DNA of 64,000 nucleotides from contig NZ_KI421500.1 in assembly GCF_000473145.1 (NCBI RefSeq), positions 3,311,725 through 3,375,724 on the forward strand. Reading direction: 5' to 3'. The translations under genes were made by a program, and so were the position numbers. This document shows, one piece after another, positions 1 to 64,000 of the stretch. Source of the stretch: Leisingera daeponensis DSM 23529. Its GTDB lineage: Bacteria > Pseudomonadota > Alphaproteobacteria > Rhodobacterales > Rhodobacteraceae. A model generated the notes under the pieces. It was not told where the DNA came from. It searched no databases and saw only the letters and a list, made by a program, of their open reading frames with translations. The stretch's first letter is position 1, and each line of letters opens with the position of its first letter.

Positions 1-282
1 ATGAAGCCGGACGCCTTCCTGATCAACACCGCCCGCGGCGAGGTGATTGACGAACTTGCCCTGTCCCGCGCCCTGTGGTTCGAAACCATCGGCGGCGCTG
101 CATTGGATGTGTTCGACGGCGAGCCGCGCATCAACCCGGATCTGCTGGATTGCGACAACCTTGTGATGCTGCCGCATCTGGGCAGCGCCACCCGCGAAGC
201 GCGCGAGGCGATGGGCTTTCGCGTGCTGGATAACCTGACCGATTTCTTTGCAGGGCGCGAGCCGCGCGACCGGGTGATGTGA
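1..282 (+). CDS. D-2-hydroxyacid dehydrogenase, C-terminal part (cut by window edge)
   Basis: This is the last 93 residues of a D-isomer-specific 2-hydroxyacid dehydrogenase, the NAD(P)-dependent family that includes glyoxylate/hydroxypyruvate reductase. The end of the nucleotide-binding domain is visible as NTARGEVID, followed by the DGEP segment with the catalytic Glu and PHLGSAT with the catalytic His. The family normally has about 310-330 residues, so the ATG at base 1 is almost certainly an internal Met and the gene begins upstream of the window. The stop codon overlaps the start of ppc (TGATG), so the two are probably co-transcribed. The substrate cannot be assigned from this fragment. 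Confidence 0.85.
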   Translation: MKPDAFLINTARGEVIDELALSRALWFETIGGAALDVFDGEPRINPDLLDCDNLVMLPHLGSATREAREAMGFRVLDNLTDFFAGREPRDRVM

Positions 283-2942
283 TGGGAGATCCTGCCGAAA
301 CCACCTGTGACGGGGTCGAAGACACCGGCTACGCCGCCGGGCTTCGCGGTGAACTGCATGCGCTTTGGCTGGATGTCCTGCGCCAGCGCGCGCCGGAGGT
401 TGCTGCAAAAGCTGTCTCTGAAACCGCTTGGGATCTGTCCGGCGGGCAGCCCGCGACGGCCTATATGCAGGCCTTCAACATCTGGTTCCAGCTGCTGAAG
501 ATCGTCGAGGAAAACGCCGCCATGCGCGACCGCCGCATGGCCGAAACCCAGGACGGGCCCGAAGTGGTCGAGGGCAGCTTTGCGCGTGCGCTGGATCTGG
601 CCGGCGAACTGGCGACGCCCGAACGGCTGCAGGAGGTCGCCAGCCAGTTTTCCATCGGCCCGACTCTGACCGCGCATCCGACCGAAGCCAAGCGCGTCAC
701 CATCCTGGAAATCCACCGCCGCATCTACCGCGGGCTGGTGTCGCTGGAGGCCAAGCGCTGGACCCCGCGCGAGCGGGCAGGCCTGCTGGCGGATCTGCGC
801 TCGGAAATCGACCTGTTGTGGATGACGGGCGAGCTGCGCCGCGACCGGCCCAGCCTGCAGGACGAAATCCAATGGGGCCTGCAGTTTTTCCGAGACAGCC
901 TGTTTGAAGCGGTTCCGCAGCTGTTCGAACGCTACATTGCTGCAGCAGAGCCGCGGCTCGGCGACACCGCTGATGCGCCCTGCCTCAAATTCCATTCCTG
1001 GATCGGCGGCGACCGAGACGGCAACCCGAATGTGACGGTGGAGGCCACGGCGGCAGCCCTGACCGCGAACCGCGCAGCGATCCTGGACCGCTACCAGACG
1101 GCTTTGACCACTGCGGCGGAGCGGATCTCTATTTCGGCGGCAGTCTTTGCTTTGCCGGAAGGCACCTCTGCCAGGCTGGCGAAGGTCATTGCTGCAGCAC
1201 CCGGCGCCGCGGCGCTGTCCGCCCGCAATCCGGGTGAAGTCTTCCGCCAGGCGCTGACCGCGATCCTGGCGCGGATCAAGGCCACGGCTGCCGAGGGCGC
1301 CGGCGCCTATAAGCACCTTGGCGATTTCGTTGCCGGCCTGACAGAAGTGGAAGCGGCGCTTGAGGAAATCGGCGCCAACCGCCTGGCGGCCCGCTATGTC
1401 CGCCCGATCCGCTGGCAGGCCGATGTCTTTGGCTTCCGCACGGTGACGCTGGACGTGCGTCAAAACTCCACCGTGACCACCGAAACGCTGACCGAAATCT
1501 GGGCGCGCTCGGGCAATGTGCCTGATTTCGGCAGCCCGGAGTGGTCGGCGCGCCTGCGCCGGGAATTGGGCAGCGCCTCGCTGCCTTATATGATGCCGGA
1601 GGAGCTGAGCCCGCAAAGCGGCGAGCTGCTGAAACTGCTGCGGCTGATGCGCGATGCAGGGGCAGGGGAGGACCCGCAGGTGATGGGGCCCTTTATCCTG
1701 TCGATGACACGCTCCACCGATGACTTGCTGGCGGTCTACCTGCTGGCGCGCTATGCCGGGTTCGGGGCCGAAAAGGCTGCGCTCAAGGTGGTGCCGCTGT
1801 TTGAAACCATCGGCGACCTGCGCGCGGCGCCCGGCATCCTTGACGGCCTGTTGGACGTGCCCTTCGCCCGCCGCTCGTTGAAATCCGGCGACAGCCGGAT
1901 CGAGGTGATGCTGGGCTATTCCGACAGCAACAAGGATGGCGGTTTCCTCTGCTCCACCTGGGAGCTGGAAAAGGCGCAGCGCCTGATCACTCGCACCCTG
2001 GCGGCGCACCGGATGAAGCCGGTGTTCTTCCACGGCCGCGGCGGCTCGGTTTCCCGCGGCGGAGCCCCTGCCGAACGCGCCATTGCCGCCCAGCCTGCGG
2101 GCACCATCGCTGGCCGGATGCGGATCACCGAACAGGGTGAGGTGGTCAGCTCCAAATACGCCAACCGCGGCACCGCCCTGCATCAGCTGGAGCTGATGGC
2201 ATCCTCAGTGCTGCGCCATTCGCTGCAGGACGATGTGCCGCCGGTAAACCCGGAGCATGATGATGCCTTCGAGGCGCTCGCGGGCATGTCGCAGGCGGCC
2301 TATTCCAACTTGCTGAACGCGCCTGGTTTCCTGGATTACTTCCAGCAGGCCAGCCCGGTGGAAGAGTTGGCCATGCTCAAGATCGGCTCGCGCCCCGCGC
2401 GCCGCTTCGGCGCCAGCTCGCTGGACGATTTACGGGCGATCCCTTGGGTCTTTGCCTGGTCGCAGAACCGTCACATGATCACCGGATGGTACGGTTTCGG
2501 CTCGGCGGTTGCCAGTTTCCGCAGGTTCCGCGGCGCACGCGGAGAGGCGGTGCTGCAGGACATGTTTGCGGGGTCGCCGCTGTTCCGCCTGGTGGTGGAT
2601 GAGGTTGAAAAGACCCTGCTGCAAAGCGACATGGAAATCGCCGCCGACTACGCAACACTGGTGCAGAATGGCGAAATCCGTGACCGCATCTTCGGCTCCA
2701 TCCGAAAGGAGTATCAGCTGGCCTGCGAGGCAATCCTGTTCCTCACCGGTGACAGCCGCCTGGCGCTGCGCTTTCCGCGGCTGCGCGCCCGCTTCGGCCG
2801 CGTCGAAAACATGCTGCGCGAAATTCACAAGACCCAAGTGCGGCTCTTGCAAGAGAACCGCGCCGAAAAGCCTTCAACAGTGCCGGTCCCGCTGATGCAG
2901 TCGATGAACTGCGTGGCCGCGGGCCTTGGCTGGACTGGATAG
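282..2942 (+). CDS. ppc: Phosphoenolpyruvate carboxylase
   Basis: Cytoplasmic enzyme that carboxylates phosphoenolpyruvate with bicarbonate to oxaloacetate, an anaplerotic step feeding the TCA cycle. The 886-residue length is normal for the family. Visible motifs are TAHPTEAKR with the catalytic His near residue 132, [22 protein letters not shown], the PEP-binding [12 protein letters not shown] loop and [12 protein letters not shown]. The C-terminus ends GLGWTG where most members end in a RNTG-like tail; the terminal Gly that enters the active site is kept. ATG 282 overlaps the upstream stop; a GTG three bases earlier is possible. It is followed closely by glyA. Confidence 0.96.
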
Positions 2943-2955
2943 ACAGGAGCCCCGC

Positions 2956-4239
2956 ATGTCCAAAGATCTGTTTTTCACCCAATCGCTGTCCGAGCGCGAT
3001 CCTGAGCTTTACGGCGCGATCACGGCCGAGCTGGGCCGCCAGCGCGACGAGATCGAGCTGATTGCCTCCGAGAACATCGTCTCCGCCGCGGTGATGGAAG
3101 CGCAAGGCTCCGTGCTCACCAACAAATACGCCGAAGGCTACCCGGGGCGCCGCTACTACGGCGGCTGCCAGTATGTCGACGTCGCCGAAAACCTGGCCAT
3201 CGACCGCGCCAAGCAGCTGTTCGGCTGCGAATTCGCCAATGTGCAGCCGAACTCCGGCAGCCAGGCCAACCAGGGCGTGTTCCAGGCGCTCTTGCAGCCC
3301 GGCGACACCATCCTCGGCATGGATCTGGCCTCCGGCGGCCACCTGACCCACGGCGCCGCGCCGAACCAGTCGGGCAAGTGGTTCAACGCCGTGCATTACG
3401 GCGTGCGCCGCGATGACAACCGGATCGACTACGACCAGATCCAGGCGCTGGCAACCGAGCACCAGCCGAAGCTGATCATCGCCGGCGGCTCCGCCATCCC
3501 GCGCCAGATCGACTTTGCCAAATTCCGCGAAATCGCGGACAGCGTCGGCGCCTATTTCATGGTCGACATGGCCCATATCGCGGGCCTGATCGCCGCCGGC
3601 GAGCACCCCTCGCCGTTCCCGCATGCGCATGTCGCCACCACCACCACCCACAAGACCCTGCGCGGCCCCCGCGGCGGCATGATCGTGACCAATGACGCGG
3701 AGATCGCCAAGAAGGTGAACTCGGCGATCTTCCCGGGCATCCAGGGCGGCCCGCTGATGCATGTGATCGCAGGCAAGGCGGCGGCCTTCGGCGAGGCGCT
3801 GAAGCCGGAGTTCAAGGCCTACCAGAAGCAGGTGCGCGCCAATGCGGCGGCGCTGGCGGATCAGCTGATCAAGGGCGGCCTGGACATCGTGACCGGCGGC
3901 ACCGATACGCATGTGATGCTGGTCGACCTGCGCCCCAAGGGCGTGACCGGCAACATCGCCGACAAGGCGCTGGGCCGCGCCCATATCACCACCAACAAGA
4001 ACGGCATCCCGTTCGACCCGGAAAAGCCCACCGTGACCTCGGGCCTGCGCCTGGGCACGCCCGCAGGCACCACCCGCGGCTTCGGCGAGGCGGAGTTCCG
4101 CCAGATCGCCGACCTGATCATCGAGGTGATCGACGGGCTGGCGGCCAACGGTGAAGAAGGCAACGCGGATGTGGAAGCGGCGGTGCGCGCCAAGGTCGCG
4201 GACCTCTGCGCCAAGTTCCCGCTCTACCCGAACCTGTAA
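2956..4239 (+). CDS. glyA: Serine hydroxymethyltransferase
   Basis: PLP enzyme that interconverts serine plus tetrahydrofolate with glycine plus methylene-THF, the main source of one-carbon units. The 427-residue protein carries the PLP-lysine motif [14 protein letters not shown] (Lys near residue 233), the N-terminal ELIASEN substrate motif and [16 protein letters not shown] 2956 is preferred over an upstream in-frame GTG because CAGGAG lies about eight bases ahead and the protein then starts as homologues do. It lies 13 bases after ppc and is followed by a strong hairpin terminator. Confidence 0.97.
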
Positions 4240-4262
4240 GCTCCGGCTTATCTGACGAAAAG

Positions 4263-4299
4263 AAACCGCCGCGGCTCCAGGACCGCGGCGGTTTTCTGT
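4263..4299 (+). terminator. Rho-independent terminator after glyA
   Basis: Perfect 12-bp stem, AAACCGCCGCGG at 4263-4274 pairing with CCGCGGCGGTTT at 4283-4294, with an 8-base loop and a short T-rich tail. It sits 23 bases after the glyA stop and separates the ppc-glyA unit from the downstream regulator. Confidence 0.85.
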
Positions 4300-4517
4300 T
4301 GCCCGGCAGGCTCCCGCGCCCTGCCTAACGCTTTCGGGACGGCCGCAGGAAGGCCGGAAAGGGGCGGGAGCGCCTCCGCCGCTGGACGGGAGGGGCGGGT
4401 TTGCGAGGCGTTTATGGGCGATCCGCCGGAAAATCCCAAAAAAATGTGGGAAATTGTGGGTCGGTGTTGTAATGCGGCGGCGGGCCATGCCTAATCGCGT
4501 GAAGACTTCAGTTGCCA

Positions 4518-5318
4518 ATGGGGTGCCTCTTGCCGGACTCTCTTGCCCTCTCCCACCGTGAAATGGAGCTTGTGGACGCCTTGCGGCGCCTTGGCGGCTC
4601 GGCCCGCAGTGCTGAGCTTGCCAGGATGCTCGACGTCTCAGAGGAGACCGTGCGCCGCACCATCAAGGCGCTGGACAAAGCGGGCGCGGTGCAGCGGGTG
4701 CATGGCGGCGCCTTCCTGGCCGGGCCGCAAAGCGCGACCAGCTTTGCCCGGAGGATTTCCGAAAACCAGAAGGAAAAGGCGCTGATTGCGGCCCGCGCGG
4801 CGGCGCATGTCCGCAATGGCATGGCGCTGTTTCTGGATGTCGGCTCCACCACCGCCTTTGTGGCCGAGGAGCTGCGGCAGAAATCAGGCCTGACCGTGGT
4901 GACCAATTCCGTAGGTGCCGCGCAGACACTGGCGAACCACAATGGCAACCGGGTTCATTTCCTGGGCGGTGAATTGCAAAGCAATGAACGCGGAACCTTC
5001 GGCTTTGTGACCGAGCAGCAGGTGCGCCGCTTCGCGCTGGACCTGGCGGTCCTGTCGGCGGACGGATTCTCCGCCAAACACGGGATCCTCTACCACAGCC
5101 CGGCGGAGGCGCAGCTGGCGCGCGTTGTTGCGGAGTGCTGCGAACAGCTTGCTGTCGCCATCGCGCACCCCAAATTTGATGAAACCGCGCCGCATTGCGG
5201 CCCGTCGCCGCGCAGGATTGATCTTTTGTTCACGGATCAGGCCCCTGGCAGAAAGCTGGCCGCAGCGCTTTCCGGCTGGGGAATAAAGACCGACATCGCG
5301 CCCGGGGCAGACGGTTGA
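4518..5318 (+). CDS. DeoR-family transcriptional regulator
   Basis: Cytoplasmic repressor-type regulator of 266 residues. The N-terminal DeoR helix-turn-helix is clear (SAELARMLDVSEETVRRTIK followed by VQRVHGGA), and the C-terminal DeoRC sensor domain has the DVGSTTAF and LTVVTNS segments that bind phosphorylated sugars or similar ligands in this family. ATG 4518 is used; an in-frame TTG at 4512 is an alternative. It stands alone between the glyA terminator and a transporter gene, so the controlled pathway is unknown. Confidence 0.88.
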   Translation: MGCLLPDSLALSHREMELVDALRRLGGSARSAELARMLDVSEETVRRTIKALDKAGAVQRVHGGAFLAGPQSATSFARRISENQKEKALIAARAAAHVRNGMALFLDVGSTTAFVAEELRQKSGLTVVTNSVGAAQTLANHNGNRVHFLGGELQSNERGTFGFVTEQQVRRFALDLAVLSADGFSAKHGILYHSPAEAQLARVVAECCEQLAVAIAHPKFDETAPHCGPSPRRIDLLFTDQAPGRKLAAALSGWGIKTDIAPGADG

Positions 5319-5471
5319 GGGGGCTGGCATCAGCCCGGTCCGTGGCTGGCGGCGGGGAACCCGGGCCGTGCTGCGTGTCCCCGTTGCGCCCGTGGCAGGG
5401 CTGTGCTGATAGGATTATGATGCTCCTCACCGCAGAGACCTGGCGGCACGGAGGGGAAACCGGAACCTGAT

Positions 5472-7145
5472 ATGGCGATCCTGACCTTTCTGATCAGCCT
5501 CGCGGGCGCGACGATGCTGCTGCTTTACGCGGTGCGGATGGTGCGGACCGGGATCGAGCGCAGCTATGGCGCTTCGTTCCAGCGGCTGCTGACCGGGCGG
5601 CAGAGCCATCTGCAGGCCGGAATGATGGGGCTGACCCTCGCCATCGTGCTGCAAAGCTCGGCGGCGGTGGCGCTGCTTGCCTCGGGGTTCGCCGCCAGCG
5701 GCTATCTCGCCTTCCCCACCGGGCTGGCGATCGTGCTGGGCGGCGATCTCGGCTCGGCGCTGATCATCCAGATCCTGTCGTTCAAGCTCGACTGGCTGGT
5801 GCCCATGCTTTTGGCGGCGGGCGGCTACCTGTTCGTCAAGACCGAGGCCAAGAAGGCGCGGCAGCTTGGGCGGATCCTGATGGGGGTGGCTTTCATCCTG
5901 ATTTCGCTCAGGTTTCTGCGCGAGGCGATGGACCCGATCCGCGGCAGCGCCTTTCTGCCCGCCATCGCGGGCTATCTGGCGCGCGACTATATCACCGCCT
6001 TCCTGGCGGGCGGCGCGCTGGCCTTCGTGATGCATTCCTCCGTCGCGGCGATCCTGATGTGCGTAACGCTGGTGCAGATCGGCGCCCTTCCCTTTGCCGC
6101 CGGGCTGTCGCTGGTCCTGGGGGCCAATTTCGGCTCCGCCTTCATTCCGGTCTGGCTCAGCCGCGGCATGGACCTGAAGGCGCGGCGCATTCCCTATGCC
6201 AACCTCGCCCTGCGCGGCACCTGGGCGGTGATCTGCCTGCTCGGGGCCAATCTGGCGCTGCGCCAGGGCTGGCTCGGCGACCCGCAGGGCGGCCAGATGC
6301 TGGTCAGCGCGCATCTCGCCTTCAACGCCGCGCTGCTGCTGCTGGCGCTGCCGCTCTGCACGCCGCTGGCCGGTGTCTTTGCGCGGCTGTTCCCGGATCC
6401 GGCGGCGCGGGCGCAGCCGCCGGGGCGGCCGGTCAGCGCGCTGGAGCAGGGCCGCTACGGCGCGCCCGCGCAGGCGGTGGCCAACCTCACCCGCGAGCTC
6501 TTGCGGATGGCCGGGCTGGTCGGCGCCATGTTCCGCCCGGTGCTGGAGCTGTACGAGAGCGGCAGCAAGGAGCAGATCCGCGCGGTGCAGCAGATGGACG
6601 CGGAGGTGAACGCCTGCCTGTCGGGCATCCGCCAGTATGTGGCGGCGATCCCGGCGGAGGCGTTCAGCAAGGACCAGCTGAAGACCGCCCGCAGCCTGAT
6701 GGAATACGCCATCCGGCTGGAGACCGCGGGCGATGTGGTGGCCCGCCGCCTGACGGTGCTCGCCGGGGAAATGCGCAAGAAGGAGCTGCGGTTTTCCCGC
6801 GACGGCTGGCTGGAGATCACCCGCATGCATGAGGCGATCCTGGCCAATCTGCAGCTGGCCTCCAACGTGCTGATCTCCGACGACCTGGAGAGCGCGCGGC
6901 TTCTGAGCCTGGAGAAGACCGAGCTGAAACGGATGGAGCGCGACAGCCGCAAGCGCCACCTGCGGCGGCTGCAAGGCGGCGGGCAGGAGAGTTTCGACAC
7001 CTCCGACATCCACCTGGAGACCCTGCGCGCGCTGCGCGAGTTCAACAGCCACATCGCCGCGGTGGCCTATCCGGTGCTCTACCGAAACGGCCAGCTCTTG
7101 GAAACGCGGCTGATCGAGGAGATGCGGCCGGAAGAAACCGATTGA
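5472..7145 (+). CDS. Na+/phosphate symporter family protein with PhoU-like tail
   Basis: Inner-membrane protein of 557 residues in the Na/Pi-cotransporter II (NptA-like) family. The two inverted QSS-type repeats that form the translocation core are visible as LQSSAAVALLASGF and MHSSVAAILMCVTL, each followed by a glycine-rich helix (GGDLGSALI, LGANFGSAF). After the membrane part, roughly from residue 320, comes a charged helical region typical of a fused PhoU-like domain. It is likely an inorganic phosphate transporter, but other anions cannot be excluded. It appears monocistronic. Confidence 0.85.
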   Translation: MAILTFLISLAGATMLLLYAVRMVRTGIERSYGASFQRLLTGRQSHLQAGMMGLTLAIVLQSSAAVALLASGFAASGYLAFPTGLAIVLGGDLGSALIIQILSFKLDWLVPMLLAAGGYLFVKTEAKKARQLGRILMGVAFILISLRFLREAMDPIRGSAFLPAIAGYLARDYITAFLAGGALAFVMHSSVAAILMCVTLVQIGALPFAAGLSLVLGANFGSAFIPVWLSRGMDLKARRIPYANLALRGTWAVICLLGANLALRQGWLGDPQGGQMLVSAHLAFNAALLLLALPLCTPLAGVFARLFPDPAARAQPPGRPVSALEQGRYGAPAQAVANLTRELLRMAGLVGAMFRPVLELYESGSKEQIRAVQQMDAEVNACLSGIRQYVAAIPAEAFSKDQLKTARSLMEYAIRLETAGDVVARRLTVLAGEMRKKELRFSRDGWLEITRMHEAILANLQLASNVLISDDLESARLLSLEKTELKRMERDSRKRHLRRLQGGGQESFDTSDIHLETLRALREFNSHIAAVAYPVLYRNGQLLETRLIEEMRPEETD

Positions 7146-7184
7146 GGCTGAAACCGGCCTGTTAACAAAAGACCTATCCCGATT

Positions 7185-8024
7185 ATGACCCCCTTTATCA
7201 TTGCCATCATTCTGTCAGCGGCGCTGCTGCACGCGGTGTGGAACGCGATTGTGAAAACCGCAACCGACCGCACCACAACGCTGGGGCTGGTTGCCTTTGG
7301 CCATGTCATCCCCGCCTCCGTGATGATCGCGGTGCTGCCGCTGCCGTCGGCTGAGAGTTTTGTTTTCATCCTGCTCTCGACTGCCGTGCATTTCGGCTAT
7401 TACTACATGCTGGGGCGGGCCTATCAGCATGGCGACCTCAGCGTTGTGTACCCGATTGCGCGGGGCATCGTGCCGGCACTGGTGGGCATCTGGGCGATGA
7501 TCTTTGCTGGGGAGGTGCTGCCGCTGCAGGCCTGGGCGGGGATTGCGGTGATCGCGCTTGGCATCCAGCTCAGCAGCTGGAAAGCGCTGCGCTCCGGCGT
7601 TGGCCGTGCGGCGCTGGGATTTGCCGCCGGGACCGGGTTTTGCATTTCGGTCTATTCGCTGGTCGATGGCATCGGGGTGAGGCTGTCGGGCAACACGCTC
7701 AGCTACTGGGCCTGGGGGGCGTTTCTGCACATTTTCATCGCGGGCTTCATCGCCCTGCGCAAGCGCCGCACTCTGGCGGCCTTGCGCCCGCGGACCTGGG
7801 CGCTGGGCATTGCCGGCGGGCTGGTGTCGATGACGGCCTACGGCCTGGTGCTTTATGCGAAGAACTTTGCCCCGCTGGGGGCCGTCTCGGCGCTGCGGGA
7901 AACCTCGGTAATCTTTGCGGCGCTGATCGGGTTTGCCGTTCTGAAGGAAGGCTATTGGATGCGGCGCCTGGGTGCGGCGGTGCTGATGGCCGCGGGCGTG
8001 TCGCTCATCGGTACGGCTGTCTAG
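7185..8024 (+). CDS. EamA/DMT-family transporter
   Basis: Polytopic membrane protein of 279 residues made of two EamA repeats with about ten hydrophobic helices. Visible family features are the N-terminal AALLHAVWNAIVK helix, the YPIARGIVPAL segment and LRETSVIFAALIGF near the end. Such proteins export amino acids, metabolites or drugs; the substrate cannot be inferred here. It starts 39 bases after the phosphate transporter and converges with the sensor kinase gene. Confidence 0.85.
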   Translation: MTPFIIAIILSAALLHAVWNAIVKTATDRTTTLGLVAFGHVIPASVMIAVLPLPSAESFVFILLSTAVHFGYYYMLGRAYQHGDLSVVYPIARGIVPALVGIWAMIFAGEVLPLQAWAGIAVIALGIQLSSWKALRSGVGRAALGFAAGTGFCISVYSLVDGIGVRLSGNTLSYWAWGAFLHIFIAGFIALRKRRTLAALRPRTWALGIAGGLVSMTAYGLVLYAKNFAPLGAVSALRETSVIFAALIGFAVLKEGYWMRRLGAAVLMAAGVSLIGTAV

Positions 8025-8075
8025 CGCCCGCGCCCCTTGGCGGCCCGCTGCCGGACAGGGCGGGGGCTTGCGGCA

Positions 8076-11033
8076 TCAGGCGCTGGCGCGGGGCCGCCGC
8101 TGCGTATCGTCTGCGTCTGCCAGAACGGCTGCAAGAGTGTGCAGCAGCACCGCCTTTTTCACCGGCTTCGCCAGAAAGCGGTTCATGCCGGCGTCCAGGC
8201 AGGCCTGCCGGTCGCTGGAGAAGGCATTTGCCGTCAGCGCCACGATGACCGGCTGGCGGATCGGAAGGCTGCGGATTTCCTGGGTGGCGGAAATGCCATC
8301 CAGTTCCGGCATCGACATGTCCATCAGGATGACGTCCGGCTCCAGCTCCCTGCACATCTCCACTGCCGCGCGGCCGTTCCCGGCCTCTTGCAGATCCACC
8401 GGCTGGCCGCGCAGGAACTTGCGGACCAGCAGCCGGTTGGTCTGGTTGTCCTCGGCCAGCAGCACCCGGCAGGGGGGCAGCTGCGGAGGGGCCTCCGGCA
8501 GCGCCGGTGCTGTGGCATCCGCCGCCTGGCTGGCGGGGGCCATCTGCAGTTCCAGCCGGAAGCAGGAACCTTTGCCGGGCTGCGATTGCACCGTTATGCC
8601 GCCGCCCATCCGCTTGGCCAGCATGCTGGAAATCGTCAGGCCCAGCCCGGTGCCGCCAAACGCCTTGGTGGTTGCGGCGTCGGCCTGGGTGAAGCGGTCA
8701 AAGATGTGTTTGGCCTGAGTTTCGGAGATTCCGATGCCGCTGTCCTCGACCTCGACCACAAGCCGGCAGGGGTCCTCGCCGGCCTGCGAAACCCGCACCG
8801 CGATCTTGCCGTCCGGAGTGAATTTCACCGCATTGCCGATCAGGTTGACCAGGATCTGGCGCAACCGCCCGTCGTCGCCGTGCAGCCGGTCCGGCAGGCC
8901 GTTTGCATAGCTCACCTGCATCGACAAGCCCTTTTCAAGCGCCTTCGGGCGGAACAGATCGGCCGCGCCGCCGATGCAGTCGCGCAGGTTGAAATCCTCC
9001 CGGCTGATTGCGAATTTCCCGGCCTCCAGCCGCGACAGATCGAGGATGTCATTGATGATTTTCAGCAGCGCCTGCGCTGAGCTGCGGATGGTTTCGACGT
9101 TCTGCTGGTCGTCTGCCGTCAGCTCTGCCTCCGCCAGCAGATCGGCCATGCCAATGATCCCGTTCATCGGGGTGCGGATTTCATGGCTCATGTTGGCCAG
9201 AAACTCCGACTTGGCGCGGTCGGCGTGTTCGGCGGCCAGCTTGGCCTCGGCCAGTTCGCGCTCGCGTTGCTTGCTGCGGGTGATGTCGCGCTCGATGCCG
9301 ATGATCAGGTCGACCTCGCCATCGGCGCCGGTCACGGGCACGATGTTGGTGTCGAACCAGACCTCCTCGCCGGACTTGGTGTAATTGAGCACCTCATTGT
9401 GGTAGCGGATGCCGCCGTCCTTGTGGCGGTTCATTTCACGCACCACGCTGAGGTCGGTGTCCGGCCCGTCCAGAAGGTCGGACGGGGTGCGTCCGATGGC
9501 TTCACCGGCGCTGTAGCCGGTGGCGCGGGTAAAGGCGTCGTTCACCCAGAGGATCTTGCGGCTGGCATCGGTCAGGATGATGCTGTCGGAGGCATGTTTG
9601 GCGACCAGCGACAGGCGGTGCAGTTCCGCCTGCTGTTTCTGAAGTTCGGCATGGGCGTCCTCAAGCGCCCGCTTGCCTTCTTTCAGCTCGGTATTACGTT
9701 CCGACAGGGCCTGGTTGGCGTGGATCAGCTCCTCGCGCAGGCGGACGTCCTCCGACACGTTCCAGTTGACGCCGATCATCCAGCTGCGCCCCTGGGTGTC
9801 GGTGAACGGGCTGGCAAGGGCCCGGATGTGCTTGACCGAGCCGTCGTCCAGCAGGATCCGGAATTCGGAGGCGAAATTCGATTTCGAACGCTCGGCAGCC
9901 TCCAGGGATTTGACCACCCGGTCCCGGTCCTGCGGGTGCAGCTTGGCAATCCAGGCGCTGCCCGCCAGCGGACCCTGCTCGCGGGGGACGCCGTAAAGTT
10001 CATGCATCCGGCTGTCCCAGCTGACACGCTTGTTGCCGGCGTCGCATTCCCAGATGCCGACCCGGGAGGTCTTGACCGCGATCTCCAGTCGCCGCGAAAC
10101 CGCTTCCAGCTCCGCCTCCCGGCGGCGCAGCTGCCCGATCACCGTTTGCCGCGCCGCCGACAGCCTGCCGGCCAGGAAGGTCGGGAAAACAATCAGGGTC
10201 CCGGCCGCCAGCAGCGCCAGACGCAGCTGCCACAGGTTGCCGGGCTGGGCCTGCCAGCCGCCTGCGGGCCGGGCCGCCAGCTGCCAGGACCCGACCGGCA
10301 GATTGATGTCCATCAGGACGGGATCGCCAGCGGGGATCTCCGCGGTGCCAAGAAACTGCTGGCCGGCCGCGCCGGTGCCGTCTTTGCCGGTCAGGGCAAT
10401 TTCCAGCGTCTGGGCGCCGCCTGTCACGCCGGTTTCCGCATAGAGCGTCTTGGTCTCGACAACGGCCGACAGAATGCCCCAGAACTCTTTATTGTCTTCC
10501 GGCCCGGTGAAGATTGGCAGCCGGTAGATGAAACCGGTGCCGCCCTGCACCAGGTTGACCGGCCCGGCCAGCACCATCTCGCCGCTATCGCGGACCCGGT
10601 ACGCGGCCTCCCGCTGGGGGGCTGTTTTGGTGTAGTCCAGCCCGATGGCGGGTTCGTTCCCCTTGATCGGATAGATCAGCGAAACCACCAGCCCCGGGGC
10701 CGCGGCAATATGCCGGATCGCGGTCTGTCCCATCAGAACCTGTTCCGCAATCTGGCTGAACCGCGCCTGCGGCATATCCGGTTCGGTGGCCAGCATGGCG
10801 GCAAGCCCGCGCAGCCGCTGATAGTCGCCGTTCAGCTGGCCCTCCAGACGGGACTTCATCAGCCCGGCCTGCTGCTGAATCCTGGCGCGTTCGGACTGGT
10901 AGTGAATCGTGTCGTTCTGCCTTTCGGCGTAATATCCGGCAGCGCAAACAACCGCCAGGGCAAGCAGGGCGGGCAGGTAGGTCCGGTTGCCTAGCCTGCG
11001 CAGCCAGCCTGCGGAAATCTTGTTCAGGGCCAT
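8076..11033 (-). CDS. CHASE-PAS-PAS hybrid sensor histidine kinase with receiver domain
   Basis: Membrane sensor kinase of 985 residues. In order: an N-terminal transmembrane helix (about residues 20-37), an extracytoplasmic CHASE domain ending in the IGLDYTKTAPQREAA region, a second transmembrane helix near 270, two PAS/PAC modules (about 310-580), a short coiled coil between them, HisKA with FLANMSHEIRTPMNG (His near residue 616), HATPase with VEDSGIGIS and FGGTGLGL, and a C-terminal receiver with the acceptor Asp in VILMDMSMPE. No response regulator or HPt gene lies beside it, so the output partner is unknown. CHASE domains sense small extracellular ligands such as cytokinin-like compounds or peptides. 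Confidence 0.92.
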   Translation of the reverse strand: MALNKISAGWLRRLGNRTYLPALLALAVVCAAGYYAERQNDTIHYQSERARIQQQAGLMKSRLEGQLNGDYQRLRGLAAMLATEPDMPQARFSQIAEQVLMGQTAIRHIAAAPGLVVSLIYPIKGNEPAIGLDYTKTAPQREAAYRVRDSGEMVLAGPVNLVQGGTGFIYRLPIFTGPEDNKEFWGILSAVVETKTLYAETGVTGGAQTLEIALTGKDGTGAAGQQFLGTAEIPAGDPVLMDINLPVGSWQLAARPAGGWQAQPGNLWQLRLALLAAGTLIVFPTFLAGRLSAARQTVIGQLRRREAELEAVSRRLEIAVKTSRVGIWECDAGNKRVSWDSRMHELYGVPREQGPLAGSAWIAKLHPQDRDRVVKSLEAAERSKSNFASEFRILLDDGSVKHIRALASPFTDTQGRSWMIGVNWNVSEDVRLREELIHANQALSERNTELKEGKRALEDAHAELQKQQAELHRLSLVAKHASDSIILTDASRKILWVNDAFTRATGYSAGEAIGRTPSDLLDGPDTDLSVVREMNRHKDGGIRYHNEVLNYTKSGEEVWFDTNIVPVTGADGEVDLIIGIERDITRSKQRERELAEAKLAAEHADRAKSEFLANMSHEIRTPMNGIIGMADLLAEAELTADDQQNVETIRSSAQALLKIINDILDLSRLEAGKFAISREDFNLRDCIGGAADLFRPKALEKGLSMQVSYANGLPDRLHGDDGRLRQILVNLIGNAVKFTPDGKIAVRVSQAGEDPCRLVVEVEDSGIGISETQAKHIFDRFTQADAATTKAFGGTGLGLTISSMLAKRMGGGITVQSQPGKGSCFRLELQMAPASQAADATAPALPEAPPQLPPCRVLLAEDNQTNRLLVRKFLRGQPVDLQEAGNGRAAVEMCRELEPDVILMDMSMPELDGISATQEIRSLPIRQPVIVALTANAFSSDRQACLDAGMNRFLAKPVKKAVLLHTLAAVLADADDTQRRPRASA

Positions 11034-11587
11034 ATAGCCACCTTCTGCATTTGCGCGAATCTCCTCTGACAGCCGCTAGGGCTTTGCGCGCCAGGTGTCC
11101 GGTTCTGCTCCAAGATCACCTTAAAGTCTGAAAAACAGGTTTTCACAACCGCAGCTATTTCCGCGGCGGGCTGTGCCGGCAGGATGGCGGCCGATGTGGA
11201 AAGCCCGCAGAGAGATTCGTTTCCGGTGCGGTAATTCCGGTGGCCGAGCCCCTGATTTGCGGCATCCCGCTGCGGCGGGGGCCGCAAACGGGCCGGTTCA
11301 GTATTACTTGAGGGCTCCGCCGATGCGGCGAATCGCTGAGGCTCAGCCCGTTTCTGCCGCGATACTGCGCCTGCAAATGCGAATCTGCGCGGCCGGGTGG
11401 AGCGGTGCCGCCGCCCGCCCGGTCCCGGCTGAAAACCGCCCGGCTGGCCGCCAATGGCCCAAGCGGCGCGAAATCCCTTTATTTTCAGGATATCCAGCTC
11501 GCAGGCGATGGCCGTTTGCATGCGAAAGCGGCAGCAAAGGCGTCTGGCTTGAGGCCAAGTTCTTGAAAACACTGATGTTCTGGAAGA
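11034..11587 (+). other. Gene-free stretch upstream of the hybrid kinase
   Basis: About 550 bases between the kinase start and tRNA-Thr. Both strands were read; the open frames here are short, lack convincing ribosome sites and resemble nothing known. The kinase promoter must lie at its left end. No repeat, hairpin-T tract or RNA gene could be supported. Confidence 0.5.
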
Positions 11588-11662
<75 letters not shown>

Positions 11663-11747
11663 GCCGGTGAGGGGGCTTTTAGGCATAAACGCGGAGGGGT
11701 GCAAGAGCATTCTGGACGGTTTTTTCGCACTAAGTTACAGAAGTTCT

Positions 11748-11903
11748 ATGGCAGAGAAGAAAACACCGAAAAACGACGGATCTGCGGCCTCCCGAGAAGA
11801 CCGGCTGAAGGCCGCGCTCAAGGCCAACATGGCCCGGCGCAAGGCCCAGGCCAAGGCGCGGGCTGACAAGCAGGACCAGGACACAGGTAAGAGCGGAGAG
11901 TAA
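11748..11903 (+). CDS. Small basic hypothetical protein upstream of murA
   Basis: A 51-residue protein, very rich in Lys, Ala, Arg and Gln and predicted to be helical and cytoplasmic. It starts MAEKKTPKN and ends DTGKSGE. It lies six bases before murA, so it is probably translated from the same message. Small lysine-rich proteins at this position recur in Rhodobacteraceae, to my recollection, but no function is known. The frame is open upstream, but ATG 11748 gives the sensible N-terminus. Confidence 0.65.
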   Translation: MAEKKTPKNDGSAASREDRLKAALKANMARRKAQAKARADKQDQDTGKSGE

Positions 11904-11909
11904 GAGCAG

Positions 11910-13178
11910 ATGGATTCGATTCTGGTAACGGGCAATGGCCCGCTGAACGGGCAGATCCCGATCGCGGGCGCTAAGAATGCCTGCCTGACCCTGATGCCGG
12001 CGACGCTGCTCAGCGAAGAGCCGCTGACGCTTACCAATGCGCCGCGGCTCAGCGACATCAAGACGATGACTCTGCTGCTGCAGTCCCTGGGGGCCGAAGT
12101 GTCCAGCCTGCAGGACGGCCAGGTGCTGGCACTGTCGAGCCATGACCTGACAAGCCATGTGGCCGATTATGAAATCGTGCGGAAAATGCGGGCTTCCAAC
12201 CTGGTGCTCGGCCCGATGCTGGCCCGTCTGGGCCAGGCCGTTGTGTCGCTGCCGGGCGGCTGCGCCATCGGCGCGCGGCCGATGGATCTGCACATCCACG
12301 GACTTGAGGCGCTTGGCGCCGAGATTGAGCTGAAAGACGGCTATCTGCACGCCAAGGCGCCGGGCGGCCTCAAAGGTGCGGTGGTCGAGCTGAGTTTTGC
12401 CTCGGTCGGCGCCACCGAAAACATCATGATGGCGGCCACGCTTGCCAAGGGCACCACTGTCATCAAGAACGCGGCGCGCGAGCCTGAGATCGTCGACCTG
12501 GCGGACTGCCTGCGCAAAATGGGTGCGCAGATCGAGGGCGATGGCAGCCCGAACATCACCATCCAGGGCGTTGACCGGCTGCATGGCGCAACTCACCAGG
12601 TGGTCACCGACCGGATCGAGCTTGGCACCTATATGCTGGCCCCCGCGATTTGCGGCGGCGAGGTCGAACTGCTGGGCGGCCGCCGCAGCCTGCTGGAAAG
12701 CTTCTGCGACAAGCTGGAAGCGGCGGGCATCGAGATCACCGAAAACGAAAACAGCCTGACCGTCAGCCGCAAGAACGGCCGGGTCCGGGCGGTGGACGTG
12801 GTGACTGAACCTTTCCCCGGCTTCCCGACCGACCTGCAGGCGCAGATGATGGCGCTGATGTGCACCGCCGAAGGCACCTCGGTGCTGGAAGAGAAGATCT
12901 TCGAAAACCGCTTCATGCACGCCCCGGAACTGGTGCGCATGGGGGCGCAGATCGAGGTGCATGGCGGCCATGCCACGGTGACCGGGGTCGAGAAACTGAA
13001 AGGCGCGCCCGTCATGGCCACTGATCTGCGGGCCTCGGTCTCGCTGATACTGGCCGGCATGGCAGCAGAAGGCGAAACCAAGGTGAGCCGTGTCTACCAC
13101 CTGGACCGCGGCTATGAGCATGTGGTGCGCAAGCTGTCCGGCGTCGGCGCCAAAATAGAACGGATCAAGGAGCAGTGA
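11910..13178 (+). CDS. murA: UDP-N-acetylglucosamine 1-carboxyvinyltransferase
   Basis: Catalyses the first committed step of peptidoglycan synthesis, moving enolpyruvate from PEP to UDP-GlcNAc in the cytoplasm. The 422-residue length matches the family. The active-site cysteine that fosfomycin alkylates is present in the [14 protein letters not shown] motif; the N-terminal [16 protein letters not shown] segment and the [14 protein letters not shown] segment are also family hallmarks. Its stop overlaps the start of the DUF2948 gene (TGATG). Confidence 0.97.
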
Positions 13179-13654
13179 TGGCGGATGCAAGTTTCGAGGA
13201 TGGCCGTGAGATTCCGCTGAATCTGGGCGCCCTGGAGGAAGAGGACCTCAAGGTCATCTCCTCTCTGATCCAGGACGCAGTCTTTCCTGCAACTGAAATG
13301 AGCTGGCGCGCCTCGCAGCGCCGCTTTGCCCTGCTGCTGAACCGCTTCCGCTGGGAGGACCGGGATGCCGCCGAACGCCGCGGCCGCGCCTATGAACGGG
13401 TGCAGTCGCTGCTGGTGGTGGACAATGTGCTGCGGGTGGCCTCGCAAGGGGTCGACCGCAAGGACAAGGATCTGGTGCTGTCCCTGCTTGCCGTCAGTTT
13501 CGAACCCGGCGAGGACGGCACCGGCCACGTGCTGCTCACCCTGGCGGGCGACGGTGCCATCCGCCTGACGGTCGAGGCGCTGGAAGTCTCTCTGCGCGAT
13601 GTGACCCGGCCCTATCGTGCCCCCTCCGGGAAGGCCCCGGACCACAAAGCCTGA
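13178..13654 (+). CDS. DUF2948 family protein
   Basis: A 158-residue protein of the alphaproteobacterial DUF2948 family, recognised by the LKVISSLIQDAVFPATEMSW start and the FALLLNRFRWE and LTLAGDGAIRL segments. Function is not established. Its start overlaps the murA stop, and it precedes hisD, the common gene order in Rhodobacteraceae. No signal peptide or membrane segment is seen. Confidence 0.85.
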   Translation: MADASFEDGREIPLNLGALEEEDLKVISSLIQDAVFPATEMSWRASQRRFALLLNRFRWEDRDAAERRGRAYERVQSLLVVDNVLRVASQGVDRKDKDLVLSLLAVSFEPGEDGTGHVLLTLAGDGAIRLTVEALEVSLRDVTRPYRAPSGKAPDHKA

Positions 13655-13861
13655 CCAGCGCAATACTAGCCCGGCCTCTCCCGGGCCTTTGCAGTAAGGC
13701 TGCGCAACCGGACCGGCGCTCCGGGGCGTTGGCCGCCGGTTACAGAAGGGGCGGCGCCCCGCGATTGCGTCCATTTGCGCCGCGCACGCTCATGCATCTT
13801 GAGCCCATAGATCTTGAGACTGTCCGGTCATGCAGCTATGCGAAGGCCAAAGGAGATCCCG

Positions 13862-15163
13862 ATGCCGCAGTTTCTGAACACCCGTGACACCGATTTCGAA
13901 GCATCCTTCACGGCGCTGCTGGGCGCCAAGCGCGAAGATAGCCCGGATGTGGACGCCATCGTGGCCGGGATCATCGCGGACGTGCGCGCCCGTGGCGATG
14001 CGGCGCTGGTGGAGCTGACGGCCAAATTCGACCGGCTGGACCTGGCGCCCGCGCAGCTGCGCATCACCGATGCGGAGGTTGATGCGGCCATTGCCGAAGT
14101 CTCCGCCGAAGAACGCGCCGCGCTGGAGCTGGCGGCAGACCGCATCCGCGCCTATCACGCGCGCCAGATGCCGCAGGATGCGCATTGGACGGATGAAGCC
14201 GGCGCAACGCTGGGCTGGCGCTGGTCGGCAGTCTCGGCTGCCGGGCTTTACGTGCCGGGCGGGCTTGCGTCCTATCCGTCATCGGTTCTGATGAACGCCA
14301 TCCCGGCCAAGGTGGCCGGTGTCGGGCGGCTGGCGGTCACGGTGCCAACGCCGGACGGCCAGATCAACCCGCTGGTGCTGCTGGCAGCACGGATTGCCGG
14401 AGTCGATGAAATCTACCGCGTCGGCGGTGCGCAGGCCGTGGCGGCGCTGGCCTATGGCACCGAAACCATCGCACCGGTGGACAAGATCACCGGCCCCGGC
14501 AACGCTTTTGTCGCGGCGGCCAAACGGCGGGTGTTCGGCAAGGTCGGCATCGACATGATTGCAGGCCCCTCCGAAATCCTGGTGATCGCGGACAAGGACA
14601 ACAACCCGGACTGGATCGCGCTGGACCTGATGAGCCAGGCCGAACACGACGAAAGCGCCCAGTCCATCCTGATCACCGATGACGAAGGCTTTGGCCGCGC
14701 GGTGGCCGAGGCGGTGGAGAAACGGCTGGAGACGCTGCAACGCCGCGCCATTGCCGGCGTCTCCTGGCGCGATTTCGGGGCGGTGATCACCGTGCGGGAC
14801 CTGGATGAAGCCGCTGCGCTGTCCAACCGCATCGCACCGGAGCACCTGGAGCTGTGCGTCGCCGACCCGGTGGCCCTCAGCGAAAAGACGGTACACGCGG
14901 GCGCGATTTTCCTGGGCCAGTACACGCCCGAAGCCATCGGCGATTATGTCGGCGGCCCGAACCACGTGCTGCCGACCGCGCGCTCGGCGCGGTTCTCCTC
15001 CGGCCTGTCGGTGCTGGATTTCCTCAAGCGCACGACGCTCAGCCAGATGACACCGGATGCGCTGCGCGCCATTGGCCCGGCGGCCGAAGTGCTGGCGCAA
15101 AGCGAAAGCCTGGAGGCGCATGGTCTGTCCGTCACCGCACGTCTGGAAGCGTTGAACGGGTAA
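13862..15163 (+). CDS. hisD: Histidinol dehydrogenase
   Basis: Zinc enzyme that carries out the last two steps of histidine synthesis, oxidising L-histidinol twice with NAD+. The 433-residue length is normal. The signature region TGPGNAFVAAAKRRVFGKVGIDM, GPSEILVIAD and the zinc/catalytic region around QAEHDESAQS and APEHLE are all present. ATG 13862 is chosen because AAGGAGATCCC immediately precedes it; an earlier in-frame ATG at 13814 has no such site. It is separated from DUF2948 by about 200 bases in which no gene is seen. Confidence 0.97.
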   Translation: MPQFLNTRDTDFEASFTALLGAKREDSPDVDAIVAGIIADVRARGDAALVELTAKFDRLDLAPAQLRITDAEVDAAIAEVSAEERAALELAADRIRAYHARQMPQDAHWTDEAGATLGWRWSAVSAAGLYVPGGLASYPSSVLMNAIPAKVAGVGRLAVTVPTPDGQINPLVLLAARIAGVDEIYRVGGAQAVAALAYGTETIAPVDKITGPGNAFVAAAKRRVFGKVGIDMIAGPSEILVIADKDNNPDWIALDLMSQAEHDESAQSILITDDEGFGRAVAEAVEKRLETLQRRAIAGVSWRDFGAVITVRDLDEAAALSNRIAPEHLELCVADPVALSEKTVHAGAIFLGQYTPEAIGDYVGGPNHVLPTARSARFSSGLSVLDFLKRTTLSQMTPDALRAIGPAAEVLAQSESLEAHGLSVTARLEALNG

Positions 15164-15205
15164 GGGCCGGAGGGGCGCTGCCCCTCTGCGCGTGCCGCGC
15201 ATTCA

Positions 15206-15366
15206 CCCCGGGATATTTTCAGCCAGATGAAAAGGGATCCGCGCCCCGGGTCTGCCGGGGCGCTTCACCTGGCGCGGTCATCGGCGTCCCCGCCTGTACC
15301 GCGGGACGAGGGTTGCCAAGTTTGGTTAATGATCCGTTGCTTCATCTGGCCCCAAATATCCCCGAC
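15206..15366. repeat. Pair of inverted Roseobacter-type intergenic elements
   Basis: Two copies of the same short element face each other: CCCCGGGATATTTTCAGCCA..GATGAA at 15206-15231 on the plus strand and its relative at 15341-15366 on the minus strand. They share GGATATTT and GCCAGATGAA. I recall similar sequence widely between genes in Roseobacter genomes; the role is unknown. A degenerate copy may lie near 19660 (GCGATATTTTCGGC). Confidence 0.55.
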
Positions 15367-15377
15367 GGAGGCCGCAA

Positions 15378-15400
15378 GTCATTTTTCCCGGAAAAATGAC
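15378..15400 (-). terminator. Near-perfect palindrome at the end of the SDR gene
   Basis: An 11-base arm GTCATTTTTCC and its exact complement GGAAAAATGAC flank a single base. It lies eight bases beyond the SDR stop and, with its run of T in the stem, looks like a terminator for that gene; the tight loop makes the exact fold uncertain. Confidence 0.55.
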
Positions 15401-15407
15401 GCAGCAC

Positions 15408-16169
15408 TCAGTAGTGCGCGGTATAGCCGCCATCCACCGCCAGCACCTGTCCGGTGATGTAGGACGCGGCAGGGGAGGCGAGGAACAGAACGGCGGGCGC
15501 CAGTTCCTCAGGCTCGCCCCAGCGGCCGAGGGAGGTGGCCGCCTTGAGCTTTTCCGCAATCGCCGGATCCGCCGCCGCGGCCATGTTCGGGGCGGTCTTG
15601 AAGAACCCCGGGGCAATGGCATTCACGGTGATGCCCATTGGCCCCAGCTCCGCCGCCAGCGCCCTGGTCATGCCGTTGATACCGGCCTTGGCGGTGGTGT
15701 AGGCGGCGTCGCCTGCCTGCGCGATAAGGCCCGCGATCGAGGAGATATTGATGATGCGGCCATAGCCCTTGGCCGCCATCTGAGCCGCCGCCAGCTGGCT
15801 CAGGCGGAAGGGGGACACCAGGTCGACCTCCCACAGCGCCTGCAGATCGGCGCGGGAGAATTCCGGCAGGCTGCGGCGGTCGCGCTGGCCGACGTTGTTG
15901 ACCAGGATATCAAGCCCGCCTGCCGCCGCGATGCCTTCCATCGCCGCGATGCAGGCCTCTTCATTTGCCACGTCCAGAACCAGCGGGCGAGCGGTGCCGG
16001 GCATCCGGTCAACGGCCGCTGCGACCCGCTCTTCGCTGCGGCCGTTGACCCAGACCTCGGCCCCGGCCCCTGCCAGCAGCTGGGCGGCGGCAAAGCCTAG
16101 CCCGTCCGTGGACCCGGTCACCAGCGCACGCTGGCCTGCGAGGGAAAACTGTTCAAGTGCTGTCATCAT
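15408..16169 (-). CDS. Short-chain dehydrogenase/reductase
   Basis: Cytoplasmic NAD(P)-dependent oxidoreductase of 253 residues. It shows the classical SDR motifs: TGSTDGLG (cofactor glycine motif), NNVGQ, the catalytic Ser in NISSIAG, YTTAK with the catalytic Tyr and Lys, and the C-terminal [13 protein letters not shown]. Overall it resembles gluconate 5-dehydrogenase or FabG-like members, but the substrate cannot be named. The start at 16169 has AGGAGACAGG just ahead; longer frames add an unlikely N-terminus. It is transcribed away from UPF0262. Confidence 0.88.
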
Positions 16170-16324
16170 CCTGTCTCCTGCGGGGGCAGGCTGGGCAGGC
16201 GGGCGCTGTCTGTCAAGCGCTGCCGCAAACCGCCCGTGCCGTGACGCCTGCTGCCGCATTGCCCCAAGCGCGCCGGTGCGATACTCATGGCCGGACGCCT
16301 TAGCGCATATAGAGACAAAGACCC

Positions 16325-16804
16325 ATGAGCCGCATCAGCCACATCGAACTGGACGACCGCAACCTGCCGCCTCCGACCCCTGAGATCGAGCAGGAGCGCA
16401 AGGTGGCGATCTATGATCTGATCGAAGAGAACAGCTTTACCCTGCCGTCCCGCGAGGACCGCGATCTGCCCGAAGGCCCGTACCATCTGGGCCTGGCAAT
16501 CCGCGACAAGCGGCTGGTGTTCGACATCAACACAGAAGCAGGCGAGAAGGCCGCGGAATTCCACCTGTCGCTGTCGCCCTTCCGGCAGGTGGTGAAAGAC
16601 TACTACCAGATCTGCGAAAGCTACTTCACCGCGGTGAAGACCATGCCGCCAAGCCAGATCGAGACCATCGACATGGCCCGGCGCGGCATCCACAACGAAG
16701 GCAGCCGGGTGCTGCAGGAGCGGCTGGAGGGCAAGGCCGAGGTTGATACCGACACCGCCCGCCGCCTGTTCACCCTGATTTGCGTCCTGCATTTCGGAGG
16801 CTGA
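16325..16804 (+). CDS. UPF0262 family protein
   Basis: A 159-residue cytoplasmic protein of unknown function belonging to UPF0262, found in alphaproteobacteria. Recognised from the [20 protein letters not shown] start, the [16 protein letters not shown] segment and the [17 protein letters not shown] helix. It is directly followed, three bases later, by the low-molecular-weight phosphatase gene, an arrangement conserved in the clade and suggestive of a shared but unknown role. Confidence 0.88.
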
Positions 16805-16807
16805 CGG

Positions 16808-17266
16808 GTGGAGGAGCTGCCGCAGTCCGTTCTGTTCTGTTGCGACCACAATTCGGTCCGCTCTCCGATGGCGGAGGGCATCATGAAGAAATTCTATGGC
16901 ACCGGCACCTATGTGCAGTCTGCCGGTGTCAAGAACGACATGGAAATCGACGGCTTCTCCATCGCGGTCTGCCAGGAAATAGATGTCGAGCTGTCGCGCC
17001 ACCGCTCGCGCTCCTTTGACGAGATGGAACGCTGGGGCGATGACCTGTCGTCCTTTGACCTGGTGGTGGCACTGTCGCCCGCCAGCCAGCGCCGGGCGCT
17101 GGAACTGACCCGTTTTTTCCACCTCGATGTCGAATATTGGCCGATTATGGACCCAACCGGGCTCGGCGAGACGCGCGAAGCTAAGCTAGATATCTACCGT
17201 CAAACACGGGATCAAATCATCCAGCACCTGAAAAACCGCTGGGGCGAACCGACGGAGAGAACATGA
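16808..17266 (+). CDS. Low-molecular-weight protein-tyrosine-phosphatase-like protein
   Basis: A 152-residue protein with the CX5R phosphatase loop near the N-terminus (CDHNSVRSPMAE, Cys and Arg both present) and a DPTGLG segment near residue 120 where the family has its general-acid Asp. The arsenate reductase (ArsC) fold is the same, but the extra cysteines that ArsC uses are not obvious, so a phosphotyrosine or small-phosphoester phosphatase is more likely. The initiator is GTG. It overlaps the following SnoaL-like gene by four bases. Confidence 0.8.
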   Translation: MEELPQSVLFCCDHNSVRSPMAEGIMKKFYGTGTYVQSAGVKNDMEIDGFSIAVCQEIDVELSRHRSRSFDEMERWGDDLSSFDLVVALSPASQRRALELTRFFHLDVEYWPIMDPTGLGETREAKLDIYRQTRDQIIQHLKNRWGEPTERT

Positions 17267-17661
17267 CCGACACCATCGCGCGTTATTTTGAAGCCTTCAA
17301 TGCAGGCGATACCGATGCCATGCTGGACTGCCTGGACGAGCAGATTGCCCACCACGTCAATGAAGGCAAGATCCGGGTGGGCAAGGAGAAATTCGCGGAG
17401 TTCTGCGCCCACATGAGCCGCTGCTACAAGGAAGAGCTGACCGGTATGGTGATCTTTTCCAATGAGGACGGCACGCGGGCGGCGGCGGAATTCATCGTCA
17501 ACGGCACCTATCTGGAAACCGACGCGGGCCTGCCCGAAGCCAAGGGCCAGACCTACCGCCTGCCGGGCGGCTCGTTCTTTGAGCTGAAGAACGGCAAGAT
17601 TTCCCGCGTCACCACCTATTACAACCTGGCTGACTGGATCGCCCAGGTTTCGGCGGGATGA
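17263..17661 (+). CDS. SnoaL/NTF2-like protein (ketosteroid isomerase-related)
   Basis: A 132-residue single-domain protein of the NTF2-like/SnoaL superfamily. The start TIARYFEAFNAGDTDAMLDCL, the middle GTYLETDAGLPEAKG and the end GKISRVTTYYNLADWI fit this cone-shaped fold. Members act as isomerases, hydrolases or ligand binders, so the reaction cannot be stated. It is translationally coupled by four-base overlaps to the genes on both sides. Confidence 0.78.
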   Translation: MTDTIARYFEAFNAGDTDAMLDCLDEQIAHHVNEGKIRVGKEKFAEFCAHMSRCYKEELTGMVIFSNEDGTRAAAEFIVNGTYLETDAGLPEAKGQTYRLPGGSFFELKNGKISRVTTYYNLADWIAQVSAG

Positions 17662-18293
17662 CCCTCCGCGTCGAAACCATGACCGGCGCGGCGCTGGAAG
17701 CCGCGCTGGACGATGTGGCGCACCTGCGGATCAACGTGTTCCGCGCCTGGCCGTATCTCTATGACGGCGATCTGGCGTATGAGCGCGCATATCTGCAAAG
17801 CTACCGCGACAGTGACCGCGCCATTGTGGTCGGCGCTTTCGACGGCGATGTTCTGGTCGGCGCCTCCACTGGCGCGCCGCTGGCTGATCACGCGGATGAT
17901 TTCGCGGCAGCCCTTGAGGGCACCGGCATTGAGCTGAAGGACGTTTTCTACTGCGCCGAATCGGTTCTGCTGCCCGAATACCGCGGGCAGGGTGCCGGTC
18001 ACGGTTTCTTTGACGCGCGAGAGGCGCACGCCCGCAAACACGGTTTCCGCAAATGCGCGTTTTGCGGCGTGCAGCGTCCGGCGGACCATCCGCTGCGCCC
18101 GGCGGATTACGCGCCGCTGGACCCGTTCTGGCGCAAGCGCGGCTACCAGCCCCTTGCTGGCGCCATCGCGCATTTCTCTTGGAAAGACGTCGATCAGGCG
18201 CAAGAAACGAAGAAGCCGCTGCAGTTCTGGATCCGGGATTTGCAGCACTGCCGGAGCGGTTTGGCCGGGGCGCCTTCTGACAGTCCCTTGTAA
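17658..18293 (+). CDS. GNAT-family N-acetyltransferase
   Basis: A 211-residue acyltransferase. The acetyl-CoA-binding motif A is visible as LLPEYRGQGAGHGFFDAREAHA. Its neighbour downstream is a nitrilase-superfamily amidohydrolase; in some bacteria a GNAT domain and such a hydrolase are fused in one protein, so the two may act together on a small amine or amide. It overlaps the SnoaL-like gene by four bases. The C-terminal 25 residues after WIRDLQHC look non-conserved. Confidence 0.82.
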   Translation: MTLRVETMTGAALEAALDDVAHLRINVFRAWPYLYDGDLAYERAYLQSYRDSDRAIVVGAFDGDVLVGASTGAPLADHADDFAAALEGTGIELKDVFYCAESVLLPEYRGQGAGHGFFDAREAHARKHGFRKCAFCGVQRPADHPLRPADYAPLDPFWRKRGYQPLAGAIAHFSWKDVDQAQETKKPLQFWIRDLQHCRSGLAGAPSDSPL

Positions 18294-18396
18294 GAGGGGT
18301 GCACAGGGGGTGTACGGAAGGCCCCCCCGTTTTCGAAAACCGTCAAAAGCAACCGGAACTCTCTGCACAGCTAGAATTGCACAAAGGGAAGACAGG

Positions 18397-19275
18397 ATGA
18401 AAATCGCCACTGCCGCTTACCCGCTCGACTGGCTCGACAGTTGGGCTCAGTACGAAGACAAGCTGGCCGCGTGGGTTGCGGAAGCTGCCGGCAACGGCGC
18501 TGATCTGCTGGTGTTCCCGGAATACGGCGCGATGGAGCTGTCCACCCTGGACGGCGCGGCGGTAGCCGGGGATCTGGCGCAATCGATCCATTCGGTCTCG
18601 GAAAAGATGGAGGACGCCGCGGCGCTGCACCTGAGGCTGGCCGCTGAATACGGGGTGCACATCCTGGGCGCATCGGCGCCCGTGAACAGCGGGCTGGACC
18701 AGCCGGTGAACCGGGCGGAATTCTACACGCCCGGCGGCAGCCGCGACCATCAGGACAAGCAGATCATGACCCGGTTCGAGCGCGCGCCGTGGGGCATCGC
18801 CGGGGGCGGCCCGCTCAAGATCTTCGAGACCAGCTTGGGCAGAATCGGTGTGCTGATCTGCTATGACAGCGAGTTCCCGCTGCTGGGCCGTGCCCTGGCG
18901 GAGGCGGATGTGATTCTCGTCCCCTCCTGCACGGAGGCGCTGGCCGGATACTCGCGGGTGCGCATCGGCGCGATGTCGCGGGCGCTGGAAAACCAGTGCG
19001 TAACCGCAATGGCCTCCGTCGTGGGCAGCAACGCATGGTCCGAGGCGGTGGACACAAATACCGGCATGGGCGGCATTTTCGGCCCGCCGGACAAAGGGTT
19101 CCCCGGAACCGGGGTGGTGGCCGAGGGCGTGCTCAATCAGCCGGGCTGGACCTACGGCGAGGCTGATCTGGACACAATTGCCCATGTGCGGGCCGATGGC
19201 GGGGTGCTGAACCGGCTGCATTGGGAGGAGCAGATGCCGCGGGTGAATTCGGTCACAAAAGCCGTGTTGCCCTGA
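18397..19275 (+). CDS. Carbon-nitrogen hydrolase (nitrilase superfamily)
   Basis: A 292-residue cytoplasmic amidohydrolase. The Glu-Lys-Cys triad is visible: Glu in VFPEYGAMEL, Lys in HQDKQIMTRFE and Cys in GVLICYDSEFPLLGR. It probably cleaves an amide, perhaps an omega-amide or carbamoyl compound. ATG 18397 is chosen because AGGGAAGACAGG precedes it and the protein then begins MKIATAAYPLDW as nitrilases do. It follows the GNAT gene after about 100 bases. Confidence 0.88.
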   Translation: MKIATAAYPLDWLDSWAQYEDKLAAWVAEAAGNGADLLVFPEYGAMELSTLDGAAVAGDLAQSIHSVSEKMEDAAALHLRLAAEYGVHILGASAPVNSGLDQPVNRAEFYTPGGSRDHQDKQIMTRFERAPWGIAGGGPLKIFETSLGRIGVLICYDSEFPLLGRALAEADVILVPSCTEALAGYSRVRIGAMSRALENQCVTAMASVVGSNAWSEAVDTNTGMGGIFGPPDKGFPGTGVVAEGVLNQPGWTYGEADLDTIAHVRADGGVLNRLHWEEQMPRVNSVTKAVLP

Positions 19276-19358
19276 TTGAGGCCTTGAAATATTGGGAAAA
19301 TGCCCCCATTTAAGCGCACGTCCTGCAGTTTGCGGGTTAACCCAATGATGGAGACAAC

Positions 19359-19577
19359 ATGGCCAAGGAAGATACGCTCGAATTTCCCGGTGTCGTGAAG
19401 GAACTCCTGCCTAACGCGACGTTTCGGGTCGAGCTGGAAAACGGCCATGAAATCATCGCGCACACGGCAGGCAAGATGCGCAAGAACCGCATCCGTGTTC
19501 TGGCTGGCGACCGGGTCCAGGTCGAAATGACCCCCTACGACCTCACTAAGGGCCGGATCAACTACCGCTTCAAGTAA
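19359..19577 (+). CDS. infA: Translation initiation factor IF-1
   Basis: A 72-residue S1-type OB-fold protein that binds the ribosomal A site with IF-2 and IF-3 during initiation. The sequence is essentially canonical: [44 protein letters not shown] and the GRINYRFK ending. A hairpin terminator follows within 25 bases, so the short message probably ends there. Confidence 0.98.
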
Positions 19578-19600
19578 GCCGTTGATCTGACAAGACAATC

Positions 19601-19630
19601 AAAGCCCGGCATCGCGCCGGGCTTTTGTTT
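19601..19630 (+). terminator. Rho-independent terminator after infA
   Basis: Perfect 10-bp stem AAAGCCCGGC (19601-19610) with GCCGGGCTTT (19616-19625), a five-base loop and a T-rich tail. It lies 23 bases after the infA stop. Confidence 0.88.
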
Positions 19631-19755
19631 TTGAAGCGGCTTTGCAGCCGCGGCCTACGGCGGCGATATTTTCGGCAACAGGAAGGGGGCCAGTGCGCTT
19701 TTCCGCTGCCGGAATTCACCGTATGACAGGCGCGAACAGGCAAGAGGGCCAAGAC

Positions 19756-20337
19756 ATGGCATTCATTCTGGGATCGGGCAGTCCGCGGCGGCTGCAGCTT
19801 TTGGCGCAGCTAGGCGTGCATCCTGACGCTGTGCGCCCGCCGGAAATCGACGAGACGCCGCTGAAGGGCGAGCTGCCGCGCGACTATTGCGCGCGGGTGA
19901 CGCGGGAAAAAACGCAGGCTGTCCCCGCGGGGACGGACGATATTGTCTTGTGTGCCGACACCACCGTCGCCTTGGGCCGCCGCATCCTTGGCAAGCCGCG
20001 CGATGCCGGGGAGGCTGCTGCGTTCCTGCTCGCCCTGTCGGGCCGCCGCCACCGGGTCATCACAGCTGTCGCCGTGCGCCGCGGGGACCAGATCTGGGAA
20101 AAGGACGTGGTGAGCCAGGTGAAAATGAAAAACCTGTCTGACGAGGAGCTGAATGCCTACCTCGCAACAGGCGATTGGGAAGGCAAGGCCGGCGCCTATG
20201 CCATCCAGGGGCCCGCCGGGGCCTTCATCCCATGGATCAGCGGCTCGTTCACCGGTATCGTCGGGCTGCCGCTGTCAGAAACTGCCAATCTTCTGCGCGC
20301 CGCCGGGCTGCCGCTGTATCAGGAGGCCGCCGCATGA
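19756..20337 (+). CDS. maf: Maf-family nucleotide pyrophosphatase
   Basis: A 193-residue house-cleaning enzyme that hydrolyses non-standard or excess nucleoside triphosphates to monophosphates; members act on dTTP/UTP or modified pyrimidines. The hallmark N-terminus [23 protein letters not shown] and the [18 protein letters not shown] segment are present. ATG 19756 is chosen by the family-typical start. Its stop overlaps the next start (ATGA), and it is part of the maf - RNase E/G - yacG operon common in Rhodobacteraceae. Confidence 0.93.
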
Positions 20338-21356
20338 AGGGCCGCACCGTCATTCTCGACCACATCCAGGACCGTGAAGCCGCCGCGCTGATGGTGGATG
20401 GCAAACTGGAAGATTTTCTGATCGAAAGCGATGCGCCTCCGCCTGGTACCATTTACCGTGCCCGCGCCGACCGGCCGGTGAAAGGGCAGGGCGGCATGTT
20501 CCTGACGACGCCTGACGGCCCGGCCTTCCTGCGTCAGGTCAAAGGGCTGGCGCCGGGGCAAATGATCCTGGTGCAGGTCTCCGGCTATGCCGAGCCGGGC
20601 AAGGCGATCCCGGTCACCCAGAAGCTGCTGTTCAAGAGCCGCTATGCGATCGTGACGCCGGAGGCCCCGGGTCTGAACATCTCGCGCAGCATCCGCGACG
20701 AGGAAGAGCGCGACCGGCTGCTGGAAATTGCCCATGAGGAAATGGGGGAAACGGGCTATGGCCTGATCCTGCGCTCTGCCTGCGCCGGGGCGGACCGCGA
20801 GGAGATTGCCGAGGATGTCGCGGCCATGGCGGCTTTGGCGGCTCAGGTGTTGCAGGATGAAGGAGCCGAAGCGGAAGTGCTGTCCGAAGGCGACACCCCG
20901 CATCTGCTGGCCTGGCGGGAATGGGCTGAACCTGCGGATATCGAACGGGATCCGGGCGGATTTGAGCGCCTGGGGGTTTTGGATGCGCTGGACATTGCCC
21001 GGGGGATCCGCGAACCGCTGCCGGGCGGCGGTTTCCTGTTTATCGAGCCCACCCGCGCCCTGGTCGCGGTGGATGTGAACACCGGGTCCGACACCTCGCT
21101 GGCGGCAGGTGTGAAGGCCAATATGGCGGCCGCCAAAACCCTGCCGCGGGCCCTGCGCGTCAGGGGCCTGGGCGGCCAGATCGTGCTGGACCTGGCGCCG
21201 ATGCCAAAGAAGGACCGCCGCGGGTTCGAGACCGCGCTGCGGGCCGCCTTCCGGGCCGATTCCGAGGAAACGGTTCTGGCCGGCTGGACCAGCCTTGGCC
21301 ACTACGAACTGCAGCGCAAACGCGGCCGCATTGCCCTGAGTGAGGTGCTGAAATGA
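20334..21356 (+). CDS. Short ribonuclease E/G-family protein
   Basis: A 340-residue homologue of RNase E/G, shorter than canonical RNase G (about 490). The catalytic DNase I-like core is present with both metal-binding aspartates, in [10 protein letters not shown] and [15 protein letters not shown]. The C-terminal Zn-link and small domain are missing, and the S1-like N-terminal portion ([23 protein letters not shown]) is reduced. Such short forms are known beside maf and yacG in alphaproteobacteria; whether they cleave the same RNAs as RNase E is not clear. It overlaps both neighbours by four bases. Confidence 0.85.
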
Positions 21357-21556
21357 GCTGTCCGATTTGCGGCGGGGAATCGCAAAAGAGCTTCCGCCCG
21401 TTCTGCTCCAAACGCTGTGCCGATATCGACCTTGGGAAGTGGCTGACCGGCGTCTACTCGGTGCCCAGCCAGGATCCGGAAGACATTGAAAACGCTTTGG
21501 AAGAAGCCGAGCGCGCACGGGCATCCGAAGAAAAGACGCAGCAGACGCGTCATTAG
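21353..21556 (+). CDS. yacG: DNA gyrase inhibitor/zinc protein YacG
   Basis: A 67-residue zinc-binding protein. The four zinc ligands appear as CPIC and CSKRC, followed by [11 protein letters not shown]. In E. coli YacG binds GyrB and inhibits gyrase. It overlaps the RNase gene by four bases and is followed by tRNA-Phe, which is the usual order in this clade. Confidence 0.92.
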
Positions 21557-21637
21557 CAATTTTCTTTGAAAAACCCTCTGGACACCGCCGCGCCCTCGGC
21601 ATAGAAGGCCCCCACCCAAGGCGATCAGCCTTCCCGT

Positions 21638-21712
21638 GCCCGGGTAGCTCAGGGGTAGAGCAGTGGATTGAAAATCCTCGTGTCGGTGGTTCGATTCCGC
21701 CCCCGGGCACCA
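21638..21712 (+). tRNA. tRNA-Phe (GAA anticodon)
   Basis: Complete 75-base cloverleaf with encoded CCA. Acceptor stem GCCCGGG/CCCGGGC, D arm GCTCAGGGGTAGAGC, anticodon loop TTGAAAA giving GAA, T loop TTCGATT. The anticodon stem GTGGA/TCCTC contains one T-T mismatch in the second pair; all other stems are intact, so it should be functional. Confidence 0.96.
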
Positions 21713-22116
21713 TTTCATCAAACGAAATCAATGCGTTGGCCGAGTTGCCGCTGGGTGCATCATAGTTGCTTTGTCCCGGACAGCACCGGGACTGCATCCT
21801 ACGGTAGCTATAAGTTTGATTGCCGCCGACTGTGACAGTTTCTTGGGTTTGCGTGCGCCGCAGCATCATAAATAAATGGTGCTGCCCCCGCGGCTCCCTC
21901 GCTCATGACGAGAGTCTGCGGGGTTGATTTTTGGAAATCGTCGGTCTGGGGCTTGGCATCCGCGGCAGACGCGGAGCCCTCGAATAGCTCAAGCGGCTGG
22001 CTGGGCTGTTTTGTTGACCGAAGGCGCGCGATCCAGCATCCTTGATCAATGCGGGCGGGCCGCCATGCCGCGGCCGGCAGCCCGCCCTTGGCGGTCACGA
22101 CAATGAGGCCTGAGCC
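21713..22116 (+). other. Gene-free leader between tRNA-Phe and the YcaO gene
   Basis: About 400 bases with somewhat lower GC than their surroundings around 21820-21890 (AAATAAATGG, TATAAGTTTGAT). No protein gene with a ribosome site could be supported on either strand. A 32-codon minus-strand frame (21808-21906) was considered as a possible precursor peptide but lacks a Shine-Dalgarno sequence. The promoter of the YcaO operon must lie here. Confidence 0.5.
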
Positions 22117-23322
22117 ATGCCCAAGGCACAGCAAAAGGGATATGTGCTGGACACCCACCGGCTGTGCGATCCGGCGCAGACGCTGGCAACGGTCAGGCCG
22201 CATCTCGCTGGGATGGGCATTACCCGCATCGCCAATCTGACCGGCTTGGACCGGGTCGGGCTGCCCACCGTGATGGTGGCGCGGCCCAATTCCCGCTCCG
22301 TTGCGGTGTCGCTGGGCAAGGGGCTGACGCTGGAGGCGGCGCAGGCCTCCGGTGTGATGGAAGCGGTGGAGACCTGGCACGCCGAGCGGATCACGCGGCC
22401 GCTGCGGGCGGCAAGTTATGCGGACCTGCGGCAGGAGGTTCTGGTCGCCGATGTTGAGCGACTGCCGCGGGTCACAGGCGGCAGTTTCAATCCCCATGGC
22501 CGGATGCTGTGGGTGGAGGGCCTGGATCTGGTCTCCGGGCAGCCGCACTGGCTGCCGCTTGAAATGGTCGACACCGACTATACCGCGCGGCCTTGCGGCG
22601 GGCAGGGGGCCTTTCCGCGCACGACCAACGGGCTTGCCTCAGGCAACAGCCTGGCAGAGGCCACATGCCACGCCATCTGCGAACTGATCGAACGGGATGC
22701 GATCACCCTGTGGCACCACGCCCCCGCCGGTCCGCGGATCGACGTCGCGGCAATCGAAGATCCGCGCTGCCGCGAAGCGCTGGATCGGTTTGAGGCGGCA
22801 GGTTTGCGGGCGGGGATCTGGAACATCACCTCTGACATCGGCGTGGCCGCGTTTCATTGCATGATCTGCGAGGACGGCACCCGGCCCGGGCACATCGGGA
22901 TCGGCAGCGGCTGCCATCCGGACCGGGGCATTGCCCTGCTGCGGGCGCTGACAGAGGCGGCGCAGACCCGGCTGACCTATATCTCTGGCGCCCGCGATGA
23001 CCTGGATCCGGAGGAGTTCACGCCGCAGGCATCTGCCGGGCGCACGCAATATGTCCGCGGGCTGCTGGAGCTGTCGCCGGCAACCGCCCGTTTCGAGGAC
23101 TGCCCGGATTATTCCTCGCCCTCTTTTGAGGAGGATTTGTCCTGGCTGTTGGGCAGGCTTGCGGGGGCCGGCATGGACCAGGCCCTGGCGGTCGACCTGT
23201 CGCGTCCGGGTCTGGGGGTTTCTGTGGTGCGCGCGGTGATCCCTGGGCTGGAGGCGCCGCATGATGATCCCGATTACATCCCGGGTCCGCGGGCACGCGC
23301 GGCCGGGCAGGCCCGGCCATGA
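22117..23322 (+). CDS. YcaO-domain protein
   Basis: A 401-residue YcaO enzyme. YcaO proteins use ATP to activate backbone amides, making azolines, thioamides or amidines in ribosomal peptides and in some proteins. The ATP-site segments are visible: SLGKGLTLEAAQASGVMEAV with ETWHAE (about residues 68-90), SGNSLAEATCHAICELIERDA (about 173-193) and the later RALTEAAQTRLTYISGARDD. The C-terminus (DPDYIPGP..) is not the proline-rich PxPxP tail of azoline-forming members. Its stop overlaps the TfuA start by four bases. YcaO-TfuA pairs are linked to thioamide formation in methyl-CoM reductase and thiovarsolins, so thioamidation is the leading hypothesis; that is inference. Confidence 0.9.
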   Translation: MPKAQQKGYVLDTHRLCDPAQTLATVRPHLAGMGITRIANLTGLDRVGLPTVMVARPNSRSVAVSLGKGLTLEAAQASGVMEAVETWHAERITRPLRAASYADLRQEVLVADVERLPRVTGGSFNPHGRMLWVEGLDLVSGQPHWLPLEMVDTDYTARPCGGQGAFPRTTNGLASGNSLAEATCHAICELIERDAITLWHHAPAGPRIDVAAIEDPRCREALDRFEAAGLRAGIWNITSDIGVAAFHCMICEDGTRPGHIGIGSGCHPDRGIALLRALTEAAQTRLTYISGARDDLDPEEFTPQASAGRTQYVRGLLELSPATARFEDCPDYSSPSFEEDLSWLLGRLAGAGMDQALAVDLSRPGLGVSVVRAVIPGLEAPHDDPDYIPGPRARAAGQARP

Positions 23323-24665
23323 CAGCGGTTGTGTTTGCCGGCCCGACCATCCGGGCGGAAGAGGTGCAGGCCTATTTCGAGGCAACGGTTCTGCCCCCGG
23401 CCGGCCAGGGCGACATCTACAGGGCCGCCCGGCAGGGCGCCAAGGCCATCGGGCTGATTGACGGGTACTTCCAAGGTGTCCCGTCCGTCTGGCACAAGGA
23501 AATCCTGTGGGCGCTGGAGCAGGGGATCGCGGTTTTCGGCAGTGCCAGCATGGGGGCGCTGCGGGCGGCTGAGTTGTCTGATTTTGGAATGGTCGGCGCC
23601 GGCAGTATTTATGAAGCCTACGCCTCTGGCGCGTTGATCGACGATGATGAGGTGGCGGTGCTGCACAGCCCGGCAGAACTGGGGTTTGCGCCGCTAAGCG
23701 AGCCGATGGTGTCGATCCGGGCCACGGTTGCGCGGGCGCTAGGCGACGCGGTGCTGGACGCGGATCAGGCGGCGGCAGTGCTGAACGCCGCCAAGGCGCG
23801 GTTCTACCAGCACAGGGTCTGGGACCTGATCCTGGCGGATTTCCAGGCTGCGGCCTGGTGCGAACGGTTCAGGGCCTGGCTCAAATCCGGGCGAGTGGAT
23901 GCCAAGCGGGACGATGCACGGGAAATGCTGGCGGTGATGGCGGCCTATCTGAACGGCGAGCGCGGCCCCCTGCCGGCACCGCCTTTGAAAGTAGAGCGGA
24001 CGCTTGCCTGGCAGACCCTGGTGCGGCGTATCGAGGCGGAGGCGCATCTGTTGCAAGCGGAAGACCGGCGGGTGCTGGATGAGCTGAGGCTGGACCCGGA
24101 CCGCTATGAGGGGGTCCGCACCCGTGCCATGCTGCGCCATCTGGCCTTGCAGGAAGCGGGCAAGAGCGGCCGCACGGTGAAACGTGAAGCGCTTGCGGCG
24201 CAAATGTCGGCGCATCGCAAGGCGCTGGGCCTGTTCAGCAGCGGCAGCCTGCGAAAATGGCTGGAGGACAACGCGCTGTCCGCGGCGGATTATGAGGGCT
24301 GGCTGAGGGAGGCGGCCCTCGCCGGGACCGTGGCAGGCAGTTTGAACGGCCAGCTCGCCCCGCATCTTCTGGCGGAACTGCGGCAGGCGGGCGACTATGC
24401 AGCGCTGAAATCGCGGGCCGTGTCAAAGGAGCGGTACCTGGCGGCGCAGGAGCAGCCGGCCAAGCCGGTGACAGAGCAGGAACGGCTGCCGCTGACACTA
24501 TGGTACTTTGAAGAGCTGCTGCAGCGGGACGTCCCGGACCGGCTGGATGATTATCTGGAGGCCATTGGCTGCCGCAGCCGGGATGAATTCTATGAGCTGA
24601 TCCGGCGCGAGTTCATGTATCATCAAAGTCGCAATACACGGCCCGTATCAGAAGGCCGCGCGTAG
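23319..24665 (+). CDS. TfuA-like protein with long C-terminal extension
   Basis: Partner of YcaO. The N-terminal 165 residues match the TfuA core: FAGPTIRAEEV, a segment around GLIDGYF with SVWHKEILWAL, and GIAVFGSASMGALRAAELSDFGMVGAGSIYEAY. TfuA is thought to help deliver sulfur or assist the YcaO reaction. Known TfuA proteins are usually little longer than this core, whereas this one has about 280 more residues of charged, helix-rich sequence (from about position 170) that I do not recognise. The start codon overlaps the YcaO stop, so the two are translationally coupled. It ends 41 bases before the metallopeptidase gene. Confidence 0.85.
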   Translation: MTAVVFAGPTIRAEEVQAYFEATVLPPAGQGDIYRAARQGAKAIGLIDGYFQGVPSVWHKEILWALEQGIAVFGSASMGALRAAELSDFGMVGAGSIYEAYASGALIDDDEVAVLHSPAELGFAPLSEPMVSIRATVARALGDAVLDADQAAAVLNAAKARFYQHRVWDLILADFQAAAWCERFRAWLKSGRVDAKRDDAREMLAVMAAYLNGERGPLPAPPLKVERTLAWQTLVRRIEAEAHLLQAEDRRVLDELRLDPDRYEGVRTRAMLRHLALQEAGKSGRTVKREALAAQMSAHRKALGLFSSGSLRKWLEDNALSAADYEGWLREAALAGTVAGSLNGQLAPHLLAELRQAGDYAALKSRAVSKERYLAAQEQPAKPVTEQERLPLTLWYFEELLQRDVPDRLDDYLEAIGCRSRDEFYELIRREFMYHQSRNTRPVSEGRA

Positions 24666-24706
24666 GCAGGGCAAACGGCGGGGCCTTCGCAGACCGGGAG
24701 GACCGT

Positions 24707-26005
24707 ATGGACGACCCTTATGACTTGGCGGAGGAAGCGCCGGGGACGCGATTTCTGCTGTTTCCGCAATCCCCGTTCCGGATGGCGGAGCCGGCGCTGG
24801 AGCTGGTCGAGATTTCCGCACCCCCCGGCTCGTTGGGGCCAGGGCCGTCGGGGCCGCGGATGTATGTGGTCAACCCGGCGGGTAAGACCATACCCTTTGG
24901 GGCCATCGTGCCGGGGCCGTCCGGGCCGGGGATGTACCTCCCGCCCTGGAATGGTGAGGTTTATCCGCCGCCGGAACCGGATGAAGACGGCCACTTTTTC
25001 CATATCCTGCCGTCGGACCCCGGTTTCGAGGCGGCGCATTTGTTTGCCTCGGCCCATTTCACTTTGGATGTGTGGGAAGAATACTTCGGGCATCCCATCC
25101 CCTGGCATTTCGCCCGCGACTATGACCGGTTGGAACTGTCGCTGCTGCCCAGCCTGGACAACGCCCACATCGGCTGGGGCTTTCTGGAAACCGGCGGCAC
25201 GAGCGAGCATGGCGGCGAATACCGCGCCTACAGCCTGAATTTTGACGTTGTCGCCCATGAAGTCGGCCATGCCATCATCTACAGCGTTGTCGGAATGCCG
25301 GTCTCTGAGGATGTGCCGGGAGAGTATTACGGCTTTCATGAATCGGCAGCGGATATGGTGGCGCTAATCGCCTCGCTGCATTTCGGCTCTGTGGTCGAGG
25401 AGCTGCTGGAAAGCACCAGCGGCAATCTTTACACCTTCAACCAGCTGAACCGGTTTGCCGAGCTTGCCGGAAATGCACAGATCCGGATGGCGGCCAATAC
25501 CCGAACATTGCAGGAATTTGCGCGGGGCTGGAGCAGCGAGCATGCGTTGTCGGAGCCCCTGACCGGTGCGATGTTCGATATTCTGGTCGATATCTTCCAC
25601 GAGAGGCTGCTGGTGCATGATCTGATCACGCCGGAAATGGAGGATCTGTCCGACCATCTTGAGGAAAGCCCCTATTACAGCGACGTGATGCAGGAGTTGT
25701 TCAATGCGCGCTATGCGCTTGATCCTGAAGGGTTCCGCGTCGCTCTGCTGGAGGCGCGCGATTTCCTGGGCGCCTATCTGGCGGCGGCCTGGAGCATGCT
25801 GGAGGCGGAAACCCTCACTTACGCGGCGGTGGGGGAGGCGCTGCTGGCGGTTGACCGTGAAACAACCGGAGGCGCCTTTGAATCAATTATCGCAGGCAAC
25901 TTCAGAATGCGCGGGATTGGCCTGGTTGCGGCCGGTCCGCGACTGGCCGAAGCGGATGAAGACAGCCACGCGCATTCGGTGCGGACCCGGGTGCCGGATG
26001 AATGA
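24707..26005 (+). CDS. HExxH metallopeptidase (M4/M36-like gluzincin)
   Basis: A 432-residue protein. HEVGH at residues 184-188 and Glu212 in HESAADM form a gluzincin zinc site, the order seen in thermolysin and fungalysin families. No signal peptide is evident, so it may act in the cytoplasm. The N-terminal 100 residues are rich in Pro and Gly and contain PGPSGPxMY twice (45-53 and 69-77). GGGAGG lies just ahead of ATG 24707. Its position in a YcaO-TfuA operon suggests a role as leader or core peptidase for a modified substrate, by analogy with RiPP pathways; substrate and reaction are not shown by the sequence. Confidence 0.78.
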   Translation: MDDPYDLAEEAPGTRFLLFPQSPFRMAEPALELVEISAPPGSLGPGPSGPRMYVVNPAGKTIPFGAIVPGPSGPGMYLPPWNGEVYPPPEPDEDGHFFHILPSDPGFEAAHLFASAHFTLDVWEEYFGHPIPWHFARDYDRLELSLLPSLDNAHIGWGFLETGGTSEHGGEYRAYSLNFDVVAHEVGHAIIYSVVGMPVSEDVPGEYYGFHESAADMVALIASLHFGSVVEELLESTSGNLYTFNQLNRFAELAGNAQIRMAANTRTLQEFARGWSSEHALSEPLTGAMFDILVDIFHERLLVHDLITPEMEDLSDHLEESPYYSDVMQELFNARYALDPEGFRVALLEARDFLGAYLAAAWSMLEAETLTYAAVGEALLAVDRETTGGAFESIIAGNFRMRGIGLVAAGPRLAEADEDSHAHSVRTRVPDE

Positions 26006-26152
26006 TTGGCCCAATGGCTGTAAATTCTATCCTTTTTGTGCTACTTTCACCCTCAGGGGGACTTTTCCGAAAAATAGAGTGGCGCCAATTGCGCTCGCGG
26101 CATTGCGAAAAGATCTTCTGGTGTTGTTTCCATAGCCACGGGAGTGTGTGCG

Positions 26153-27007
26153 GTGGCCGAATCCTTACTGAGTTTTTCTGAAGTGCTGTTATTTGGACGT
26201 CTGGTCGAAGACATCAAAATTGTCCCCAAATTCGCCGGGGCCATCGTCGGCACGGTCAACAATGTTCAGAACCTGAAGGGCACGTCGGTGAACGGTGAAA
26301 CGCTCGCGCCGGGTGACAAGATCCTGGTGATGGCGCAAACCGCCAAAGGGCAAAACGGCCTCTATAAAGTCGGGGAGGGCGACAATAACCCTTGGGGAAA
26401 TCAGCAGAGGTTCCCGAAGGGAACGATAGTCGAGATTGCTCACGGACCCCGCCAGGGCCTGTGGAAGCAGGTTGGCGATTACAACGCAGGACAGCAGGAG
26501 TTTATACGGGCCGGAAAACGGCAGCAAAGAAGCCGCGGCCGCAATAATATGCTGGCTGATCAGTTGAGTGATGATGCCAGGCTCGCGCGTATCTACGGGT
26601 TCGCCTATGAAGGCACGTATTTCGAGCTGCCAGAGCCGGTGATCTTCCTGGTGCATGGCGACGGCGAGAGTGCGACAGATGGCAACAAACCAGCGGAGCA
26701 GGCTGCCCGCGCACCCTTGGATCCTTCTGTGACCGGGGTTGCCTCAGCGGAATACCAGATCGCAAACGACATCCGGGTTTGGGATTATGACAAGGCCGAT
26801 TATTCCATCCGCATGGACGTGATGACCGGTATGCTGGAGCAGGTGCTGCTGGATGTATACTTTGGCGGGGTCGGCCCTGATATCAGCGGTGCCAAGGTGA
26901 GCGGCGCCAAGGTGAGCGGTGCAAAGGTGAGTGGCGCCAAGGTGAGCGGGGCAAAAGTCAGCGGCGCCAAGGTGAGCGGGGCCAAGGCCCGCGGTTCAGG
27001 CGACTGA
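26153..27007 (+). CDS. Protein with C-terminal SGAKV repeats; candidate substrate of the YcaO cassette
   Basis: A 284-residue protein with no signal peptide. GTG 26153 is chosen because GGGAG sits eight bases ahead; a GTG at 26144 overlaps that site. Residues 33-112 resemble a small beta-domain common in phage tail-fibre proteins (NLKGTSVNGETLAPGDK, then QNGLYKV and GLWKQVGDY). Residues 245-279 are seven tandem pentapeptides, six SGAKV and a last SGAKA, then the tail RGSGD. Thiovarsolin precursors also have repeated cores beside YcaO-TfuA, so this may be the substrate. Alternatively the repeat, read as AKVSG, fits a pentapeptide-repeat beta-helix, although 35 residues is under two coils. It lies about 150 bases after the peptidase gene. 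Confidence 0.7.
   Translation: MAESLLSFSEVLLFGRLVEDIKIVPKFAGAIVGTVNNVQNLKGTSVNGETLAPGDKILVMAQTAKGQNGLYKVGEGDNNPWGNQQRFPKGTIVEIAHGPRQGLWKQVGDYNAGQQEFIRAGKRQQRSRGRNNMLADQLSDDARLARIYGFAYEGTYFELPEPVIFLVHGDGESATDGNKPAEQAARAPLDPSVTGVASAEYQIANDIRVWDYDKADYSIRMDVMTGMLEQVLLDVYFGGVGPDISGAKVSGAKVSGAKVSGAKVSGAKVSGAKVSGAKARGSGD
26885..26989 (+). repeat. Seven 15-base tandem repeats encoding SGAKV/SGAKA
   Basis: Seven in-frame copies of a 15-base unit (AGCGGTGCCAAGGTG type). Copies differ mainly at third codon positions: Gly as GGT, GGC or GGG, Ala as GCC or GCA, Lys as AAG or AAA, Val as GTG or GTC, Ser as AGC or AGT. The only amino-acid change is Val to Ala in the last copy. Confidence 0.95.
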
Positions 27008-27096
27008 CACAGATTTCCGTTGACCGGATGTTGCTGACGAGTGCGGCAGAGTACGCCACGGGGGCGGCGGCCGTGACCCGTGCCAGCGAAAACTTG

Positions 27097-28866
27097 TCAG
27101 AATCCCGCTTTTTTCAACCCTTCGACAAAGTGCTGGGTGTCTTCTTCCAGCCGGTCGGGCTGCACCTTGGCCCAGCGGTCCAGCGAGAAATTCGGATGCG
27201 CCTCGCGGTGGCGGGCCGCCATGGTGCGGGCCTGGTCGATGTCCCCCAGCTGCGCATAACTGGCCGCAAGCATGCGCTGTCCCTCGGTCGGGTTGTTCAT
27301 CTTTGTCAGCGTGTCGATCACCGCATCATACTGTTTGAGATTGTAATAGGCACCGCCCAGGTGCCAAAGGTACTGGTCCGGGAAATACGGGTTCAACCGC
27401 ATGGCCTGCTGCAGGTTTCCGATCGCGGCCTGGTTGTCGCCGGAATGGGCCAGCGCATCGGCGTAATCCGACAGCAGGTCTGCGTCATTCGGGTTTAGGG
27501 CCAGCGCGCGCCGGTAGGCGCCGATCGCTGCATCATGCTCCTTGCGGTACAGATGCACAAAGCCAAGCTCGCCAAATCCGCGGGCGTCGGTGGGGTCCAG
27601 TTCCACCGCCCGCTGCGCATATGACAGCGCCGTATCAAGCGCATGCTCGGCGTCCTTGGCCCAAGAATAGCGCCAATCGATATTCAAGGTCCGGGAGATC
27701 GCGGCAGAGGCCCGGGCATAGTCCTGATCGCGCGACAGCGCACGCTCGTACAGGGTTTGCGCCTCGCGGTTGTCCTGCCTTGTGTAGCGGAAAATATATT
27801 GCTGGCCGCGCAGGACATAGCCGTAGGCGGCCAGATCGGCAGGTGCTGTCTGAGCCATCCGCTTGCGCTCCTGGGCCTCGATCAGCACCGCCGTGGCGGC
27901 GACGATGGCGTCGGTCACCTCGTCCTGGATGGCGAAAATGTCGTCGATGTTGCGGTCGTACCGTTCGCCCCAGATGGTGCGGCCGGTTTCCGCGTCGATC
28001 AGCTCGACGGCTATCCGGACGCGGGCAGCGGCCCGCCGGACGCTGCCACGGGCGACATAGCGCACCCCAAGCTCCCGTGCTGCCTCCTGCGGCGGCTTGG
28101 TGCTGGCTTTGAAGAAAAAGGAGGAATTGCGGGCAATGACGAAAAGGTTCTTGAACTTGGACAGGTTCAGAATGATGTCCTCTGTCAGCCCGTCGGCAAA
28201 CCAGCTGTCGGACGGCTCTCCGCCCAGGCTGGTAAAGGGCAGCACCGCAACCGAAGGAATACCGGGCGGCGGGCGGTGCGCGGGCGGAGCCTCCGGGCGG
28301 CGGGTTGCCGCCATTGTTGCGCCCGCAACCTCGCTGCGGACGCAATAGGCCGCGACCGGCTCGGCGATGTTCTTGAGCATTTGCGGACCGAGGAATTCAA
28401 ACCCGAAGCGCAACCGGTTTCGGATCTGCTCATAGACCGACGCGCTGACGAAGACCCGGCCCGGCTCGGCGATTTCCTGCAGCCTCGCGGCAATATTCAC
28501 ATTATCGCCATGGATGCCGCGGTCATCGACCAGGATTTCGCCAAGATGCACCCCGGCCCGGAACCGGAGATGATGGTCTTCCGGCCGCGCGCGGTTGCTC
28601 TGTTCTGCTATGCGGTGCAGCTCAACGCCAAACTCGACGGCATTGGTGGCCGTCTCAAACAGTGCCAGAACCCCGTCGCCCCGGACAGCAACCACGCGCC
28701 CCTCATGCGCCTGACAGGCTGTTTCAAGCTGTTCCAGCAGGGATTTGAGGGCGCTGTAAGTGTCGATCTCGTCATTGCCCATTAGCCGGGCATAGCCGAC
28801 AACATCGGCAAACAGCACCGCGCCAAGCTGGCGCCGGACCGTTGTTGTCTCTTTGTGGCCGCTCAC
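27097..28866 (-). CDS. Class III adenylate/guanylate cyclase with TolB-like and TPR regions
   Basis: A 589-residue signalling protein. Residues 10-180 form a class III cyclase domain with metal aspartates in LFADVVGY and VRGDGVLALFE and the DNVNIAARLQ segment. A TolB/FlgO-like domain follows (SVAVLPFTSLGGEPSDSWFADGL, about 205-340), then at least four tetratricopeptide-like repeats to the C-terminus (for example ARGFGELGFVHLYRKEHDAA). This architecture is common in rhizobia and roseobacters. GTG 28866 is chosen because AGGAGGAGG precedes it; a longer frame upstream is GC-rich noise. It is tail-to-tail with the SGAKV-repeat gene, 89 bases apart. Confidence 0.88.
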   Translation of the reverse strand: MSGHKETTTVRRQLGAVLFADVVGYARLMGNDEIDTYSALKSLLEQLETACQAHEGRVVAVRGDGVLALFETATNAVEFGVELHRIAEQSNRARPEDHHLRFRAGVHLGEILVDDRGIHGDNVNIAARLQEIAEPGRVFVSASVYEQIRNRLRFGFEFLGPQMLKNIAEPVAAYCVRSEVAGATMAATRRPEAPPAHRPPPGIPSVAVLPFTSLGGEPSDSWFADGLTEDIILNLSKFKNLFVIARNSSFFFKASTKPPQEAARELGVRYVARGSVRRAAARVRIAVELIDAETGRTIWGERYDRNIDDIFAIQDEVTDAIVAATAVLIEAQERKRMAQTAPADLAAYGYVLRGQQYIFRYTRQDNREAQTLYERALSRDQDYARASAAISRTLNIDWRYSWAKDAEHALDTALSYAQRAVELDPTDARGFGELGFVHLYRKEHDAAIGAYRRALALNPNDADLLSDYADALAHSGDNQAAIGNLQQAMRLNPYFPDQYLWHLGGAYYNLKQYDAVIDTLTKMNNPTEGQRMLAASYAQLGDIDQARTMAARHREAHPNFSLDRWAKVQPDRLEEDTQHFVEGLKKAGF

Positions 28867-28915
28867 AAGCTGTCCTCCTCCTGTGAGTGCGGGCTGAGGC
28901 CGCCGGTGCCGCCGC

Positions 28916-29566
28916 TCATCCGTCTGGCGGGGCCGGCGGGCCCGGCGGCCAAGCCCACCCGGCGGCTTCTGCGCCGCGGAAACTGACTCGCGGGCTGGCG
29001 CCGAGTTGCTGCGCCAGCGCCTTGCGGCTGGCGTCCCACTCCTCCCGCAGGAGGCCGACGGTGACCATGTCAAAAAAACGGCCTTCTGCAAACCATGCGG
29101 CCCGCATCCTGCCTTCGGTTGCAAAGCCGGCACGCGCTGTCATTTGCTCGCTGCGGGTGTTGTCGGCCCGGTAGTACGATGTAACGCGATTTAGCCCGAT
29201 CTGCCGGAAGGCAAAGTCCAGAAGCAGGGCCAGGGCGCGGATTCCCACGCCCTGTCTGCGCCTGGATTTTTCGATGAACATGGCGACCACGGCATCACGG
29301 TTCACCGCAGAGATGCTCTCCAGGCCGGTTATGCCGCACAGCTCACCCGAGACCGTGGTGAGCGCAAACCAGCATTTGCTGGCATTTGGCTTTGTGTCGC
29401 CGAAAAGCTCCCATGCCTGCTCAAGTCCCGCCGCGCTGAGCGGCACGCGGGTGGAGCGGTCGAAACGGGCCATGTCGGCTATGTTTTGAAGCCAGCCTGC
29501 GGCCGTGGCGAGATCCTCTGTTTCCAGCGGCCTGAGCTGAAAACCTGCTGAATTCCGGTCCGGCAT
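28916..29566 (-). CDS. GNAT-family N-acetyltransferase (RimJ/RimL-like)
   Basis: A 216-residue acetyltransferase of the ribosomal-protein-acetylase type. FQLRPLETEDL is the usual start, EKSRRRQGVGIRALALLLDFAF the acetyl-CoA motif, and NRVTSYYRADNTRSEQMTARAGF the late conserved helix. The last 30 residues become Pro/Gly rich and are probably disordered. ATG 29566 follows AAAGGGGG. It reads toward the cyclase gene in the same direction, 49 bases upstream of it. Substrate unknown. Confidence 0.82.
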   Translation of the reverse strand: MPDRNSAGFQLRPLETEDLATAAGWLQNIADMARFDRSTRVPLSAAGLEQAWELFGDTKPNASKCWFALTTVSGELCGITGLESISAVNRDAVVAMFIEKSRRRQGVGIRALALLLDFAFRQIGLNRVTSYYRADNTRSEQMTARAGFATEGRMRAAWFAEGRFFDMVTVGLLREEWDASRKALAQQLGASPRVSFRGAEAAGWAWPPGPPAPPDG

Positions 29567-29672
29567 CCGCCGCCCCCTTTCAATTTGCAACACCTGCCTC
29601 TCCGGGTGCCAGCCCTGGCCGGAAAAGCGCAGCTGCAGACTTATACCACACTTCCGGGCCGGCTTGGGGGAT

Positions 29673-29704
29673 GAAGGAAGCCGCAGCAGAAGGAAGCCGC
29701 AGCA
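29673..29704 (+). repeat. 16-base perfect tandem duplication
   Basis: GAAGGAAGCCGCAGCA occurs twice back to back (29673-29688, 29689-29704) in the gap between the GNAT gene and tRNA-Arg. No gene spans it. It looks like a simple local duplication. Confidence 0.8.
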
Positions 29705-29845
29705 AGGGGCGGCCCTTCGGACGTGCGGCGCAGCGGCCCGGCAGCTCGCCAGCTTTTGCCTCAGTTCGGGCGGGTGAAGAAAAACGGCAACAGCTGTCTT
29801 TTGGGGTTGCGACTCTGTGATGCTATGGATAAACCCCGCCGCAGT

Positions 29846-29922
29846 GGACCGATAGCTCAGCTGGATAGAGTACTTGACTACGAATCAAGGGGTCGGGGGT
29901 TCGAATCCTCCTCGGTCCGCCA
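29846..29922 (+). tRNA. tRNA-Arg (ACG anticodon)
   Basis: Complete 77-base cloverleaf with encoded CCA: acceptor GGACCGA/TCGGTCC, D arm GCTCAGCTGGATAGAGT, anticodon stem CTTGA/TCAAG with loop CTACGAA giving ACG, and T loop TTCGAAT. The wobble A would be converted to inosine by TadA. Confidence 0.96.
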
Positions 29923-30007
29923 CTTCCTTCTTTGTCGGGCGACACATAGTTTTGCCATTTTCGACAGAACCTTTCCTTTTTCGTGTCTCCAGCATCCCCG
30001 CTCGCGC

Positions 30008-30173
30008 CTCCTGTTCCGCCAGTGGCGAAGCCTTCCCTGATTTTCACTTCGGAAGACCTCGTGTCTTCCGGAGAGCAAAGCAGGGGGCAGGCCCGCGAAA
30101 CGCTGCCGAACTGCTTGGCAAGCTCCAGCAGCCTCAGCGTCGGTTTGATGACCTTGTCCTGAATACTCGTCAT
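30008..30173 (-). pseudogene. Decayed IS481-type transposase N-terminus
   Basis: Read on the minus strand, the first 29 codons give MTSIQDKVIKPTLRLLELAK then QFGSVSRAC, which I recognise as the N-terminal helix-turn-helix of IS481-family transposases (usual form IQDKVIKPKLGLLELAKQ). The expected GYSRDSFYRFKELYDTGGE region that follows is scrambled to SEVKIREGFATGG with extra residues, and the rest of the element is missing. It lies about 85 bases after tRNA-Arg. The flanks (29923-30007 and 30174-30382) hold no gene; no clear terminal inverted repeats could be fixed. Confidence 0.65.
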
Positions 30174-30382
30174 TGATCGACACTCTTTTCTTACGCTCCA
30201 GAAAAGCGGACATGTCGGATAAAATCGCGTGTTATCCCGGGAAAGACCAAGTTTTGGCTGCTGCCGGCGTGCGTCTCCTCCGCGCTTAAAGCCCGGGCAG
30301 TCAGCTTAATTTTTCGGCGCTAACAGGCTGTCTGGAAATTGCGCTGCACCTGCAGCCTTTACAGCCATCTTCCAGCCTATTC

Positions 30383-30979
30383 ATGCTCTGCCGCATGCCC
30401 GATGCCCTGTCCATTGTTGTTGTCGAAACCGACCGTGAGCGCGCCTTCATGATTGTGGACGGGCTGCGGGACGCGGGTGAATTCGACATTCAGGTTATCT
30501 CGGAGCCATCAGGCCTTGCGCGTCAGATACAGATGCGCGACCCGGATGTGGTGCTGATCGATATCGCCAACCCCTCCCGCGATGTTCTGGAGGAGCTGAC
30601 GCTGGCCTCAGGCGCCATGGACCGGCCAGTGGCGATGTTTGTGGACCGCAGCGAGGACGGCATGACTGCGGCCGCTGTTGAAGCCGGGGTGTCGGCCTAT
30701 GTGGTTGACGGGCTGCAGGCCGCGCGGCTGAAACCGGTCTTGGACGCAGCCATCGCGCGTTTCCGGCTGTTTCAGCGCATGCGCACCGAACTTGCAGAAA
30801 CCAAAAGGGCCCTGGAAGAGCGCAAGGTCATCGACCGCGCCAAAGGGATGGTCATGAAGGCCAGGGGCATCGGCGAAGACGAAGCCTATGCGCTGCTGCG
30901 AAAGGCCGCGATGGACCAGAACAAGCGCGTCGCGGAGGTTGCGCAGGCGCTGGTCACCGCGGCAGGGCTGCTGGCATGA
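30383..30979 (+). CDS. nasT: Nitrate-responsive ANTAR antiterminator NasT
   Basis: A 198-residue response-regulator-like RNA-binding protein. The N-terminal receiver has an Asp in DVVLIDIANP; the C-terminal ANTAR domain is clear in ERKVIDRAKGMVMKARGIGEDEAYALLRKAAMDQ, split here by position about 145-180. In known systems NasT binds a two-hairpin leader and stops premature termination when NasS releases it in the presence of nitrate or nitrite. The start is uncertain: ATG 30383 or ATG 30395, neither with a good ribosome site. The stop overlaps the nasS start (ATGA). Confidence 0.9.
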   Translation: MLCRMPDALSIVVVETDRERAFMIVDGLRDAGEFDIQVISEPSGLARQIQMRDPDVVLIDIANPSRDVLEELTLASGAMDRPVAMFVDRSEDGMTAAAVEAGVSAYVVDGLQAARLKPVLDAAIARFRLFQRMRTELAETKRALEERKVIDRAKGMVMKARGIGEDEAYALLRKAAMDQNKRVAEVAQALVTAAGLLA

Positions 30980-32154
30980 GCGCAACACGCATTCCCGCTG
31001 GTTATGTTCCGCTGACTGATGCGGCGCCGCTGATTGCGGCGCAGGAAATGGGCTTTGCCGCCGAAGAACGGCTGGTGCTGGAGCTGCACCGCGCGCCCTC
31101 CTGGTCATCCCTGCGCGACATGCTGGCCTTCGGGCAAGTGGATGCTGCTCAGATGCTCGCGCCGGTGCCGGTCGCTGCGGCGCTTGGCGTTGGCGGCGCC
31201 AGCACGCCGTTCTCTGTTCTGTCCGTGCTGTCCGTCAACGGCACCGTCATTGGGGTCAGCAGCAGCCTGGCCCGCAGACTTGCCGATGCAGGGCACGATT
31301 TTTCCTTCGATGACGCCGCATCCGCTGGCAAGGCCCTGATAACCGCAACCGGCCCTGGCCTGCGGATTGGCGTGCCGTTTCCCTTTTCCATGCATACGGA
31401 ACTGCTGCACTACTGGCTGCAAGGGCTGGCGGCGGACACCGGCCGCGGCATCAGCATCCGCACGGTTCCGCCGCCGCTGATGACCGATGCCATCAAAAGC
31501 GGTGAGATAGACGCGTTCTGCGTTGGCGAACCCTGGGGATCCCTCGCGGTGGAAAATGGCGCGGGGGCGCTGCTGTTGCCCGGGCGGGCGATCTGGTCCT
31601 TTGCGCCGGAAAAAGTGCTGGCCGTCCGCAGTGCCTGGGCAGAGGCCGAACCCGGACTGGCCGGCCGCCTGATCCGGGCCCTTTGGCGCGCGGGGCGCTG
31701 GCTGGCCGACCCGGCCTCCCGCGGGCTGGCGGCGGAAATCCTGTCCGCGCGGCGGTATCTCGATCTCCCCGCCGAAATCATCGAACGGGCGCTGTCGGGA
31801 AAGTTCACGGTCACGCCCCAGGGACTGCAGCGTGAAGTCCCCGGATTTATCGGCTTCCATGACGGCGCGGCGGGCTTTCCCTGGCGCAGCCAAGCCCAAT
31901 GGATTGCGCTGCAACTGGCGGAGCGGACCGGCCTCGACCGGCACAGGGCGCTGCGAATGGCCGGGCCGGTCTTTCGCAGCGATCTTTACCGCTCCGCCCT
32001 GCGCGGGACCGGTGCGGATTTGCCCGGCGCCTCGTCGAAACTGGAAGGCACGGTCGGCACCCCGCTGCTGGCCGCAGGAGAATCGGGGACGGTCAGTCTG
32101 CTGCCGAACCGGTTCTTTGATGGCCGTGTTTTTGATCCCATGGCCGCGGACTGA
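30976..32154 (+). CDS. nasS: Cytoplasmic nitrate/nitrite sensor NasS
   Basis: A 392-residue protein of the NrtA/CmpA periplasmic-binding family but without a signal peptide, as expected for NasS, which binds nitrate or nitrite in the cytoplasm and sequesters NasT when ligand is absent. Ligand-binding family segments are visible: VPLTDAAPLIAAQEMGF, FGQVDAAQMLAP, IDAFCVGEPWGSLAVENGAG. It is four-base coupled to nasT, supporting a 1:1 complex. The downstream nrtA product has the same fold with a signal peptide. Confidence 0.92.
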   Translation: MSATRIPAGYVPLTDAAPLIAAQEMGFAAEERLVLELHRAPSWSSLRDMLAFGQVDAAQMLAPVPVAAALGVGGASTPFSVLSVLSVNGTVIGVSSSLARRLADAGHDFSFDDAASAGKALITATGPGLRIGVPFPFSMHTELLHYWLQGLAADTGRGISIRTVPPPLMTDAIKSGEIDAFCVGEPWGSLAVENGAGALLLPGRAIWSFAPEKVLAVRSAWAEAEPGLAGRLIRALWRAGRWLADPASRGLAAEILSARRYLDLPAEIIERALSGKFTVTPQGLQREVPGFIGFHDGAAGFPWRSQAQWIALQLAERTGLDRHRALRMAGPVFRSDLYRSALRGTGADLPGASSKLEGTVGTPLLAAGESGTVSLLPNRFFDGRVFDPMAAD

Positions 32155-32259
32155 TGAAAAAGCAGGCAGCTTGCCGCGCCGCAACGCTGCAATGCAGAAT
32201 TTCCTGCTGCACGAGCAAAGAAACCTTTGGCGCCGGCCGGATCTTCCGGCAGTCTGAAG

Positions 32260-32285
32260 TCAGACAGGCAACGGAGCCTGACTGA
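32260..32285 (+). promoter_or_regulatory. Candidate NasT (ANTAR) RNA hairpin
   Basis: In the nas leader, TCAGACAGGC and GCCTGACTGA form a 10-bp stem with one A-A mismatch around the hexaloop AACGGA. The loop has A at position 1 and G at position 4, the ANTAR-target rule. A second small hairpin, CCCG..CGGG at 32293-32305, follows; its loop is five bases if fully paired, so the second ANTAR hairpin is less certain. Confidence 0.75.
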
Positions 32286-32316
32286 GAATTTTCCCGAAGA
32301 CCGGGTTTCACTGAGC

Positions 32317-32371
32317 AAAGCCGCTCGACCCGCCGCCACTCCTTCTGGCGGTGCGTGTCAGCGGCTTTTTT
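32317..32371 (+). terminator. Intrinsic terminator in the nas leader (attenuator)
   Basis: AAAGCCGCT (32317-32325) pairs with AGCGGCTTT (32360-32368), with an inner CCGCCA/TGGCGG helix, followed by an unbroken T run. It lies between the ANTAR-type hairpin and nrtA, so it would stop transcription of the nrt-nir-nas operon unless NasT acts. Confidence 0.88.
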
Positions 32372-32419
32372 CTGTTCCGTCCCCTGGGCGGGGCGCAGCT
32401 AGGAAAAGGAACCAACCCG

Positions 32420-33787
32420 ATGAAGACACTTATGATGGCGCTTGCGGCCTCGACTGCCCTGACCGGACCGGCATTGGCCGGAACACTGGAGCTGGAAAAG
32501 GACGTGCTGACCTTCGGCTTCATCAAGCTGACGGATATGGCGCCGCTGGCGGTGGCTTATGAGCAGGGCTTTTTCGACGACGAGGGGCTGTTTGTCACGC
32601 TCGAAGCGCAGGCGAACTGGAAGGTCCTTCTGGATGGCGTGATCGGTGGCACACTGGATGGCGCCCATATGCTGGCAGGCCAGCCGCTGGCCGCGACCAT
32701 CGGTTACGGCACCGAAGCGCATATTGTCACGCCGTTTTCCATGGATTTGAACGGCAACGGCATCACGCTCTCCAACGAAGTCTGGGAGATGATGAAGCCG
32801 AGCCTGCCCACGGATGCTGACGGCAAGATCGCGCATCCGATCTCCGCGTCTTTCCTGAAGCCGGTGATTGAGGACTTCAACGCCAAAGGCAAGCCCTTCA
32901 ACATGGGCATGGTCTTCCCTGTCTCCACCCACAATTATGAACTGCGCTACTGGCTGGCGGCCGGCGGCATCAACCCTGGCTACTACGCGCCCGACAACGT
33001 GACGGGCCAGATCGGCGCCGAGGTGTTCCTGTCGGTGACCCCGCCGCCGCAGATGCCCGCGACGCTGGAGGCCGGCACCATCTCCGGCTATTGCGTGGGG
33101 GAGCCATGGAACCAGCAGGCGGTGTTCAAGGGCATCGGCGTTCCGGTCATCACCGATTACGAGCTGTGGAAGAACAACCCGGAAAAGGTGTTCGGCATCA
33201 CCGCGGAATTTGCCGAGGAAAATCCGAACACCACGCTGGCAATCGTCAAGGCGCTGATCCGTGCGGCCATGTGGCTGGATGAAAACGATAACGCCAACCG
33301 CCCGGAAGCGGTGGAGATCCTGTCGCGCCCCGATTACGTCGGCGCGGACTATGAGGTGATCGCCAGTTCGATGACCGGCACCTTCGAGTATGAGAAGGGC
33401 GACAAACGCGATGTTCCGGATTTCAACGTGTTCTTCCGCTACAACGCCACCTATCCGTTCTACTCGGACGCGGTCTGGTACCTGACCCAGATGCGCCGCT
33501 GGGGGCAGATCGCCGAGGCCAAGCCCGACAGCTGGTATGACGAGGTCGCCCGGTCGGTCTATAAGCCGGAGATCTACCTCGAAGCCGCAAAAATGCTTGT
33601 GGATGAGGGGCTTGCCAATTCTGAGGACTTCCCCTGGGACAGCGATGGCTACAAGGCCCCGACGCCCGCAGAGGACATCATCGATGGCATCCCCTTCGAT
33701 GGCAAAGCCCCCAACGCCTATATCGACAGCCTGCCGATCGGACTGAAGTCCGGCCAGACCGTCGTCGGCAGCGCCATTCAGGGCTGA
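32420..33787 (+). CDS. nrtA: Nitrate ABC transporter substrate-binding protein
   Basis: Periplasmic nitrate/nitrite-binding protein of 455 residues. A Sec signal peptide is visible ([20 protein letters not shown], cleavage before GTLELE). The mature part matches NrtA/Cmp[60 protein letters not shown] 32420 is preceded by AGGAAAAGGA. It is the first gene after the leader terminator and delivers nitrate to the NrtBC membrane complex. Confidence 0.95.
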
Positions 33788-33872
33788 CCCCGGACAGGAG
33801 GGAAGGGGGCGGCGACCCCGGCAAGGGCCGCGCCGCTCCGCTCCCACCCCGCACTCATCAGAGGATGACATC

Positions 33873-34946
33873 ATGACGATCGCCGATCCCGATACGCTCA
33901 GTTCCGAGGCCCGCCGCGCCCGGCTCTTTACCCGCATCAGCAAGATGGACGCCTGGTTTCAGGTCTTTGGCCTGGCTTGGGTCACCCCGGTTCTGAAAGC
34001 TGCCGCCGGAGACAATCCCAAGGCGCAGTTGAAGGAAATCTGGCGGCTGCTGGCAATTCCCGTCATCGCCATTACCGGCTTCCTCATGCTCTGGGCTGTG
34101 CTGGCACCCAAGGTTCAGACCTCGCTGGGCGCCATTCCCGGCCCGGGTGCGGTGTGGACCGAAGCGGTGAACCTGCACCAGGATGCGCAGGCCAAGGCCG
34201 CCAAGGAGCGCGCCCACTCCGAGAAGGTGGAAGCCCGCAACCAGCGCTTTATCGACCGCGGCCAGCCGGAACGGGTCAAGGACATCCCCTATACGGGCGC
34301 GCCATCCTACTATCAGCAGATCTGGACGTCGATAAAGACCGTCTTCTTCGGTTTCCTGATTGCCGCCGCCGTGGCGATCCCGCTGGGCATCCTGGCCGGT
34401 CTGTCGCCGGTTGCGAACGCTGCCATCAATCCGCTGGTGCAGATTTTCAAACCAGTGTCGCCGCTGGCCTGGCTGCCAATCGTGACCATGGTGGTCTCGG
34501 CGCTTTATGCTGCCAACGACGGGCTTTTTTCCAAGTCGTTCCTGGTCTCTGCCATCACCGTGACGCTGTGTTCGCTGTGGCCTGCGCTGATCAATACCGC
34601 GCTGGGGGTGGCCTCTATCGACAAGGATCTGGTGAATGTCTCCAAGGTCCTGAAAATGAACACCTATACCAAGATCACCAAGCTGGTGCTGCCGTCGGCC
34701 TTGCCGCTGATCTTCACCGGGCTGCGGCTGTCGCTCGGGGTCGGCTGGATGGTGCTGATCGCTGCCGAAATGCTGGCGCAGAACCCGGGCCTTGGAAAAT
34801 TCGTCTGGGACGAATTTCAGAATGGCTCCAGCCAGTCGCTGGCCAGGATCATCGTTGCAGTGCTGACCATCGGCCTCATCGGCTTCCTGCTGGACCGGGT
34901 GATGCACGCGCTGCAATCGCTGTTTACCTTCACAAACAACCGGTGA
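33873..34946 (+). CDS. nrtB: Nitrate ABC transporter permease
   Basis: Inner-membrane permease of 357 residues. After a 50-residue cytoplasmic N-terminus and a first helix near 60-85, a charged insert of about 70 residues leads into the binding-protein-dependent transport domain with the conserved KPVSPLAWLPI segment and the LVLPSALPLIFTGLRLSLGVGWMVLIAAEM region (EAA-type loop). It lies between nrtA and nrtC in one operon. Confidence 0.94.
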   Translation: MTIADPDTLSSEARRARLFTRISKMDAWFQVFGLAWVTPVLKAAAGDNPKAQLKEIWRLLAIPVIAITGFLMLWAVLAPKVQTSLGAIPGPGAVWTEAVNLHQDAQAKAAKERAHSEKVEARNQRFIDRGQPERVKDIPYTGAPSYYQQIWTSIKTVFFGFLIAAAVAIPLGILAGLSPVANAAINPLVQIFKPVSPLAWLPIVTMVVSALYAANDGLFSKSFLVSAITVTLCSLWPALINTALGVASIDKDLVNVSKVLKMNTYTKITKLVLPSALPLIFTGLRLSLGVGWMVLIAAEMLAQNPGLGKFVWDEFQNGSSQSLARIIVAVLTIGLIGFLLDRVMHALQSLFTFTNNR

Positions 34947-34952
34947 GCCGCC

Positions 34953-36635
34953 ATGAGCATTCTTGAATTCAATAATGTCTCCAAGAGCTTTGGCGAGGGC
35001 ACCAGCCGCACGCACGTTCTGAAAAACATCAGCCTCAGCGTTCAGGAGGGCGAGTTCCTTGTGCTGCTGGGCTTCTCCGGCACCGGCAAGACAACCCTGA
35101 TCAACCTGATGGCCGGGCTGGAAAGGCCGTCGCAGGGCACCGTCTCCTACAGGGGCAGGGAGATCACCAGCCCCGGTCCGGAGCGCGGCGTGGTTTTCCA
35201 AAGCTATTCTCTGATGCCCTGGCTGACGGTGAGCGGCAATGTTGCGCTGGCGGTGGACACCGTGTTTCCCGGCCTGCCCAAGGCGGAAAAGCAGGCGAAG
35301 GTGGACCATTACGTCAAAATGGTCGGCCTCAGCCATGCCGCCAGCCGCCGCCCGTCGGAATTGTCGGGCGGCATGCGCCAGCGGGTGAATGTGGCCCGCG
35401 CGCTGGCGATGGACCCGGAGATGCTCTTGCTGGATGAGCCGCTGTCGGCCCTGGATGCGCTGACCCGCGCCAATCTGGCGGAGGAGATCGAGATGATCTG
35501 GGAGGCGGACAAGAAGACCTGCGTGCTGATCACCAATGACGTGGACGAGGCGATCCTGCTGGCCGACCGCATCATCGCCCTGAACCCGGACGGCAGCCTG
35601 GGGGAGGAGTTCCAAGTCACCATTCCCCGCCCGCGCGACCGCTCCGCCATGAACACGGACGAGACCTTCAAGCGCTTGCGGGCGGAGGTCACTTCCTACC
35701 TGATGGACGTGGGGATCAAGGGCAGGATCGAAGGCTCGAAGATCCTGCCGAATGTGACCCCGATCCACGGTCTGCCTGCCGCCGTGGCCGAAGCCTCGAA
35801 GTCGCTGACCGAGGAGCGGTTCCTGGATTTCTCGCAGCTGCACAAGATCTACCCGACACCCAAAGGGCCGCTGACCGTGGTCGAGGATTTCAACCTCAAG
35901 ATCAACAAGGGCGAGTTCATCTCGCTGATTGGACATTCGGGCTGCGGCAAGTCCACGGTGCTGACCATGGCGGCCGGGCTGAACCCGATCTCCAAGGGGG
36001 CGATCAAGCTGGACCGCCGCCACGTCGAGGGCGCCGACCCGGAGCGCGCGGTGGTGTTCCAGTCGCCCAACCTGTTTCCCTGGCTGACCGCCCGCGAAAA
36101 CTGCGCCATCGGAGTCGACAAGGTCTATCCCAAGGCCTCCCAGGCGGAACGGCAGGACGTGGTCGAGTACTACCTGGAGCGCGTCGGCCTGGCGGATGCG
36201 ATGGACAAGCCCGCGCATGCCATGTCGAACGGCATGCAGCAGCGGGTCGGCATTGCCCGCGCCTTTGCGCTTTCGCCCAAGCTGCTGCTGCTGGATGAGC
36301 CCTTCGGCATGCTCGACAGCCTTACCCGCTGGGAGTTGCAGGAGGTGCTGATGGAGGTCTGGAGCCGCACCAAGGTGACCGCCATCTGCGTGACACATGA
36401 CGTGGACGAGGCAATCCTGCTGGCGGACCGGGTGGTGATGATGACCAACGGCCCGCAGGCCACCATCGGCAAGATCACCGACGTGGACCTGCCGCGCCCG
36501 CGCACCCGCAAGGCGCTGCTAGAGCATCCTGAATATTACAGCTACCGGCAGGAGGTGCTCGATTTTCTCGAAGAATACGAGCACGGGGCCAAACCCGCCC
36601 CCAAACCGGCCGAGAGCCAGATTGCAGCGGAGTGA
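34953..36635 (+). CDS. nrtC: Nitrate ABC transporter ATPase with two fused nucleotide-binding domains
   Basis: A 560-residue protein with two complete ABC ATPase domains in tandem. Domain 1: Walker A GFSGTGKTT, signature LSGGMRQR, Walker B MLLLDEPLSALD. Domain 2 (from about residue 290): Walker A GHSGCGKST, signature MSNGMQQR, Walker B LLLLDEPFGMLD. In cyanobacteria NrtC is an ATPase fused to a binding-protein domain and NrtD is a second ATPase; here both ATPases are in one chain and no binding domain is fused. It starts six bases after nrtB. Confidence 0.93.
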   Translation: MSILEFNNVSKSFGEGTSRTHVLKNISLSVQEGEFLVLLGFSGTGKTTLINLMAGLERPSQGTVSYRGREITSPGPERGVVFQSYSLMPWLTVSGNVALAVDTVFPGLPKAEKQAKVDHYVKMVGLSHAASRRPSELSGGMRQRVNVARALAMDPEMLLLDEPLSALDALTRANLAEEIEMIWEADKKTCVLITNDVDEAILLADRIIALNPDGSLGEEFQVTIPRPRDRSAMNTDETFKRLRAEVTSYLMDVGIKGRIEGSKILPNVTPIHGLPAAVAEASKSLTEERFLDFSQLHKIYPTPKGPLTVVEDFNLKINKGEFISLIGHSGCGKSTVLTMAAGLNPISKGAIKLDRRHVEGADPERAVVFQSPNLFPWLTARENCAIGVDKVYPKASQAERQDVVEYYLERVGLADAMDKPAHAMSNGMQQRVGIARAFALSPKLLLLDEPFGMLDSLTRWELQEVLMEVWSRTKVTAICVTHDVDEAILLADRVVMMTNGPQATIGKITDVDLPRPRTRKALLEHPEYYSYRQEVLDFLEEYEHGAKPAPKPAESQIAAE

Positions 36636-36639
36636 GACC

Positions 36640-39081
36640 ATGACCCAGAAACTCGTCATCATCGGGGCCGGCATGGCCTCCGGCCGGGTGATCGAGCATC
36701 TGCTCGACGCGGACCCCGGCGCCTATGACATTACCCTGTTCAACGCCGAGCCGCGCGGCAATTACAATCGCATCATGCTGAGCCCGGTGCTGTCGGGTGA
36801 AAAGACCTATGAGGAGATCGTCACGCACGGCGATGACTGGTACGCGGAGCGCGGCATCACTTGCCGCTTCGGTGAGCACGTGGTGAAGATCGACCCCGAG
36901 ATGAAAGTGGTCGAGGGCGAAAACGGCCATGTGCCTTATGACAAGCTGGTGATCGCCACCGGCTCCGCCCCCTTTATCATCCCGGTGCCGGGACACGACC
37001 TGCCGGGGGTGATTTCCTACCGCGACCTGGACGACACCAACGCGATGATCGAGGCCGCCGCCAAGGGCGGAAAGGCGGTGGTGATCGGCGGCGGGCTGCT
37101 GGGGCTGGAGGCGGCCGCAGGGCTCAAGGAGCGCGGCATGGACGTGACCGTGCTGCACCTGACGGGCCACCTGATGGAGCGCCAGCTCGACGAGGCCGCG
37201 GGATATCTGCTGCGCAAGGATCTGGAGGCGCGCGGCATCACCGTGAAGACCCGGGCCTCGACCAAGGCGATCCTGGGCGAGGACCGCGCCCAGGCGGTGC
37301 TCCTGGAAAACGGCGAGACGCTAGGTGCCGATCTGGTGGTGATGGCGGTGGGCATCCGCCCGGAAACCCGGCTTGCCACCGACGCGCATCTGGATGTGGC
37401 GCGCGGCATCGAGGTCAGCGCACAGATGCAGACCTCCGATCCGGATGTCTTTGCGGTGGGTGAATGCGTGGAATTCAACGGCCATCTGTTTGGCCTCGTG
37501 GCACCACTCTACGATCAGGCCAAGGTCCTGGCAGACAGCCTCTTGGGTAAGTCCAACGCCTTTGCGGTCAAGGAACTGGCCACCAAGCTCAAGGTCACCG
37601 GCTGCGACTTGTTCAGCGCCGGGGACTTCGCGGAAGGCGAGACCCGCGAGGATATCGTCTTCCGCGACCCCGCCCGCAGCATCTACAAGCGGCTGGTCAT
37701 CGAAGACGACCGGCTGATTGGCGCGGTGATGTACGGCGATACCGCCGATGGCAGCTGGTTCTTCGGCCTGATCAAGGACGGCACAGATATTGAGGAGATG
37801 CGCGAGACGCTGATCTTCGGTCCGGCCTTCCAAGGGGGCGCCTCCGCGGACCCTCTGTCAGCCGTTGCAGCCTTGCCGCCTGAGGCAGAGATTTGCGGCT
37901 GCAACGGCGTCTGCAAGGGACAGATCACCAGTGCCATCGAAGGTGGTGCCACGGACCTCGGCGCGATCCGCGCCACGACCAAGGCCAGCGCCTCCTGCGG
38001 CACCTGCGCCGGGCTGGTGGAGCAGCTCCTGTCGGTGACGCTGGGAGAGGACTACGCCGCGCCCCAGGCCCAGCCCGTTTGCGGCTGTACCAGCCACACG
38101 CACGAGGACGTCCGCCGCCTGATCAAAAGCCGCGAGCTGAAAAGCCTGGCCGCGGTCTGGCAGGAGCTTGGCTGGACCACCGCCAACGGCTGCCACATCT
38201 GCCGCCCGGCGGTGAACTATTACCTGCTGGCGGACTGGCCGCTGGAGTACCGGGACGACCCGCAAAGCCGTTTTGTCAATGAACGCAAGCACGCCAACAT
38301 CCAGAAGGACGGCACGTTCTCCGTGGTGCCGCGGATGTGGGGCGGCATCACCACCCCGGACGAGCTGCGCGCCATCGCCGATGCTGCCGACAAATACGCT
38401 GTGCCGACGGTCAAGGTCACTGGCGGCCAGCGCATCGACCTCTTGGGTGTCAGGGGCGAGGATCTGCCCGCGATCTGGTCCGATCTGAACCGCGCCGGGC
38501 TGGTTTCGGGCCATGCCTACTCCAAGGGGCTGCGCACGGTGAAGACCTGCGTCGGCACCGATCACTGCCGCTTTGGCACCCAGGACTCGACCGGCCTCGG
38601 CATCAAGCTGGAAAAACACCTGTGGGGGTCCTGGACGCCGCACAAGCTGAAGCTTGCGGTCTCCGGCTGTCCGCGCAACTGCGCCGAGGCAACCTGCAAG
38701 GACATCGGCGTCGTCTGTGTCGACAGCGGTTACGAGATCCACGTCGGCGGCGCTGCGGGGATGGAAATCAAGGGCACAGAGGTATTGTGTAAGGTGGCAA
38801 CAGAGGAAGAGGCGGTCGAGGTGATCTCCGCCATGACCCAGATCTACCGCGAAAACGCCCGCTATCTGGACCGGATCTACAAATGGCTGGCCAGGGTCGG
38901 CCTCGACTGGGTCAAGGCGCAGATCGTCGACGACCTTGAGAACCGCCGGCTGCTGGCGGAGCGGTTTGCGCTGTCGCAATCCATCTACCGCAAGGACCCC
39001 TGGGCCGAACACGCACAGAACAGCGCCACGCGGGCGCAATACGCTCCCCTTGCCAATCTCACACTGGAGGCTGCGGAATGA
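36640..39081 (+). CDS. nirB: Assimilatory nitrite reductase [NAD(P)H], large subunit
   Basis: Cytoplasmic 813-residue flavoprotein that reduces nitrite to ammonium. Domains: FAD/NAD oxidoreductase (GAGMASGRVIEHLL at the start, GGGLLGLEAAAGL near 150), BFD-like [2Fe-2S] motif (CGCNGVCKGQI with CGTCAG), and sulfite/nitrite-reductase halves holding siroheme and [4Fe-4S] (KTCVGTDHCRFGTQDS and SGCPRNCAEATCKDIG). A second CxC-type cluster motif is near CGCTSHTHEDV. ATG 36640 is used. The gene is four-base coupled to nirD. Confidence 0.95.
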   Translation: MTQKLVIIGAGMASGRVIEHLLDADPGAYDITLFNAEPRGNYNRIMLSPVLSGEKTYEEIVTHGDDWYAERGITCRFGEHVVKIDPEMKVVEGENGHVPYDKLVIATGSAPFIIPVPGHDLPGVISYRDLDDTNAMIEAAAKGGKAVVIGGGLLGLEAAAGLKERGMDVTVLHLTGHLMERQLDEAAGYLLRKDLEARGITVKTRASTKAILGEDRAQAVLLENGETLGADLVVMAVGIRPETRLATDAHLDVARGIEVSAQMQTSDPDVFAVGECVEFNGHLFGLVAPLYDQAKVLADSLLGKSNAFAVKELATKLKVTGCDLFSAGDFAEGETREDIVFRDPARSIYKRLVIEDDRLIGAVMYGDTADGSWFFGLIKDGTDIEEMRETLIFGPAFQGGASADPLSAVAALPPEAEICGCNGVCKGQITSAIEGGATDLGAIRATTKASASCGTCAGLVEQLLSVTLGEDYAAPQAQPVCGCTSHTHEDVRRLIKSRELKSLAAVWQELGWTTANGCHICRPAVNYYLLADWPLEYRDDPQSRFVNERKHANIQKDGTFSVVPRMWGGITTPDELRAIADAADKYAVPTVKVTGGQRIDLLGVRGEDLPAIWSDLNRAGLVSGHAYSKGLRTVKTCVGTDHCRFGTQDSTGLGIKLEKHLWGSWTPHKLKLAVSGCPRNCAEATCKDIGVVCVDSGYEIHVGGAAGMEIKGTEVLCKVATEEEAVEVISAMTQIYRENARYLDRIYKWLARVGLDWVKAQIVDDLENRRLLAERFALSQSIYRKDPWAEHAQNSATRAQYAPLANLTLEAAE

Positions 39082-39410
39082 ACTGGATCGACATCGGCCA
39101 TATCAGCGATATACCCCTGCACGGCGCCCGGGTAGTGAAGACTCCGGTCGGCTGCGTCGCCCTCTTCCGCACCGGAGAGGACGAGGTCTTTGCCGCAGAC
39201 GACCGCTGCCCGCACAAGGGCGGCCCGTTGTCTGAAGGCATCGTGCACGGCCAAAGCGTCACCTGCCCGCTGCACAACTGGGTGTTCGACCTGAGCACCG
39301 GCCAGGCGCACGGCGCAGATGAGGGCCGCATCGGCACCTACCCGGTGCGCGTCGAAGGCGGCCGCCTGCTGATTGACGGCGGTGCCATCGGCAAGCGGAG
39401 CGCCGCGTGA
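39078..39410 (+). CDS. nirD: Nitrite reductase small subunit, Rieske-type
   Basis: A 110-residue protein with a Rieske-like [2Fe-2S] domain: CPHKGGPLSEG and CPLHNWVFDL supply the Cys and His ligands. Many NirD proteins lack these residues; this one keeps both pairs and so should bind a cluster. It overlaps nirB by four bases and nasA by one base. Confidence 0.93.
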   Translation: MNWIDIGHISDIPLHGARVVKTPVGCVALFRTGEDEVFAADDRCPHKGGPLSEGIVHGQSVTCPLHNWVFDLSTGQAHGADEGRIGTYPVRVEGGRLLIDGGAIGKRSAA

Positions 39411-42040
39411 TGGCGGGTGCGGCCTGTCAGGAGGTCCGTTCCGCCTGCCCCTACTGCGGCACCGGCTGCGGGGTGCTGCTGCGCCCGGACGGCGCAGGCG
39501 GGCTGGCGGTGCGCGGCGACCCGGACCACCCGGCCAATCGCGGGCGGCTCTGCTCCAAGGGGCTGGCTCTGGGGGAGACGCTGGGACTGGAGGGCCGCCT
39601 GCTGGCCCCGCAAGTGAACGGGCAGGAGACCGATTGGGACAGCGCCCTGGATCTGGTCGCCAGCAAGTTCCGGCAGGCAGTGGATCGGCACGGCCCGGAC
39701 AGCGTCGGCTTTTACCTGTCTGGCCAGATGCTTACCGAAGACTACTATGTCGCCAACAAGCTGATGAAGGGATTCCTCGGCTCGGCCAATATCGACACCA
39801 ACTCGCGCCTGTGCATGGCCTCCACCGTCGCGGGCCACAAACGCGCCTTCGGCACCGACACGGTGCCCGGCACCTATGAGGATCTGGAACAGGCGGACCT
39901 GATCGTCCTGGCGGGCTCCAACCTCGCCTGGTGCCACCCGGTTCTGTACCAGCGCATTCTCGCCGCGCGCGAAAAGCGCGGCACCAGGCTGGTGGTCATC
40001 GACCCGCGGCGCACGGCGAGCTGCGATCAGGCGGACATGCATCTGAAACTGCGGGCGGGCAGCGACGTGGCGCTGTTCAACCGGCTTCTGGCCGCGCTTT
40101 ATGAGGGCGGCGCACTGGACGCGGAGTATCTGCAGCATGTGGAGGGGCTGGGCGAAGCGCTGGAAGCCGCCTTCGCGAGCGATGCCTCCGTCACCGGGTT
40201 GTCTGACTACGAAATCGCAGCCTTCTGCCGTCTCTGGATGGGCACTGAAAAGGTAGTGACCATCTTCAGCCAGGGGGTGAACCAGTCCGCCTCCGGCACG
40301 GACAAGGTGACCGCGATCCTGAACTGCCATCTGGCAACCGGCCGCATTGGCAAACCCGGCAGCGGCCCCTTCTCAGTGACCGGCCAGCCGAACGCCATGG
40401 GCGGGCGCGAGGTGGGCGGACTGGCCAATATGCTGGCCTGCCATATGGATCTGGAAAACCGCAGCCACCGTGCGGCGGTGCAGGAATTCTGGGGTGCCCC
40501 GGCGCTGCCGGACCGGCCCGGGCTGAAGGCGGTCGATCTGTTCCGCGCGGCAGGCGGCGGGCGGCTCAAGGCACTGTGGATCATCCACACCAACCCCGCC
40601 GTCACCATGCCTGAGGCCGACGCCGTGCGCGCGGCACTCCAGGCCTGCGAGTTCACCGTGGTAAGCGACATCACCGCGGCAACCGATACCGCCCGGCTGG
40701 CGGATGTGCTGCTGCCCGCCGCTGCCTGGGCGGAAAAGGAGGGCACCGTCACCAATTCGGACCGCACCATCAGCCGCCAGCGCGCGGTCCTGCCGCCGCC
40801 GGGCCAGGCCCGCGCCGACTGGGACATTCTGGCAGACGTAGGAAGGCGCATGGGCTGGAGTGCAGCCTTCGATTACCAGTCTCCGGCGCAGATCTTCCGG
40901 GAGCATGCCGCATTGTCCGGCCTGGCCGGCAGCTTCGGGCTGGATTTCGACATTTCCGGCCTCAGCAGCATGTCCGATCCTGACTACGAGGGGCTTAGCC
41001 CCGTCCGCTGGCCGGTGAGCCGGAACCGCCAGGGCGGGCGGTTCTTTGCGGACGGGCAGTTCTTTCACCCGGACGGCAAGGCCCGCATGCTGCCTGTCCG
41101 CTGGCGCCCTCCGGCTGCCGCGCCGGACCGCCAGCATCCGTTCCGCCTCAACACCGGCCGTATCCGCGACCAGTGGCACACGATGACCCGCACCGGACGA
41201 GCCGCCCGCCTTTCAGGGCATCTGGCCGAACCCTTTGCCGATATCCACCCGGAGGACGCCCGGCGGCTGGGAGTGCAGCGCGCAGACCTGCTGCGGCTCC
41301 GCAGCCCGCACGGGGAGGCGATCCTGCGCGCCCGGATCACCACCGATGTGCAGCCCGGCGATCTGTTCGTGCCGATCCACTGGACCGGCGAAACCGCACC
41401 TTCGGCGCGTGTTGACACGCTGGTCGCCGCCGCCGTTGATCCTGTTTCGGGGCAGCCGGAAAGCAAGGCCGCCGTCGTCGCGGCGGAGCGCTGGCAGCCG
41501 GCCTGGTACGGGTTTGCCGTATCCTGCCGCCCGATGGTTCCCCGGTCGGAGTACTGGGCCATGGCTCGCACGGAAACGGGGTACCGTGCAGAACTGGCAG
41601 GGCTGTCTCCGCTTGCGGATCCGGAGGCCGCCGCACGGGATCTGTTCGCCCAGCCCGAGACCGAAGTGCAGATAATGACGGACAGCAGCAAGGGCATTAC
41701 CCGGCTGGCCCTGTTTCAGGATGGCAGGGTTATGGCAGCGCTGTTCACCGCGCCGGAACCGGTGGCGGTCAGCCGGGACTACCTGGCGGGACTTCCGGGC
41801 ACCAGCACGGCGGGTGTTCTGACTGGCATTCCTGCCGCAGACCGGCCCGATCCCGGCCCGGTGATCTGTGCTTGCTTCAACGTCGGGGCCAACACCATCC
41901 TTCACGCAATCGAGAGCGGCGGGCTGGTGAGTGTTGCCGATATCGGCACTGCCTTGCACGCCGGAACAAATTGCGGCTCCTGCCGCCCTGACATCGCTGA
42001 ATTGCTAGCGCGTCGGCCGCTCCGGCAAGCCGCAGAATAG
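39410..42040 (+). CDS. nasA: Assimilatory nitrate reductase catalytic subunit
   Basis: An 876-residue cytoplasmic molybdenum enzyme that reduces nitrate to nitrite. The N-terminal [4Fe-4S] motif is CPYCGTGCGVLL with the fourth Cys in GRLCSKG; the bis-MGD domain follows (NTNSRLCMASTVAGHKRAFG, SNLAWCHPVLYQR), then the molybdopterin dinucleotide-binding domain (NTGRIRDQWHTMTRTG). The C-terminal 60 residues add a BFD-like [2Fe-2S] domain (CACFNVG and CGSCRPD), the Klebsiella-type NasA layout. No Tat signal is present, which fits an assimilatory role. Confidence 0.95.
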   Translation: MAGAACQEVRSACPYCGTGCGVLLRPDGAGGLAVRGDPDHPANRGRLCSKGLALGETLGLEGRLLAPQVNGQETDWDSALDLVASKFRQAVDRHGPDSVGFYLSGQMLTEDYYVANKLMKGFLGSANIDTNSRLCMASTVAGHKRAFGTDTVPGTYEDLEQADLIVLAGSNLAWCHPVLYQRILAAREKRGTRLVVIDPRRTASCDQADMHLKLRAGSDVALFNRLLAALYEGGALDAEYLQHVEGLGEALEAAFASDASVTGLSDYEIAAFCRLWMGTEKVVTIFSQGVNQSASGTDKVTAILNCHLATGRIGKPGSGPFSVTGQPNAMGGREVGGLANMLACHMDLENRSHRAAVQEFWGAPALPDRPGLKAVDLFRAAGGGRLKALWIIHTNPAVTMPEADAVRAALQACEFTVVSDITAATDTARLADVLLPAAAWAEKEGTVTNSDRTISRQRAVLPPPGQARADWDILADVGRRMGWSAAFDYQSPAQIFREHAALSGLAGSFGLDFDISGLSSMSDPDYEGLSPVRWPVSRNRQGGRFFADGQFFHPDGKARMLPVRWRPPAAAPDRQHPFRLNTGRIRDQWHTMTRTGRAARLSGHLAEPFADIHPEDARRLGVQRADLLRLRSPHGEAILRARITTDVQPGDLFVPIHWTGETAPSARVDTLVAAAVDPVSGQPESKAAVVAAERWQPAWYGFAVSCRPMVPRSEYWAMARTETGYRAELAGLSPLADPEAAARDLFAQPETEVQIMTDSSKGITRLALFQDGRVMAALFTAPEPVAVSRDYLAGLPGTSTAGVLTGIPAADRPDPGPVICACFNVGANTILHAIESGGLVSVADIGTALHAGTNCGSCRPDIAELLARRPLRQAAE

Positions 42041-42390
42041 GACGGATACCGTTTCCGCGTGCCCGACCGTGTACTGCACGCGGAACCGGGAACCGCAACT
42101 GTCTTTTAAATGCCCGTGAGGCAGGCCTCCGTCGCCTCCCCTCACGGTAACCTCAACGGCTCAAATTAGAGGCGGTCTTCCCTCCATTTCACACCATCAA
42201 GCCGTGGGATCAAACACCTAAGCGGCGAATGCTGCAATCTGCCCGGCGGCCGGCAAGGACTTTGGTCGAATACCGCGGCTATTGCCGATGGTCTAAGCCT
42301 TGAAGCAGCACCGGACCGAGTGCCTGCCATCGAAGGTGCATGGCTGCCAGTTCCGCTGCATTTCTTGGATCAATTCTTGGGAGGAATGGC
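42041..42390 (+). other. Gap between nasA and the aldehyde dehydrogenase gene
   Basis: About 350 bases without a gene. A hairpin CCGTGAGG (42114-42121) with CCTCACGG (42140-42147), lacking a T run, may end the nas operon. The right half holds the promoter of the aldehyde dehydrogenase gene (see motif at 42258). Confidence 0.6.
42258..42275 (+). promoter_or_regulatory. Shared 18-base motif, aldehyde dehydrogenase promoter
   Basis: GACTTTGGTCGAATACCG, followed after exactly 16 bases by the -10-like TCTAAGCC (42292-42299). It belongs to the set of seven related sites in this region. Confidence 0.7.
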
Positions 42391-43935
<1,545 letters not shown>

Positions 43936-43952
43936 GCAAGTTGCGCTGCAGG

Positions 43953-43986
43953 CGGCCCCGGGTGTCCGGGGCCGTTTCTTTTTTCA
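43953..43986 (+). terminator. Intrinsic terminator between aldehyde dehydrogenase and DUF779 genes
   Basis: CGGCCCCGG (43953-43961) pairs with CCGGGGCCG (43966-43974) around the loop GTGT, followed by TTTCTTTTTT. It would end most transcripts before the DUF779 gene, or lower its expression relative to the dehydrogenase. Confidence 0.88.
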
Positions 43987-44006
43987 TTCAGCCGGGGGAG
44001 ACTGCA

Positions 44007-44354
44007 ATGACCGGAACAACCGGCATGACGGTGACGGCAACACAGGCGGCGCTGGATCTGATCGGCGCGCTCAAGGCGCGGTTCGGGCAGGACCTGCTGT
44101 TTCACCAGTCCGGCGGCTGCTGCGACGGGTCGGCGCCGATGTGCTTTCAGCAGGGCGACTACATCCTTGGCGGCAACGATGTGCTGGTGGGGGAAATCGG
44201 CGGCGTGCCGTTTTACATGAATGCCGATCAGCACGCGCGCTGGAAACATACCAACCTGGTGATCGACGCGATTGACGGCATCGGCGGGATGTTCTCACTG
44301 GAGAACGGCAGCGGCAAGCGGTTCCTGACCCGCTCGGAGGTGTGCCTGCGCTGA
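44007..44354 (+). CDS. DUF779 family protein
   Basis: A 115-residue protein of the DUF779 family, regularly encoded beside AcoD/ExaC-type aldehyde dehydrogenases. The conserved core FHQSGGCCDGSAPMCF contains three cysteines and a His that may bind a metal or disulfide partner, and FYMNADQHARWKHT follows. Function is unknown. ATG 44007 follows GGGGGAG. It converges with the kinase gene. Confidence 0.87.
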   Translation: MTGTTGMTVTATQAALDLIGALKARFGQDLLFHQSGGCCDGSAPMCFQQGDYILGGNDVLVGEIGGVPFYMNADQHARWKHTNLVIDAIDGIGGMFSLENGSGKRFLTRSEVCLR

Positions 44355-44371
44355 GTTGCGCCGCACTATGG

Positions 44372-46573
44372 TCAGGTCAGCGCGCGCTCCAGGAAGCCGC
44401 GCAGCGCGCTGGTGTCTATCGGCTTGTGCAACAGCGCCGCGTTCAGCCCCGCACAGGCAGCCGCCAGATCCGGAGAGCGGTTGGCGGTCACCAGACATGC
44501 TGGAACCGGCCCGTGCTGCGCCCTGAGCGCGGCAATCGCATCGGTGCCCAGTGCCCCGTCGTCCAGCTGGTAATCGGCGATGATCGCATCCGGGCAGATG
44601 TCGATTTCCTGCAGCAGCGTGCTCGCCTCGGCGCAGCTGGCGCAGGGCAGCACGTTCAGCCCCCAGCTGTCGAGCGTGATCTCCAGCGCCGCCCTGAGGC
44701 CGGCGTCGTTTTCGATCAGAACCACGATCCGGTGCGCAAACGGCACCGCGGCGCCGGTGCCGGGGCCGGGCAGGGGCGACGGCGGGCGCGCCGCCGTGCT
44801 CAGCGGCAGCTCCACCGAAAAGCAGGTGCCGCGCCCGACCTCCGAGGTGAGGTTCAGCGGATGTTTCAGCAGCCGGCAGGCCCGCTCGACAATGGCCAGC
44901 CCCAGCCCCATGCCGTCAGACGGGCTGGCCTTGGCGTTAAGCCGCTGAAACTCCTGGAACACCCTGTCCTGATGCTCAGGTGGGATGCCGGGGCCGGTGT
45001 CACGGACCTCCAGCAGCACCCGGCCTGGCCGCTGCCGCACCCCGATCAGCACCTTGCCGCTGCCGGTGTAGCGCACGGCATTGGAGGCGAGATTCTGCAG
45101 GATGCGGCGCAGGTAGGCGGCGTCGCTTTCCACCACCGCGCCGCTGCGCACGACCCGGAAGTCCAGCCCCTTGAGCCGGGCAACCGGTTCCAGCTCGTCC
45201 TTCAGCTGATCCAGCATACTGCCCAGGCTGATGGCGGTGCGGTCGATTGCCGCCAGGCCGGAGTCGAGCTTGGAGATATCCAGCAGGGCGCCAAGGATGC
45301 GCTCGACCGCGACCAGCGCGTTGCCGGCCTTGGCCGCCCGGTCTCTGAAAACCGCGTCCTGCAGATCATCCTCCAGCGAGCCGACATAAAGCTTGGCGGC
45401 GGACAGCGGCTGCAGCAGGTCGTGGCTGGCGGCGGCGACAAAGCGCGATTTTGAGGCATTGGCGCGCTCCGCCTCCGACAGCGCGTCTTCCAGCTCGAGG
45501 GTCCGTTCAGCTACCCGCTGTTCCAGTGTTTCGTTCACCTGGGAAATGGTGCGGACGGCGGCGCGTTCGGCGGTGACATCGGTGAAGCTGATGACAAATC
45601 CCTTGTCCGGCATCTGCTGCGCGAACACCGCCAGGATGCGGTCACGGCCCAGCCCGATCTCGAACGACAGGGGCGCCCGCTTGGCGGTGCTGGCCACCCA
45701 GGCCTCAACGTCGTCCAGACGGGTGCCGCCCAGAATGCGGATACTGTCCGCGGCCTGGCGGTAGAGGGTCGCAAAAAACATGCCCAGCTGGAACTTGCCC
45801 GCGGGCATCGACAAAAGCTCTCCTGCGCGGCGGTTCCAGCCGACCAGCCGGTTCTGGGCGTCGAAGATGCAGACCCCCTGGTCGAGATGCTCCAGCGTTG
45901 CCTTGATGACGCGCGACTGATCGTCCAGCAGCCGCTCACGCTCCTGCCGCTCCAGCCGCATCATGTCGGTGATGTCGGTCTGCAGGATCACGGTGCCGCC
46001 GTCCGGGGTGCGGTGCTCGCTGACCTGCAGCCAGCTGTTGCCGGCCATCATCACGTTGAACACAGCGTGATCATCCTTGTGGCGGGCGATACGGTAGGCC
46101 TCCCAATCGGCGGCGGTCTCTCCCTCCGGCAGCGCCAGATGTGCGCTGGTTGCCACCAGGTTCACGTAGTCGGCAAATTTCAGCCCCGGCCGCAGCAGAT
46201 GGTAGATGTCAGACAGGTGCTTGCCGAAGCGGGTGTTGCACATCACCAGCACGTCCTGCGCGTCAAACAGCGCAAAGCCTTCCTGCACCGTCTCGATCGC
46301 ATTGGCGAGGTTGGCGCGGGCGGCCTCGGTTTCGGCATTGGCCAGCGCCAGCCTGGCGTTCGACTCGTTGAGCAGGTCAAGCGCGTGCTCCAGTTCGCGG
46401 GTGCGCACGCGCACCTCCTCCTCCAGCATCACTGCGCGCTGGAACTGGGCATAGGCCTCGCCGGAAGCATCCGAGCTCTGCTCAGCCCGGCGCATCAGGG
46501 TTTCGACGATTTTCAGCAGCTTCTGGTTCTGCCGCTCCGGCGTGTCGCGGGGGTCGATCAGCTCATGCGCCAT
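44372..46573 (-). CDS. PAS hybrid sensor histidine kinase (NahK/ErcS'-like)
   Basis: A 733-residue kinase without transmembrane segments. Order: an N-terminal coiled coil (about 40-95), two to three PAS-like modules (about 95-350), HisKA with AASHDLLQPLSAAKL (His near residue 390), HATPase (LASNAVRYTG, VRDTGPGIPPEH, GMGLGLAIV) and a C-terminal receiver with Asp in IIADYQLDDG. The HDLLQPL phosphorylation box is the type found in NahK and ErcS'. It is the third gene of a regulator - FIST - kinase operon, three bases after the FIST gene, matching the Pseudomonas nosP/nahK/erbR neighbourhood. Confidence 0.88.
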   Translation of the reverse strand: MAHELIDPRDTPERQNQKLLKIVETLMRRAEQSSDASGEAYAQFQRAVMLEEEVRVRTRELEHALDLLNESNARLALANAETEAARANLANAIETVQEGFALFDAQDVLVMCNTRFGKHLSDIYHLLRPGLKFADYVNLVATSAHLALPEGETAADWEAYRIARHKDDHAVFNVMMAGNSWLQVSEHRTPDGGTVILQTDITDMMRLERQERERLLDDQSRVIKATLEHLDQGVCIFDAQNRLVGWNRRAGELLSMPAGKFQLGMFFATLYRQAADSIRILGGTRLDDVEAWVASTAKRAPLSFEIGLGRDRILAVFAQQMPDKGFVISFTDVTAERAAVRTISQVNETLEQRVAERTLELEDALSEAERANASKSRFVAAASHDLLQPLSAAKLYVGSLEDDLQDAVFRDRAAKAGNALVAVERILGALLDISKLDSGLAAIDRTAISLGSMLDQLKDELEPVARLKGLDFRVVRSGAVVESDAAYLRRILQNLASNAVRYTGSGKVLIGVRQRPGRVLLEVRDTGPGIPPEHQDRVFQEFQRLNAKASPSDGMGLGLAIVERACRLLKHPLNLTSEVGRGTCFSVELPLSTAARPPSPLPGPGTGAAVPFAHRIVVLIENDAGLRAALEITLDSWGLNVLPCASCAEASTLLQEIDICPDAIIADYQLDDGALGTDAIAALRAQHGPVPACLVTANRSPDLAAACAGLNAALLHKPIDTSALRGFLERALT

Positions 46574-46576
46574 GGC

Positions 46577-47746
46577 TCAGCCCTCGTCGGGCGGATAAAT
46601 CGCCACCCCGGTCAGGGTCTGGTTGACATGCATCGAGTTGATCTGCTCGCCATAGGTCGAAAAGCCCACCACCCGGTTGTCGCGCAGGATGCGGGAAATG
46701 TCCTGCGAGACCTGTTTCTGCTGCGCTTCCAGCCGCCGCAGGATGCAGTCGCAGGCCAGGATGATCTCGGGGCGGCGGCTGGCGCTGAGCGCGGCCATCT
46801 CGCGCTCCAGGTGGATCACCATGTCCTCCGGTTCGGCCAGGGTCAGAACCACGCCCTCGTCGATGGCGGAGAAAAATACCAGCTCGTCATTGTCGGCGAC
46901 CCGCTGGATGGCGCGCACATGGTGCTGATCCCCGAACTGCACGGCGACGGGATGGGCGGCAAAGGTGAAGGCGGTGAGCTGCTCCGGGTCCTTGCCCAGC
47001 ACCCGGGCGTATTCGCGGGCGGCGGGTTCGGCATTGATTTCATGCACCACCCGGCGGGCCGGATCGGCGCCGGTCACCACCATGCGTTTCTGCGACGGGA
47101 CCAGATGGTCGGTCTTGAAGACCTTGATCGGGCAGCGGCTGCGCACCTGGATCAGGATGGCGGCGTTGGAATGGGCCTTTCCGCCATGCAGCACATAGGT
47201 CTTGCCAAAATTTGTGCCGTCACCCGCCGAGCCGCCGAAGAAGGCCACCGGGCCCAGCCCGACCGACAGCTGCGAGGTCAGCGCGTCCTCCTTGGTGGAC
47301 AGCCCGTCGACCAGCAGGAAGGTGAAATCCGACACCCAGTCCCCGGTGTTCTGCGCCATGTGGCTGCGGTTGCGGATCATCCGCTCGATCACGCTGTGCG
47401 GATCGAAATTGCCAAGGTCCTCGATCAGGATGGTGCGGGTCTGAAAATGCGACTGGGCAAAGCCGATGGCGACAATCTCGCCCTCGACATAGCCGCCTGC
47501 CGAAATCTCCCCCGCGGTGGTGCAGCCGACAACTTGCGCCGGGGCAAACCGGCGCTGCGCCTCGCCGATCAGCCGCGCGACGTCGGTGTCCGGGGACAGA
47601 AACAGAACCACCAGCGAAAGGCCGTTCGGATTCAGCGCCTGTGCCAGTTGTTCGACAGCGTCCGCCGCCCGGCAGTCAACCGAGCCGGACCGGACAACCC
47701 GCGGTTCCGTCACGGTTGCACCCGACGGACCATGGACAGGGGCCAT
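46577..47746 (-). CDS. FIST-domain sensor protein, NosP-like
   Basis: A 389-residue cytoplasmic protein with FIST N (LVVLFLSPDTDVARLI, GCTTAGEISAGGYVEG, AIGFAQSHFQTRTI) and FIST C (ILACDCILRRLEAQQ, VVGFSTYGEQINSMHVNQTLTGVAIYP) domains. In Pseudomonas, FIST proteins of this kind (NosP) bind heme, sense nitric oxide and inhibit the partner kinase NahK. A His in the middle (around SVIERMIRNRSH) or elsewhere could be the heme ligand; this cannot be fixed by eye. It lies between the LuxR regulator and the kinase in one operon. Confidence 0.87.
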   Translation of the reverse strand: MAPVHGPSGATVTEPRVVRSGSVDCRAADAVEQLAQALNPNGLSLVVLFLSPDTDVARLIGEAQRRFAPAQVVGCTTAGEISAGGYVEGEIVAIGFAQSHFQTRTILIEDLGNFDPHSVIERMIRNRSHMAQNTGDWVSDFTFLLVDGLSTKEDALTSQLSVGLGPVAFFGGSAGDGTNFGKTYVLHGGKAHSNAAILIQVRSRCPIKVFKTDHLVPSQKRMVVTGADPARRVVHEINAEPAAREYARVLGKDPEQLTAFTFAAHPVAVQFGDQHHVRAIQRVADNDELVFFSAIDEGVVLTLAEPEDMVIHLEREMAALSASRRPEIILACDCILRRLEAQQKQVSQDISRILRDNRVVGFSTYGEQINSMHVNQTLTGVAIYPPDEG

Positions 47747-47779
47747 CGCCTTTCTCCTCCCCGAATTTTGTCCGCCAGA

Positions 47780-48475
47780 CTAGGCGGACGGCGGCGTGTC
47801 TTGCAAGACGTTTGCAAAACTCGCCTGCTTGGCGGCCAGCACCGCCTGGGTGCGGCTTTGCACGCCGAGCTTGCGCATGATTGCGGTGATATGGGCCTTC
47901 ACCGTGGTTTCGGCGATCGACAGGTCATAGGCGATCTGCTTGTTCAGCTTGCCTTCACAGATCAGCTGCAGGATCCGGGCCTGCTGGTTGGTCAGCTGGG
48001 ACAGCCGCTGCAGCACGTCGTCGCTGCTGCCGGCATTGTCATCCAGCAGCACAAAGCCGTCCGGCAGGAAGACCTTGCCCTGGTTGATCGCCTCGACCGC
48101 CTTCTGGAACACGTCGCGCTGGCTGTGCTTGGGAACAAAGCCATTGGCGCCGGCATGGATCACCGAGCTGACAATCCGGTTGTCGGCCATGGAGGAGACC
48201 ACCAGGATCGGGCAGTCCGTCACCTTGCGCAGGCGCAGCAGTCCGTCCAGCCCGTTGACGTCGGGCAGGTTCAGGTCCAGCACCACCAGGTCGATGCGGA
48301 TGCCCCCGGCGATCATGTCGAGCGCAGCCTGAAGGGCCGGCGCGGTGTGCATGCTGCTGATTGCGGTCACCGCCTGCAAGGTCATCGCCAGAGCGTCACA
48401 GAACAGCGGGTGATCATCCACCAGCAGCGCCGCATTGAACCCTGGGGTTTTCGGCGTGTCCGTGTGTGTCGGCAT
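47780..48475 (-). CDS. LuxR/NarL-type response regulator (ErbR/AgmR-like)
   Basis: A 231-residue response regulator. The receiver carries the acceptor Asp in DLVVLDLNLPDVNG and Lys in GFVPKHSQRD; the C-terminal LuxR helix-turn-helix is QQARILQLICEGKLNKQIAY followed by DLSIAETTVKAHITAIMRKLGV. ErbR/AgmR relatives control PQQ alcohol oxidation in Pseudomonas. ATG 48475 is preferred over a TTG at 48514, because the shared promoter motif then lies 54-71 bases upstream, the same distance as in front of other genes of the set, and the TTG falls inside the -10-like element. It is first in the operon with FIST and kinase. Confidence 0.87.
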   Translation of the reverse strand: MPTHTDTPKTPGFNAALLVDDHPLFCDALAMTLQAVTAISSMHTAPALQAALDMIAGGIRIDLVVLDLNLPDVNGLDGLLRLRKVTDCPILVVSSMADNRIVSSVIHAGANGFVPKHSQRDVFQKAVEAINQGKVFLPDGFVLLDDNAGSSDDVLQRLSQLTNQQARILQLICEGKLNKQIAYDLSIAETTVKAHITAIMRKLGVQSRTQAVLAAKQASFANVLQDTPPSA

Positions 48476-48528
48476 ATCTGCACCAGAGCTGTTGTTTTCC
48501 TGCCAGCTTAGCAAGCAGGCAGCAGCAG

Positions 48529-48546
48529 CGGTATACGCCTAAAGTC
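48529..48546 (-). promoter_or_regulatory. Shared 18-base motif, response regulator promoter
   Basis: On the minus strand GACTTTAGGCGTATACCG, then 16 bases, then GCTAAGCT (48505-48512). This suggests the regulator operon belongs to its own regulon. Confidence 0.7.
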
Positions 48547-48555
48547 GCATATGGA

Positions 48556-48583
48556 AGGCGCGCCCCCCGCAGGAGGCGCGCCT
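48556..48583 (-). terminator. Hairpin after the PQQ alcohol dehydrogenase gene
   Basis: AGGCGCGCC (48556-48564) and GGCGCGCCT (48575-48583) form a nine-bp GC stem about 35 bases beyond the dehydrogenase stop. It lacks a good T run, so it may be a weak terminator; it also insulates the regulator promoter. Confidence 0.6.
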
Positions 48584-48617
48584 GAGTTCCTTGCATAAGG
48601 CCTCAGCCGGTGCGGGA

Positions 48618-50384
48618 TCAGTCCGCCTGCGCCAGCTGACGGGGCAGGCGGAACGTCCAGACCATGCCGCCCTGGTTCAGGTAGTTGACCTTCTTGGCGA
48701 CCTCGCCGCCCCACAGCGGCACCGCGCCGCCCCAGCCGGAAACGACCGAAACATACTGCACGCCGTCCTGCTCCCAGGTGACCGGCTGGCCGACGATGCC
48801 GGAGCCGGTCTGGAACGACCACAGCTCCTCGCCGGTTTCGTCGTCAAAGGCGATGAAGCGGCCCTCAGGGGTGCCGGTGAACACCAGCCCGCCCGCAGTG
48901 GTCATCACCCCGGCCCAGAGCGGTGCGTCGTTCTTGTATTCCCACTTGACCTCGCCGGTGTCGGGGTCGATCGCCTTGAGACTGCCGATATGGTCCTCGT
49001 AGTTCGGCTTGATGGTGAAGCCCGCGCCCAGGTAGGCGGCGCCCTTCTTGTAGCTGATCGGCTCGTTCCAGATGTCCATGCCCCATTCGTTGGAAGGCAC
49101 ATAGAAATTGCCGGTGTTCTGCGAGAACGCCATCGGCATCCAGTTTTTGCCGCCCAGGAACGACGGCGAGGCAAAGATCACCTCCCCCTTGTTGCCATCG
49201 GCTGCATCGGCCGGGTTGCCGGGGCGGTTGTCCTCGTTGAATACCGGGCGGCCGGTCTCGTCGATGCGCTCGGCCCAGGTGATGTCCTTGACGAAGGGCG
49301 TCGCGCTGACGAACTTGCCGTCCTCGCGGTTCAGGACATAGAAGAAGCCGTTTCGGTCGGCTGTGGCATAACGCTTGTTGCCGCTGCGGTCGGTGTAGGC
49401 GACCACCTCGTTGACGCCGTCATAATCCCAGCCCTCGCGCGGGGTGGTCTGGAAGTGCCACTTGATCTCGCCGTTGGCAGGGTCGATGCCAATGCGGCTG
49501 GCGGCATAGAGGTTGTCGCCCGCATTGCCCTCCACCGGGGTGCCTGCGTTGCGCAGGTGGCTATTCCAGGGCGCCGGGTTGCCTGCGCCGAAGACCAGCG
49601 TGTCTGTCTCCGCATCATAGGAGCCGCCGAGCCAGGTGGCGCCGCCGCCGGTCTTCCACATGTCGCCCGGCCAGGTGGCATTCAGGGTGCCGGTCATAGT
49701 GCTTTCCTCACCCTTGAAGGTGCCCATGTGGCCCTCGATCACCGGCCGGGTCCAGACCAGCTCGCCGGTTTCGGCATCCCGCGCCTGCACCTCGCCGACA
49801 ATGCCGAATTCGCCGCCGGAATTGCCGGTGATCACCAGCCCGTTGACGATCAGCGGCGCCGCGGTCATCGAATAGCCGGCCTTGTAGTCGGCTACCTTCT
49901 TGCGCCATTTCACGTCGCCGGTCTTGAGGTCCAGCGCCACGATGCGGGCGTCCAGCGTGCCGAAATAGAAGGTGTCGCCATAGATTGCGCCGCCGCGGTT
50001 CACCACGTCGCAGCAGGGCAGGATGCCTTCAGGCAGCCGGGCGTCGTACTGCCAGATCTCGCGGCCGGTCTCGACGTCGATGGCATAGACCCGGCTGTAA
50101 GAGCCGGTGATATACATGATGCCGTCGTAGATCAGCGGCTGGGTTTCCTGGCCGCGCTGCTTTTCGCCGCCGAGGCTGAAGGCCCAGGCAGGCACCAGGT
50201 TTGCGACGTTGTCCTTGTTCAGGGTATCGAGCGGGCTGTAGCGCTGCAGGTGCCGCCCCATCCCGTTGGTGACCACCTGGGTGGTGGTTGTCTGGTCGTT
50301 CCTGAGGTCGTCCTCGGTGACCCCGGCGTGGCTGATGCCTGCCATCATGGTCCCTGCGGCGACCGCCGCGATAAAGCGGTTCAT
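48618..50384 (-). CDS. PQQ-dependent alcohol dehydrogenase with lanthanide-type DxD motif
   Basis: Periplasmic quinoprotein of 588 residues that oxidises primary alcohols and passes electrons to a cytochrome c. A Sec signal peptide ends at about [10 protein letters not shown]. The vicinal disulfide Cys124-Cys125 (ILPCCDVV) that packs on PQQ is present, with propeller W motifs throughout. The catalytic Asp320 lies in GWDYDGVNE; the Asp322 two residues on is the extra ligand that marks lanthanide-dependent enzymes (XoxF, PedH), where calcium enzymes such as MxaF have Ala. There is no fused cytochrome domain. Start ATG 50384 follows AAAGGGAGGAAG. Substrate (ethanol, methanol or others) is not fixed by the sequence. 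Confidence 0.93.
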
Positions 50385-50472
50385 TGGCTTCCTCCCTTTC
50401 GTTTGATCCTCAACAGCCACGGCCCGGTGCGGGCTGCCGGCTTGCCACAGTATTCAGCGCGCACCGGGCGGG

Positions 50473-50490
50473 CGGTATTGCACAATGGTC
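50473..50490 (-). promoter_or_regulatory. Shared 18-base motif, PQQ alcohol dehydrogenase promoter
   Basis: On the minus strand GACCATTGTGCAATACCG, preceded by TAC exactly as at the pqqA site. Sixteen bases on lies TGAATACT, a -10-like sequence less like the GCTANGCT form. It is about 90-105 bases ahead of the ATG. Confidence 0.7.
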
Positions 50491-50595
50491 GTATGCGGGC
50501 GCCAGCCGGGCGGGACGGCGGCTCAACGCAGCAGCGCCCGGCGCCTTGCGGCCCGGGTTTGCGGTGAATTTGCACGCGGCGCGGGCGGGGGCGGC

Positions 50596-51396
50596 TCAGC
50601 CCGGTTTCGCAGCCTTGCGGATCAGCCCGCGCGCAGGGTCGTAGCCCCAGACCGCCAGCCCAAGCCAGACCAGCCCCGACAGCAGCACCCAGGCCAGCGC
50701 GGCGGCATTCAGCTGCTGATAGAGCGCGAAGCGGATCAGCTCGACCGCCTGGCTGAAGGGATTCAGGGCACAGATATCGCGCAGCAGCGCAGAGCTTTCG
50801 GCCATCTTCCACAGCGGGTAAAGCGCGGTGGAGAGGAAAAACATCGGGAAGATCACGAAGTTCATCACCCCGGCAAAGTTTTCCAGCTGGCGGATCACCG
50901 AAGACAGCGCCAGCCCCAGCGCCCCCAGCATCAGCCCGGCGGGGATCAGCGCGGGCAACAGCGCGGCATAGCCGCCCCAGCTAAAGCGGATGCCGAACAG
51001 CGCTGCCAGTCCCAGGAATACATAGACCTGAAGCACCGAGATCGCGGTGCTGGCGAGCAGGCGGCAGACCAGCAGCCACCAGCGCGGCAGCGGGCTGGTC
51101 AGCAGCAGCCGCATTGAGCCCATCTCCCGGTCATAGACCATCGACAGCGAGCTTTGCATGCCGTTGAACAGCAGAATCATGCCGCACAGCCCCGGCACGA
51201 TATAGACCTCGTAGGTGGTGTAGGTGGCATAGGGCGGGGTGATCGACAGCCCAAGCGCGGCGCGGAAACCGGCGGCAAAGACCACCAGCCACAGCATCGG
51301 CCGCACCAGCGCCGCGACAAAGCGGCCGCGCTGGCCAATGAACCTCAGCGCCTCGCGTTGCGTGATTGCCATCAGGGCGGCCAGCCAGTCCATCAC
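50596..51396 (-). CDS. PQQ-associated ABC transporter permease (PedC-like)
   Basis: Inner-membrane ABC-2 permease of 266 residues with about six hydrophobic segments. Recognised by the ITQREALRFIGQRGRFVAALVRP start, YEVYIVPGLCGMILLFNGMQ, and the SSVIRQLENFAGVMNFVIFPMFFLS segment. The family occurs in PQQ alcohol dehydrogenase clusters; the transported substrate is unknown. It overlaps the ATPase gene by four bases and is the last of a five-gene operon. Confidence 0.9.
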   Translation of the reverse strand: MMDWLAALMAITQREALRFIGQRGRFVAALVRPMLWLVVFAAGFRAALGLSITPPYATYTTYEVYIVPGLCGMILLFNGMQSSLSMVYDREMGSMRLLLTSPLPRWWLLVCRLLASTAISVLQVYVFLGLAALFGIRFSWGGYAALLPALIPAGLMLGALGLALSSVIRQLENFAGVMNFVIFPMFFLSTALYPLWKMAESSALLRDICALNPFSQAVELIRFALYQQLNAAALAWVLLSGLVWLGLAVWGYDPARGLIRKAAKPG

Positions 51397-52112
51397 GCCG
51401 CCTCTCCCGTCAGCCTGAGGAAGTGATCCGCCAGCCCCTGCCCGCCGCGCAGTTGCCGGGCGGTGCCGTCTTCAGCCAGCCTGCCGCGGTGCAGGATCAG
51501 CAGCTGGTCAGCGTCGTCAACCTCGTCGGTCAGATGAGTGGCCCAAAGCACCGTCAGCCGCTTGCGCCGCGACAGGTCATGCACATGAGCGGTGATCGCG
51601 CGCCGGGTTGCCGCATCCAGCCCCACCGTCGGCTCGTCCAGCAGCAGCACCTTGGGATGGTGGATCAGGCTGCGGGCAATCTCCAGCCGGCGTCGGTGGC
51701 CGCCATTCAGGTCGCGCACCCGCTCGCCCAGCCGGCCGCGCATCTCCAGCCGCTCCAGCGCGGCCTCGATCCGGGACTGCGCCCTGGCACCGCGCAGCCC
51801 GTGCAGGGCGGCGAAATAGCTGAGGTTGCGCTGCACCGTCAGGTCCAGGTCCAGCGTCGGCTGCTGGAACACGACACCCATCTGCCGCAGCGCCTTGCGC
51901 GGGGCACCGGCCATGTCGTGGCCGGCAACCTGTATCCTGCCCTGCGGCGCGGCGAACAGCCGGGTGAGCAGCGCAAACAGCGTCGACTTGCCCGCCCCGT
52001 TGGGACCCAGCAGGGCGCAGAAGGTGCCGGGCTCAACCCGGAAGCTGACTCCATCCAGCGCCTGCCGGGCACCGTAGGCGTAGCTCAGGTTTTCCACCTG
52101 CAGCCCGGTCAT
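51393..52112 (-). CDS. PQQ-associated ABC transporter ATP-binding protein
   Basis: A 239-residue ABC ATPase. Walker A is GPNGAGKST, Walker B VLLLDEPTVGLD, and the H-loop WATHLTDE. The signature is LNGGHRRRLEIARSL, a variant of LSGGQ seen in this PQQ-linked subfamily. It pairs with the permease downstream and overlaps the preceding small periplasmic protein gene by four bases. Confidence 0.92.
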   Translation of the reverse strand: MTGLQVENLSYAYGARQALDGVSFRVEPGTFCALLGPNGAGKSTLFALLTRLFAAPQGRIQVAGHDMAGAPRKALRQMGVVFQQPTLDLDLTVQRNLSYFAALHGLRGARAQSRIEAALERLEMRGRLGERVRDLNGGHRRRLEIARSLIHHPKVLLLDEPTVGLDAATRRAITAHVHDLSRRKRLTVLWATHLTDEVDDADQLLILHRGRLAEDGTARQLRGGQGLADHFLRLTGEAA

Positions 52113-52567
52113 TGGATGGTGATCTCCAGCCGCTGGGTATCGCCGGTGGAGCCGGGCACCTTGAGATGGTATTTTCCAGGCTTCAGCGCGATGAAGCCGA
52201 TCTCCATCTCGCCGGCCTCGTCGAACTCGACGCTGTCGAGCCCCAGCGGGCGGATCTCAAGGCCTTCCACCACGATCTCGTCGATCCAGACCGCTCGGAA
52301 GAATTCCGCGCCTGTCAGCGCCAGCTCCTGACTGCCATCGCCCTGGATCTCGAACTCGTAATAAGTGCCGGATTTCAGCACCCAGGGCGCATCGGCCAGC
52401 GGCATCCCTGCCGACAGGGTGATCGGCGGCAGGTCCTCCTTGTTGCTGGCGGACAGCAGCCCGGCGAGACCGAGGCCGGCCTTGCCCGGATCATCATCGT
52501 CACCGGCCAGGGCGGCGGCGGGCAGCGCCAGGCACAGCGCCGCGGCGAATAGGCGGGGGTTCAGCAT
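52109..52567 (-). CDS. Periplasmic protein of the PQQ-ABC cluster
   Basis: A 152-residue secreted protein. A signal peptide is visible (MLNPRLFAAALCLALPAAALA, cleavage before GDDDD). The mature part begins acidic and then forms a beta-rich domain with LKSGTYYEFEIQGDGSQELA and FIALKPGKYHLKVPGSTG, somewhat like cupredoxin-fold proteins but without evident copper ligands. Function unknown; conserved place between the beta-propeller and ABC genes suggests it serves the transporter or the alcohol-oxidation system. Confidence 0.75.
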   Translation of the reverse strand: MLNPRLFAAALCLALPAAALAGDDDDPGKAGLGLAGLLSASNKEDLPPITLSAGMPLADAPWVLKSGTYYEFEIQGDGSQELALTGAEFFRAVWIDEIVVEGLEIRPLGLDSVEFDEAGEMEIGFIALKPGKYHLKVPGSTGDTQRLEITIQ

Positions 52568-52616
52568 CGGAGATCCTCCTGTCTGGATACGCCGCGCCGC
52601 CAGGGCGCGGCAGGTC

Positions 52617-53591
52617 TCAGGGGCGCATCGCCGCGCCCCAGGGAAAACGGCCGACCTTGATCGACTTCAGCGCCTGGCGCCGGGCGGTGTCGATCACGGT
52701 GACGTCGCCGGACACGCCGTTGGTGGTGAACAGCAGCGACTTGTCGGGGGAAAACGCCATGTGCCAGACCCGGCGGCCGACCAGGATGTAATCCTCCACC
52801 TCCAGCGTCTCGGCATTGACCACCGCCACATGGTTGGACGGCCCAAGCGCTACAAAGGCGGTCTTTTCATCTTCGGTGAAGGCGAACCCGACCGGCTGCA
52901 CGCGGTCGGGATGCACCCCCTTGACCTCAAAGGCGATCTTGCCGGTCTCGGTCTGGGTGGCGGTGTCGAAGACCGTAATGGTGCCGCCAATCTCGGAGGA
53001 GACCCACAGCGCGCTGCCGCCGGCGGTGAACTCAGCGTGGCGGGGGCGGGCGTCGACCAGCGTGTTGGCGAACAGCTGCTGCGTTTCCGTGTCGATCCAA
53101 TGCGCCATGTTGGTGGTCTCCGACGTGGTGATGGCGATCCTGCCATCGGGCGAGACGGCCATGCCCTCGGGTTCGATCCCGACGTTGATCTGGGCGACCA
53201 CCTTGCGGGTTTCGGTGTCGACCACCGTGGTCACGGCGTCATCCTCGTTGGCGATGTACAGATGGCGGTCGTTCGGGTGCAGAACGAACTGCTCGGGATC
53301 CTCGCCCGAGGGCAGCTCGTGCAGGACCTCGCCGGTGACGGCATCCAGAACCTGAACCGTGTCGCTGTCGGAGGCGCAGACATAGGCTCGCGAGAAGTCC
53401 TTGGAGAATGTGATGCCGCGCGGCCGCTCTCCCGTTGCGATGGTGCGGACCACCTCCAGCGTGGCTATGTCGATCACGCTGATGGTGTCGTCCTTTTCAT
53501 TTGTGACCCAGATTTCCTGGGCATCAAGGGGCGCGGCGGCCAGCAGCGCCGGAAAGGCCAGCGCGGCAAGGGGTTTTGCAGCAAATGTCAT
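52617..53591 (-). CDS. PQQ-associated YVTN beta-propeller protein
   Basis: Periplasmic protein of 324 residues with a signal peptide (cleavage near LDAQE) and about seven YVTN-type blades, for example VTNEKDDTISVIDIATLEVV, VCASDSDTVQVLD, IANEDDAVTTVVDTETRKVV and TTNGVSGDVTVIDTARRQ. It belongs to the group of beta-propellers found with PQQ alcohol oxidation. Role unknown, perhaps scaffold or substrate recognition. It overlaps the binding-protein gene by four bases. Confidence 0.9.
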   Translation of the reverse strand: MTFAAKPLAALAFPALLAAAPLDAQEIWVTNEKDDTISVIDIATLEVVRTIATGERPRGITFSKDFSRAYVCASDSDTVQVLDAVTGEVLHELPSGEDPEQFVLHPNDRHLYIANEDDAVTTVVDTETRKVVAQINVGIEPEGMAVSPDGRIAITTSETTNMAHWIDTETQQLFANTLVDARPRHAEFTAGGSALWVSSEIGGTITVFDTATQTETGKIAFEVKGVHPDRVQPVGFAFTEDEKTAFVALGPSNHVAVVNAETLEVEDYILVGRRVWHMAFSPDKSLLFTTNGVSGDVTVIDTARRQALKSIKVGRFPWGAAMRP

Positions 53592-54751
53592 TGGAAGGCT
53601 CCGCAGCGGCTTTCGGGTTCATCAAGGCCAAGGGTGTCAAGTTCGCTGTGCTGGTGCAGGAAACCGGGCAAGGGCGCCTGCGCTGCCAGCGCGCGGGGAG
53701 TGGCAAGCGGGATCGGCTGGCGCAGCTGACCGTTCCAGCTCCGGTAGCTGAGCGGGCGGCCCTTGAAACCCGCCAGCTCGAACGCGTCCGACAGCAGGTA
53801 TTGGCGCAGGACGCCCGCGTCGCCTGAGCCGGTGCGGGTCACAGCCTCGCCGATGCTGCGCACCGCGGCCCAGGCGGCGTAGTCTCGTGCCAGCATCTTG
53901 CGCCCGGCCAGGTCCTGAAACCGCGACTGCAACTGCGCGGCGCCCCATTGCTCGACCACCGGCGCCCAGGCCGCGGGCACCAGCCCCTCAGAACCGGCAA
54001 CCGGGCGCGGCAGCCAGGTGTTGTACGGCAGGTAGCGGGCGAAATCCTGAAGCTCGTCGGCGACCAGCAGCAGATCGTGGCGGCCCAGCCCCTGCGACAT
54101 CAGCGGCACCTCCTGCGCGGCGTTGCGGCGCATGTCGGCGCCATAGTCCCAAGTCTGCTCAGCTGTGATTTCCAGCCCGAACTTGGCAGCGCTCCGGCGC
54201 AGCGCGGCGGCAAAGGCCTGGTCCTGCGGGTGGCTGCCAGAAATCAGTGCGAGGCCGGTCCAGCGCTTGGTCAGCGCAAACTGCATCAGCGCATCGCTGC
54301 GCATCAGGTCCGAGGGCAGAGTGTGCAAGAGGTTGCGGCGGCAGTCGCCGCTGCGCAGGCCAATGTCCGGGCTGGCAACGTTGAACAGCAACGCTTCCTG
54401 CGCCTCCGGCAGCGCGGCGGCGGTCAGCAGCGCAGGTTTGGGCGCATCGAGGATCAGCAGCGCGCTGCGGCTCAGCGCCGCCCGCGCCGCCGCGGCAAAA
54501 TCGCCCCCCGGCGGCACCGCCACCGTCTCCAGGCTGTAGCTGTGGCCAAGGAAGCTGCCGGTGGTCCGGTTGTCGGCCAGCCCCAGCCTTGCGCCGGTCT
54601 CGCCCAGGTCCGCGGGCTGCGGGTCGAGATTGGAGAGGGTGGGGGGCTGCTGCTCCTGCTGCTTCAGGTAGATGACCGGCACCTCAAGTCCCGCGGCCGC
54701 GGCAAGGGCGGCGGGGCAAAGGGCCATCAGGAATGTGATCAGAAAGCGCAT
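53588..54751 (-). CDS. PQQ-system ABC transporter substrate-binding protein
   Basis: Periplasmic protein of 387 residues of the type I (leucine-binding-like) fold. A signal peptide is present (MRFLITFLMALCPAALAAAA). The segments LLFNVASPDIGLRSGDCRRN and LLVADELQDFARYLPYNTW fit the subfamily seen in PQQ alcohol dehydrogenase systems. It is first in a five-gene operon with propeller, small periplasmic protein, ATPase and permease. ATG 54751 is chosen because the signal peptide starts there; the motif at 54806 lies 55-72 bases upstream. Confidence 0.88.
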   Translation of the reverse strand: MRFLITFLMALCPAALAAAAGLEVPVIYLKQQEQQPPTLSNLDPQPADLGETGARLGLADNRTTGSFLGHSYSLETVAVPPGGDFAAAARAALSRSALLILDAPKPALLTAAALPEAQEALLFNVASPDIGLRSGDCRRNLLHTLPSDLMRSDALMQFALTKRWTGLALISGSHPQDQAFAAALRRSAAKFGLEITAEQTWDYGADMRRNAAQEVPLMSQGLGRHDLLLVADELQDFARYLPYNTWLPRPVAGSEGLVPAAWAPVVEQWGAAQLQSRFQDLAGRKMLARDYAAWAAVRSIGEAVTRTGSGDAGVLRQYLLSDAFELAGFKGRPLSYRSWNGQLRQPIPLATPRALAAQAPLPGFLHQHSELDTLGLDEPESRCGAFQ

Positions 54752-54805
54752 GGGGCACCCGGTTCTGGCTGCATGAGCCGAGCGTACTGCCGCCCAGAGG
54801 CCCGC

Positions 54806-54823
54806 TGCCATTGGACCAAGGTC
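54806..54823 (-). promoter_or_regulatory. Shared 18-base motif, ABC operon promoter
   Basis: On the minus strand GACCTTGGTCCAATGGCA, with AGTACGCT 17 bases further on. Ten bases, GACCTTGGTC, are nearly dyad-symmetric, so the site could also be read toward the cytochrome gene. Confidence 0.65.
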
Positions 54824-54846
54824 GTAGGCCGCCAGCGCGGTTCTCC

Positions 54847-54864
54847 AACTTAAGTCGCGTATCG
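54847..54864 (+). promoter_or_regulatory. Shared 18-base motif, cytochrome c promoter
   Basis: AACTTAAGTCGCGTATCG, then 17 bases, then GCTATGCT (54882-54889). It is the most divergent copy but has the same spacing and lies 57-74 bases ahead of the ATG. Confidence 0.65.
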
Positions 54865-54920
54865 GGGCAGGGGCCGGGCTGGCTATGCTTGCGGCAAGCA
54901 CAAACTTACGGGAGGAACTC

Positions 54921-55598
54921 ATGTTCAAATTGCCTCTTGCGGCCCTCGGGCTCGCGGCTCTTGCCTCAGCGGCGCTGGCCCACGGAGACGTCGCGCCGCA
55001 ACCGGTGAATACCGATGCCCTGCCCGATGTGGGCGAGGAATGGCTGACCGAAAACCCCTATCGCGGCCAGGAGGCGGAGGTCTGGCAGGCGGCGATTGAC
55101 ATTGGCGGCAGCGGCTACAACCAGAACTGTGCCCGCTGCCACGGGCTCGGCGGCGTTTCTGGCGGGCTGGCGCCTGACCTGCGCTACCTGGAGGCGGAGG
55201 AGATGGGCGACGAGTGGTTCGTCGAACGCTTCCGCACCGGCTACACCCAGAACGGCATCACCAAGATGCCCGCCTTCGGGGAGCTGCTGGGCCAGAAGGC
55301 CGCCTGGGCGATCCGCACCTACCTGGAAACCCGCCCTGACGATGGCGCCCTGGACGAGGCCACCGGCCGTCTGCTGGAAATCCGCGATGAGCTGACGGCC
55401 CTGGCCGGCGGCGGCGGCGGTGATGCAGCGGCGCTGCGCGCGGAGCTTTCGGAAATCGCGGAGGGTGTCGAAACCGGGTCCGGCGCGCCGGTTGCCGACA
55501 GCGCGGCCTACCGGGCTGCGAGCCTGATCGGCGGCGCGCAGCCGGACTTTGCCGGGGCTGCGGAGGCCCTGACCGTCGGCCTCTCGGCGGCGCACTAA
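54921..55598 (+). CDS. Periplasmic c-type cytochrome, XoxG/c550-like
   Basis: A 225-residue secreted cytochrome with signal peptide (cleavage near ALA/HGDV). The heme site is CARCHGLGG near residue 74 and the axial Met is probably in ITKMPAFGELL. The region after residue 170 has a run of five glycines and a helical tail that is not part of the cytochrome fold. Placed beside a XoxJ-like gene, it is probably the electron acceptor of the PQQ alcohol dehydrogenase. Start ATG 54921 follows GGGAGGAA. Confidence 0.88.
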   Translation: MFKLPLAALGLAALASAALAHGDVAPQPVNTDALPDVGEEWLTENPYRGQEAEVWQAAIDIGGSGYNQNCARCHGLGGVSGGLAPDLRYLEAEEMGDEWFVERFRTGYTQNGITKMPAFGELLGQKAAWAIRTYLETRPDDGALDEATGRLLEIRDELTALAGGGGGDAAALRAELSEIAEGVETGSGAPVADSAAYRAASLIGGAQPDFAGAAEALTVGLSAAH

Positions 55599-55616
55599 GG
55601 CAGGGGGCTGCGGCAC

Positions 55617-56519
55617 ATGAGACAGAAGCTGGCCGGACTTCTTGTGGTTGCTGCGCTGGCCTGCGGCTGGGCGCAGCCCGGCCAGGCCCGCTGTGCGGAC
55701 CACGTGCCGCAGCCCAAGCCGCAGAACGCCTCCCGCGATATCGTCGGGCAGGACCTTGAGACCATCCTTGAGCGCGGCTTCATCACCTTTGCGGCTTATG
55801 AGGAATTTCCGCCCTGGTCCTACGAGGAGGCGGGAAGCATCAAAGGCGCCGACATCGACCTTGCCCGGCTGATTGCCGCTGAGCTGGGGGTCGAGGCCCG
55901 GTTCACGCTGGTCGTAGCGGGCGAAAACCTGGACGCGGATTTGCGCAACTGGATCTGGAAGGGGCCGATCGTGGGCGGCAGCGTGGCCAACGTCATGCTG
56001 CATGTGCCTTATGACAGCGAATTTGCCTGCCGGGTCGAACAGGTGGTGTTCACCGGCCAGTACCACGTCGAGGAGGTAGCCATTGCCTACCGCCGGGAGG
56101 TTTATCCCGAAGACCCGCCGGTGCCGGCCTATTTCCGCTTCGACAGCGTCGCGGTGGAAAACGACTCGATTGCCGATTTCTACCTCTCCGCCTTTCCCGG
56201 CGGCCAGCTCAGCGGCAATATCCGCCGCTACCCGACGGCGGCCGACGCAATGGCGGGGCTGGACCGGGCGGAGACCAAGGCGGCAATGGGACCGCTGGCG
56301 CAGCTGGAGGCCGGGCTGACCGCACAGACCGCCGTCCATACGCCGCCGCTGCCTGGCTTCTCCGCGGGCACCTGGACTGCCGGGGTGGCGGTGCATTTTT
56401 CCTACCGCCCGCTGGCCTATGCGGTGGAGGATGCCATTGCTGCCGCGCTGCAGGATGGCCGGATTGCCGCCATTTTCGCAGCCCACGGTCTCAGCCACCG
56501 GCCGCCAGAGCTGCGCTGA
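55617..56519 (+). CDS. XoxJ/MxaJ-like periplasmic binding protein
   Basis: A 300-residue protein with a signal peptide (MRQKLAGLLVVAALACGWAQ, cleavage after GQA) and an extracellular solute-binding family 3 fold: RGFITFAAYEEFPPWSYEEA, IKGADIDLARLIAAELGVEAR, and a late YRPLAYAVEDAIAAAL helix. XoxJ and MxaJ have this fold and are thought to help activate the PQQ dehydrogenase. It starts 18 bases after the cytochrome gene and is tail-to-tail with apbE. Confidence 0.86.
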   Translation: MRQKLAGLLVVAALACGWAQPGQARCADHVPQPKPQNASRDIVGQDLETILERGFITFAAYEEFPPWSYEEAGSIKGADIDLARLIAAELGVEARFTLVVAGENLDADLRNWIWKGPIVGGSVANVMLHVPYDSEFACRVEQVVFTGQYHVEEVAIAYRREVYPEDPPVPAYFRFDSVAVENDSIADFYLSAFPGGQLSGNIRRYPTAADAMAGLDRAETKAAMGPLAQLEAGLTAQTAVHTPPLPGFSAGTWTAGVAVHFSYRPLAYAVEDAIAAALQDGRIAAIFAAHGLSHRPPELR

Positions 56520-56525
56520 TCCAGC

Positions 56526-57431
56526 TTACCCCAGCGTTTTCAGGCTGCCATCCTGCGCCAGCAGAGTGGCCTTGGTGCCTGCGGGAAGGCGCGCCAGGGC
56601 GGCGGTGATTTCACTTTCGCTCATCAGGCAGAAGGCGGTGGAGGCGGCATCCGCCAGCGCGGCGCTCGCGGCCTCGGTGCTGACAGTGGCCCATAGCGGC
56701 CGGCGGTCAAGCGCGGGGTGCAGGATATGCGCCGCGCCCCGCAGCCGCAGCGCGCCGGGGCTGGAGGTGGCGATGGCGCGGCCGGTCAGGCTGCGGGCGG
56801 CAAAGACGCCGTGTTCCGGATCGGCGAGCCCGATGCGGAACGGGCCGCCGAGGGCGGCAAACTCGCCGGCATTGACCAGAACCCGCTCCAGCCCCAAGCG
56901 GCCATGCGCGGCGCGGACCATGCCGGTGGCATAGCCCTGGGCAATGCCATTAAAGGTCAGCGCCTGGCCCGGCGCCAGCCGGATTTCCTGTGCCGTCACC
57001 GACACCTTGTGCCAGCCGGTGAGGCGGGCGGCCTCGCGGACGCCGCCACCCTGCGCCAGCGCCTGCCAAAGCGGCTGGACCGTGGGGTCGAACACTCCCG
57101 CTGTTGCCGCGTGCATCCGGGTGCAGAGCCGGGCCAGATCCAGAAACGGCGGCGGCGGGTTCTTCAGAACCCCGGTCCGGTTCAGGCGCGACAGCGCGGA
57201 GGCCGGATCGTAGAGGCTGAACAGCTGTTCAGCCTGCCGCAGCTGCGACAGCGTGGCGGCAATCGCCTGGTCTGCCAGCGGCGGCGGCGCATGGATGGTC
57301 AGGCGCGCCTCGGCGCCCAGGGCAACCCCCTGCCAGGTGACGGGCGCGGCCCGCGACGCCGGAGCCGCGGCACCAAGGGGGGCGGCGGCAGAGATTGCCA
57401 GGAACCTGCGGCGGTTCAGTTTGGCGTTCAT
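56526..57431 (-). CDS. apbE: ApbE-type FAD:protein FMN transferase
   Basis: A 301-residue protein that attaches FMN to Ser/Thr of periplasmic flavoproteins. The N-terminus MNAKLNRRRFLAISAAAP is a twin-arginine-type signal. Family segments are FSLYDPASALSRLNR, GVFDPTVQPLW, FNGIAQGYATGMV (the GIAQGY motif) and VLVNAGEFAALGG. The usual NxGGD motif is NAGEF here, which is unusual. Its start overlaps the stop of the NosR-like gene by four bases, so it very likely flavinylates that protein. Confidence 0.87.
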   Translation of the reverse strand: MNAKLNRRRFLAISAAAPLGAAAPASRAAPVTWQGVALGAEARLTIHAPPPLADQAIAATLSQLRQAEQLFSLYDPASALSRLNRTGVLKNPPPPFLDLARLCTRMHAATAGVFDPTVQPLWQALAQGGGVREAARLTGWHKVSVTAQEIRLAPGQALTFNGIAQGYATGMVRAAHGRLGLERVLVNAGEFAALGGPFRIGLADPEHGVFAARSLTGRAIATSSPGALRLRGAAHILHPALDRRPLWATVSTEAASAALADAASTAFCLMSESEITAALARLPAGTKATLLAQDGSLKTLG

Positions 57432-59512
57432 TCCGCGGCCTCCAGCGGCTGTTTCTTGCGCGCCGACAGGATCAGCGGCACGCAGCGGGCCGGGTCGTCG
57501 TGGATCGACACGCAATCGAGGCAGCCGAAGCATTCGTCATAGCGGACCGCGCCGGATGGTTTGATCGCGCCATAGGCGCATTTCACCCGGCACAGCTGAC
57601 AGGGGCTGCCGCAGGCGCCGCGCCGGTCGATCCAGTCGCGCCGCCGCAGCAGCCCGCCTGCCGCCATCGCTGCGCCCAGCGGGCACAGATAGCGGCAGAA
57701 GGGTTTGAACAGCACCAGCCCCGCCGCCAGCCAGAAGACGGCATAGGCAGTGAAATACCATTCGCGCAGGAAATAGGTGGTGATTGCGGTCTTGAAGGGT
57801 TCGACCTCGGCTGCGGTGTCCACATGCGCAGGCGCCAGGAAAACCAGCGAAACCAGCCCCGCCAGCACCCCGTACTTAAGATACCTGAGCCGCCCGTCCC
57901 AGGCAGGCGGAAGGCCTGTTTGCGGCAGGCCCAGCTTGCGGCCCAGATGGTGCGCGAACTCCTGCAGCGCGCCGAACGGGCACAGCCAGCCGCAGAACAG
58001 GGCCCGCCCCCACAGCACCAGCCCGAGGATGGCAACACCCCAGATCAGGAGCGAAAACGGGTCGTAGGCGAGAATGGCAAAGCTGCCGCCCTCGGCCGCG
58101 GCGCGCAGCACACCCAGCACGGTGACGATGGACAGCTGGCCTTGGCCCCACCAGCCGATGAACAGGGTGACAGCCGCCAGCACCGTCAGCCGCAGCGGAG
58201 TCAGCACCTTGCGGGCGGCGATCCGGCCTTGGGCCAGCAGCAGCGCGGCGGTCAGCGCGCTCAGCAGCAGGGCCAGAACGATCAGGTCCGTATGGCGGCT
58301 GCGCAGTGCCTCCAGCCAGGGCGGCACGGGCGCCGGGGCCTCGGCCCGCTGGAAAAAGCGTTCGGGGGTCCGGTGGGTGACAGGGAATTCCACGGTGCCC
58401 GTTTCCGGCTGGAACATGCCATGCGCGCGCACCGCCTGGGCGTGCAGGGTCCACTCCTGCGCCGGGTCAAAGCCGAGGCGGCGGTCGGCCCGCAGGATCA
58501 TCGCCGTGCCGTCGTGCAAAGGGTCTGGCAGATCCGGCGACAGCTCCACCAGGAGGTCGCTGTCCCGCAGCGCCACCGGCAGTCCGTTCTGCGTTGCAAA
58601 CACCCGGTCCGGGGCGGTGTTGCGGATGAACTCCGGGCTGACCAGCCCATGGCGGCCGGTCTCGATCAGCAAGAGCGGCTCATCATCGGGGGAGATCGCC
58701 AGAAAATCCTGCAGTTCGTTGTAACCGTCGCGCGACAGTGCCGCCTGAGCGATTGACGGTGGCCCGAGGTCGATGATCCAGAGATCCAGATAGGCTGCCT
58801 CGGGGTGCTGCTGCGCCTCCGGATCGTCATCGGCCCAGAGGGTGCCGGCGAACGCCGCGTCTACCTCCGCATTGGAGACGGTGGCGCGGGTGGCCAGCCC
58901 CTGATCCACCAGCGCCGCCCAGTCCAGCGGCTCGCTGTGGTCCGGGTCCGGCCGGGCCGGGGGGGCGGTGATCACGCCGTGCATCTTCTCGCGCGCGACC
59001 GCCAGCGCCGCAGCCATCACCGAGTCATGCGCGATCCGCACCGACGCGGTCGCCTTGCTCACCCCGTCGAGATAGACCAGCGATGAGCCGGAATCCGTCT
59101 CGCCATAGGGGCTGCCGACGGTGATGGCCGAAAAGACAGACAGGCCGGGATACTGCTCAAAGAACCTGTGGAACGGGGCCGGGCCAAGCCCGGAGACAAA
59201 GACCGGCTCGTTATGGCTGATCAGCCGGACATCCAGAAAATTGCCATTCAGGTCCAGCAGTACCAGCACGTTGACCGGCGCGCCGGAAAATCCGGGCAGG
59301 GGGGCCAGTGGCTCGGTTTCAAAGGCATAGCCCGCCTCCGCCCCGCCGGAGTTGAGCAGCGTATAGACACCCTTGCTGTTCACCGGTTCGCCCAGAGAGA
59401 ACGGCGGCATGATCAGGGCGCTGATCTCCTCGCGGGGCAAGGGTGACGCCGCCAGCGCGCTGGCCGCAAACAGCCAGGCCTGAAGCCAGAGTATGAACCG
59501 GGAGACGCGCAT
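57428..59512 (-). CDS. NosR-like membrane protein with FMN-binding and 4Fe-4S domains
   Basis: A 694-residue polytopic membrane protein. After a signal segment, the periplasmic FMN-binding domain holds SSLVYLDGVSKATASVRIAH; the usual flavinylation motif is D-x-x-S-G-A-T, and here Lys replaces Gly while the acceptor Thr is kept. Several transmembrane helices follow (from about residue 400), with CGWLCPFGALQEF and CRYLCPLGAAMA, then C-terminal ferredoxin-like cysteines (CQLCRVKCAYGAI, CFGCLDC). NosR, NirI and RnfD-type proteins move electrons across the membrane. Its place in a PQQ island with its own ApbE is notable. Start ATG 59512 is tentative. Confidence 0.87.
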   Translation of the reverse strand: MRVSRFILWLQAWLFAASALAASPLPREEISALIMPPFSLGEPVNSKGVYTLLNSGGAEAGYAFETEPLAPLPGFSGAPVNVLVLLDLNGNFLDVRLISHNEPVFVSGLGPAPFHRFFEQYPGLSVFSAITVGSPYGETDSGSSLVYLDGVSKATASVRIAHDSVMAAALAVAREKMHGVITAPPARPDPDHSEPLDWAALVDQGLATRATVSNAEVDAAFAGTLWADDDPEAQQHPEAAYLDLWIIDLGPPSIAQAALSRDGYNELQDFLAISPDDEPLLLIETGRHGLVSPEFIRNTAPDRVFATQNGLPVALRDSDLLVELSPDLPDPLHDGTAMILRADRRLGFDPAQEWTLHAQAVRAHGMFQPETGTVEFPVTHRTPERFFQRAEAPAPVPPWLEALRSRHTDLIVLALLLSALTAALLLAQGRIAARKVLTPLRLTVLAAVTLFIGWWGQGQLSIVTVLGVLRAAAEGGSFAILAYDPFSLLIWGVAILGLVLWGRALFCGWLCPFGALQEFAHHLGRKLGLPQTGLPPAWDGRLRYLKYGVLAGLVSLVFLAPAHVDTAAEVEPFKTAITTYFLREWYFTAYAVFWLAAGLVLFKPFCRYLCPLGAAMAAGGLLRRRDWIDRRGACGSPCQLCRVKCAYGAIKPSGAVRYDECFGCLDCVSIHDDPARCVPLILSARKKQPLEAAE

Positions 59513-59543
59513 GGCTGGCAGTCTGCCGAGCGGCGCGCCTGCG

Positions 59544-59561
59544 TGCCATTGGACCAAAGTC
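59544..59561 (-). promoter_or_regulatory. Shared 18-base motif, NosR-like gene promoter
   Basis: On the minus strand GACTTTGGTCCAATGGCA, differing from the ABC-operon site at one base. The annotated ATG is only 31 bases away and no good -10 element follows, so either a downstream start is used or this site serves pqqA, toward which it reads GACCAAAGTCTGAGACCG (59553-59570). Confidence 0.55.
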
Positions 59562-59576
59562 TGAGACCGCCCCTAC

Positions 59577-59594
59577 GACCAAAGGCCAATACCG
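59577..59594 (+). promoter_or_regulatory. Shared 18-base motif, pqqA promoter
   Basis: GACCAAAGGCCAATACCG, then 16 bases, then GCTAGGCT (59611-59618). It lies 56-73 bases ahead of pqqA. TAC precedes it as at the alcohol dehydrogenase promoter. Confidence 0.7.
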
Positions 59595-59649
59595 GGGCCA
59601 GGGGCGGGCAGCTAGGCTGAGGGGATCAAAGCCAGCAAAGGAGGATGCA

Positions 59650-59757
59650 ATGGCCTGGTCTGCCCCGAAACTGAAAGAAATCAACTGCGGCATGGAAATC
59701 AACATGTACTCCCCGTCCGAGGACGACGGCCGCGAATACGAACCCGATCTGTTCTGA
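59650..59757 (+). CDS. pqqA: PQQ precursor peptide PqqA
   Basis: A 35-residue precursor peptide. The Glu and Tyr that are cross-linked and become PQQ lie in the canonical E-x3-Y spacing (CGMEINMYSP, Glu16 and Tyr20). The initial LKEINCG part is the leader bound by PqqD. The tail after Tyr20 is 15 residues long and strongly acidic (SEDDGREYEPDLF), longer than in the 23-24-residue PqqA of many species. GGAGG lies nine bases ahead of ATG 59650. It is the first gene of pqqABCDE. Confidence 0.95.
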   Translation: MAWSAPKLKEINCGMEINMYSPSEDDGREYEPDLF

Positions 59758-59778
59758 CCGCCAAACAGGAAAACGGCC

Positions 59779-60663
59779 ATGCGGTTTCTGGTTCTTGGTG
59801 CGGCAGCGGGCGGCGGCCTGCCCCAGTGGAATTGCGGCTGCCGGAACTGCCGGGACGCGCGTCTCGGCAGGATCGCTTCCGCCACCCAGTCGTCGCTGGC
59901 CGTGTCATTGGACGGGCAGAACTGGGCCGTTCTGAACACCTCTCCCGATATCCGTGTTCAGTTGCAGAACTGCCCGTCCATGCACCCGCAGTCGCTGCGC
60001 CACAGCCCGCTGCGCGCAGTGCTGCTGACCAATGGCGATATTGACCACATTGCGGGGCTGCTGTCGTTGCGGGAACAGTCGCCATTCACCCTGTTCGCCA
60101 CGGCCGGCCTGCTGGATGTGCTGGCGGCCAACCCGGTGTTCAACGCGCTTCCGGCGGCTGTCGGCCGCCATCCGGTGCGGCTGAGCGAGGGCTTCGAGCT
60201 GCTTCCGGGCTTGCAGGCCAAGGTCTTTGCGGTGCCCGGCAAGGTGCCGCTCTTCATGGAAGGCGGGCAGGTGCAGACGGATCTGATGGGCGAGCAGACC
60301 GTCGGCGTCCGGCTGTCCGACGGCACCAAAACCGCCTATTACATCCCCGGCTGTTCCGGTGTCTCCGCAGAGCTGCTGGAGATACTGGCCGACGCTGATC
60401 ACATCTTTTTTGACGGCACGCTCTGGCACGATCAGGAGATGATCCAGAGCGGGACGGGCGCCAAGACCGGCCTGCGGATGGGGCATATCTCCATCAGCGG
60501 CCCCCAAGGCTCCATCGCCAGTTTGCGGAGTGTGGATGCCGCCAAGACGTTCATTCACATCAACAACACCAACCCTGTCTGGCAGCCCGGCAGCGCCGAA
60601 CGCGCGCAGGTGCTGGCCGCCGGATGGACAATTGCAGCGGATGGAATGGAGATCGCCCTATGA
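59779..60663 (+). CDS. pqqB: PQQ biosynthesis protein PqqB
   Basis: A 294-residue protein of the metallo-beta-lactamase fold, an iron-dependent hydroxylase in PQQ maturation. MRFLVLGAAAGGGLPQWNCG is the family N-terminus, with CRNCRD as a probable zinc-binding site; the modified metal motif TNGDIDHIAGL replaces the usual HxHxDH. Its stop overlaps pqqC by four bases. Confidence 0.96.
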   Translation: MRFLVLGAAAGGGLPQWNCGCRNCRDARLGRIASATQSSLAVSLDGQNWAVLNTSPDIRVQLQNCPSMHPQSLRHSPLRAVLLTNGDIDHIAGLLSLREQSPFTLFATAGLLDVLAANPVFNALPAAVGRHPVRLSEGFELLPGLQAKVFAVPGKVPLFMEGGQVQTDLMGEQTVGVRLSDGTKTAYYIPGCSGVSAELLEILADADHIFFDGTLWHDQEMIQSGTGAKTGLRMGHISISGPQGSIASLRSVDAAKTFIHINNTNPVWQPGSAERAQVLAAGWTIAADGMEIAL

Positions 60664-61412
60664 ACGCCCAACCCCGGGAAATGCCGGCCAGAGAGCCGCT
60701 TGAGGCCCGCTTGCGCGCCATCGGCGCGGCGCGCTACCACGACAAGCACCCGTTTCACCACAGGCTGCACGGCGGCGAGTGTTCGCCCGACGAGGTCCGC
60801 GCCTGGGTGATCAACCGCTGGGCCTATCAGGCGGCGATCCCGATGAAGGACGCGGCCTTTCTGTCGCGCTGCACCGATCCTGCCATGCGCCGGGCCTGGC
60901 GCAGCCGGATTGAAGACCATGACGGCGGCATCAGCGAAGGCGGCGGCATCCGCCGCTGGCTGCGGCTGGCCGAAGCGGTCGGGCTCGATCCGGACTACGT
61001 GGCCTCCGGCCGGGGCGTGCTGCCGGCCACCCAGTTCGCTGTGGACGCTTATATCCGCTACGTCCGCGACATGCCGCTGCTGCAGGCGGTGGCCTCGTCA
61101 CTGACGGAACTGTTCGCCCCCTCTATCCACGAACGGCGGATCGAAGGCCTGCTTCAGCACTACGATTTCGCCAATGCTGCCAGCCTGTCCTATTTCCGCA
61201 AACGGCTGACTGAGGCGCCGAAAGATGTGAAATTCGGTCTGGCCTGGGTGCTGGAGAACGCGGACACCCCGGAAAAGGAAGGCGCCGCCTGCGAGGCGCT
61301 GATCTTCAAGACCAATGTCCTGTGGGCGCAGCTGGATGCGCTTTGGGGCGCCTATGTGGAGCCGGGGCGGATTCCGCCGGGCGCCTGGCAGCCGGGCGAG
61401 GGGCTGGCATGA
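60660..61412 (+). CDS. pqqC: Pyrroloquinoline-quinone synthase PqqC
   Basis: A 250-residue cofactor-free oxidase that closes the ring and removes eight electrons in the last step of PQQ synthesis. Family segments [43 protein letters not shown] and [15 protein letters not shown] contain the active-site His, Arg and Tyr residues. ATG 60660 overlaps the pqqB stop, and its own stop overlaps pqqD. Confidence 0.96.
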
Positions 61413-61696
61413 CACTGGCGCTTGCCCCGACGGACCGCCCCTATCTGCCGCGCGGGGTGCGGATGATCACGGACAAGGTGCGGGGCGGCACGGTGCTGCT
61501 TTGCCCGGAAAAGGCCATTGCCTTGGATGCCATCGGCGAGGCGATCTTGTCGCGGGTGGATGGCAGCGCTTCGTTCAAGGAAATCGTTGCCGGTCTGGCG
61601 GCGGCCTATGATGCCCCGGCGGAGCAGATCTCCGGTGACGTGCAGCGCTTTCTGGCCGGGCTGCGGGCCCGCATGTATCTGGCGGTGAACCCATGA
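61409..61696 (+). CDS. pqqD: PqqA-binding chaperone PqqD
   Basis: A 95-residue RiPP recognition element that presents PqqA to Pqq[37 protein letters not shown] is the conserved core. It is coupled by four-base overlaps on both sides. Confidence 0.94.
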
Positions 61697-62778
61697 CCGT
61701 GCCGCCGCCCATCGCGATGCTGGCTGAGCTGACGCACCGCTGCCCGCTGGCCTGCCCCTATTGCTCCAACCCGCAGGACCTGCTGGGCCGCGAGGCCGAG
61801 ATGACCACCGCCGAATGGGCGGATGCCTTCCGCCAGGCTGCCGAGCTGGGTGTCCTGCAACTGCACCTCTCCGGCGGCGAACCCGCCGCGCGTCCCGATC
61901 TGGCGGACCTCACCGCGGCGGCACAGGGCTGCGGGCTCTATACCAACCTGATCACCAGCGGCATTGGACTGACTCCCAAGCGTCTGGATGCGCTGGAGGC
62001 GGCTGGGCTGGACCATATCCAGCTGTCGCTGCAGGGCACAACTGCGGAGCTTGCGGATTGGATCGGCGGCTACAAAGGCGGGTTTGACCGCAAGATGCAA
62101 ATCGCTGCGGAGATCAAGGCCCGGGGAATTCCCCTGACACTGAACGCCGTGATGCACCGGCACAATCTGGATGATCTGGAACGCACCATAGAAATGGCTG
62201 TCGAAATGGGTGCCCGGCGGCTAGAGGTCGCCTGCGTTCAGTTCCACGGTTGGGCGTCCCGCAACCGGGCGCAGCTGCTGCCAACCCGCGCGCAGGCAGA
62301 GGCCGCCAAGCGCATGGTTGCCGAGGCAGAGCAGCGGCTGCGCGGGGTGCTGGCGTTTGATTTCGTGCCGCCCGACTACTACGCGGATTATCCCAAGGCC
62401 TGCATGGGGGGCTGGGGGACAGCCGGGCTGAACATCGCGCCGGACGGCACCGTGCTGCCCTGTCATGCGGCCCAGACCATTCCGCATCTGGACTTTGACA
62501 ATGTCCGCAGCAAACCGCTCGCGGCGATCTGGTACGGCGGCGCGGCCTTCAATGCCTACCGCGGCACCGATTGGCTGCCGCAGCCCTGCCGCAGCTGCGA
62601 CCGCAAGGACACCGATTTCGGCGGCTGCCGCTGCCAGGCGCTGGCCCTTGCCGGAGACGCAGGCGCAACCGATCCCGTGTGCCGCAAATCGCCCCGGCAT
62701 CAGGCCGTGGCTGATCTGCTTGAAGCGGGCGGCGACGGGGCAGAAGAACCTTTTGTCTACCGCAGCGCCGCACGCTGA
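61693..62778 (+). CDS. pqqE: Radical SAM enzyme PqqE
   Basis: A 361-residue radical SAM-SPASM enzyme that joins Glu and Tyr of PqqA. The SAM cluster motif is CPLACPYC near residue 20; [14 protein letters not shown] follows. The C-terminal SPASM cysteines appear in [41 protein letters not shown] and DPVC. It overlaps pqqD by four bases and ends the pqq operon; no pqqF protease is in the window. Confidence 0.96.
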
Positions 62779-62929
62779 GGAATTGCGGCGCAGGCTGCGG
62801 TTTTCCGGAGGCTCTTGGCATATCACCTCTGCGGGTGTGCACCTTGCACAGGCAATCCCAGCTCGGGAGGCGGGGGTGTTTCCAGGCACATCCGCGCTGG
62901 GGCACAGCGCGCACCGTCAATGCGCAAAC

Positions 62930-64000
62930 TCATAAAAACTGTTTCAGCTCATCCAGCGTCCCGGCTTCCGACGCCGGCTTGTCCGTCCGGATCCGGTTGA
63001 TGCGTGGAAACCGCATCGCCAAGCCGCTTTTGTGGCGGCTGGATTGGTTCAAGCCTTCGAAGGCGACCTCCAGCACCAGCTCGGGCTTGACCGCGCGCAC
63101 CGGCCCGAACCGGTCCGTGGTGTTGTTGCGCACGAACCTGTCCAGCTCTTTCAGTTCGGCGTCGGTGAAGCCGAAATACGCCTTGCCCACGGGCACCAGC
63201 TGATCGCCCTGCCACACGCCAAACGTAAAATCCGAATAATAACCCGAGCGTTTGCCGTGTCCGCGCTGCGCGTACAGCATGACGGCATCGACCAGCATCG
63301 GGTCGTGTTTCCATTTGAACCAATTGCCGCGTTTGCGCCCGGCAATATAGGCACTGCCGCGGCGCTTGATCATGACGCCTTCGACCACGCTGTCGGGCGG
63401 GTTTGCGCGAAGCTCTGCCAGGTCTTCCCAGCTTGAAAACGCAAGGGGAGGGGAGAGATCAATGCGCGGATCGCCGAGTTCAGCCACAACATCCCGCAGT
63501 CTGGCCTGCCGCTGGACCAGCGGCCGCTTGCGCCAGTCCTCGCCATTCCAAAAAAGAAGATCATAGGCACGGAAAGCTGCAGGGTGGCTTTCCAGGATAG
63601 CTTTGCCGGGCTTCTTGCGGCCCAAACGCTTTTGCAGATCGCCAAACGGGGCAACGCCGCAGCCGCGCTTGACCAGCAGTTCGCCGTCCAGCGTGCCCTC
63701 AAAGTTGAGGGCGCCGATAACATCGGGGAATGATCGCGAAATGTCCTCTCCCGTGCGGGAATAGAGACGCCGCGTGCCGCTGTCATTCACCGCCTGAACG
63801 CGAATGCCATCCCATTTCCATTCCGCTGTGAAATCGGCCGGTGCGAACTCTGCCAAATCCTCCAGATTGGTGGCCGTCGACAGCATCACTGGCCGGAAGG
63901 GGGCAGCCGCAAGGCTTACCGGTTTTTCACCGCCTTCGAGCCAGGCGAACAGCGGCAGATAGGGCGGGGTCAGCCCGTGCCAAAGTTCTTCGATCTCGGT
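62930..64000 (-). CDS. ATP-dependent DNA ligase (N-terminus beyond window)
   Basis: At least 356 residues of an ATP-dependent DNA ligase; the reading frame runs off the window. Motif I with the AMP-accepting Lys is EWKWDGIRVQ, motif III is in LDGELLVKRG, motif IV is VEGVMIKRR and motif V WFKWKHD, followed by an OB-fold domain ending GTLDELKQFL. Homologues are about 530 residues, with an N-terminal domain of about 170-200 residues missing here. Bacterial enzymes of this type act in DNA repair beside LigA. The gap 62779-62929 to pqqE has no gene. Confidence 0.93.
   Translation of the reverse strand, partial: TEIEELWHGLTPPYLPLFAWLEGGEKPVSLAAAPFRPVMLSTATNLEDLAEFAPADFTAEWKWDGIRVQAVNDSGTRRLYSRTGEDISRSFPDVIGALNFEGTLDGELLVKRGCGVAPFGDLQKRLGRKKPGKAILESHPAAFRAYDLLFWNGEDWRKRPLVQRQARLRDVVAELGDPRIDLSPPLAFSSWEDLAELRANPPDSVVEGVMIKRRGSAYIAGRKRGNWFKWKHDPMLVDAVMLYAQRGHGKRSGYYSDFTFGVWQGDQLVPVGKAYFGFTDAELKELDRFVRNNTTDRFGPVRAVKPELVLEVAFEGLNQSSRHKSGLAMRFPRINRIRTDKPASEAGTLDELKQFL

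Follow-up and report, generated by a model that had tools for sequence, protein, structure and literature searches.

In the marine bacterium Leisingera daeponensis DSM 23529, genes for a YcaO enzyme, a TfuA protein, an HExxH peptidase and a protein with a tail of SGAK[V/A] repeats form one conserved system. The conserved locus reaches position 29593 of the window (the whole stretch analysed, 64,000 nucleotides), beyond the end of the repeat protein at 27007. The reading that we favour, with reasonable confidence, is that this locus is a conserved variant of the YcaO-TfuA pathways for thioamidated RiPPs, marked by the large size of its precursor and by a link to cyclic nucleotides. Its features are the following.

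22117-23322, plus strand: YcaO enzyme, 401 aa (PF02624, E 3.5e-86), the sole YcaO found in the genome
23319-24665, plus strand: TfuA, 448 aa, domain followed by a C-terminal extension of about 240 residues (PF07812, E 5.8e-46)
23934-24662, plus strand: C-terminal extension of TfuA, with weak similarity to SurA/PpiC (TIGR04500, peptide-maturation partner)
24707-26005, plus strand: gluzincin metallopeptidase, 432 aa, predicted M36/M4 fold; its sequence matches no known family
25256-25270, plus strand: zinc-binding motif HEVGH at residues 184-188, with the gluzincin Glu at 212
26153-27007, plus strand: predicted precursor, 284 aa from GTG 26153 (287 aa from 26144), start taken from homologues
26153-26200, plus strand: conserved N-terminal motif of the precursor, MAESLLSFSEVLLFGR (from the alignment; homologue starts and tails)
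26225-26524, plus strand: optional domain of long precursors, phage tail-fibre/capsid-decoration-like
26885-26989, plus strand: predicted core, seven five-residue SGAK[V/A] units
27097-29133, minus strand: class III nucleotide cyclase-TPR protein, convergent with the precursor gene (PF00211, E 9.3e-12, and TPR families)
28916-29593, minus strand: GNAT acetyltransferase, RimJ/RimL-like (PF13302, E 2.3e-15)

For both minus-strand genes, the true start is probably downstream of the listed GTG. The YcaO and TfuA genes overlap by four bases, and the peptidase gene begins after a gap of 41 bases behind TfuA, as the original prediction had reported. It had described a four-gene cassette devoid of a transporter. 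Indeed, no transporter lies inside the cassette, and when relative loci were compared, the families conserved between distant lineages did not include one either. The conserved unit stands, but its limit to four genes does not: the cyclase-TPR gene, which adjoins the precursor in 68/71 testable loci, and the GNAT gene, present at 57/71, are tied to it equally. These two genes, and the SurA-like domain fused to TfuA, had been omitted.

Linkage was scored on 80 loci among 113 confirmed relatives; many of them belong to Ruegeria and Leisingera that are close relatives, and the counts are therefore not independent. Starting from the precursor, YcaO was adjacent in 69, TfuA in 69 and the peptidase in 70 of 73 testable loci. 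Co-occurrence, proposed earlier as a check, was also found in the reverse direction: in the genomes surveyed, a strong peptidase match always had TfuA next to it (14/14). One of these 14 loci is truncated at the end of its contig; in the other 13, the peptidase is followed by a gene of the precursor type. When both flanks were available (67 loci), YcaO, TfuA, peptidase and cyclase were found together in 62, and all six genes in 51. In three Leisingera loci the precursor stands alone and the YcaO-TfuA-peptidase trio is encoded elsewhere on that contig, on the opposite strand, indicating that the parts are kept after rearrangement. At L093 and G630, peptidase and precursor are present and no adjacent YcaO was found.

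Adjacent ycaO and tfuA genes and a linked precursor gene with a conserved leader and a variable core, two marks of YcaO-TfuA thioamidated RiPP pathways, are both present. A profile search of the whole genome gave a single PF02624 match. In the PDB, YcaO matches MJ1094 (6pe3/6peu, E 2.1e-38), and residues 3-168 of TfuA match the TfuA structure 6xp8 (E 1.6e-31). In NCBIfam, the closest models are those of the system that makes thioglycine in McrA (PMC5589413). However, the scores were 235.4 bits for YcaO against TIGR03266 (McrA-glycine thioamidation, cut-off 365) and 196.1 bits for TfuA against NF033432 (cut-off 235.2). Both being under the curated cut-offs, the two enzymes were rejected as McrA-glycine thioamidation equivalogs; the substrate in the cassette would rather be the linked repeat protein. 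The TfuA extension gave no match in a sequence search of the PDB. Among 13 aligned extensions, nine matched TIGR04500 (best E 3e-7, Leisingera 5.1e-4) and three SurA_N_3 (best E 0.0099), all far under curated cut-offs. In the rosaritide pathway, a peptide-modifying enzyme requires the partner protein MirC (TIGR04500, SurA-like; PMC13097080). Our extension is weakly related to the same family, but is fused to TfuA and comes without an ATP-grasp enzyme.

The peptidase had no match in NCBIfam. It carries the HExxH motif (HEVGH) and a downstream Glu (in HESAAD), with H184, E185, H188 and E212 invariant in 22 aligned homologues, and its model has a fold of the thermolysin/fungalysin (M4/M36) type, so that the zinc-binding motif, the downstream Glu and the fold of an M4/M36 gluzincin are found. 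The region of the model that matches this fold begins at residue 14, leaving little room for a signal peptide or a propeptide. Such a fold is compatible with a role in product trimming.

The precursor gene was called with a start at 26144. As the nearest homologues begin with MAESLL, the GTG at 26153 is the more likely start. Homologues numbered 214 with a first profile and 268 with a second; an unrepeated sister precursor had no match in NCBIfam, and some homologues carry a precomputed PF00805 (pentapeptide-repeat) annotation. At about 150-320 aa and mostly folded, these proteins differ from usual RiPP precursors, which are far smaller, a point against the favoured reading, and their front part is much bigger than the usual RiPP leader. 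The seven pentapeptides of equal length noticed originally at the protein end are six SGAKV and one SGAKA, followed by ARGSGD. They are encoded by six different DNA sequences, and pN/pS between tail units, pooled over 79 loci, is 0.10, a value favoured by the choice of units for protein similarity. Synonymous differences are many, and the units are thus not recent DNA copies. In the family, the N-terminal motif and the central domain are conserved, whereas the tail changes blockwise by lineage, with units of five, six or four residues, or none. By sequence, this evolution resembles that of a RiPP precursor. Together with the lack of any repeat-tailed ORF in 12 TfuA loci without peptidase (6/6 genomes of a family survey and 6/13 of a class survey, the tblastn E-values referring to small local databases), the conserved front and lineage-variable tail speak for the dedicated precursor that had been predicted.

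Unit types among the listed homologues were SGAKV (111), SGARV (45), RGASV (15) and RGANV (12), plus 20 rarer ones. Exactly one K/R was found in 1197 of 1245 pentad units (223 of 231 proteins), although these come from related sequences and are not independent. This single residue is at position 4 in 1025 units and at position 1 in 172; a further 15 units have K/R at both positions and 33 at neither. Divergent cassettes have six-residue units (MASRAV, DLVGRS, AYSGGK, in L101, G608 and G750) or four-residue ones (GMNV, in G630). Tails are unrepeated in G435, G546, G001, G007 and G146, so that repetition is not essential. Ser, Thr and Cys are all missing from units RGANV, RGAMV, NARGA and MNARG, and Cys occurs in just one of 231 tails, so that the shared chemistry is not azoline formation. 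Nor does any single residue mark the modification site, since Gly is missing from MASRAV and K/R from GMNV.

It could be that the tail is a structural element, such as a right-handed beta-helix of the pentapeptide-repeat type, and that YcaO and TfuA act elsewhere. AKVSG and ANVRG resemble the A(D/N)LxG pattern, PDB searches matched precursor tails to designed chains of pentapeptide repeats, and 19 of 30 aligned homologues match PF00805 with E up to 5e-7. The Leisingera protein itself, with E 0.036, scores 14.1 bits for a cut-off of 20.2. Six or seven pentads would make less than two coils, and the AF2 model, built on 30 aligned sequences, leaves the tail as coil with a pLDDT of about 40. The five-residue register that defines PF00805 is not kept in the precursor family: related tails have four- or six-residue units, MSARG or NARGA pentads or no repeat, which a pentad helix could not tolerate. 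Such lineage-specific, non-pentad tails are evidence against a pentapeptide-repeat structural protein, and we regard this explanation as highly improbable.

In all 72 cassette cyclases, D110, D153, N213 and R217 (numbering of the window ORF) are invariant. We take the two Asp to be the metal-binding pair and N213 and R217 to be the active-site Asn and Arg, the set of residues that defines class III nucleotide cyclases. Cassette cyclases form a clade with a support of 0.991, in a tree with just four outgroups. A gene of another architecture, cyclase-ATPase (cyclase-AAA), lies instead directly upstream in 5/5 divergent cassettes examined. Cyclases are also near 8 of the 12 TfuA loci without peptidase, for about 0.3 expected (calculated by hand as cyclase counts × 12.5 kb / genome size), and are thus not specific to the cassette. 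A cyclase always close by, and a phage-fibre-like domain in long precursors, would suit an anti-phage or stress-sensing system, with this domain as sensor or decoy and the cyclase as the source of an alarm signal, as in Pycsar. PADLOC PycC models do match the cyclase, but weakly (E 4.4e-11) and on the cyclase domain alone, as expected for any class III cyclase. The five other proteins (YcaO, TfuA, peptidase, precursor and GNAT) matched no PADLOC model, precursors of about 190 aa lack the phage-like domain, and a viral collection gave no match to the precursor. We find such a role extremely unlikely.

For the thioamidated RiPP pathway, we propose the following scheme. The folded front part of the precursor would bring the protein to the YcaO-TfuA pair, the C-terminal units being the core. 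With ATP and a sulfur donor, YcaO and TfuA would turn one backbone amide per unit into a thioamide, TfuA bringing its own SurA-like partner domain to this step; thioamidation is probable here from what is known of these families. The M36/M4-like peptidase would then cut the modified tail. Thermolysin-like peptidases prefer to cut before a hydrophobic residue. If the cut falls before the lone V/M/L/Y of most units, short products with a C-terminal Lys or Arg would result, VSGAK being an example. The released peptide might be capped by the GNAT, in parallel with thiovarsolin capping, and the cyclase-TPR protein might couple the pathway to cyclic-nucleotide signalling. Genes, gene conservation and tail evolution are observed; cleavage sites, capping and cyclase role are what we infer only.

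Rather than being released, the thioamidated tail may remain part of the precursor, McrA and uL16 being precedents, and act inside the cell, for instance as a ligand of the cyclase TPR part, the peptidase then removing or recycling the protein. The gene set without transporter, the large folded precursor and the two cyclase types at the cassettes would fit, and what E. coli YcaO recognises is a folded protein rather than a short motif (PMC13063428). However, uniform repeats together with a protease of their own rather suggest cores meant for release, and any binding of the tail by the TPR part is hypothetical. We judge this variant possible but somewhat unlikely. A broader proposal is that Alphaproteobacterial YcaO-TfuA thioamide systems are part of cyclic-nucleotide signalling, a dedicated class III cyclase being controlled by the modified tail, or by the peptide cut from it, as a ligand inside the cell. 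This proposal is prompted by the two cyclase architectures at the cassette and by the excess of cyclases at peptidase-free TfuA loci, and we offer it as a speculation, rather unlikely at present.

Among known systems, the thiovarsolin pathway (var, Streptomyces varsoviensis; PMC6511847) shares with the cassette YcaO, TfuA and a repeated core with one basic residue per unit. Its products are N-acetylated APR with a Pro-Arg thioamide; as described there, they require only VarA, VarY (YcaO), VarT (TfuA) and VarO, release and acetylation being attributed to endogenous enzymes. The Leisingera type differs by its dedicated metallopeptidase, GNAT and cyclase genes and by the folded front of its precursor. 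The heme oxygenase (varO), amidinotransferase and ATP-grasp of var did not appear among the families found conserved when loci of distant lineages were compared. Ribosomal protein uL16 in E. coli sets a precedent for YcaO acting on a folded protein (PMC13063428). That enzyme, reported there with no TfuA nearby, belongs to a different YcaO family (25 bits for ours against NF040716). YcaO-TfuA loci are common in Proteobacteria, with one mention of Ruegeria and Nif11-like precursors (Malit et al. 2021, PMC8120280); we found no description there of the cassette precursor, peptidase or cyclase. Our literature search, whose scope stopped short of subscription papers, supplements and some preprints, found no description of the cassette.

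In the cited literature, YcaO-TfuA pairs with a proven product are those of actinobacterial RiPPs and archaeal McrA, and proteobacterial pairs are known mostly through genome mining (PMC8120280). The cassette gives, in culturable genera, a concrete candidate substrate whose repeated core can be read off its sequence, and the thioamidation claim is thus directly testable. The cyclase link, if real, would bring together second-messenger signalling and a rare modification of the peptide backbone. RiPP precursor searches are usually restricted to short genes, and a class of precursors with a large front and an optional phage-fibre-like domain could escape them.

No sulfur-carrier gene is part of the conserved gene set. 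The GNAT is missing from Mesorhizobium loci and some others, and an alternative GNAT type occupies the same position at L083, L086, L087 and L101. An ABC ATPase cluster is present at 25 of the 80 loci, 19 of these in Ruegeria.

The cassette is real, conserved and bigger than first described. The set of YcaO, TfuA, peptidase and repeat protein originally predicted in the window was borne out, its coordinates, gene overlap, spacing and repeat tail all being confirmed:

22117-23322, YcaO, the only one in the whole genome
23319-24665, TfuA, overlapping YcaO by four bases
24707-26005, HExxH peptidase, starting 41 bases after TfuA
26885-26989, repeat tail of the precursor, seven SGAK[V/A] units

By the names of its homologues, the genome falls in Leisingera. 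For the precursor start, the GTG at 26153 is the better choice, as the closest homologues start with MAESLL. In long precursors, the N-terminal motif is separated from the central domain by a region similar to phage tail-fibre/capsid-decoration domains (26225-26524 in the window), and short precursors are devoid of it. Short TfuA proteins (about 260-296 aa), devoid of the SurA-like extension, are found in several loci (L089-L098 and L100).

Contigs were scanned for the repeat protein, and of 164 pattern matches, 113 were confirmed as relatives. Eighty of these 113 loci were analysed, coming from Rhodobacteraceae, Mesorhizobium, Aurantimonas and several alpha- and gammaproteobacterial assemblies. 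Genes within 9 kb of the repeat protein were counted wherever the upstream sequence reached 4.5 kb or more, which was the case in 73 loci. The co-occurrence of YcaO-TfuA with peptidase and repeat protein across genomes, which the original prediction implied, was found: YcaO was present in 69/73 loci, TfuA in 69/73 and the peptidase in 70/73. YcaO was missing from L033, L035, L036 and L093. For the first three, YcaO, TfuA and peptidase form a trio elsewhere on that contig (identified by its equal length), on the opposite strand, with no precursor gene adjoining, as if the locus had undergone a natural split by inversion. These split loci, in Leisingera-type genomes, pair up: the trios L130, L131 and L132 with the precursor-cyclase-GNAT loci L036, L033 and L035. 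L093 has peptidase and precursor, and neither YcaO nor TfuA in the approximately 3.4 kb up to the contig end.

Linkage was also measured starting from the peptidase. It was present in 8 of the 394 genomes of a family survey (TfuA in 14), and a strong match (over 300 bits) was present in 8 of the 385 genomes of a class survey (TfuA in 21); a TfuA gene adjoined it in 8/8 cases each time. Five weak matches in the class survey (under 54 bits) did not adjoin any TfuA match. Both surveys contain G000 and G055, so that the peptidase-TfuA link rests on 14 distinct genomes. The gene after the peptidase was precursor-type in 13/13 readable genomes of these 14, G469 being cut by a contig end; twelve of them were recognised through tblastn or by reading the ORF, and G608 by a weak profile match alone (23 bits). 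At the G630 locus (L153), TfuA, peptidase and precursor are present, and tblastn found no YcaO in the 14 kb stretch covered.

Clustering the ORFs of the 80 loci revealed two further families common to distant lineages. Downstream sequence extended to 3.5 kb or more in 71 loci, and among these tblastn found a class III cyclase-TPR gene in 68 and a GNAT in 57. The four predicted genes are conserved together, but they are not the complete cassette, as cyclase-TPR and GNAT also belong to it. A different, RimI-like GNAT of about 150 aa is found at the same place in L083, L086, L087 and L101, bringing the GNAT total to 60/71. This second type looks unrelated to the first, and occupies the site where other loci have the first GNAT or none. 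Where both flanks were available (67 loci), YcaO, TfuA, peptidase and cyclase were together in 62, and all six genes in 51. The cyclase is convergent in 59 loci and co-directional in 9, of Mesorhizobium type. As the window's genome encodes 11 class III cyclases, chance adjacency amounts to a few per cent. In a tree, all 72 cassette cyclases group together with support 0.991, apart from three paralogues of the window's genome and one unlinked cyclase, and the catalytic residues are kept in 72/72 of the cassette cyclases.

In five genomes with divergent cassettes (G001, G007, G435, G608 and G750), the gene directly upstream of YcaO encodes a 1004-1131 aa cyclase-AAA protein, with PF00211 and PF13191 in 5/5; G001 and G007 have only two PF00211 genes each. 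G546 has the cyclase-TPR type downstream, and the 14 kb stretch covered in G630 gave no match to the cyclase of the window.

As a control, 12 alphaproteobacterial TfuA loci devoid of the peptidase were used (6/6 such genomes of the family survey and 6/13 of the class survey). A cyclase with a catalytic domain was present within about 6 kb in 8/12 (L164, L166, L169 and L171-L175), versus about 0.3 expected, as calculated by hand from cyclase counts. The cyclase link therefore reaches beyond the cassette, and a TfuA-cyclase link may be general. All 12 loci gave no peptidase or precursor match, and no repeat-tailed ORF in an ORF scan, so the repeat-tailed precursor accompanies the peptidase.

Among the homologues listed, pentad units were SGAKV (111), SGARV (45), RGASV (15), RGANV (12), SGMKV (7) and 19 rarer types, and 8/230 lacked a run of three or more units. 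Pentads are present in 223 of 231 proteins, which are related, so that counts are not independent: exactly one K/R is found in 1197/1245 units, at position 4 in 1025 and position 1 in 172 (both in 15, neither in 33), and Gly in 1243/1245. Cys occurs in 1/231 tails, and 211 of these related proteins end in Asp and 16 in Glu. Arrays switch as a whole, from all Lys to all Arg, and Arg codons vary among units of one gene, suggesting that the uniformity of the units is due to selection and not to recent duplication.

Such a tail could be read as a pentapeptide-repeat helix, since the RGANV/RGASV homologues match PF00805 (19/30 aligned homologues, up to E 0.05). However, a helix is hard to square with units that differ in length and sequence behind a conserved front part. 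Among divergent cassettes, Rhizobiales loci have MSARG or NARGA units, L101 has AYSGGK, G608 has MASRAV (9 exact copies and 11 near ones), G750 has DLVGRS (4 copies) and G630 has GMNV (about 4 copies); the precursor tails of G435, G546, G001, G007 and G146 have no repeat. A conserved front with a varying unit is the mode of evolution of RiPP precursors.

Judged by its genes and by the behaviour of its precursor, the locus belongs with YcaO-TfuA thioamidated-RiPP-like pathways, a thioamide being predicted. TfuA is reported to hydrolyse thiocarboxylated ThiS, thereby aiding YcaO thioamidation (PMC8939145; PMC13063428). The conserved chemistry would be one thioamide in each unit; heterocyclisation is unlikely as the common chemistry, because RGANV, RGAMV, NARGA and MNARG units are devoid of Ser, Thr and Cys. 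The peptidase would cut before the hydrophobic residue of every unit, causing release, GNAT would cap the released peptide, and the cyclase would offer a route of regulation. The nearest worked example is that of the thiovarsolins, described as having a repeated core, a thioamide beside Arg, and an N-acetylation for which an endogenous enzyme is held responsible (PMC6511847).

At 30383-32154, the window encodes a response-regulator/ANTAR protein (PF03861) and, after it, a putative substrate-binding protein, a pair perhaps involved in nitrate-type regulation.
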